Shown one piece after another: positions 1-32,129 of a stretch of DNA of 32,129 bases; within the stretch, counting starts at the first letter, position 1, and the number at the start of each line of letters is the position of its first letter. The DNA is taken from positions 7,107 to 39,235 of the forward strand of contig PLTX01000110.1 of NCBI GenBank assembly GCA_003164675.1, written 5' to 3'. The notes beneath the pieces are model-generated. The model searched no databases. It worked only from the letters and a program-made list of their open reading frames with translations, and was not told the DNA's origin. The position numbers and the translations under genes were made by a program. The DNA comes from Verrucomicrobiota bacterium (GTDB taxonomy: Bacteria; Verrucomicrobiota; Verrucomicrobiia; Palsa-1439).

Positions 1-49
1 AAATCTGCTGGCTATGCCTTCGATGGTTCGAATCCATCCCTCTCCACCA
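1..49 (+). tRNA. 3' part of a tRNA, probably tRNA-Tyr
   Basis: The window opens inside a tRNA. Visible are the 3' side of the anticodon loop and stem (AAATCTGC), a long class II variable arm with a GGC/GCC stem, a T-arm with stem GATGG/CCATC and loop TTCGAAT, the acceptor strand CCTCTCC, discriminator A and an encoded CCA ending at base 49. Long variable arms occur in Tyr, Leu and Ser tRNAs. Discriminator A argues against Ser, and AAATCTGC is the usual context 3' of the GTA anticodon. The anticodon itself lies outside the window, so the Tyr identity is inferred. Confidence 0.8.
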
Positions 50-119
50 TCTCCAATCTCCCCGAGAAATCGCGGTTCTTGAGGCTTCTGGCCGAAACCG
101 TCGCTCTTTAAGATCCGGT

Positions 120-148
120 TTGTTGCGGGTCGAGGGATTTGCTACACT
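120..148 (+). promoter_or_regulatory. Candidate sigma-70 promoter of the secreted protease gene
   Basis: TTGTTG (120-125) and TACACT (143-148) are separated by 17 bp. The -10 box ends only 8 nt before the ATG at 157, so transcription would start at or within a base or two of the start codon. No Shine-Dalgarno sequence is present. The transcript may be leaderless. Confidence 0.4.
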
Positions 149-156
149 GAAACACC

Positions 157-2241
157 ATGCGAGTTCGAGTTTATCTCCTGATTGCGGCGTGGCTGGTGAC
201 GAACGGTCTCGCCTCGTTGCCATCATGTCACGCGGTATTATTTGAATCCACCGGTGAGACCACCTACAACACGACGGCGCCGAGCGGTACGCTCTCGGGC
301 AGCGGCTGGCAGCACGAGGGCCAGTGGGGAAATTTCCTCGGCACGCCGGTGGCCCCGATGCTTTTTCTCGCAGCCAAGCACGTCGGCGGCGCGACGGGAG
401 ACGTATTCGTGTTGAATGGATTCACCTACCACACCGTGGCGTCTAACGATTGCCCGAATTGCGATCTGCGCCTCTGGCAGGTGGCGGAAACGTTCCCCGC
501 GTATGCTTTGTTGTACACCAACAGCACCGAGGTCGGAAAGCAATGCATCATCTTCGGGCGCGGCACACAGCGAGGAGACGCCGTGACGAACACAACTGGC
601 GTCTTGAAGGGCTGGAAATGGGGCATCAGCGACAGTGTCGAGCGGTGGGGCCAGAATGTCATCTCGGGCGTGTACACGGATCAAACCAACGGCGAAATGT
701 TGCAGGCGACTTTCGGGATCAATGTATGTGATCTGACCGACGGCGACTCCAGCGGCGGAATGTTCATCCAGAACGGTTCGACGTGGCGACTCGCGGGGAT
801 TCATCACGGTGTGGACGGCCCGTTCAGCACCGACGGCACAACGAACACTCAATTCGACGCAGCGCTCCTGGACATCGGTGGCCTTTACGTTGAAGGTGTC
901 ACGAATTGGATCTTCGTCTCCCAGCAGTCGTCTGATCAGCCGAGCTCGTTTTATAGCACGCGCGTGTCGGCCAACCTAAGCTGGATCAATGGAGTCATCA
1001 ACGCGGCTTCGCCCGTGGCGCCGGTCGCCAGCTTTTCGGCAAACGCGACCAATGGACCGTGGCCGCTTACTGTCACGTTTACTGACACCTCTACAGGCAC
1101 ACTTACAAACCGATTCTGGAATTTTGGCGATGGCTCTACCACGAATACCACGGCCAATATCCTGACGCATAACTACGGCGGGTCGGGCACCAACACGGTC
1201 AGTCTGACTGTGAGGGGCCCTGCGGGCGCCAGCTCGATCACGCTCACCAACTATATCGCGATTGGCAACGAAGAGGCGCCCGCGACCCCCGAAGGGCTTG
1301 CGGTGACGTTCGTCTCGGCGAACGAGATCGACCTGATCTGGATGACATCGACGAACGCCAGCGACCTGAGTTTCGTTGGGTACGAGATTTTCCGCAACGG
1401 GGTGCAGGTCGCAGCGACCGGCGCAACGAACTGGGCCGACAGAGTGGTGGCGCCAAGCTCCAATTATTGTTATGCCGTGGTCGCCTACAACGCCCAGAGG
1501 ACGGCCTCTTCCGCAAGCGCTCCTGTGTGCACGAACACCTTCGCCTCGCCCGGCTCCTTGCGTGGTACCTACAGCGGGTTGGTCCTTCAGACCAATGCAC
1601 CGTCGGATGCGACTTCGGGCAGCCTTCAGTTGGTGATCTCCAAGACCGGAACATTTACCGCCAAACCGACCATGGGCGGCGTACGGTCGAGCTTCCGCGG
1701 GCAGTTCGACGCAAGCGGCAATTCGACCAATACCGTCACCCCGCATGGACTGAATCAACTGCAGGTGATTCTGCATCTCGACATTGAGAACCACACCGAT
1801 CAAATCACGGGAACGGTGTCGGACAACAGCACGTTCACGTCCGTGCTTCTCGCCAATCGCGCGGTGTTCAACCGCACAAATCCCTGTCCCCAAGCCGGTC
1901 AGTATACCGTGGTCTTCGACGCGCCTCCGGGCAATGAGACCAACCTTCCATCCGGCACCGGCAATGCATCGTTTGCGGTGACGAGGGCTGGCACCGGACG
2001 GATGACGGGCGTTCTGGCGGACGGAACGAAGATCAATGTGAGCGCACCCGTCTCGCAGGATGGCACGTGGCCGCTTTACGAGGCGCTCTACAGCAAGAAG
2101 CAGGGTGCGTGCATCGGCTGGGTGACGTTTGACACCAACGACACGCTGTCGGCCACCGTGGATTGGTACCGACCACCGATGCCGAAAGCCAAAACATTCC
2201 CACGCGGGTTTTCCACCACGGTCACGCTTACGGGTCAGTAA
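157..2241 (+). CDS. Secreted trypsin-like serine protease with PKD and FN3 domains
   Basis: 694 residues. A Sec signal peptide covers about residues 1-26. The N-terminal domain (about 30-285) carries a chymotrypsin-fold triad pattern: His75 in LAAKHVGG, Asp103 in CDLRLWQV and Ser198/Ser199 in DGDSSGGMF. The extra Ser in GDSSGG differs from the usual GDSGG. A PKD domain with the hallmark WNFGDG (321-326) spans about 289-369, and a fibronectin type III domain about 374-460. The remaining 230 residues are beta-rich and look like two related modules, one beginning RGTYSGLV and the other AGQYTVVF. Asn and Thr are abundant, as in verrucomicrobial exported proteins. The protein probably cleaves proteins outside the cell or at its surface, with PKD and FN3 as adhesion or spacer domains. 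No C-terminal anchor or sorting signal is visible. The ATG at 157 gives a clean signal peptide but has no ribosome binding site. Confidence 0.8.
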   Translation: MRVRVYLLIAAWLVTNGLASLPSCHAVLFESTGETTYNTTAPSGTLSGSGWQHEGQWGNFLGTPVAPMLFLAAKHVGGATGDVFVLNGFTYHTVASNDCPNCDLRLWQVAETFPAYALLYTNSTEVGKQCIIFGRGTQRGDAVTNTTGVLKGWKWGISDSVERWGQNVISGVYTDQTNGEMLQATFGINVCDLTDGDSSGGMFIQNGSTWRLAGIHHGVDGPFSTDGTTNTQFDAALLDIGGLYVEGVTNWIFVSQQSSDQPSSFYSTRVSANLSWINGVINAASPVAPVASFSANATNGPWPLTVTFTDTSTGTLTNRFWNFGDGSTTNTTANILTHNYGGSGTNTVSLTVRGPAGASSITLTNYIAIGNEEAPATPEGLAVTFVSANEIDLIWMTSTNASDLSFVGYEIFRNGVQVAATGATNWADRVVAPSSNYCYAVVAYNAQRTASSASAPVCTNTFASPGSLRGTYSGLVLQTNAPSDATSGSLQLVISKTGTFTAKPTMGGVRSSFRGQFDASGNSTNTVTPHGLNQLQVILHLDIENHTDQITGTVSDNSTFTSVLLANRAVFNRTNPCPQAGQYTVVFDAPPGNETNLPSGTGNASFAVTRAGTGRMTGVLADGTKINVSAPVSQDGTWPLYEALYSKKQGACIGWVTFDTNDTLSATVDWYRPPMPKAKTFPRGFSTTVTLTGQ

Positions 2242-2275
2242 GATGGATTGTGTTCGTGGAGAACCGCGGGGCATC

Positions 2276-4531
2276 ATGGGGACCGCCCCCCGAGACAAGT
2301 TGTCGTGGATGCAGCGCGCAGTCCTCGGCGTCGTGTGCGCGCTGGTCATCGGAGTCTACGCCGGCACGACCCACTCGGGCTTTTGGGAATCGTTGAGCCT
2401 GAATCCGGCGGAGAGTTACTACAATTTGCTGGTCCAGGGTTTTCGCGCCGGCCAACTCAGCCTGAACAAGGCTGCGCCGGCCGGACTGACCCAACTCGCC
2501 GACCCTTATGATCCGGTCGCCAACGCTCATTATCGGGGCGCGTTCTATCAATTGCATGACCTGAGCTACTACAAGGGCAAGCTGTACCTCTACTTCGGGG
2601 TTGTGCCCGCCTTGTTGTTGTTCTGGCCCTGGGTCACGCTGACCGGACATTGTCTTTTCCACCGCCAAGCGGTGGCGATCTTTTGCACCGCAGGCTATCT
2701 GGTCAGCCTGGGGGTGTTGTGCGCGCTGTGGCGGCGCTACTTTTCGGAAGTGAGCGTATGGGTGATGGCGGCAGGTGCTCTGGCATTGGGTCTGGCAACC
2801 GGCATGCCCGTCTTGCTGTCACGGTGCTCGGTTTACGAGGTGCCGATCAGCTGCGGGTATATGCTAACGATGCTGGCGCTGGGGGCGATCTGGTGCGCGT
2901 TGCACAACTCGGAGCGGAAGCGCCGGTGGCTGGTCGCGGCGAGCGTCGCCTACGGACTGGCAATCGGGGCGCGTCCCTCGTTGTTGTTTGGCGCCATCGT
3001 CCTGCTGGTTCCAGTGGCTCAAGCGTGGCGTGAGAAGCGGAGGGTTTGGCCGCTGCTGGCCGCGGCGATCGGTCCCGTCGCGCTGGCCGGATTGGGATTG
3101 ATGCTTTACAACACACGGCGATTCGGCAATCCGCTGGAATTCGGACTGCGGTACGAGTTGGCCGCTGAGCGGCAAGACATGATGCAACTCTTGGGTCTGC
3201 GCTATCTCTGGTACAATCTCCACGCCTATTTTTTGGAGCGTGTCCGATGGAGGAGCCAGTTCCCCTTCGTGACAGAAGTTGGCGTGCTACCCGTGCCGGC
3301 GAGCCATTGGCTATCGGAAACCGCCTTCGGCGTCTTGATCTACATTCCGCTCGTCTGGCTGGGGCTGGCTGCGCCACTGGCGTGGCACAACCGGCCGGCG
3401 GAACAACGCTCGGTGCTGTGCGGGTTCCTGGGGGCGGTGGTCCTGTTCAGCGGGATTTGCGTGTTCACCGTGGGCATCTTCTTCGCCACATGTATCCGCT
3501 ATGAGGTGGATTTCCTGCCCGCACTACTGCTGGTGGCTGTTGTCGGCATCTTCGGATTGGAGCGCGCGCTGGCTGATCAGCCGATGTGGCGGCGCGCCGC
3601 GCGTTGCGGTTGGGGCCTGCTGCTCGGCTTTTCCGTCGCGTTTAACCTGTTGGCGAGCGCCGAGCATTACGCCGGGTCCTGCGACCTTCTCGGAATGACG
3701 TTGATGGAGCTGGACAAAACGACGGAAGCGAAGGAAAGCTTCAAGCAGGCGCTACGGATCGATCCCGGCTACGCCTCTGCATACAACAACCTGGGATTGA
3801 TCTCGGCGCGAGCAGGCAATGTTCGGGAGGCGATCAGACAGTATGAGGAGGCGTTGCGGCTCCAACCCGATTTGGCGGATGCGCACAACAACCTCGGTGT
3901 GGCTCTGCTGACGATTGGCAGGATCGATGAGGCGATCCAACACTATGAGCAAGCGCTGCAGCTGCAGCCCGATAGGGCCGAGACGCGCTACAATTTGGGA
4001 AACGCTCTCGTTCGTACCCACAATCTGGACGCGGCAATCCGACAGTATCAGGAAGTGCTCCGCCTTCAACCAAACCGCCGTGAAGCGCGCTACAACATCG
4101 GTGAAGTCCTGCTCGCGCGGGACAGGATCCAGGAGGCGATTGGGCAATATGAACAGGCGTTGCGGATAGATCCCGCCTATGCCGAGGCGCACGATAAATT
4201 GGGAAAGGCATTGGCTCAATCCGGCAGGCTGGAAGACGCGATCCCGCACTTTGAACAGGCGTTACGGCTCGAGCCGGAAAATGCCGAGGCGCACAACGGT
4301 CTGGCAAACGCCCGGATGCTGCAAGGGAGGGTCGAGGAAGCAATCCACCACTACGAGCGGGCGTTGCAGATCGCACCGGATTCCGCCGCGACGCACTATA
4401 ATCTCGGGGTCACTTGGGAGCGCGCGGGCCGCGTGTCCGAGGCAACCACGCAATACGAGCAGGCGTTGAATCTCAAGCCGGATTTGTCCGTTGCCCGGGA
4501 CGCTCTTGCCCGACTGCGGGCGGGTCAGTGA
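2276..4531 (+). CDS. Multi-pass membrane protein with seven C-terminal TPRs, GT-C-like
   Basis: 751 residues from the ATG at 2276; an in-frame ATG at 2243, one base after the upstream stop, is an alternative. The first 460 or so residues contain about ten hydrophobic segments. An early extracytoplasmic-type loop reads DPYDPVANAHYRG and LHDLSYYKGKLYLYFG, a pattern seen in dolichyl-phosphate-mannose-type (GT-C/PMT-like) glycosyltransferases. The C-terminus holds one partial and seven exact 34-residue tetratricopeptide repeats, encoded from 3767 to 4480, with the consensus AEAxNNLGxAL and EAIxxYEQALxLxP. TPRs usually bind protein partners. Joined to a GT-C-like membrane part, this suggests transfer or modification of sugars on a membrane complex. 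Neither the donor nor the acceptor can be read from sequence. It starts just after the protease gene and is probably co-transcribed with it. Its stop overlaps the convergent surface-protein gene by 7 bp. Confidence 0.75.
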   Translation: MGTAPRDKLSWMQRAVLGVVCALVIGVYAGTTHSGFWESLSLNPAESYYNLLVQGFRAGQLSLNKAAPAGLTQLADPYDPVANAHYRGAFYQLHDLSYYKGKLYLYFGVVPALLLFWPWVTLTGHCLFHRQAVAIFCTAGYLVSLGVLCALWRRYFSEVSVWVMAAGALALGLATGMPVLLSRCSVYEVPISCGYMLTMLALGAIWCALHNSERKRRWLVAASVAYGLAIGARPSLLFGAIVLLVPVAQAWREKRRVWPLLAAAIGPVALAGLGLMLYNTRRFGNPLEFGLRYELAAERQDMMQLLGLRYLWYNLHAYFLERVRWRSQFPFVTEVGVLPVPASHWLSETAFGVLIYIPLVWLGLAAPLAWHNRPAEQRSVLCGFLGAVVLFSGICVFTVGIFFATCIRYEVDFLPALLLVAVVGIFGLERALADQPMWRRAARCGWGLLLGFSVAFNLLASAEHYAGSCDLLGMTLMELDKTTEAKESFKQALRIDPGYASAYNNLGLISARAGNVREAIRQYEEALRLQPDLADAHNNLGVALLTIGRIDEAIQHYEQALQLQPDRAETRYNLGNALVRTHNLDAAIRQYQEVLRLQPNRREARYNIGEVLLARDRIQEAIGQYEQALRIDPAYAEAHDKLGKALAQSGRLEDAIPHFEQALRLEPENAEAHNGLANARMLQGRVEEAIHHYERALQIAPDSAATHYNLGVTWERAGRVSEATTQYEQALNLKPDLSVARDALARLRAGQ
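3767..4480 (+). repeat. Seven tandem 102-bp TPR-coding units
   Basis: Seven consecutive units of exactly 34 codons inside the membrane-TPR gene, without insertions or deletions. The units are diverged at the DNA level, so they reflect protein-level repetition and not a recent expansion. Confidence 0.85.
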
Positions 4532-5304
4532 GCGACGATTGACTTCCGCACAACTCCCCATTGCATGGCCGCCAGCGCCCCGAGCATGCCCGCCGCCAAA
4601 AGTGTAATCGTGGGAGTTTCGCCAATATCATTCGCCGCGGCTTCGCCGATCAACTCCGGTTGTTTGAGGCTCGTGCCGTATTGGAATGTGACGTTGGAAA
4701 TGTCCGAAAGGGAAAAGTTGTTCGGCAGTCCGGAAAAAGTGAACACGACGGAGTTCTGAATCACCGCTTGATTCTTGAGGCTGCCACGATCGTTGCCGCC
4801 GAGATCGTCGAGGGTGGTGATTCCGAACGATATGCCGCCGAACGACCCGAATCCTTTGATTTTCTTGCTGGAGAAGAGATTTTTCGTGCCAAACCATTTC
4901 AGGCTGGTGCTGGAAATCCCTTCGTCCGTTCCGTTCGGAGCGCGGACCAAATCGTTCCGATACGCCCACTGCGAGCCAACGTCGCCAGCGAAACCGAGCG
5001 GCAAGCGATGGCCGATGACCGAGCTGCCGTGCGCAACTTCCGCCGACTCGGGTGTTAGCTTCGGATCTCCATTGATCGTGAAAAAAATTCCCGTGAGGAT
5101 ATCGTCGGCATTGGCGGGGTCGAACGTGCCGGTATTGGAGAGGGTGACGATCAGGTCGAGATCCGAGATGCTGAATGTGGCCGAAGCGTTCAAGGTTTCG
5201 CCCGGATCATCCCCCGGGGCCGTGGCCGTGAAGGTTTGACCGCGCACGACCGAACTAATGGCTGCTATCGCGAATACGACGCCGACTCTCGCAACGATTC
5301 TCAT
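4525..5304 (-). CDS. Exported PEP-CTERM-like surface protein, degenerate sorting signal
   Basis: 259 residues. It has a signal peptide (about 1-22, ending VVRGQ) and a beta-rich body. The C-terminal tail is a hydrophobic helix followed by basic residues (GETPTITLLAAGMLGALAA, then WGVVRK). This matches the layout of PEP-CTERM signals cut by exosortase, but the Pro-Glu-Pro box is replaced by ETP. It is a paralogue of the protein at 14764-15561. Shared motifs are GDDxGET, DILTxxFFTxxGDPxLT, SxWAY, NEGIS/DEGIS and LSxISNVxFxYG. The family probably forms surface or extracellular-matrix material; I cannot name it further. On the minus strand GGGGA lies 9 nt before the ATG. Its stop overlaps the stop of the convergent TPR gene. 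Confidence 0.7.
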   Translation of the reverse strand: MRIVARVGVVFAIAAISSVVRGQTFTATAPGDDPGETLNASATFSISDLDLIVTLSNTGTFDPANADDILTGIFFTINGDPKLTPESAEVAHGSSVIGHRLPLGFAGDVGSQWAYRNDLVRAPNGTDEGISSTSLKWFGTKNLFSSKKIKGFGSFGGISFGITTLDDLGGNDRGSLKNQAVIQNSVVFTFSGLPNNFSLSDISNVTFQYGTSLKQPELIGEAAANDIGETPTITLLAAGMLGALAAMQWGVVRKSIVAH

Positions 5305-5768
5305 ACAATGATGTCCCCGTACGACGGCATCCCCAACGTCTCATCACCTTGGAAAGCACCAACTGGACCAATATCCCGACAAACCGCAACGACGTAACCC
5401 GTTGCATGCCAATGAAAATAAGGCGTACAAGACGACGCGCGCGCATCTGACAGCCGCGGCCAATGTCGCAGTTCGCAATGTTTGGAGGCTTGGGAGAGCA
5501 CCGCGGCAGCAGCCATCACACGAAAGAACAGCACACAGGAACGCGATCCGTCAGGGCCGCCGGAGCCGTTTTGTCGAATCCACCGCCAGCCAGCCGCTCG
5601 GCACTTCCATCAGGGCGTCGGCGAACGTGAACGCGCTGAACGCGCGTCGTTGAGACCGAGATCGGCCTTCATCGCGGGCGCGAGCGAGTTGGCCAAAGAT
5701 TTTCCTTGCGGTCGCGCCGCCCGGCCATACGATGCGCCCCGGACGCGGTATTGCCAATGCGTGACACC
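5305..5768. other. Gene-free stretch before the Old Yellow Enzyme gene
   Basis: The right part (5551-5705) holds a decayed MFS transporter remnant on the minus strand. In the left part (5305-5550), which should contain the promoter of the surface-protein gene, I see no convincing -35/-10 pair, terminator, repeat or gene. TGGCATG (minus strand, 5405-5411) resembles a sigma-54 -24 box, but the -12 GC is missing. Confidence 0.5.
5551..5705 (-). pseudogene. Remnant of an MFS transporter N-terminus (frameshifted)
   Basis: Read on the minus strand, one frame gives LANSLAPAMKADLGLND. A second frame takes over and gives FSAFTFADALMEVPSGWLA, then a stop at 5551. Together these follow the TM1-loop-TM2 signature of major facilitator transporters of the phthalate/hexuronate type (LSVAAPAMxxDLGLx, then FSAFxxGYALxEIPSGWLAD). 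About five residues and the reading frame are lost at the junction, the GWLAD motif has become GWLAV, and nothing recognisable follows. Some 50 of about 430 codons survive. No start codon or ribosome binding site remains. The homology is inferred from motif memory. Confidence 0.65.
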
Positions 5769-6845
5769 ATGCCAGATCTGTTCGAAACACTGAAACTGCG
5801 CGGCCTGACCCTCAGGAACCGTATCGCCGTCTCCCCGATGTGCATGTATTCCGGCGAGGACGGCTTTGCCAACGACTGGCACCTTGTGCATCTCGGCAGC
5901 CGGGCCTGCGGCGGCGCCGCGCTGGTCATCGCCGAGGCCACTGCCGTCGAACCCGAAGGCCGCATTTCGCCCGGCGACCTCGGGTTGTGGAAGGACGACC
6001 ATATCGAGTTTCTGAAACGCGTCACGGCGTTTGTCAAATCCCAGGGCGCCGCGCCCGGCATTCAGCTCGCCCACGCGGGCCGCAAAGCCAGCACCTACTC
6101 GCCGCACGTGCGCTCGCAGAAAGGTTATATTCTGATAGGGCAGGGCGGCTGGAAGACAGTTGCCCCCAGCCCGATCCCGTTCGATCCCACCGCGCCGGTG
6201 CCGGAGGAGCTGACGACCGACGGCATCCAACGCGTCATCCACGAATTCGTCGAGGCCGCCGCTCGCGCCCTGGCGGCGGGCTTTGAAGTGGTCGAGATCC
6301 ACTCGGCCCACGGCTATCTGCTCCACGAGTTTCTCTCGCCCATCTCGAATCATCGCCACGACAACTACGGCGGCTCGTTTGAGAACCGCACCCGACTCGT
6401 GCGCGAGGTGGTTTCCGCCTTGCGGAAGGTCTGGCCCGACGAAAAGCCGCTCTTTCTGCGCATCTCCGCCACCGATTGGAAAGAGCCCGACGGCTGGACC
6501 GTCGAGCAATCGGTCGAACTCGCGAAAGCGGTGAAGGGATTGGGCGTTGACCTGATCGACTGTTCGTCCGGCGGCCTGGTACCCGACGCCAAAGTCCCTG
6601 CGACGCCCGGCTATCAGGTTCCATTCGCCGAAAAGATCCGCGGCAAAGCTGGCATCGCCACCGGTGCGGTTGGACTGATCACGTCCGCCGAACAAGCCGA
6701 CCACATCATCCGCAACGGACAAGCCGACCTTGTCCTTCTCGCCCGCCAGTTCCTCTGCGACCCGTATTTTCCTCTCCACGCCGCCGCCGAACTGCGCGTC
6801 GACATCCCCTGGCCCAAACAGTACGAACGCGCGAAGGAGAAATAG
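5769..6845 (+). CDS. NADH:flavin oxidoreductase, Old Yellow Enzyme (YqjM/NamA class)
   Basis: 358 residues, the normal length for the class. This is an FMN-dependent TIM-barrel ene-reductase that reduces activated C=C bonds with NAD(P)H. Class hallmarks are SPMCMYS with the redox-tuning Cys25 and Tyr28, QLAHAGRK (99-106), the substrate-anion-binding pair His178/His181 in HSAHGYLLHEFLSP, and YGGSFENR. DCSSGGLVP and ATGAVGLI near the C-terminus help bind the FMN phosphate. The ATG at 5769 aligns with the family N-terminus (MPDLFETLKLRGLTLRNR); an in-frame ATG at 5757 would add four residues. Neither has a clear ribosome binding site. The physiological substrate is unknown. It stands between the MFS remnant and a glycosyltransferase, without an evident functional partner. 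Confidence 0.92.
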   Translation: MPDLFETLKLRGLTLRNRIAVSPMCMYSGEDGFANDWHLVHLGSRACGGAALVIAEATAVEPEGRISPGDLGLWKDDHIEFLKRVTAFVKSQGAAPGIQLAHAGRKASTYSPHVRSQKGYILIGQGGWKTVAPSPIPFDPTAPVPEELTTDGIQRVIHEFVEAAARALAAGFEVVEIHSAHGYLLHEFLSPISNHRHDNYGGSFENRTRLVREVVSALRKVWPDEKPLFLRISATDWKEPDGWTVEQSVELAKAVKGLGVDLIDCSSGGLVPDAKVPATPGYQVPFAEKIRGKAGIATGAVGLITSAEQADHIIRNGQADLVLLARQFLCDPYFPLHAAAELRVDIPWPKQYERAKEK

Positions 6846-6956
6846 CGACAACCCTCCGTCTCGTTCAACCTCGTGGTCCCGCCTTTCGGCTTGCAGCGCC
6901 ACCCGCCCGGCGGTAGCTTTGGGCCGGTGTGGGTTGGGGCGAGTCCCGATATCCAA

Positions 6957-7709
6957 ATGAAGAAATCTGGTCAGAGAACGGAGATCATCAGGGAGGTGAG
7001 TTCGATTTCGTTCATTGTCCCCGCGTGGAACGAAGAGTCGGTCCTCGGGCAGACAATCGACGCGATCAAAAACTCCGCGCGACAACTCCCGCTCACCAGC
7101 GAGGTCATCGTGGTCGATGACAGCTCGACAGATCAGACCGCGGACATCGCGGTCGCTCACGGAGCGCGGGTGGTGCGCGTCCAACATCGGCAAATTGCCG
7201 CAACCCGCAATGCGGGGGCGCTCCAGGCCCACGGGGACGTGTTGTTTTTCGTGGATGCGGACACGCTCATCGGCGAAGCGGTCGTCAAAGCCGCGATCGG
7301 ATCCGTGCAGCGTGGCGCGGTGGGCGGCGGCTGCCGTTTTCGGTTCAACGGTCGAATCCCGCTGTACGCCCGGGTGCTCGAAACGGTGACGGTGAGGCTC
7401 TACCGGTTCGTCGGAATCGCCGCGGGCTGTTTCCTCTTTTGCACACGCGAAGCGTTCGAGAGCGTGAACGGATTCAACCCGCAACTCTACGCGGCGGAAG
7501 AGGGCGCGATGAGTCTTGCGTTGCGGCGGCAGGGGAAATTCGTGATTTTGCGCGAGAGTGTGACAACCTCGGGCCGGAAACTGCGGACCTGTTCGGCACG
7601 AAAAATCTTTGCGCCGATCGTGCAAATCGCGTTCCACGGGCATCGCTACCTTCGGAATCGCCACGGCATGGATATCTGGTACGGAGACCGCCGTCCCGAC
7701 CACAGTTGA
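6957..7709 (+). CDS. Family 2 glycosyltransferase
   Basis: 250 residues with a GT-A fold. Motifs in order are FIVPAWNEE (19-27), a nucleotide-binding strand EVIVVDDSSTDQT (49-61), RNAGALQAHGDVLFFVDADT (84-103) with the metal- and UDP-sugar-binding DxD (Asp100, Asp102), and GFNPQLYAAEEG, which carries the likely catalytic acidic residues. There is no long transmembrane helix at either end, so it is probably soluble or peripheral at the inner membrane. It would transfer a sugar from a nucleotide donor to an envelope glycan or lipid. I chose the ATG at 6957 because homology begins soon after it. An upstream GTG at 6873 is in frame, but the extra residues look like translated intergenic DNA. The small lipoprotein gene begins 6 nt after its stop. 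Confidence 0.85.
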   Translation: MKKSGQRTEIIREVSSISFIVPAWNEESVLGQTIDAIKNSARQLPLTSEVIVVDDSSTDQTADIAVAHGARVVRVQHRQIAATRNAGALQAHGDVLFFVDADTLIGEAVVKAAIGSVQRGAVGGGCRFRFNGRIPLYARVLETVTVRLYRFVGIAAGCFLFCTREAFESVNGFNPQLYAAEEGAMSLALRRQGKFVILRESVTTSGRKLRTCSARKIFAPIVQIAFHGHRYLRNRHGMDIWYGDRRPDHS

Positions 7710-7715
7710 TGGGAA

Positions 7716-7895
7716 ATGAAAATGGAAGCCCCGACACCGACACCGTCGCCCTCCGTCCCTCGCTCCGTAACACGATTGCCTCTCGTGCTGCTCCTCGCCG
7801 CATTGACGGTGGTTTTCAGCACGGGTTGCGCCTCGATGCAATGTTCGACCTGCCCGGACGCCCGGAACCAAGCGGCGCACGAGTCGCAAGCCTAG
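7716..7895 (+). CDS. Tiny Cys-containing lipoprotein
   Basis: 59 residues from the ATG at 7716; the ATG at 7722 is an alternative. A Pro/Thr/Ser-rich basic N-terminus is followed by a hydrophobic stretch (LPLVLLLAALTVVF) and a lipobox, STGC, that would be cut before Cys38 and lipidated. The mature part is only 22 residues, with Cys43 and Cys46 as CxxC. It begins 6 nt after the glycosyltransferase stop, with GGGAA just upstream, so it is probably in the same transcript. No function can be assigned. The lipobox and the tight spacing are the evidence that it is real; the short length keeps confidence moderate. Confidence 0.55.
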   Translation: MKMEAPTPTPSPSVPRSVTRLPLVLLLAALTVVFSTGCASMQCSTCPDARNQAAHESQA

Positions 7896-8038
7896 TTGCT
7901 CACAAGGTCCACCACCAGGGCGGCTCATCGTGCATTCTGTGCTCGCCTCTGTCCTGCATGGCCGTTGCATTCAGACGCAGGGCCGAGTTGCTGGTCGGCC
8001 AAGCTGCGGTCCTGCCACGTTGGAAAACCCAACTCGAC

Positions 8039-8251
8039 CTACGTCTTGTCGCAGCACTTACACTTGCCGCTGCACACGATCTTGAATCCGATGAGCACCA
8101 CAAGAATCGGCCACGTAACCTCGACAACTTTCGCGCTCAACACATTGAACGCACCCAACAGGAACGTGAGGCCGATTAACGCGATGAACAACCCAACCAC
8201 TTTGTGACACGGACAGGAACATTTCTTTTCGGGCGCTTGCGATGTTTCCAC
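8039..8251 (-). CDS. Small Cys-rich two-helix membrane protein
   Basis: 70 residues starting at a GTG (8251), preceded by AAGGAG eight or nine nt upstream, a good ribosome binding site that decides the start. The N-terminus carries CSCPCH (Cys11, 13, 15, His16). Two transmembrane helices follow (about 17-36 and 43-60). The C-terminus carries CSGKCKCC (Cys60, 64, 66, 67). With both ends on the same side of the membrane, the two Cys clusters could form one metal site. I do not recognise a named family. It runs convergent to the tiny lipoprotein and is followed on the same strand by no other gene. The gene at 8264-8542 lies 12 nt upstream, so the two are probably co-transcribed. Confidence 0.75.
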   Translation of the reverse strand: METSQAPEKKCSCPCHKVVGLFIALIGLTFLLGAFNVLSAKVVEVTWPILVVLIGFKIVCSGKCKCCDKT

Positions 8252-8263
8252 GGCTGACTCCTT

Positions 8264-8542
8264 TCAACAGAATGATGGTTGAGACAGTTTGTTTCCCTTC
8301 ATTTCGCCCGCGGCGATGTGACCCAGATAAAGTGAATGCAAGGATGGCTCGATGCGGCGGCGCTCGCGCCGACACTCACGCGCCATCCGCCAGCGCAACA
8401 CAAATCGCTTGAAGAATCCTGCCTCCGCCAGTTGCGCGGCATACCGCGCGTGAATGGACTCGCGTGATTGGCGCAGTTGCGCCTGAAGCTCCGCGCTGTT
8501 GCGAACCCTCCTTGGCCCGTTGGCTACGATGTGCCATTTCAT
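8264..8542 (-). CDS. Hypothetical small basic protein
   Basis: 92 residues from the ATG at 8542; an in-frame GTG at 8575 would add 11. It is strongly basic and mostly helical, with Arg-rich segments (KRFVLRWRMARECRRERRR) and a tail reading IEPSLHSLYLGHIAAG. No signal peptide or membrane segment is visible. I do not recognise a family. It may bind nucleic acid or membranes, but this is a guess from charge alone. It lies upstream of the Cys-rich membrane protein in a likely two- or three-gene minus-strand unit with the LOG gene. Confidence 0.55.
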   Translation of the reverse strand: MKWHIVANGPRRVRNSAELQAQLRQSRESIHARYAAQLAEAGFFKRFVLRWRMARECRRERRRIEPSLHSLYLGHIAAGEMKGNKLSQPSFC

Positions 8543-8637
8543 GGCGAAGTCCGCTACGTTTGGCGACCGGCACACATCTTACTGCCGGGCTCCGTCTGTC
8601 TCAAGCGGAAAGCTGAAGAACGCCCGAAGCTGCGTCG

Positions 8638-9237
8638 CTATCTGGAGGCGTCTGGCTGCGGATTCACACGATCGATCCATTTCTCAACAACCCTGGGCGT
8701 GAAACTCACCAAGCGGTCCAATGCTTCCGCCGGGTCGCGCGCCACGATCAACTGCGACAATTGTTCGGCGTGCAGAAACCGCGACTCGGTCATGTGCGTC
8801 AGGAATTTCAGGAGAGGATCGTAATAGCCGTTCACGTTGAGAAGCGCGCAGGGCTTTGCGTGCAAGCCAAGTTGCATCCACACGAACGCCTCGATGATTT
8901 CCTCCAGCGTGCCAATGCCGCCCGGCAATGCCAACAGGCCATCCGCCAGCCTGGCCATCATGGCTTTGCGCTCGTGCATCGTGGCGACGACATGCAGCTC
9001 GGTCAAGCCCTTATGCCCCACTTCCATTCGAACGAGATGATCGGGTATCACGCCGACCACGTGTCCGCCTGCCGCGAGTGTCGCATCCGCCAGCGCGCCC
9101 ATCAGCCCGGTGTTCCCCCCACCATACACGAGAGTGATGCCGCGCTTCGCGAGCAGTGTTCCCACTTCCCGCGCTGCCTGCAAAAACGACGGGTCACTTC
9201 CCGGACTCGAACCGCAATAGACGCAAATCGAAGTCAT
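8638..9237 (-). CDS. LOG-family (TIGR00730) Rossmann-fold protein
   Basis: 199 residues. It has the family motifs SICVYCGSSPGSDP near the N-terminus, YGGGNTGLMGALADA, and the catalytic signature LPGGIGTLEE. Members of this family hydrolyse cytokinin-type or purine nucleoside 5'-monophosphates, releasing the base and ribose 5-phosphate. In bacteria the physiological substrate is often unclear. It is probably cytosolic and dimeric. The ATG at 9237 was chosen because the motif MTSICVYCGSS is the normal N-terminus; the upstream codons to 9282 look non-coding. A stem-loop lies just before the start and no ribosome binding site is evident. Confidence 0.9.
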   Translation of the reverse strand: MTSICVYCGSSPGSDPSFLQAAREVGTLLAKRGITLVYGGGNTGLMGALADATLAAGGHVVGVIPDHLVRMEVGHKGLTELHVVATMHERKAMMARLADGLLALPGGIGTLEEIIEAFVWMQLGLHAKPCALLNVNGYYDPLLKFLTHMTESRFLHAEQLSQLIVARDPAEALDRLVSFTPRVVEKWIDRVNPQPDASR

Positions 9238-9244
9238 GGCGTTA

Positions 9245-9266
9245 GTGGCGGCGACGCTACCGCCAC
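9245..9266. repeat. Stem-loop upstream of the LOG gene
   Basis: GTGGCGG (9245-9251) and CCGCCAC (9260-9266) can form a 7-bp GC-rich stem with an 8-nt loop, 7 nt upstream of the LOG start codon on the minus strand. It could limit translation of that gene or be a copy of a small palindromic repeat. Only one copy is seen here. Confidence 0.4.
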
Positions 9267-9294
9267 GCTTCGAAGCTCGCAAGCTGAAACATCG

Positions 9295-9414
9295 CTACTC
9301 CAACCACCCTTGCTCCTTCAGCACTTCCCGGAAACTCTCATTCTCCAGCGATAGCGCGGGAAGATAATGGCCGACGTGTTCGCGTTTCCACCAGGCGCCG
9401 TCGTCACGCTCCAT
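9295..9414 (-). CDS. Possible 39-residue protein
   Basis: A short frame that begins MERDDGAWWKREHVGHYLPA and ends KEQGWLE. Its composition is protein-like, with Trp, His and acidic residues and an amphipathic C-terminal helix. An in-frame stop lies just upstream of the ATG, so it is not the tail of a longer present-day gene. No clear ribosome binding site is present. It could be a small gene or another remnant of a decayed gene. No family is recognised. Confidence 0.35.
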   Translation of the reverse strand: MERDDGAWWKREHVGHYLPALSLENESFREVLKEQGWLE

Positions 9415-9460
9415 GGCGCATCACCAAGGCTCGCGGCTCAGCCCTGAACGTGCCGCCGTA

Positions 9461-10243
9461 TCAAAGCGAGGCTGACACCGTTTGCGGCACCGTGTGGAGG
9501 TGGTGCTGGTTGTGCGCGGCCCGTTCGAAACAAGCCAGCGCCTCCTGATAGCGTTCGAGGCGGTTGAGGACGTTGCCCTTGCCGATGTAGGCATCGGCAT
9601 GTGAGTCGTCGAGCCCGAGGGCGCGCTCGTAACTGGCCAGCGCCTCGTCGAGACGCCCGAGACGTTCAAGCGCCGCGCCCTTCTTGATGAACGCGTTGGC
9701 CGCGTGCCCATCGAGTGCGATGGCCTGTTCAAAACAAGCGAGTGCGTCGATGGGATGTCGCTGCTCGAGCAGGACCTGACCGCGGGCAAGCAGGGTGGCC
9801 ACGTGGGGTGTGGTGTCCGTCGCGCGCGCCGCCGCGGGAGGCAGCCATTTGAAAACCTCGGGCAATTGTCCCCGGTCGCGGAGCTTGCGCAACAACGAGG
9901 ACACATAGTACGCCGTGCCGAAGACGGCGGCGGCGACGACCGCACACAGCGCGAAAAGCAGGTGGCGCAGCGATTCGACGCGCTGCTCATACCGTTGCGA
10001 TGCCGCCTCGGATTGCCGGCGCGCAGCCTCCACCGCCTGCAAGGTGGCGCGTTGCTGCGTCTGCAGTTGCTGGACCGCCTGGAGCGCGAGGGTCAACGCG
10101 GCTGACCGGTCATCGTGGACGCGGGACGCCGCATTGGTGGATGGACTCGTCTCGGTGGAAAACACCGGCACAGAAAATACAGTAAACGTACAGACCAACA
10201 GGCCCGTGCGTACGGCTCCACGGCAACTACAGTACGTCTTCAC
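9461..10243 (-). CDS. Membrane-anchored TPR protein
   Basis: 260 residues. A GTG start at 10243 is chosen because GGGGA lies 8 nt upstream and it yields a normal signal sequence (KTYCSCRGAVRTGLLVCTF). A Gln/Glu/Arg-rich coiled coil spans about 45-90 and a transmembrane helix about 93-113 (LLFALCAVVAAAVFGTAYYV). Three consecutive 34-residue TPRs run from about 150 to 253, with consensus EALAxYERALxLD. The coiled coil would be periplasmic and the TPRs cytoplasmic if the first hydrophobic stretch is cleaved. It probably scaffolds other proteins at the inner membrane. Partners are unknown; the neighbours give no clear hint. Confidence 0.75.
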   Translation of the reverse strand: MKTYCSCRGAVRTGLLVCTFTVFSVPVFSTETSPSTNAASRVHDDRSAALTLALQAVQQLQTQQRATLQAVEAARRQSEAASQRYEQRVESLRHLLFALCAVVAAAVFGTAYYVSSLLRKLRDRGQLPEVFKWLPPAAARATDTTPHVATLLARGQVLLEQRHPIDALACFEQAIALDGHAANAFIKKGAALERLGRLDEALASYERALGLDDSHADAYIGKGNVLNRLERYQEALACFERAAHNQHHLHTVPQTVSASL

Positions 10244-10274
10244 GAAGAATTCCCCAACAAGAGGGAGTACCAAG

Positions 10275-10318
10275 AAACCTGCGTGATTTCAATAAGAAAT
10301 CGTTACCTACGCAGGGGT
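10275..10318 (-). terminator. Hairpin, likely terminator after the YggU gene
   Basis: CCTGCGT (10278-10284) pairs with ACGCAGG (10309-10315), and inside it GATTTC (10285-10290) pairs with GAAATC (10296-10301) around an AATAA loop. There is a 7-nt bulge. On the minus strand the stem is followed by TTTCTT. The YggU stop codon (10307-10309) is inside the structure. Confidence 0.5.
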
Positions 10319-10558
10319 TTTCCATGGGCCCGTGATGCGGACGACTTTATGGCGGCTGGTCGCGCCGCGAACGATCTCGACGTCCCGACGCTTCACTCCG
10401 AGCCATTGGGCGATCGTCTCGACGACTGCCTCGTTCGCGCGCCCGTCTTCCGGTGGAGCGGTGACGTACACTTTCAGCGACCCATCCGCTTGCGGTTGCA
10501 CCTTGTTCTGTTTGGCGCGCGGGGTAACGCGAACCGGAAAGGTAACGGGTTTATCCAT
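10307..10558 (-). CDS. DUF167/YggU family protein
   Basis: 83 residues, near the usual length for this family of small alpha/beta proteins. Family hallmarks are VRVTPRAKQNKV at the N-terminus, PEDGRANEAVVETIAQWLGV in the middle and VRGATSRHKVVRI towards the end. The biochemical role is not established. Genes of this family often sit near housekeeping genes. The ATG at 10558 fits the family start, with AAGGAA about 12 nt upstream. It is divergent from miaA, sharing a short 56-bp control region, and is followed by a hairpin terminator that includes its stop codon. Confidence 0.85.
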   Translation of the reverse strand: MDKPVTFPVRVTPRAKQNKVQPQADGSLKVYVTAPPEDGRANEAVVETIAQWLGVKRRDVEIVRGATSRHKVVRITGPWKTPA

Positions 10559-10599
10559 GACATTGATGGTTCCTTCCAGCCAGAATGACAAACTTCGTG

Positions 10600-10605
10600 T
10601 ATGAT
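10600..10605 (+). promoter_or_regulatory. Candidate -10 box of miaA
   Basis: TATGAT lies 9 nt before the miaA ATG. There is no good -35 box at standard spacing. If used, it would give a leaderless miaA transcript. Confidence 0.25.
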
Positions 10606-10614
10606 GTCCAACGA

Positions 10615-11592
10615 ATGCAAACCCTGTTCCTCGTCGGCCCAACCGCGGTTGGCAAGAGCGCCATCGCCCTGGAACTGGCCGGGCGATTAGGTGCGGAAAT
10701 TGTGTCGGCTGACTCGATGCAGGTCTATCGCGGGATGGACGTCGGCACGGCCAAGCCAACCGCTGCGGAACGCGCATTCGTGCCGCATCATCTTATCGAT
10801 GTATGCGAGGTCAACGACGTGTTCGACGCCAAACGGTTTGTTGAGCTGGCTTCCCAGGCAATTGCGGACATTCACTCACGAGGGAAGTTGGCGCTCGTCG
10901 TCGGCGGAACGGGGATGTATGTGCGCGCGTTACGACACGGATTGTTCGACGGGCCACCGCGAAATGATGAACTGCGGGCCCGCCTGGAAAGCCTGAGCGC
11001 CCCGGAATTGTTTGCAGAACTGCAGCGCGTGGACCCGCAGACGGCCAGCCGCATCGATCGGCACAATCCGCGCCGGCTCGTGCGCGCGCTGGAAGTGTTT
11101 TACGAGACGGGCAAGCCGATCAGCGAGTTGCAGAAGGAATGGAAAACCCCTCACCTTAATCCTCTCCCCACAAGTGGGGAGAGGAAACGAAACGCGGGAG
11201 GGGGTCAGGGTGAGGAGGTAGCAGTTTGTCTGTCACGAGCGCGGAATGATTTGCACGCTCGTATTGAACGGCGGATCGACGAACAGATACAGGCTGGATG
11301 GGTTGCGGAGGTTCAACGCCTGATGGGACTGGGCCTGGAGAAGAACCCGTCGGCGATGCAGGCGGCGGGTTATCGCGAATTGGTGGCGCACGCCCACGGC
11401 GAAATTTCCCTCGACAACGCGGTGGCGCTGATCAAGACCCGCACCCGCCAACTGGCCAAACGACAATTGACTTGGTTTCGTCGCGAGCCTCAATTACAGT
11501 GGATTCAGATCGGGTGCGAGGAACAGCCTTCAGAAACGGCGACACGCGTCCGTGATATTTTTCATCAACAGGAGAAAAGTTTGGCACGTTGA
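10615..11592 (+). CDS. miaA: tRNA dimethylallyltransferase MiaA with an in-frame repeat insertion
   Basis: 325 residues from the ATG at 10615; an in-frame ATG at 10585 is possible, but homology starts at MQTLFLVGPT. It adds an isopentenyl group from dimethylallyl diphosphate to A37 of tRNAs that read codons starting with U. Motifs are the P-loop GPTAVGKS (8-15), DSMQVYRGMDVGTAKP (33-48) and GGTGMYVRAL (97-106), then LEVFYETGKPISELQ and RQLAKRQLTWFR near the end. Residues about 177-201 (TPHLNPLPTSGER and following) are translated from a palindromic repeat and do not belong to the family core. They fall between the helix ending SELQKEW and the strand VAVCLSR, in a surface region that varies in length, so the enzyme probably still works. 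It is the first gene of miaA-hflX-amidase-radC. No ribosome binding site is seen. Confidence 0.95.
   Translation: MQTLFLVGPTAVGKSAIALELAGRLGAEIVSADSMQVYRGMDVGTAKPTAAERAFVPHHLIDVCEVNDVFDAKRFVELASQAIADIHSRGKLALVVGGTGMYVRALRHGLFDGPPRNDELRARLESLSAPELFAELQRVDPQTASRIDRHNPRRLVRALEVFYETGKPISELQKEWKTPHLNPLPTSGERKRNAGGGQGEEVAVCLSRARNDLHARIERRIDEQIQAGWVAEVQRLMGLGLEKNPSAMQAAGYRELVAHAHGEISLDNAVALIKTRTRQLAKRQLTWFRREPQLQWIQIGCEEQPSETATRVRDIFHQQEKSLAR
11147..11216. repeat. Palindromic repeat element inserted in miaA
   Basis: Outer arms CCTCACC (11149-11155) and GGTGAGG (11209-11215) enclose a perfect inner hairpin, CCTCTCCCC (11161-11169) and GGGGAGAGG (11176-11184), with loop ACAAGT. The architecture matches the widespread intergenic palindrome that translates as HLNPLPxxGER in one frame. 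Here it lies within a coding region without breaking the frame. Confidence 0.8.
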
Positions 11593-11594
11593 AG

Positions 11595-12887
11595 ATGCAC
11601 GACACGCAGGAGCCGCTGCGCGAGCGAGCGCTCCTCATTGGATTGGAGAGACCCGGCCACGACAAGTGGGCGGTGAAAGATTCCCTCGAAGAACTTCGCG
11701 AGCTGGCGGTGTCCGCCGGCGCGGAAGTCCTTGATCTCATCAGCCAGAAACGCGACACCGCGGCCGCCGCCACTTTTATTGGCAGCGGCAAAGCCCAGGA
11801 ACTCGCCACGCGCTGCCGCGACACGGCGGCCAACATCGTGATCTTCGACGACGATCTCTCGCCCGCGCAGGGCCGCAACCTCAGCGAAATCCTCGGCCTG
11901 AACGTCAAGGTGATCGACCGCACGGAGCTCATTCTCGATATCTTCGCGCAGCGCGCGCGAACACGGGAAGGCAAGATTCAGGTCGAGTTGGCCCAGCTTC
12001 AATACATGCTGCCGCGGCTCGCGGGTTTGTGGACGCACTTGTCGCGTCAACGGGGCGGTGTCGGCTCACGCGGTCCTGGCGAGCAACAACTCGAAGTGGA
12101 CCGCCGTCGTGTGCAGGAAAAAATCCATCGACTCGAACACGCGCTCGGCGAAGTACAGAAGAACCGGCGCGTCGAACGCAGCGGGAGGCAGCGACTGCAT
12201 TGGCCGCTGGTGTCGATCATCGGGTACACGAACTCGGGCAAGAGCACATTGCTGAATGCCCTGACAGGGGCCAATGTGCTGGCCGAGGACAAGCTGTTCG
12301 CGACGCTCGATCCGACGACGCGCAAGTTGCGCATGCCGAACAATCAAAATATTTTGCTTTCCGATACGGTCGGATTCCTGCGCAAGCTGCCGCACCATCT
12401 GGTCGAGTCGTTCCGCGCGACCCTCGAAGAAGTCGTGGAAGCCGACCTGTTGTTGCACGTGGTGGATGTCAGCCATCCTCAGGCGGCCGAGCAGATCGCG
12501 GCGGTCGAGATTGTGTTGAAGGAAATCGAGGCGTGGGGCAAACCCACCGTGGTCGCGCTCAACAAGATCGACAAGCTGACGGACGGCGCGACGGTGTTGG
12601 AAAAGTTTCAGCGCGAATTCGACCACGCGGTACCGATCTCGGCGACACGCCGGGAGAACCTCGACAATTTGCTCGATGAAATCGCCAACCGATTGACCGA
12701 CCGGCGCGTCGACGTGACGCTGTCGATCCCGCATGACCGCGCGAAGACGATCGCGTTGGTGTATCGCAGCGGTTACGTCACGGCGCGCGAAATGGAAAAT
12801 GGCAACGTGGTGCTGCGGGCGCAAATCCCGAAGGTGCTGGCGGGCGAATTGACCCCGTACGTGGTGAAGGAGAGCAAGCGCAAGTGA
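11595..12887 (+). CDS. hflX: Ribosome-associated GTPase HflX
   Basis: 430 residues. HflX binds 50S and 70S ribosomes and rescues stalled or hibernating ribosomes under stress. An N-terminal nucleotide-binding domain carries FIGSGKAQEL, FDDDLSPAQGRNL and the Gly-rich SRQRGGVGSRGPGE. The GTPase domain follows, with G1 GYTNSGKST (200-208), G3 DTVGF (247-251) and G4 NKID (313-316). A C-terminal beta-rich subdomain ends the protein. The ATG at 11595 lies 2 nt after the miaA stop; a TTG at 11589 overlapping the miaA stop is an alternative, and GGAG at 11571 fits it better. hfq, which separates miaA and hflX in many proteobacteria, is absent. It is translationally coupled to the amidase gene by a 4-bp overlap. 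Confidence 0.95.
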   Translation: MHDTQEPLRERALLIGLERPGHDKWAVKDSLEELRELAVSAGAEVLDLISQKRDTAAAATFIGSGKAQELATRCRDTAANIVIFDDDLSPAQGRNLSEILGLNVKVIDRTELILDIFAQRARTREGKIQVELAQLQYMLPRLAGLWTHLSRQRGGVGSRGPGEQQLEVDRRRVQEKIHRLEHALGEVQKNRRVERSGRQRLHWPLVSIIGYTNSGKSTLLNALTGANVLAEDKLFATLDPTTRKLRMPNNQNILLSDTVGFLRKLPHHLVESFRATLEEVVEADLLLHVVDVSHPQAAEQIAAVEIVLKEIEAWGKPTVVALNKIDKLTDGATVLEKFQREFDHAVPISATRRENLDNLLDEIANRLTDRRVDVTLSIPHDRAKTIALVYRSGYVTAREMENGNVVLRAQIPKVLAGELTPYVVKESKRK

Positions 12888-13480
12888 AGATCGCAACGGG
12901 AAGGCCGGTTCTGCTCGTTCTGGCAGTGTTGTGTCTGATGCTGGAGCCGCTGGGGGCCGAGAGCCCGGCGCCAATCCGTGAATGGAATTGGATCATCATT
13001 CACCATAGCGCCACGCGGGTCGGCTCGGCGGCGATTTTTGACGCGGCGCATCGTGCGCGCGGGATGGTCAACGGGCTGGCCTACCACTTCGTCATCGACA
13101 ACGGCACCGATGGCAAGCCGGACGGCTTCATCGAGATGGGACCGCGTTGGATTCAGCAAATGCACGGAGGCCACTGTCGCCAAGCCTACATCAACGAGTA
13201 TGGGATTGGCATCTGCCTGGTCGGCAATTTCTCGGTCGATCAACCCACGTCAAAACAGCTCGACTCGCTGGCGCTTCTCATCCACGGGCTGCAGGAACAG
13301 TTTCATATCCCGGACGACCATGTTCTCGGCCACGGGGACGTGATTGGCGAATTCAGCGAGTGCCCCGGTTCGCAGTTCCCGTGGGATGAACTGCACAAAC
13401 GGTTGGGCACAACCAGTGCGCCGAGCGGCTCCGCCGGTGGCACGAATCTTCCGGCTCGCAATACACAGGCGCACCGCTAA
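12884..13480 (+). CDS. Secreted N-acetylmuramoyl-L-alanine amidase (PGRP/Amidase_2 type)
   Basis: 198 residues. It starts at a GTG overlapping the hflX stop (GTGA). A signal peptide covers about 1-25 (VLLVLAVLCLMLEPLGAES). The zinc amidase fold is shown by IIIHHSAT with ligand His40, AYHFVIDNG with His68, GHGDV with His150, and SECPG with Cys160, the T7-lysozyme-like His/His/Cys zinc set. It cleaves the amide between N-acetylmuramic acid and L-alanine in peptidoglycan, in the periplasm, for cell-wall turnover or recycling. The last 25 residues are a low-complexity tail. It lies within the miaA-hflX-amidase-radC operon, 6 nt before radC. Alternative: a catalytically related recognition protein, but all zinc ligands are present. 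Confidence 0.9.
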   Translation: MKIATGRPVLLVLAVLCLMLEPLGAESPAPIREWNWIIIHHSATRVGSAAIFDAAHRARGMVNGLAYHFVIDNGTDGKPDGFIEMGPRWIQQMHGGHCRQAYINEYGIGICLVGNFSVDQPTSKQLDSLALLIHGLQEQFHIPDDHVLGHGDVIGEFSECPGSQFPWDELHKRLGTTSAPSGSAGGTNLPARNTQAHR

Positions 13481-13486
13481 TCGACC

Positions 13487-14188
13487 ATGACAACCCATCT
13501 TATTCGGGAGATGCCCGAAGGCGACCGACCGCGTGAGCGGCTGAAGGAACGCGGGGCGGCGGCGCTGATGGATGCGGAATTGATCGCCATCCTCTTGCGC
13601 ACGGGAATGAAAGGCACGTCCGCCGTCCAACTCGCCCAGCAACTTCTCGTTGAATTCCGTTCGCTCGATGAACTGGCCCGCGCGCCGGTGGAAGCCATCG
13701 CGAAGACCAAGGGCGTCGGCCAGACCAAGGCGATCCAGCTCAAGGCGGCCTTCGAACTGGCGCGTCGGCTGAGCACTTCCTCGCGCGAGAAACAAAAGGT
13801 CGTCAGTTCACCGGAAGATGCCGCCGCCGTCGTGCGCGAAGAGATGCGCACGCTGGACCGCGAAGAGTTTCACGTCCTGCTGCTGAACACGAAGAACGGG
13901 CTGATCAAACACGCGCCGATTTCGCGCGGTTCGCTCAATGCCAGCATCGTCGAGCCGCGCGAAGTGTTCAAGGACGCCATCGCCTGCTCCGCGGCGTCGA
14001 TGATTCTCGTGCACAATCACCCGAGTGGCGATCCAACGCCCAGCGCCGAGGACATCACGATCACCAAGCGCCTCGTTAAAGCCGGCGAGCTGCTGAATAT
14101 CTCCGTCCTCGACCACATCATCCTCGGCCACCGCACCGACGGACGCGACCAGGATTTTGCGAGTTTGAAGGAACTGGGGTTGATGTAG
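13487..14188 (+). CDS. radC: RadC/JAMM-domain DNA repair-related protein
   Basis: 233 residues, typical length. An N-terminal helix-hairpin-helix region carries ELIAILLRTG and AKTKGVGQTKAIQLKAAFEL. A C-terminal JAB1/MPN metalloprotease-like domain follows, with FxxxLLNTKN, GSLNASIVEPREVFK and the JAMM motif VHNHPSGDPTPSAED (175-189; His176, His178, Asp189). The cellular role of RadC is still not settled; a direct part in recombination has been questioned. It is the last gene of the operon, 6 nt after the amidase stop, with no good ribosome binding site, so it probably depends on coupled translation. Confidence 0.93.
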   Translation: MTTHLIREMPEGDRPRERLKERGAAALMDAELIAILLRTGMKGTSAVQLAQQLLVEFRSLDELARAPVEAIAKTKGVGQTKAIQLKAAFELARRLSTSSREKQKVVSSPEDAAAVVREEMRTLDREEFHVLLLNTKNGLIKHAPISRGSLNASIVEPREVFKDAIACSAASMILVHNHPSGDPTPSAEDITITKRLVKAGELLNISVLDHIILGHRTDGRDQDFASLKELGLM

Positions 14189-14256
14189 CCGGCGATGTTA
14201 GGTTGGTGTTGCCGAGCGAATTGAGGCATAGATTTACTCGTTCGTGACAGAAGAAT

Positions 14257-14652
14257 ATGAACAGCAATAAACAGTCACTGCTGAACAGCTTTGTATGTCC
14301 GCAGTGCAGGCAGGGTTTCCCTATCTTCCCGCAGCCTTCCCAGAGAATAATGAGGGGCACCTTCTCGTTGTTTCCTTACCTCCGTTGTTCTAATTGCGGT
14401 GCGACTTGTCGCGGAGTCGTGGACGCCAAGAGCGCCATATGGGCGTGGCCAGCCTCGCTCCTGATGCTCGGACTTTGGTTTATGGCACTCAAAAGAGCGT
14501 CAGTTGGTGTGACACTTCGACATGTCCATCCGGGTTGGTACGGAATTCTAGCAGGTTTAGGTCTTGGACTTATTGGGCCGCTTGGATTCAGGAGAGGTTT
14601 CAAACTCGTTTTGGTGCAGCCCGGGAAGGGGATAGAGCCAGTCGTCATTTAG
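14257..14652 (+). CDS. Zinc-ribbon membrane protein, unknown function
   Basis: 131 residues. Two Cys pairs, FVCPQCRQGF and LRCSNCGATC, form a zinc-ribbon-like knuckle at the N-terminus (about 12-52). Two hydrophobic segments follow, about 62-80 (WAWPASLLMLGLWFMAL) and 92-110 (GWYGILAGLGLGLIGPLG). The design resembles small bacterial proteins predicted to be membrane-bound zinc ribbons. Its DNA looks less GC-rich than its neighbours, with more TTT, AAT and GTA codons, so it may be a newcomer. It stands alone between radC and the dgt remnant, with AGAAG shortly before the ATG. Confidence 0.65.
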   Translation: MNSNKQSLLNSFVCPQCRQGFPIFPQPSQRIMRGTFSLFPYLRCSNCGATCRGVVDAKSAIWAWPASLLMLGLWFMALKRASVGVTLRHVHPGWYGILAGLGLGLIGPLGFRRGFKLVLVQPGKGIEPVVI

Positions 14653-14667
14653 GGCTTGTTCAGCCCT

Positions 14668-14760
14668 TCAGGCGCCCCGCTCGCAAGTTCGCTTGTATTC
14701 CTTCAGGGCGAAGCTGTCGATCGTGTCGGCGAGGTGATCGCAGACGACACACGGCGCGCG
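14668..14760 (-). pseudogene. Remnant 1 of a dGTPase (dgt) C-terminus
   Basis: On the minus strand, CGCGCCGTGTGT reads RAVC in one frame. The next frame reads VCDHLADTIDSFALKEYKR followed by six residues and a stop. This follows the C-terminal signature of dGTP triphosphohydrolase-like proteins (RAVCDYIAGMTDRFAxxEYxR), with a frameshift of about eight bases at the Cys codon and erosion of the GMTDR box. It ends next to the stop of the PEP-CTERM gene. The rest of dgt, including the HD catalytic motif, is absent. Confidence 0.65.
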
Positions 14761-14763
14761 ACG

Positions 14764-15561
14764 TCAGCAGCGTCTGCGGCTGAATAAGGCTAGAAACAGG
14801 AGGCCGGCGGCGACGAGGGCGATGGGGGTCGGTTCCGGCACCATCATCGCCGTAATCACCCGATCAGGGAGTGATCCGTAACCGAAACTCACGTTCGATA
14901 TTTCCGATAACGTGAAGCTCGCGGGGACATCGCCCAGTGTGAATACCGCGCTGTCCCTGATAAAAGGCCGCCCCGAGAGGCCTCCGTTATACTTGCTGCC
15001 GTCGTCCATGGCGGAGGTCAATCCACCGCCGACTCCGTCCGGTGGGTTGCCATCGCCTGGGAGCCGGGAGCCTGGGAAGAGGTTACACGGACCAAACAGG
15101 GAATACCCGGCCGAGCTGATGCCTTCGTTGGCGCCTCCCGGAGCGCCGTGCAGGCCAGCCGCGTAGGCCCAGGAGCCGCCGATGACACCGCCGCGGATGG
15201 TCAGGGTAGTGCCACTTTCCACCACGCGGCAACCGGCGCTCAGCACGCCGGACACCTTTGTAAGTGTTGGGTCGCCCGCCAGCGTAAAGAATGCCGACGT
15301 GAGAATGTCCGACCCGTCATTCGGCTTGTACGTGGCGGTATCGGTCAGGGTGATAACAAGGTCCGTGGTGTCGCCCGACACGGAAAGCGCAAAGACGATG
15401 GTCGCGGCATTGGTTTCGCCGGCATCGTCGCCCGCGGCGCTGCCGCCAAAGGTGACTGCCGCGTTTGCGGGCGTCATTGCGAATGTCAAAGCCACCGCCA
15501 AAGCAGCAGCCCAAAACCGTAGCGTGTAAGCGAAGTGACAACGGAACGGAACGTCGCTCAT
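14764..15561 (-). CDS. PEP-CTERM surface protein
   Basis: 265 residues. The ATG at 15561 is preceded by AGGAGG about 11 nt upstream and gives a signal peptide (about 1-34, FWAAALAVALTFAMTPANA). The C-terminus is a textbook PEP-CTERM signal: VPEPTPIALVAAGLLFLALF followed by SRRRC. Exosortase would recognise it, cut the protein and send it to the surface or extracellular matrix. The body is beta-rich and related to the protein at 4525-5304 (shared GDDxGET, DILTSAFFTLAGDPTLT, GSWAY, NEGIS, LSEISNVSFGYG). No exosortase gene lies in this window. A sigma-54-like promoter and an inverted repeat lie about 200 bp upstream. The gene sits between two dgt remnants. Confidence 0.85.
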   Translation of the reverse strand: MSDVPFRCHFAYTLRFWAAALAVALTFAMTPANAAVTFGGSAAGDDAGETNAATIVFALSVSGDTTDLVITLTDTATYKPNDGSDILTSAFFTLAGDPTLTKVSGVLSAGCRVVESGTTLTIRGGVIGGSWAYAAGLHGAPGGANEGISSAGYSLFGPCNLFPGSRLPGDGNPPDGVGGGLTSAMDDGSKYNGGLSGRPFIRDSAVFTLGDVPASFTLSEISNVSFGYGSLPDRVITAMMVPEPTPIALVAAGLLFLALFSRRRC

Positions 15562-15759
15562 AATCGCATCTCCCTCCTGTTTGTTCGCGCAGGCTCTGAC
15601 CACGGACACAGCTTGCAGTGAGTTACGCATCGCAATTCTTTGCGCCATCAATTAACGAACACCCTAACCCTTTGGCCCCGATGCGTCCGGTTCGGCGACA
15701 CGACCTTACGCTTTACAATCGCAACCGGAAGGGCCGACTGGTTTGCGCAACCGGCTATT

Positions 15760-15775
15760 AGCGGGGGCCGTGCCA
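15760..15775 (-). promoter_or_regulatory. Sigma-54-like -24/-12 promoter
   Basis: On the minus strand the element reads TGGCACGGCCCCCGCT. It matches TGGCACG-N4-TTGCT at the complete -24 box and at the -12 GC plus final T; only the two T of the -12 box are C. It faces the PEP-CTERM gene. Sigma-54 control of PEP-CTERM genes through a PrsK/PrsR system is known in some proteobacteria; its use here is inferred. Confidence 0.4.
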
Positions 15776-15781
15776 GAAACA

Positions 15782-15817
15782 ATTAACCGGGCACCGGCGA
15801 CCTAAGTCTCGGTTAAT
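15782..15817. repeat. Inverted repeat, possible regulator site
   Basis: Perfect 8-bp arms ATTAACCG (15782-15789) and CGGTTAAT (15810-15817) flank 20 bp. It lies just upstream of the sigma-54-like element, relative to the PEP-CTERM gene, and could bind a dimeric regulator. Confidence 0.45.
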
Positions 15818-15940
15818 GCGGACATTGTGAAAGCGAGTGAAGGCGGCGATATTTGCCTGGCGACAAATTGGTGCAGAAGACCTGACGCGAATGTCCAACT
15901 CGGGACACGAGTGTTCAGCGCCTGCAATACTTTGGTAATT

Positions 15941-16123
15941 CTAGTCGCCCTTAACTTGCCGACAAATCCGCTTGTATTCCTCGATCGCGAAGCGGTCGGT
16001 CATGCCGGCGATGTAATTGCAGATGGCGCGGTGGAGGCCGACCTCGCCGAGGCGGCGCTGGGTGCTTTCGCCCATGAGACGCGGGTTGGCGGCGTACGCG
16101 CGGCCGCGGATGATGCGGTCGCG
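15941..16123 (-). pseudogene. Remnant 2 of a dGTPase (dgt) C-terminus
   Basis: An open minus-strand frame of 60 codons ends at the TAG at 15941. It reads RGRAYAANPRLMGESTQRR, then GLHRAICNYIAGMTDRFAIE, then EYKRICRQVKGD. RAIC(D/N)YIAGMTDRFA is the well-known C-terminal signature of dGTPase-like HD-domain enzymes, which hydrolyse dGTP to deoxyguanosine and triphosphate. Upstream the homology stops abruptly and the N-terminal 80 percent, with the HD metal-binding motifs, is missing. The preserved frame suggests fairly recent truncation compared with remnant 1. It is followed in the opposite direction by the promoter of the M16 gene. Confidence 0.75.
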
Positions 16124-16172
16124 GGGCAGGGCAAATGCAAATGTCGCAAATCGGACAGGCCGACGCAAGTGT

Positions 16173-16201
16173 TTGACCTGCCAGGGCACTGCGGTAATAA
16201 T
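16173..16201 (+). promoter_or_regulatory. Sigma-70 promoter of the first M16 peptidase
   Basis: TTGACC (16173-16178), 17 bp spacer, AATAAT (16196-16201); TAATAA at 16195 is the alternative register. Transcription would begin near 16208, which is the A of an ATG that opens a 15-codon frame. Confidence 0.5.
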
Positions 16202-16207
16202 GGCGGG

Positions 16208-16255
16208 ATGAGCTATCGGGTTATTGACTTCACGGCGGGCACCAACGGCGACTGA
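16208..16255 (+). other. Possible leaderless 15-codon upstream frame
   Basis: ATG at 16208 to TGA at 16255 encodes MSYRVIDFTAGTNGD. It starts at the predicted transcription start and ends 7 nt before the M16 start codon, which itself has no ribosome binding site. It may be a leader peptide that couples translation, or chance. Confidence 0.2.
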
Positions 16256-16262
16256 GCCCATC

Positions 16263-17525
16263 ATGTTCCAGATCACCGAACTCCCCAGCGGCGTGCGCGT
16301 AGCCACGGCGGAAATGGCGCACATGGAAAGCGTCTCGCTCGGCGTGTGGGTCGGCGTCGGCGGACGCTACGAACCCGCGCGGCTGAGCGGCGCGTCACAT
16401 TTCATCGAGCATTTGCTGTTCAAGGGCACGCCCCGGCGCAACGCGAAACAAATCAGCCAGACCGTGGAAGGTATTGGCGGTTATCTCAATGCGTTCACGA
16501 GCGAAGAGAACACCTGTTACTACGCGAAAGCGAGCCACGAACACATCGACACGCTTCTCGACGTGCTCACGGACATGTACGTGCATTCGCGGTTCGCCGC
16601 CGCCGACATCGACAAGGAGCGGGGCGTCATCAAGGAAGAATTGCTCATGTACCGCGACCAGCCCGACCACTACGTGCATGAGCTGCTGACCGAAACGCTC
16701 TGGCCCGAACATCCGTTGGGCCGTTCGCTCACGGGCACCGCGAAGACGCTGGACGCGATGGATCGCCGTGCGCTTCTGGATTTCAAGCACAAGAAATACG
16801 TGGCGGCCAACACCATCGTCGCCGTCGCCGGACATTGTCAGCACGACGACATCGTACTGCGTGTGGAGAAGATGCTGGCCCTGCGACGGAACGGCCGCTC
16901 GCCGACGTTTGCGCCGGCCCGTGAGCGGCAACGGACGGCACGGCTCCGGTTCTTCCACAAGAATTGCGAGCAATCCCATCTGGCGATCGGCGTGCGCGGT
17001 TATTCGCGTCACGATTCGCGCCGCTACGCGCTGAAAGCATTGAGCGTGATCCTCGGCGAGAACATGAGCTCCCGTCTGTTTCAGGTGATTCGCGAGCGGC
17101 ACGGGCTTGCGTATTCGATTCAGTCTTCCACGAGTTATTTTGCCGACACGGGTGCGCTGCTGATTTCCGCGGGGTTGGACACCAAGCGGTTGCACCGCGC
17201 GCTGGCGTTGATTCTCGCGGAGTTGCGGAAGATTTCGAAGCAGCCGCCGTCGGCGGTGGAACTGCAGCGCGCAAAAGATTATGCCATCGGCCAGATGCGC
17301 CTCGGTTTGGAAAGCACGGCAAACCGCATGATGTGGATCGGGGAACATTTGCTGGCGTACGGAACGATTCAGTCTCCCGCCGAAGTGGAGCAGCAGATCG
17401 CCGCGGTCACGCCGGCGGACGTGCAGATCACGGCTGCGGATATCTTCCGGAACAACCGACTCAACGTCGCGGTCATCACGCCGAGCAAGGACGAGCGCGG
17501 CATCAACGCGCTGTTGTCATTCTGA
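16263..17525 (+). CDS. M16 zinc metallopeptidase, single-domain type
   Basis: 420 residues, typical of the mitochondrial-processing-peptidase-like group. The inverted zinc motif HFIEH (His46, Glu49, His50) and the distal ligand Glu126 in VIKEELLM are present with the normal 76-residue offset. GGRYEPARLSG and TSEENTCYYAK are further family segments. The C-terminal half carries SSRLFQVIRERHGLAYSIQS, the substrate-contact Arg/Tyr region. No signal peptide is visible, so it is probably cytosolic. Such enzymes degrade peptides or process small proteins. The ATG at 16263 gives the usual N-terminus, FQITELPSGVRVA. A second, larger M16 gene lies at 25982-28588. Its 3' end overlaps the convergent membrane-protein gene by 23 bp. 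Confidence 0.92.
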   Translation: MFQITELPSGVRVATAEMAHMESVSLGVWVGVGGRYEPARLSGASHFIEHLLFKGTPRRNAKQISQTVEGIGGYLNAFTSEENTCYYAKASHEHIDTLLDVLTDMYVHSRFAAADIDKERGVIKEELLMYRDQPDHYVHELLTETLWPEHPLGRSLTGTAKTLDAMDRRALLDFKHKKYVAANTIVAVAGHCQHDDIVLRVEKMLALRRNGRSPTFAPARERQRTARLRFFHKNCEQSHLAIGVRGYSRHDSRRYALKALSVILGENMSSRLFQVIRERHGLAYSIQSSTSYFADTGALLISAGLDTKRLHRALALILAELRKISKQPPSAVELQRAKDYAIGQMRLGLESTANRMMWIGEHLLAYGTIQSPAEVEQQIAAVTPADVQITAADIFRNNRLNVAVITPSKDERGINALLSF

Positions 17526-18066
17526 AGATTTCCCAGGCCAGTGCCGGCAGCGTCCAGGCCCACGGCGCGGGAAACTGGCGAAGCTCGTCCATCGTTTTCG
17601 TGACCGCGTAGAGATGGCGGATGCGCGCGGGTCGATCATGGTAGTACGTGGTGAAGTCGTATAGCCAGACGCCCCAGAGTGGCCAGATGATCGCGTAGGG
17701 TTGTTGCGCGAATGCAATACTGGCGAGCAGGCCGTAGAGCATCAGTTCGATTTTCCGACGAGCCGGCAATTCGCGCAACACGGCTCGACGTTCCGCCACG
17801 GCCATCTTGAACCGAAGCTCAAATATCTTCACCGTCAGTCCCAGCGGTACTCCCGCTGCGATCAGCAACAGTGCGCCCAGCCGGGTGCATCCGTGCGGGT
17901 CGCCCCAATGAAGTTGCGCGAGGGTCGCAAGCAGAATCGCCACGAAGGCCACATTCATCAGACGCCGGCGTGTCTGGTCGTGCGCCGCTTCACTCGGATC
18001 GCGCATGCGCGTCGCGCCGCGCATGCCGCCGGGCGCCGCGTCACTGGGTCGGTTTGAGAATGTCAT
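17503..18066 (-). CDS. Hypothetical multi-pass membrane protein
   Basis: 187 residues. After a polar, Arg-rich N-terminus come hydrophobic segments at about 36-53 (LMNVAFVAILLATLAQL), 63-82 (LGALLLIAAGVPLGLTVKIF) and 107-135 (LMLYGLLASIAFAQQPYAII, then WPLWGVWLYDF). The C-terminal third (RIRHLYAVTKTMDELRQFPA) is polar. I do not recognise a family. Start choice is uncertain, with ATGs also at codons 15 and 21, and no ribosome binding site stands out. It is convergent with the M16 peptidase. Upstream lies the chorismate-enzyme remnant. Confidence 0.6.
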   Translation of the reverse strand: MTFSNRPSDAAPGGMRGATRMRDPSEAAHDQTRRRLMNVAFVAILLATLAQLHWGDPHGCTRLGALLLIAAGVPLGLTVKIFELRFKMAVAERRAVLRELPARRKIELMLYGLLASIAFAQQPYAIIWPLWGVWLYDFTTYYHDRPARIRHLYAVTKTMDELRQFPAPWAWTLPALAWEIFRMTTAR

Positions 18067-18137
18067 GGAATTCGTGGGCCATGGTAAGATTCTGGACGAG
18101 CGTGAGCAATCATCCTCTGATCGAGAGTCTGCCGTAG

Positions 18138-19816
<1,679 letters not shown>

Positions 19817-19943
19817 TCGAGATTGTCCTTGTGCGAACCCTGATGTCTGTAACGCAGAGTCGGCGGGAATTCGAGCCGAAAAAACTGAATCGGACAGGCG
19901 CGAGCGTCACACCCCAACTTCGCTCCGTGATGCTCTCATTGTT

Positions 19944-20282
19944 CTACTTTTGGCCCGGAGAAGAATCCGTCGCGTCAATTTTGTCGGCGGTCTTGCCGCC
20001 TTGGATCACCGAAAGGTCGACGTGCATGCCGCGGTGCAGGTCGGACAGTTTGGCGGGCTGGCCGTTGACTGTAACCTTCGTCAACGAGGTCAGCTTATAC
20101 GTGGCGACATTCTTGCCTGCTGCATCGGAGACGGTGATCTTGCTGTTGGGGAGGTCGATGGAAACCAATTTCATTTCATTGCCGGGCTTTCCCTCCTTGG
20201 CCATCTTGGCCAAAGTCGGCGAGCACACAAAAATGAACACAACCCCCGTGGCGATGGCCAGATAAGAAATGTGTCGATTCAT
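19944..20282 (-). CDS. Small exported protein, unknown function
   Basis: 112 residues. A signal peptide covers about 1-24 (ISYLAIATGVVFIFVCSPTLA). The mature part is a short beta-rich domain: MKLVSIDLPNSKITVSDAAG, then TKVTVNGQPAKLSDLHRGM and HVDLSV. The pattern VNGxPAKLSDLxxGMxVxV recurs in small periplasmic bacterial proteins that resemble DUF5666-type OB-like barrels, but I cannot assign it firmly. The ATG at 20282 has GGGA about 6 nt upstream. It is divergent from the tol operon, and a candidate promoter lies at 20304-20332. Confidence 0.7.
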   Translation of the reverse strand: MNRHISYLAIATGVVFIFVCSPTLAKMAKEGKPGNEMKLVSIDLPNSKITVSDAAGKNVATYKLTSLTKVTVNGQPAKLSDLHRGMHVDLSVIQGGKTADKIDATDSSPGQK

Positions 20283-20303
20283 CCAGTTCCCTTCGGCAAG
20301 GCC

Positions 20304-20332
20304 AGCGTATCGGATGCCGTGGCGCGATGCAA
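20304..20332 (-). promoter_or_regulatory. Candidate promoter of the small exported protein
   Basis: Minus strand TTGCAT (20327-20332), 17 bp spacer, TACGCT (20304-20309), 21 bp upstream of the ATG at 20282. Confidence 0.4.
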
Positions 20333-20372
20333 CCAGAGAGAGATTCGGGTGTTGAATAAATGAGAATAAGTT

Positions 20373-20400
20373 TTGACGGGGCACCGTAAAGCTGTATAAG
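20373..20400 (+). promoter_or_regulatory. Sigma-70 promoter of the tol operon
   Basis: TTGACG (20373-20378), 16 bp spacer, TATAAG (20395-20400), close to consensus. Transcription would start near 20407, immediately before a strong stem-loop. Confidence 0.65.
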
Positions 20401-20408
20401 AAGGGAGT

Positions 20409-20429
20409 GCTCCGAAGGCCTTTCGGGGC
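20409..20429 (+). promoter_or_regulatory. 5'-terminal stem-loop of the tol mRNA
   Basis: GCTCCGAA (20409-20416) and TTCGGGGC (20422-20429) form an 8-bp stem with one G-T pair and a GGCCT loop. It sits at the predicted 5' end of the transcript, followed by five bases and AAGGAGG (20434-20440). The position is like mRNA-stabilising 5' hairpins. Confidence 0.5.
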
Positions 20430-20447
20430 AAACAAGGAGGTTTGGGG

Positions 20448-21218
20448 ATGAATGCCGTACTTGCAGCCGGGGGCATCTTGTACATCTTTGGGCAAGCTGA
20501 CTGGCCCGGCAAGGTTATCGTTCTAGTGTTATGCCTTGGCTCGGCCTTTACGTGGTCGGTCATGCTCACCAAGTCGCAGCAACTCAGCCGCGCCCGTCGC
20601 ACGGGGGAATCCTTTCTGGCGCAATTTCGTCGCGAGCGCGATCCGCTCCACCTGTTCATCAACAATTACGAAGTGGCGGATTGCCCGCTGTACAACATCT
20701 ATCGCCTCGGCGCGGAAGAGGTGTCGGCGCAATTCGGCAACGGGGGTTCTTTGCGCAAGGTGGCCGGAGGCTACAAAGCTTTTGGCGGGAGCGGCCCGGC
20801 GACGCTGACGGCGGTCGATTCCGACGTGAGTGTGGCGGAGAGGACCGTGGTTAATCTGGACACCCTGCGCGGCGCGCTCGGTCGGGCCATTGACACCGAG
20901 GTCATGAGACTGGAATCGCGGGTCAGCGTGCTTTCCACAGCGGTGACCGGCGGACCGTTCCTTGGGTTGCTGGGCAGCTCGTGGGGCGTGATGAGCGTGT
21001 TCGCGGCGATGGGTGAATACGGCACGGTGCGCTTGGGCGCGGTGGCGCCGGGCATCTCGGCGGCGTTGCTGGCGACGGTTGTGGGCCTGCTGGTGGCGGT
21101 GCCGTCGTTGTTCGCTTACAACTGGCTGGCCCAGCGAATCCGGCACGCGACGATGGAGATGGAGAGCTTCGCCGAAGAATTCGTGAACGCTGTCGAGCAC
21201 AACTACGTGACGAACTGA
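20448..21218 (+). CDS. tolQ: TolQ/ExbB-family proton channel subunit
   Basis: 256 residues with three transmembrane helices: about 18-38 (WPGKVIVLVLCLGSAFTWSV), then after a long cytoplasmic segment 165-190 (GGPFLGLLGSSWGVMSVFAA) and 198-222 (LGAVAPGISAALLATVVGLL). The GxPFLGLLGxxWGVM block and AxGISAALLATVVGLLVAVP are the MotA/TolQ/ExbB signatures. With TolR it uses the proton gradient to energise the Tol-Pal system, which holds the outer membrane to the cell wall during division. AAGGAGG ends 7 nt before the ATG at 20448. It heads tolQ-tolR-tolA-like-tolB-pal. Context with tolB and pal favours Tol over Exb. Confidence 0.92.
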   Translation: MNAVLAAGGILYIFGQADWPGKVIVLVLCLGSAFTWSVMLTKSQQLSRARRTGESFLAQFRRERDPLHLFINNYEVADCPLYNIYRLGAEEVSAQFGNGGSLRKVAGGYKAFGGSGPATLTAVDSDVSVAERTVVNLDTLRGALGRAIDTEVMRLESRVSVLSTAVTGGPFLGLLGSSWGVMSVFAAMGEYGTVRLGAVAPGISAALLATVVGLLVAVPSLFAYNWLAQRIRHATMEMESFAEEFVNAVEHNYVTN

Positions 21219-21221
21219 TCC

Positions 21222-21662
21222 ATGAATCGCGGATCGAGAAGAAGCAAACGGTACGGACACCTGCCCGAGTTGGGCGAGATCAATGTCATGCCGCTGGTGG
21301 ATCTGTTCATGCAGTTGTTCATCGCGGTGATCATCTTTTTCCCCGTGGTCGAGTACGGGATGAACATCAATTTGCCGAAGGGCACCACCGACCAGATCAA
21401 GCGCGAACAGACGCGCACGCTGTCGGTGGATCGGCGCGGGAAAATCTATCTCAATGACGTGGCCATCTCGCTGGAGCAATTGCGGGCGGATTTGGCGAGA
21501 TTGTCAAGGTCAGACCCGCCGATCACCATTCTCGTCAAGGCGGACGAAGCGAACAACTACGGCGCGGTCATGGAAGTCCTGAAAGAGCTTCACGCGGCGA
21601 AAATCACTCGCATTGCGCTGATGACACAGGAGGAATCGCCCCCGAAACTTGCACGGAGATGA
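21222..21662 (+). CDS. tolR: TolR/ExbD-family protein
   Basis: 146 residues. A short cytoplasmic N-terminus is followed by one transmembrane helix (about 21-43) reading INVMPLVDLFMQLFIAVIIF, with the conserved proton-carrying Asp27. The periplasmic domain contains LSVDRRGKIYLNDVAISLEQ and ITILVKADEANNYGAVMEVL, the typical TolR/ExbD fold that binds peptidoglycan. It begins 3 nt after the tolQ stop and overlaps the next gene by 4 bp (ATGA), so the three inner-membrane subunits are translationally coupled. Confidence 0.92.
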   Translation: MNRGSRRSKRYGHLPELGEINVMPLVDLFMQLFIAVIIFFPVVEYGMNINLPKGTTDQIKREQTRTLSVDRRGKIYLNDVAISLEQLRADLARLSRSDPPITILVKADEANNYGAVMEVLKELHAAKITRIALMTQEESPPKLARR

Positions 21663-22624
21663 GCACGATTGAGAAAAGGTTTCGGCGAAATTTCGTTTTC
21701 GCGTGTCTGGCGCATGCGGGGCTCATTGGGGGAATCATTCTTTTTGAAGGCGTGCTCAATCGGGCCCAGTCCAACGTGCCGACCGCCGTTGACCTGATTA
21801 CACCCGCGGATATCTTGGGGGATTTGCCTGCCGGCTCAGGGAACGGACGCGGCCAGTACACCGCCCCGCTAACCGAGCCGGCTCACCAACCCGAAGCGGC
21901 CCCAGCCGGCCCGGCGGAAACGTCAGTTGCTCCGGAACAGTCAGTCGCTCCAAAAGTGAAAGCAGCGCCTCCGGAAACAAGCGATCCCAACGAAATTGCG
22001 ATTCCGAAGAAGCAAGCGGTCAAGGAATCGAAGAAGCCGGCGGATACGACGACGAAGAAAGTGGTCGCCAGTGACAAGGCAGTCCAAAAGTCTGCGTCAA
22101 CAAACAAGAAGGCGGTCGCCACTGCGAAATCGTCAACGCAGAGCGGTTCGGCAAGCACCGCGGAAAGTGCCGCGTCGATTCGACGACGCTTTGCCAGCGC
22201 ACTGGCGTCGGCGGATGGCGGTTCTGAAGGCGGCGACAATCGTCCTGCGGGCGGCGGCAACGGCGAATCGAAGTACGGTCATTTGGGTTCACCCGACGGA
22301 GCGGCTGGCGGCATCGCCGGTGGCGTCGGCCAGGGGTCGCCATTCTGGTCGTACTACCTGCGCGTTCACGATGTGATGTATGAGGCATGGGATCAGCCGG
22401 GTAAGGCCGTTGACTTTGACAAAAAATTGGTCACAACAGTTTTGTTACGAGTAGCCCGTGACGGACGGATCGACGGCGTACGACTGGCTCATTCGTCCGG
22501 CAACCAATTGATGGATGATTCCGTGTTGTCGGCGGCGCATAGGGTGCCGCGCCTGGATCCGCTGCCGGAGGGGCTGGGCGGCGACTTCGCCGAGATTTCG
22601 GTCAATTTTCGATTGGAGGGTTAG
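21659..22624 (+). CDS. TolA/TonB-like periplasm-spanning protein
   Basis: 321 residues. The N-terminal transmembrane helix (about 12-30, FVFACLAHAGLIGGIILFE) carries the conserved His19 of TonB and TolA anchors. A long linker follows, first rich in Pro and Ala (about 60-100), then in Lys, Ala and Ser (about 105-175), then Gly-rich (about 185-230). The last 95 residues (SPFWSYYLRVHDVMYEAW to the end) form a TonB/TolA C-terminal domain, with VTTVLLRVARDGRIDGVRLA. It transmits force from TolQ-TolR to TolB-Pal across the periplasm. Its position between tolR and tolB argues for TolA function, although the C-terminal domain looks more like the TonB_C family. Confidence 0.85.
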   Translation: MSTIEKRFRRNFVFACLAHAGLIGGIILFEGVLNRAQSNVPTAVDLITPADILGDLPAGSGNGRGQYTAPLTEPAHQPEAAPAGPAETSVAPEQSVAPKVKAAPPETSDPNEIAIPKKQAVKESKKPADTTTKKVVASDKAVQKSASTNKKAVATAKSSTQSGSASTAESAASIRRRFASALASADGGSEGGDNRPAGGGNGESKYGHLGSPDGAAGGIAGGVGQGSPFWSYYLRVHDVMYEAWDQPGKAVDFDKKLVTTVLLRVARDGRIDGVRLAHSSGNQLMDDSVLSAAHRVPRLDPLPEGLGGDFAEISVNFRLEG

Positions 22625-22627
22625 AGC

Positions 22628-23875
22628 ATGGAGCGGTTTTGGAGGAGGTTTACTGACACGACGACTGGCATGGCGCGGGCGATTGCGGTGAGCGTGCTGT
22701 TGTGCGGCGGCGCCTTCCGCGCGAACGCGCAAGTGGAGGTGATCAAGGGGAAACATTCCTTTGGTGTGTCGGGATTCACGGGGGACGCGGCCATCGCCGG
22801 GCAGGTGACCGACGTGTTGAAGAATGATTTGCGGTTGTCAGGCTACTTCTCGTTGGCGCCGATCAGCAGCGCGGAGTATGTGCAATCGGGCTCGGTCCGC
22901 GGCGATCACAACGGGATTGTTGTGGAATGCATTGTGATGCAGCAGGCAACGAAGAAGGTGGCGCTGTCGAAGGCGTATCAGGGGAGCGCGCAGGACCTGC
23001 GGCGCGTGGTGCATAAGCTCTCCGACGACATCGTGCAGACCCTGAGTGGGCAGCGAGGCATCGCCCAGACGAAAGTCGCCTTCGTGTGGACGCACAACGA
23101 CGCGAAGGAACTGGCCGTGATGGATTACGATGGTTACAACGTGCACCAGCTTACGTACGACCGGTCGATCAGTGTGCGCCCGCGCTGGTCGCCCGACGGA
23201 CGCAAGATTGTGTACACGAGTTACAAGAACGTCTTTCCCGACGTGCTGGAGGTTGATTTGTATACCGGCCAGCGGCGCCGGCTGGCGTCGTATCCGGGCT
23301 TGAACACCGGCGCGGTGTTTTCACCGGATGGGTTGAGCATTGCGTTGACGCTGAGCAAGGACGGAAATCCGGAGTTGTACACGATGAACGTGCAGGGAGG
23401 AGATTTGCGGCGGCTGACGCACACGCGCGCGGGAGAATCGTCGCCCACCTGGTCGCCGGACGGACAGGCCATCGCGTACGTCAGCGATGAGAGCGGGGTG
23501 CCGCAGATTTGGCAGATAAGCAAGGACGGTGGAGCCGCGTCGAGATTGACAGTGTCGCCAAGCTACAACACGGAGCCGGACTGGTCCCGTCCGCCGGCCA
23601 ACTCGGACATGAAACCGATGTTGGCGGTGACGTCGCGAGTGGGTGGCAAGTTCCAAATTGGCGTGTATGAGAAAGGTTCCGGCGTGGTCAGTCCCGTGGC
23701 GGCGGACGGCACAGACAACGAGGATCCATCTTGGGCGCCGGACGGAAGACATTTGGTGTTTACGAAAACGCAGCACTGGCGCGCGCAATTGTATCTGCTT
23801 GACGTTGTCACCGGCGAGCAAGTACAATTGCCGTCTGTTGAAGGGGGCGCGTCCGAGCCTGCGTGGGGATCGTAA
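22628..23875 (+). CDS. tolB: Tol-Pal system beta-propeller protein TolB
   Basis: 415 residues. A signal peptide ends near residue 35 (LLCGGAFRANAQ). The N-terminal domain (about 36-150) carries FGVSGFTGDAAIAGQVTDVL and LKNDLRLSGYFSL. A beta-propeller of WD40-like PD40 repeats follows: RPRWSPDGRKIVYTSY, NTGAVFSPDGLSIALTLSKD, SPTWSPDGQAIAYVSDESG, EDPSWAPDGRHLVFTKTQ. TolB is periplasmic and binds Pal and the TolA-like partner. GGAGG (22615-22619) lies 8 nt before the ATG at 22628, which supports this start over the ATG at 22670. It is 3 nt from the upstream stop and 45 nt from pal. Confidence 0.95.
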   Translation: MERFWRRFTDTTTGMARAIAVSVLLCGGAFRANAQVEVIKGKHSFGVSGFTGDAAIAGQVTDVLKNDLRLSGYFSLAPISSAEYVQSGSVRGDHNGIVVECIVMQQATKKVALSKAYQGSAQDLRRVVHKLSDDIVQTLSGQRGIAQTKVAFVWTHNDAKELAVMDYDGYNVHQLTYDRSISVRPRWSPDGRKIVYTSYKNVFPDVLEVDLYTGQRRRLASYPGLNTGAVFSPDGLSIALTLSKDGNPELYTMNVQGGDLRRLTHTRAGESSPTWSPDGQAIAYVSDESGVPQIWQISKDGGAASRLTVSPSYNTEPDWSRPPANSDMKPMLAVTSRVGGKFQIGVYEKGSGVVSPVAADGTDNEDPSWAPDGRHLVFTKTQHWRAQLYLLDVVTGEQVQLPSVEGGASEPAWGS

Positions 23876-23920
23876 GTTGCGGACGCGAAGAAACGAATTG
23901 TTACAAGGAGAAAGCCGCAC

Positions 23921-24460
23921 ATGAGTCAGAAGCTTCTAGCCCGAACCATCTTGATTGGTTTCATCACCGCGGTTATGTCGACCGGCTGCCATCACGGAAA
24001 CGGGGCCGGTGCAAACGGGGACGGAGGGACTGGCTCCGAGTCGTCGGTTCCGGGAATCAGGTCCGGCGGTGGGCCTGGGGATCTCAGCGGACGACCGATG
24101 GTCGGCACCGGGGGATTACCCAGCGAGGGTCAATTTGCCGCCGTGTTGTTCGACTACGACAGCGCCCGGATTCGCCCGAGCGAAGAATCGAAGTTGGAAG
24201 CCGTGGCGGCGTATCTCAAAGCCAATCCCGGCAAGCTGGTAGTCGAGGGGCATTGCGACGAACGCGGCACCGCCGAGTACAACCGTGCTCTCGGCGAACG
24301 GCGAGCGATCGCGGCTCGTGATGAACTGGTGAAGCTGGGCGCGGACACGAGTCGGATGACCACGATCAGTTATGGCAAGGACCGTCCCGCGGACCCGGGG
24401 CATGACGAAGCCACGTGGGCGAAGAACCGCCGCTGCGAGTTTGTCGTTGTCAACCAGTAG
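23921..24460 (+). CDS. pal: Peptidoglycan-associated lipoprotein Pal
   Basis: 179 residues. The lipoprotein signal ends in STGC with lipidated Cys23. A Gly/Ser-rich linker of about 45 residues is followed by the OmpA-like peptidoglycan-binding domain (about 68-179): VLFDYDSARIRPSEESKLEA, VEGHCDERGTAEYNRALGER, ISYGKDRPADPGHDEATWAK, NRRCEFVV. The Asp and Arg residues that hold diaminopimelate (DERGT and NRR) are present. It tethers the outer membrane to peptidoglycan. AAGGAG lies 10 nt before the ATG. It ends the tol operon; a new promoter follows for tatA. Confidence 0.95.
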   Translation: MSQKLLARTILIGFITAVMSTGCHHGNGAGANGDGGTGSESSVPGIRSGGGPGDLSGRPMVGTGGLPSEGQFAAVLFDYDSARIRPSEESKLEAVAAYLKANPGKLVVEGHCDERGTAEYNRALGERRAIAARDELVKLGADTSRMTTISYGKDRPADPGHDEATWAKNRRCEFVVVNQ

Positions 24461-24479
24461 ACGGCAGAACGCAGTCGCG

Positions 24480-24508
24480 TTGACAAAGGTTGGCCGCGTG
24501 TGTAGTGT
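24480..24508 (+). promoter_or_regulatory. Sigma-70 promoter of tatA-tatC
   Basis: TTGACA (24480-24485, perfect -35), 17 bp spacer, TAGTGT (24503-24508). The leader would be about 20 nt and includes AGGAG at 24519-24523. Confidence 0.55.
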
Positions 24509-24534
24509 CGGGTGCGTTAGGAGCGAATGACAGT

Positions 24535-24777
24535 ATGTCACTACCCTTGGCAGTATTTAACGAGACGCACCTGATCCTATTGCTCATCATTCTGCTGCTG
24601 TTGTTCGGCGGCAAGAAGCTTCCGGAATTGGCGCGCGGACTGGGCGAAGCGATGCGGGAATTTAAGAAGGCGTCCCGTGATATCTCCGATGACCACCCGG
24701 CCCCGGCGGCCAAGCCCGAGACGCCGACATCAACGGCCTCCACAACGACGAACAACCAGCAGCCAAAGTCGTCCTAA
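24535..24777 (+). CDS. tatA: Twin-arginine translocase subunit TatA
   Basis: 80 residues. A short periplasmic N-terminus is followed by a transmembrane helix (about 10-24, THLILLLIILLLLFGG), the hinge FGGKKLPELARGLGEAMREF (23-42) and an amphipathic helix. The tail is acidic, then Pro/Thr-rich. FGxKKLPELARGLG is the TatA family signature. TatA oligomers form the pore for folded proteins carrying an RR signal. AGGAG lies 11 nt upstream of the ATG at 24535. tatC follows in the same reading frame, separated by one stop codon and 24 bases. No tatB-like gene is seen, so TatA may serve both roles. Confidence 0.92.
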   Translation: MSLPLAVFNETHLILLLIILLLLFGGKKLPELARGLGEAMREFKKASRDISDDHPAPAAKPETPTSTASTTTNNQQPKSS

Positions 24778-24801
24778 CACCTCCACCCATGGCGGGCGCG
24801 C

Positions 24802-25608
24802 TTGCGTAGATGGTTCCGCAAGGAATCTGCGACCCCGGAGGATGAGATTACTCCGTTGGAGATCGCGGAGGACGGCCCCGTCAAGCCGTTCGTCGAGCAC
24901 CTCGAAGATCTGCGAGGGGCGTTATTCAAAATACTCGGCGCGCTGTTCGTTGGATTCAACATTGCGCTGTTGTCGGCCAACCATGTTCTGGCGTTTCTAA
25001 CGCGACCACTGCGCCGGGTCGCGGATCATCCCGAGAATTTTCTGCAGAGCCTGAATGTGACCGATTCGTTTGTGCTGTCGATGAAGATTGCCCTGTACGT
25101 CGGGTTGATCATTGCGGCGCCTGCCATCTGCTATTTTCTCGGACAATTCATTTTGCCGGCGCTCCGCCCCAAGGAGAAACGGTTGTTGTGGCCGGCCTTC
25201 GCGTGGGGAACGCTGTTGTTCCTTGCGGGGTGCGCCACCTGCTTCTTCCTGTTGATACCGCAGACCCTGCGGGCATTCATTCGGGCGAGTCGCTGGTTGG
25301 GGATCGAACCGCGATGGACCATCGAAAGTTACATTAGCTTCGTCACGCAGTTCATGCTGATGTGCGGGCTGACGTTTGAAGTCCCGCTGGTGGTGGTGAT
25401 CCTGGTGCGAATGGGGCTCTTGAGTTACGAAACCGTGCGCAAGGGCCGAAAGGTCTTCGTCGCCATTGCGTTTGCCATCGCGGCGTTTCTGGCGCCACCC
25501 GACCCGCTTTCGATGATGCTCATGGCCGCACCGTTGGTGCTGTTGTTCGAGATTGCGATCTGGCTGTCGTGGTTTTCGCAGCGCCGCAGGAAATCGGCTC
25601 ACTCGTAA
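24802..25608 (+). CDS. tatC: Twin-arginine translocase subunit TatC
   Basis: 268 residues with six transmembrane helices. PFVEHLEDLRGALFK (29-43) is the signal-peptide-recognition motif of the first cytoplasmic region (FxxHLxELR in the family). LRPKEKRLLWPAFAWGTLLF and SYISFVTQFMLMCGLTFEVP are further family blocks, with the conserved Glu in FEVPL. The only standard start codon between the tatA stop and the core is TTG at 24802, with no good ribosome binding site. It is the substrate receptor of the Tat system. The 3' end overlaps the convergent DUF1844 gene by 10 bp. Confidence 0.93.
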   Translation: MRRWFRKESATPEDEITPLEIAEDGPVKPFVEHLEDLRGALFKILGALFVGFNIALLSANHVLAFLTRPLRRVADHPENFLQSLNVTDSFVLSMKIALYVGLIIAAPAICYFLGQFILPALRPKEKRLLWPAFAWGTLLFLAGCATCFFLLIPQTLRAFIRASRWLGIEPRWTIESYISFVTQFMLMCGLTFEVPLVVVILVRMGLLSYETVRKGRKVFVAIAFAIAAFLAPPDPLSMMLMAAPLVLLFEIAIWLSWFSQRRRKSAHS

Positions 25609-25979
25609 GTCTTGCGAAACTTTACCTTCGGGTCCTCTGTCGTGCCTTCCGTTGGCTTGGCGGGCTCTGGGGCGGGTGGCGGGGTTGTCGGCGACGGCGC
25701 CTTGGATTCCTCAACGAACATCAGGCGTAAATCGGTGAGCGTTGCTTGCAAGACTTTTGTCTCATCCGAGTTGAGGTTGCCGCGGGTTTTGTGCTCCAGC
25801 ATTTCGAGGGTGTCGATGAACAGGCGAGCCGCGGCCATGTTCTTGTCCGCTTTCCCCGTGGCGGGGTTGGCGAGTTTGCCGAGCGCGATCATCGCCTGGG
25901 TGCCGAACAGGCCGACCATATCGAGGAAACGCAGCGTGTCCTCCGTCGAGCCGAGCGTGTCTTGTTGAATTTCCGCCAT
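25599..25979 (-). CDS. DUF1844 family protein
   Basis: 126 residues. The helical core (about 15-90) shows the family pattern FLDMVGLFGTQAMIALGKLA, NPATGKADKNMAAARLFIDT, LEMLEHKTRGNLNSDETKVL and LTDLRLMFVEE. The tail is Pro/Thr/Glu-rich. The family is of unknown function and common in Acidobacteria, Planctomycetes and Verrucomicrobia. It follows the M16 peptidase by 2 nt and is the last gene of a four-gene minus-strand operon. Confidence 0.85.
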   Translation of the reverse strand: MAEIQQDTLGSTEDTLRFLDMVGLFGTQAMIALGKLANPATGKADKNMAAARLFIDTLEMLEHKTRGNLNSDETKVLQATLTDLRLMFVEESKAPSPTTPPPAPEPAKPTEGTTEDPKVKFRKTYE

Positions 25980-25981
25980 GA

Positions 25982-28588
25982 TTACTCCTTCTCCTCGGAC
26001 GGCGTCACGATCACCACGGCATGCGGCTTGCCGCCGAAGTACTGGTTGGCAACCCGCTTGATGTCATCGAGCGTCACCGCCTGGTACTTGTCATCCGCCG
26101 TCTTGAAGAAATCGTACCCGAGCCCCGTCAACTCGTCCAGCCCAACCATCATGCCCAGTTCGGAATTGTCCTGCATCCGGACGCGGCGCTGACCGATGAC
26201 GCCGCTTTTGGCGCGCGTGAGTTCCTCATCGCTCAGGCCGTCGGCCTTCAGCTTTTCCAATTCAGCGAAGATTTCCTTTTCGCATTGGCCCACGTTCTGC
26301 GGCGTCGTGCCGACGTAAAACGCGAAGTAGCCCGGGTCGAGGCCGATCAATTGATACGCGCCGACGTAATAGCACAACCCGAGTTCGTCACGAATGCGTT
26401 GGAAGAGCCGCGAGCCGAGGCCAGAGTAGGCTTCGTTCAGCAGTTCCATGGCGAAACGGTCCTTATTGAACATATCGACGCCACTATAGCCGATCAGCAG
26501 GACGGCTTGCTGCTTCGGCACTTTCTGGACCTTGCGGGCATCGGCGGCCAATGGTTCCGGTCCCGTGCGTGGAAACTCGAGCTTCACCGATTTCGTTCCG
26601 CCAAACTTTGCTTCGACCTTTCGCCGCACTTCGTCGGTCTTCACGTTGCCGAAAACGGTGATGACCATGTTGTTGGGGGCGACGAAGCGGCGGTGAAAGT
26701 CCACCAGGTCGGCACGAGTGAGTTTCGCCACGGTCTCGGGTTTGCCGAGAACGTTCAAATGGTACGGATGTCGCGTGAACATCGCCTCACGGAGAAATTG
26801 CTGGCCTTTGCGCAGAATCTGGTCCTGCTCCTGTTTGAATTCGGCGACCTGCACCGCGCGCTCGCGCGCCAGCAGCGCGTCGGGGAATGTGGGGTTTTGC
26901 AGCACGTCAGCCAGCACATCCAGCGTGCGATCAAGATCCTCGCTCAACGATTCCGCGGCGATGTCGAAACTGTTGTTGCCGGCGATATAACTGATCGCGC
27001 CGCCGGCCGACTCCATCGTTTCGGCGATTTGGTCCGCGGTTCGTGTCGTCGTGCCCTTCAACAGCATGCGGGTGGTCAACTTGCAGACGCCGTTGTTCGT
27101 GTCGGTTTCAGCGAGAACACCGCCTTTCATCAGCGCGTGGACATTAACCATGGGCAGCTTCGGGTCTTCCCGGACCAGCAAGCGCAGCCCGTTGGGGAAG
27201 TCGAACTTCTTGATCTCGATTTCTGATTTGGCAACCGTAGCGGCTGGCGTTTTGGGCAGCGAACCCGGCGGATTGAGAGACGCGATGGACAGATTGTTGT
27301 CCGTAAAATACTTCCGGATCACACGCTGCAGATCGTCGAGCGTCACCTTGCGAAGATTCTCGAGGTAGATTTTGGAGTAGTTCGGATCGCCGAGGAGGAA
27401 ATCGTTGTTGGCGATGTCCGAAGCCTGGCCCGACATGGTTTTGAGCCCGTCGAGGTAATGGCTGGTGCTCAACTTGATGGCTTTTTGCAATTCCTCTTCG
27501 GTGACGGGCTGATCGATCAACAGTTTGACCTGCTCGCGGATCGCCGCAATCGCCGCGTCGCGTTTGTCGGGATCGGTGCTGGCGCTGATCGTGAAAATGC
27601 CCGGATAGCCGGGGGTGTAGCTGCCCGCATCGATGCCATGGACCAGACCACGTTTCTGTTGGAGTTCGCGGTAGAGGCGCGAGCTTTGGCCCTGGCCAAG
27701 CACGATGGCCAGCACGTCGAGCGGGAAGACATCCGGATGGGTGACCGACGGCACGTGCCAGGCGAGACCGATTCTCGAAATCTGGGTGGGCGTTTCCTCG
27801 TGTCGTTCCCGCAAGCTGAGTTGGGGCGGCTCGAGCGGAACAAACGCCGGTTCGATGGCGCCCATGTCGAAGTCTTTGGTCGCATCGCGAAGTTCCTGTT
27901 CGACCTTCGCGGCATCCACGTCTCCGACGATCACGAAAACAATGTTGTTTGGAACGTAATGCTTCTTGTAGTACGCGACCACATCGTCGCGGGTGATGCG
28001 GTTGTAGATGTCCGGGTATCCGATAACGGGGAACCGGTACGGATGTGTGGTGTAGGCGGTGGCCCAGAGCATGAGGTTCTCGCGCCGGGCCGGGTCGTCG
28101 TTGTTCATCGCCATTTCCCGAAGGATGACCTGTTTTTCCTTGAGGAGTTCCTGCGGAAGAATGGTCGCATGCTGCATGCAATCGGCGAGAATATCCACGG
28201 CGGTCTGCCAGTGTTCGGATGGGATGTTGATGTGGAAAACGGTTTGCTCGAAGGAGGTATACGCGTTCATCGAACCGCCGTTGCGTTCGATTTCGTGGGC
28301 AATTTGCGACACGCCGCGCGTGGTCGTGCCTTTGAACAGCATGTGCTCGAGCACGTGCGAAATGCCGGCACCCGTCCACGGGCCTTCGGTGATGCTGCCA
28401 GCCCGGACCCAGGCCTGGGCGCTCACGACGGGGGCGCTGTGGTCTTCGCGCACGAGCAAGGTGAGGCCGTTATCAAAAACAACTTTATGAGCAGGGGCGA
28501 CGTTGAAGGTTTGGGCGCGGGTCATGATGGCTCCTGTCAGGAAGAGAAACGACGCCGCCAGCGAGCGCTGCAGGCCATGAAATCGCAT
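25982..28588 (-). CDS. Two-domain M16 peptidase (pitrilysin-like), exported
   Basis: 868 residues, two M16 modules in one chain. A signal peptide covers about 1-26 (LAASFLFLTGAIMTRAQ). The N-terminal module is active: HVLEH (His78, Glu81, His82) and the third ligand Glu158 in VILREMAM, at the normal 76-residue offset. The C-terminal module (from about 465) lacks the zinc motif, with VCKLTTRMLLKGT in its place. It keeps the substrate-binding segment GSRLFQRIRDELGLCYYVGA. The halves form a chamber that degrades peptides or unfolded proteins, here in the periplasm. It lies 5 nt after the Minf_1886 gene. AGGTG just before the ATG is a poor ribosome binding site. Confidence 0.93.
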   Translation of the reverse strand: MRFHGLQRSLAASFLFLTGAIMTRAQTFNVAPAHKVVFDNGLTLLVREDHSAPVVSAQAWVRAGSITEGPWTGAGISHVLEHMLFKGTTTRGVSQIAHEIERNGGSMNAYTSFEQTVFHINIPSEHWQTAVDILADCMQHATILPQELLKEKQVILREMAMNNDDPARRENLMLWATAYTTHPYRFPVIGYPDIYNRITRDDVVAYYKKHYVPNNIVFVIVGDVDAAKVEQELRDATKDFDMGAIEPAFVPLEPPQLSLRERHEETPTQISRIGLAWHVPSVTHPDVFPLDVLAIVLGQGQSSRLYRELQQKRGLVHGIDAGSYTPGYPGIFTISASTDPDKRDAAIAAIREQVKLLIDQPVTEEELQKAIKLSTSHYLDGLKTMSGQASDIANNDFLLGDPNYSKIYLENLRKVTLDDLQRVIRKYFTDNNLSIASLNPPGSLPKTPAATVAKSEIEIKKFDFPNGLRLLVREDPKLPMVNVHALMKGGVLAETDTNNGVCKLTTRMLLKGTTTRTADQIAETMESAGGAISYIAGNNSFDIAAESLSEDLDRTLDVLADVLQNPTFPDALLARERAVQVAEFKQEQDQILRKGQQFLREAMFTRHPYHLNVLGKPETVAKLTRADLVDFHRRFVAPNNMVITVFGNVKTDEVRRKVEAKFGGTKSVKLEFPRTGPEPLAADARKVQKVPKQQAVLLIGYSGVDMFNKDRFAMELLNEAYSGLGSRLFQRIRDELGLCYYVGAYQLIGLDPGYFAFYVGTTPQNVGQCEKEIFAELEKLKADGLSDEELTRAKSGVIGQRRVRMQDNSELGMMVGLDELTGLGYDFFKTADDKYQAVTLDDIKRVANQYFGGKPHAVVIVTPSEEKE

Positions 28589-28593
28589 GACAC

Positions 28594-29088
28594 CTAATTC
28601 GCGCCGCCGCTCAATTTCCGTGTGTTGGGGGAGCGGGTTGGGACGGAGTGATAGCGGTTCGTCCCGGCGGCATCGCCCTTGGCCGGGCGGCGGCTGCGAG
28701 TACCGGGCGCGGGCTGGTAGGGCTTGACGAAGGCCTCGTCGAAATCGTAACCGCCTTTGAAGTCCTCGCGCGTGTCCTGTTCCGTCTTGCCGAGTACGCC
28801 TTTATCCACCATCTGGAAGACAATCTCGCCGAAATCCTCACACCGTTTGATCCCCCAGTAACCGAACACGGTCTTGGACATCGGGCCGAACTGATCGAGG
28901 GCGTAGCGCCGCAGGCCGTCCAGCAGTTCCTGGCCGCTGACGTGCCGCCCCGCACCCCGCAAATCCTTCTTGAGCATCTTGATGGTGAAATCCAGTCCCT
29001 CGCGCACGAAGTAGTAGGCGTCGCGGTCGTACCGTCCATCCGCACGGATGATTTCGTCGACGGTCTCAGCGAAATTCAACTTTTGCAT
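28594..29088 (-). CDS. Minf_1886 family protein
   Basis: 164 residues. The conserved 125-residue core reads QKLNFAETVDEIIRADGRYD, AYYFVREGLDFTIKMLKKDL, RHVSGQELLDGLRRYALDQF, GPMSKTVFGYWGIKRCEDFG, EIVFQMVDKGVLGKTEQDT and GYDFDEAFVKPY. I recognise this as the family named after a Methylacidiphilum gene, found mainly in Verrucomicrobia and Planctomycetes, without known function. The tail (from about 135) is basic and disordered. The start codon overlaps the stop of the upstream small membrane protein (TAATG), so the two are translationally coupled. Confidence 0.85.
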   Translation of the reverse strand: MQKLNFAETVDEIIRADGRYDRDAYYFVREGLDFTIKMLKKDLRGAGRHVSGQELLDGLRRYALDQFGPMSKTVFGYWGIKRCEDFGEIVFQMVDKGVLGKTEQDTREDFKGGYDFDEAFVKPYQPAPGTRSRRPAKGDAAGTNRYHSVPTRSPNTRKLSGGAN

Positions 29089-29225
29089 TAGCGGCCCTTT
29101 ATCTCCAGTGCGGCGGCGGCAACTCTTGGGTGCCGCCCGCGCCATTCCCTGACAGCCGTGCCCACGAGGAGTGCGAACAGCAGGAACGCGACAATCAATT
29201 GCTCTTCTCTCGTTAACTTGAACAT
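29088..29225 (-). CDS. 45-residue single-helix membrane protein
   Basis: MFKLTREEQLIVAFLLFALL continues through a transmembrane helix (about 9-26) to VGTAVREWRGRHPRV and a short basic tail. The N-terminus resembles the membrane anchor of ComEA-like helix-hairpin-helix proteins in this phylum, but no DNA-binding domain follows. It may be a small gene in its own right or a truncated one. It has a good promoter (29249-29276), and its stop overlaps the Minf_1886 start. These make it very likely expressed, as the first gene of the operon. Confidence 0.65.
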   Translation of the reverse strand: MFKLTREEQLIVAFLLFALLVGTAVREWRGRHPRVAAAALEIKGR

Positions 29226-29248
29226 ATACCAACCAACCTCACAACCAC

Positions 29249-29276
29249 AATATAGCGAAGTTTGGCCGCGTCTCAA
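29249..29276 (-). promoter_or_regulatory. Sigma-70 promoter of the Minf_1886 operon
   Basis: Minus strand TTGAGA (29271-29276), 16 bp spacer, TATATT (29249-29254), about 17 nt of leader to the ATG at 29225. A small palindrome, CCAGAATCTGG (29277-29287), touches the -35 box and could be an operator. Confidence 0.55.
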
Positions 29277-29295
29277 CCAGAATCTGGGGCGCGCG

Positions 29296-29454
29296 TTAGC
29301 TGCTTCGCTGCTGCACACCGTCGTGATACGTGGACAGGACATCACGACGGCCAACGATGCCCACCACGTGTCGTGAACCCTCTCGCTCCACTACGACCAG
29401 CCCCATCGCGTAGGATTTCGGATCTCGCCAGGGTCGTGCGTACGCGGTCATTGG
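29296..29454 (-). pseudogene. Remnant of a CBS domain, possibly ClC chloride channel C-terminus
   Basis: Directly after the leuS stop, the minus strand reads [20 protein letters not shown] in one frame. A shifted frame continues LVVVEREGSRHVVGIVGRRD, then VLSTYHDGVQQRSS and a stop at 29296. This follows the CBS pattern (VxxALxxM, then LVVVExxxxxxVVGIVxRRDVLxxY). RRDVLxxY at a protein end is common in bacterial ClC-type chloride channels. The frame break and absence of everything upstream mark it as dead. The parent family is inferred. Confidence 0.65.
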
Positions 29455-32001
29455 TTACGAGGCCGCGATGTTGACCAGCCTTCCGGGAACGACGATCACT
29501 TTTTTCACCTGCTTGCCCGTGAGATATTGGTGGATGCGCTCGTTGGCCAGCGCGAGCTTTTCCAGATCGGCCGCAGATATCTGCGCGGGGACTTCGACGC
29601 GGTCGCGGATCTTGCCGTTGACCTGCAAGATGACGGTGACCTTGTCCTCTTTGAGCAGCGCCTCGTCGTACTTCGGCCAGGGTGCGTAGGCCAGCGATTG
29701 TTTGTGGCCAAGTTTTTCCCACAATTCCTCGGCCAGATGCGGTGCGTAGGGCGCCAACAACAGCACGAACGGCTCGAGGAGCTTTTGCGGACGTTTCTCC
29801 TGTGCGGTGACTTCGTTGACGAAGATCATCATCTGGGAAACAGCGGTATTGAACGCCAGGGTATCCGTGTCCTCACCAACCTTCTTGATGGTCTGATGCA
29901 GGACCTTGAGCAGTATTCCCGCGGGCTCGCTGTCGTCGACGAGGAGCTTGCCGTCCTCATCGCAGAACAGCCGCCAGGCGCGACCGAGAAAGCGATAGAC
30001 GCCTTCCAAGCCCTGCGTGCTCCACGGTTTCACCATGTCGAGTGGACCCATGAACATTTCATACATCCGCAACGCGTCCGCGCCGTAATCGCGCACCACG
30101 TCGTCCGGGTTGATCACATTGCCCCACGACTTGCTCATTTTCCGCCCGTCCTCGCCGAGAATCATGCCCTGGTTGACGAGGCGCATGAACGGTTCGGGAG
30201 TGGAGACGTGGCCGAGGTCGAAGAGCACCTTGTGCCAGAAGCGCGAGTACAGGAGGTGGAGGACGGCGTGTTCCGCGCCGCCGATATACAGATCGACGGG
30301 CATCCAGTAGTTCTCCTTGTCCTTCGCAACGAAGGCGGTGTCATTCTTCGGATCGATGTAGCGGAGGTAATACCAGCATGAGCCGGCCCACTGGGGCATC
30401 GTGTTCGTCTCGCGCTTGGCCGGGCCGCCGCACTGCGGACACTTCGTATTGACCCAATCGGTCGCCTTGGCCAACGGCGGCTCGGCACTGCCCGACGGCG
30501 AATAATCTTTCATTTCCGGCAATTTCAGGGGCAATTCGCTTTCCGGCAGCGGAACTGCGCCGTGTTTCTCGCAATGGACGATCGGGATCGGTTCACCCCA
30601 ATAGCGTTGACGTGAAAAGAGCCAGTCGCGGAGCTTGTACTGCACCGTTGCTTTGCCGAGGCCCTTTTCCTGTAGCCACGCGGTGATCTTCTTTTTGGCC
30701 TCGGCCGTACGGAGGCCGTCAATAATGGGTGAGTTGAACGCAATACCGTCGCCGGTGAAAGCTTGGCCCTCGACTTTATAGCCAACTGGTTTATCGCCGC
30801 CAGCATACAAGTACCTTATGCTCTTCTTGGTGTATCCCTCACTCAGATCGAAGACCTCTTTCGCAGGCATTGGTTTCGCAACCACATCCCGCATCTCCAG
30901 ACCAAATTTCTTCGCGAATTCAAAGTCGCGTGTGTCGTGTGCCGGCACGGCCATGATCGCGCCGGTGCCGTAGCCCATCATCACGTAATCGGCGACCCAG
31001 ATGGGGATTTTCTCGTTGTTGACGGGATTGATGGCGTAGCCACCCGTGAACACGCCCGTCTTGTCCTTTTCGAGCGCGGCGCGTTCCAACTCACTCTTGC
31101 GCGCGGCTTCGGCGCGATAGGCGTTGACGGCGGCTTGGTGCGCGAGCGCTGTGACCTTTTCCACGAGCGGATGCTCGGGTGCGAGGACCATATATGTCGC
31201 GCCGAAGAGCGTGTCGGGTCGAGTCGTGAAAATCTCGATGGTCAACTCCGAACCGTGAACCTTGAACTGGACGGATGCGCCTTCGCTACGACCGATCCAA
31301 TTGCGCTGCTGTTCCTTGATCGAGTCGGGCCAGTTGACCAGGTCCAAATCCTTCAGCAATCGCTCGGCGTAGGCGGTGATCTTGAGAATCCACTGGCGGA
31401 GAGGTCTTTGGTACACGCCCGCATGACCCTTGCGGTCGCAGGTGCCGTCGGCGTTGACCTCTTCATTGGCGAGGACAGCCTTGCAACCTTCGCACCACCA
31501 GACGGGCACTTGGGCTTCGTAAGCCAGGCCTTTCTTGAATAGCTGCAAGAAAATCCACTGCGTCCATTTGAAGTATTCGGGATCGGTGGTATCGACTTCG
31601 CGGTCCCAGTCGTAGGAGAAGCCGAGCATTTTGATCTGGCGACGGAAGGTGTCGACGTTGTTTTTGGTGGTGATGGCGGGGTGCGTGCCCGTGTCGATGG
31701 CGTATTGCTCGGCGGGAAGGCCGAACGCGTCCCAGCCCATCGGATGGAGGACATTGAACCCGCGCATGCGTTGGAAGCGGCAATAAATGTCCGTCGCGGT
31801 GTAGCCTTCGGGATGGCCGACGTGCAGGCCCGCGCCGCTGGGGTAGGGGAACATGTCGAGCACGTAGAGCTTGGGTGACTGAGTGACGGAGTGGCTGAGG
31901 GACTCTGGTTCCTTCGCGGCGAAGGTTTTGTGCTCGGCCCAGTAGCGTTGCCATTTCGGCTCGATTTTGTCGAACGGATATTTTTTGCGTAATTCAGGCA
32001 T
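29455..32001 (-). CDS. leuS: Leucyl-tRNA synthetase
   Basis: 848 residues, normal for bacterial class I LeuRS. It charges tRNA-Leu. The signature [17 protein letters not shown] holds the HIGH-type motif HVGH (60-63), and KMSKS stands at 621-625. The CP1 editing domain lies between, with [20 protein letters not shown] and [17 protein letters not shown], whose Asp residues are needed to discard mischarged amino acids. The leucine-specific zinc ribbon is suggested by [20 protein letters not shown]. The C-terminal anticodon-binding and tRNA-contact domains are complete. A segment reading [10 protein letters not shown] (33-42) looks like translated repeat DNA. The ATG at 32001 begins the usual [20 protein letters not shown]. 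It has no ribosome binding site; a promoter lies 13 nt upstream. Confidence 0.97.
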
Positions 32002-32014
32002 CGGAATGGGTGGG

Positions 32015-32043
32015 ACTATACCGGCTGCGCACGAGTGCCGCAA
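32015..32043 (-). promoter_or_regulatory. Sigma-70 promoter of leuS
   Basis: Minus strand TTGCGG (32038-32043), 17 bp spacer, TATAGT (32015-32020). The -10 box ends 13 nt before the ATG, so the leader would be only about 7 nt and lacks a ribosome binding site. Confidence 0.55.
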
Positions 32044-32065
32044 GTCTTACGCGCGGAGACAGCCA

Positions 32066-32105
32066 GGGGACAGAAGACAGAAGGCAGCAAAGGCAGAAGA
32101 CAGGG
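32066..32105. repeat. Purine-rich short tandem repeat
   Basis: Imperfect repetition of CAGAAGACAG, GAAGGCAG and AGGCAGAAGACAGG upstream of leuS. It resembles slippage-prone spacer DNA and codes for nothing visible. Confidence 0.45.
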
Positions 32106-32129
32106 GTGCAATCAGGACATAGGTAACAC

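Follow-up and report, generated by a model that had tools for sequence, protein, structure and literature searches.

A dispersed, REP-like palindromic element read in frame within miaA of a Verrucomicrobiota bacterium

A 32,129-nt stretch of DNA from a Verrucomicrobiota bacterium (the window, numbered here from its first nucleotide) contains a tRNA dimethylallyltransferase gene, miaA, in which a palindromic segment is predicted to be read through as protein. Is this segment a copy of a dispersed repeat, and, if so, what has its insertion meant for the gene and its product? Rickettsia palindromic elements (RPEs) are dispersed palindromes that lie in frame in unrelated genes and are read as extra protein segments. 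We compared the miaA segment with the rest of its genome, a draft assembly of one strain (125 contigs, 90% completeness), with orthologues in relatives, and with matches in other phyla.

RESULTS

An open miaA with an in-frame palindromic element

The features of the locus are as follows.

10618..11592, + strand: miaA (tRNA dimethylallyltransferase), 324 aa from ATG 10618; Pfam IPPT, PDB 2qgn
11147..11218, + strand: in-frame palindromic element derived from a REP doublet, 72 nt; identified from genome copies, palindrome, fold, absence in relatives, and family alignment
11149..11155, no strand: left foot CCTCACC, pairing with GGTGAGG at 11209-11215 (doublet outer arms)
11160..11185, no strand: intact first hairpin, TCCTCTCCCCAC-AA-GTGGGGAGAGGA, 12-bp arms, 100% complementary
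11196..11215, no strand: remnant of the second, inverted hairpin, consisting of its 3' arm and foot (GGGAGGGGGTCAGGGTGAGG), recognized by comparison with full-length doublets

The open reading frame (ORF) at 10585-11592 (+ strand) encodes MiaA (Pfam IPPT, E 6.5e-82) and has PDB 2qgn as a structural homologue (E 1.1e-60). The mechanical ORF begins at 10585; the ATG at 10618 agrees with the start in relatives and gives the 324-aa form. A genome search found a single copy of miaA in the 3.6-Mb draft. Its frame has no stop or frameshift, codon-usage scores give coding signal on both sides of the insert, and of 64 positions with at least 90% conservation among relatives, 63 are intact, about as good a record as that of uninterrupted relatives. 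The single-sequence AlphaFold model of MiaA has a mean pLDDT of 51, which is too poor to judge the structure of the insert loop.

The first-pass annotation of this DNA had placed the element in frame within miaA, and this is confirmed; the ORF is open across 11147-11218, and Pfam assigns the product to MiaA. It had also described nested inverted repeats with outer arms of 7 bp and inner arms of 9 bp. The 7-bp foot (CCTCACC/GGTGAGG) is perfect and ends outer arms of 20 nt (11149-11168 and 11196-11215) that are 80% complementary overall, but the inner arms (11160-11171 and 11174-11185) are 12 bp long rather than 9. Folded as single-stranded DNA, the element reaches -19.6 kcal/mol, compared to -10.8 +/- 2.08 for shuffled sequences (z -4.23), and none of the 200 shuffles folds as well. 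Compared with full-length doublets, the miaA copy has every part except the second hairpin's 5' arm. Stops are absent from three of six reading frames in the miaA copy and likewise from three of six in the full doublet.

In MiaA, the element reads TPHLNPLPTSGERKRNAGGGQGEE and is flanked by the conserved stretches KPISELQKEW and VAVCLSRARNDL. It occupies residues 177-200/201 of the 324-aa form, matching the residues (177-201) originally assigned to it. The loop between the flanking conserved motifs has 32 residues here versus 12 to 26 in 29 relatives, a net gain that ranges from about 14 residues, against the same genus, up to 20. An initial estimate of 20 to 25 added residues therefore describes the encoded segment (about 24 residues); compared with its nearest relatives, the loop is longer by about 14. 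The aligned region is likewise short and gapped in the PDB homologues of MiaA. As had been claimed, the segment is absent from MiaA homologues, at least in the alignment of these 29 relatives, and a relative with the segment but no palindrome, the case named beforehand as telling against an insertion, does not occur among them. The MAFFT DNA alignment of miaA does not resolve the exact insertion boundary.

A family of about 62 sites, mostly between genes

A BLAST search of the genome with the miaA segment returned 56 matching pieces, many with E below 1e-6; other copies in the genome match it at 93% identity over 42 nt (E 2.8e-11). A degenerate pattern allowing up to two mismatches gave 72 hits in the same genome, compared to 0 for the reversed-pattern control. 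From aligned copies, the full form of the family consists of two hairpins in inverted orientation, CCCCTCACCTTAATCCTCTCCCC-loop-GGGGAGAGGA and, after a spacer, TCCCCTCTCCCTT-loop-AAGGGAGAGGGTCAGGGTGAGGG, with the foot CTCACC(T/C)T(A/G)A(T/C). Among the 24 doublet matches listed, the length from CTC to GAG is most often 83 nt. Single hairpins of the family are also common.

We also observed a variant of about 125 nt in which one half has a different, GC-rich inner hairpin (CCTTTGCCGCC...GGCTCCCCCC). It occurs at L066:2006-2130, L067:2057, L068:1786, L039:1642, L065, and L048:6285.

To place the sites relative to genes, we used a gene finder based on codon usage, with scores trained on 115 long ORFs from the same loci. 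It assigned 55 of 63 sites to intergenic DNA and 7 to gene interiors, with 1 overlapping a gene end; by its calls, the flanks of intergenic sites were codirectional in 22 cases, convergent in 14, and divergent in 13. We then corrected this tally by dropping the site at L049, a chance match, and by reassigning two "intergenic" sites to vsr, a gene that the finder had missed. The corrected tally is about 62 sites, of which approximately 54 are extragenic and 8 lie within a total of seven genes. These data bear out two early expectations, namely that the genome would hold further copies of the element, which BLAST and the pattern search both recover, and that the element is of a type normally found between genes. 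The match at L049 and those at position 452 of L054 and position 28824 of the window form no hairpin and depart from the pattern at two or three positions; they were rejected as chance pattern matches.

REPIN-type inverted doublets are thought to be moved by RAYT-type Y1 transposases. The genome has three genes with the corresponding domain, PF01797 (Y1_Tnp). None of them adjoins an element copy; the nearest is about 1.4 kb away, on C5, with other genes between. Across 15 genomes, counts of PF01797 genes do not track counts of the element.

In-frame copies in seven genes

A count of copies in coding regions, which had been suggested as a check, gives 8 of the approximately 62 sites, in seven genes that include miaA:

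miaA, 11147-11218, + strand: one in-frame copy
glnS, L070: 29 encoded residues, open and in frame
MsbA-like ABC exporter gene, L041: 29 encoded residues, between the transmembrane and ATPase domains
OGG gene, L045, + strand: 14 encoded residues, open and in frame
midA, L062:2036-2080: 16 encoded residues, open and in frame
TPR-rhomboid protein gene, L057: about 15 encoded residues, in a linker
vsr, L047:1658-3184, - strand: two in-frame copies

All eight copies are open and in frame, and in most of the seven genes Pfam domains flank or span the insert. The proteins are unrelated, as are the positions of the inserts within them, and different frames and strands of the element are used. Orthologues without the insert were found for GlnRS (in 9 relatives), OGG (9), the ABC exporter (3), the rhomboid protein (3), and Vsr (G003), in addition to the 29 for MiaA. 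Searching ten codirectional gene pairs close to elements for split halves, we found no gene broken by the element: each pair consists of two different genes.

For midA, the insert is missing from one same-genus genome (G001); in another (G002), the site is occupied by a longer composite of two hairpins (L234:891-1061). The midA unit of the present genome (G000) corresponds to the first unit of G002 in reverse complement. Such differences in orientation and length at one site indicate either that an ancestral insert was rearranged or that the site was hit twice, as a hotspot would be.

A long opposite-strand ORF at L045 was considered as the host of that copy and rejected, since Pfam places the element in OGG on the + strand. 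The vsr ORF also has the peptide HPSTSLRAGEG, which looks like the translated copy of a different common repeat.

DISCUSSION

Origin of the miaA segment and state of the enzyme

We consider it highly probable, judging from sequence, that the segment arose by insertion of a dispersed, selfish, REP-like element in a loop of MiaA between KPISELQ and LSRARNDL, and that the enzyme still works with an insert that serves no dedicated function. This loop is naturally variable in length. The element would spread as nonautonomous selfish DNA, perhaps mobilized by a Y1 (RAYT-type) transposase, and its insertions in genes would survive only under three conditions: a net length that does not shift the frame, use of a stop-free frame, and a position in a surface loop or an interdomain linker. 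With three of six frames stop-free, about one random insertion in six would preserve an open frame. After losing one hairpin arm, the miaA copy would have been left open from end to end, yielding a Pro/Gly/Glu-rich and probably unstructured insert, and MiaA is predicted most likely to work with it. Tolerated selfish insertion in loops and linkers, with out-of-frame events purged, is the most likely explanation for the set of genic copies as well. That these copies are few and only in frame fits the removal of harmful insertions, with the caveat that detection favors open frames and biases the in-frame fraction upward.

Insertion in any catalytic protein can impair its function, and the miaA frame might be open only by luck in an ageing pseudogene or in a gene for an impaired enzyme. 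We regard such damage as improbable: 63 of the 64 conserved positions are kept, the only miaA in the genome has neither stop nor frameshift and has coding signal on either side of the insert, and six other genes, glnS among them, have similar open, in-frame inserts. The opposite outcome, in which the element has been recruited so that the inserted peptide or an mRNA hairpin is functional (for example, as a partner-binding loop or in translational pausing), is in our estimate very improbable. The insert is retained in frame and midA of a second same-genus species (G002) carries the element at the same site, which speaks for recruitment, but neither the host proteins nor the positions of the inserts are related, different frames and strands of the element are used, and close relatives lack the inserts. 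Finally, loop length does vary among MiaA proteins, and the segment might be ordinary variation of this kind with a palindrome arising by chance. This reading is almost certainly wrong; it is refuted by the match of the segment to other copies in the genome (93% identity over 42 nt) and by the absence of hits to the reversed pattern, and the fold (z -4.2) also argues against it.

Relation to known repeats

Bertels and Rainey reportedly described REPINs, in 2011, as REP doublets with a RAYT transposase. The element family resembles REPINs in that it consists of two inverted REPs with a short spacer (in the 24 doublet matches listed), is dispersed, and is mostly extragenic (about 54 of 62 sites), but no copy was found beside a RAYT-type gene. 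It resembles RPEs in being palindromic, dispersed, and located in frame in unrelated genes, where it would add protein segments. It differs from RPEs in that most of its copies are intergenic and, compared by description, it is probably a different element. The proposed likeness to RPEs holds in principle, with intragenic REP dimers as the closer precedent (PMC3733652).

REPs tagged with GTAG or CGTC, and dimers of them, have in-frame intragenic copies in Opitutus terrae, which belongs to the Verrucomicrobia, and in Rickettsia conorii, Xanthomonas, and other bacteria (PMC3733652). Such intragenic REPs encode 20 to 30 residues, and their hosts include tRNA synthetases and tRNA pseudouridine synthases (Di Nocera et al. 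2013, PMC3733652). The present family is likewise made of short hairpin repeats, often inverted dimers, that are mostly intergenic and in some cases in frame in conserved proteins. Unlike the tagged REPs, it has its own foot, with GTAG or CTAC in or near only 1 of 24 doublets; CGTC is absent from the repeated foot in the copy alignment. Literature searches found no published description of this motif. In-frame insertion of REPs is already documented, and the element is a further, non-GTAG-tagged family of that kind. What is unusual is how widely it occurs among phyla and that it lies in essential proteins.

Reach over phyla and significance

At least 112 stretches contain the exact 20-mer CTCACCTTAATCCTCTCCCC; they represent many phyla and come mostly from metagenome-derived genomes. 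The matches listed include Omnitrophota, Elusimicrobia, Armatimonadetes, Nitrospinota, Deltaproteobacteria, Chloroflexi, and Verrucomicrobia, and among them are four further in-frame copies:

L122:5808-5861: Era, KH domain (Omnitrophota)
L124:4443-4496: Mur ligase (Clostridia)
L129:1325-1378: PmbA/TldD (Deltaproteobacteria)
L155:1945-1998: MnmA, C-terminal domain (Nitrospinota)

One could go further and suppose that a single untagged family, with an exact 20-bp core over many phyla, enters housekeeping proteins in frame repeatedly (MiaA, GlnRS, Era, MnmA, Mur ligase, PmbA/TldD), and that its sequence has been molded to leave several frames free of stops, with a harmless Pro/Gly/Glu-rich linker as their product, translatability being part of its persistence. 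We consider this extended proposal unlikely.

New protein segments made from palindromic DNA in the manner of Rickettsia probably also occur, then, in another bacterial lineage and from a different element family, and the frequency of in-frame copies (8 of about 62 sites) is notable. Because such copies lie in essential proteins of several phyla, they amount to natural replicate experiments on the question of which loops tolerate 15 to 30 foreign residues. Protein motifs in databases such as PHLNPLPxGER and LTLILSP are translated repeat DNA, not domains.

The exact degenerate pattern, which has 61 hits in the genome of the miaA element, has 13 and 20 in two same-genus genomes, 14 in G006, 20 in G013 (another family), and 0 to 3 in other genomes. 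Two ORFs of G006 contain the doublet in frame: one for a UvrD/AddA-like helicase, close to its start (L233:1920-4445, + strand), and one of 423 aa, where the doublet follows the first transmembrane segment (L232:1411-2679, + strand).
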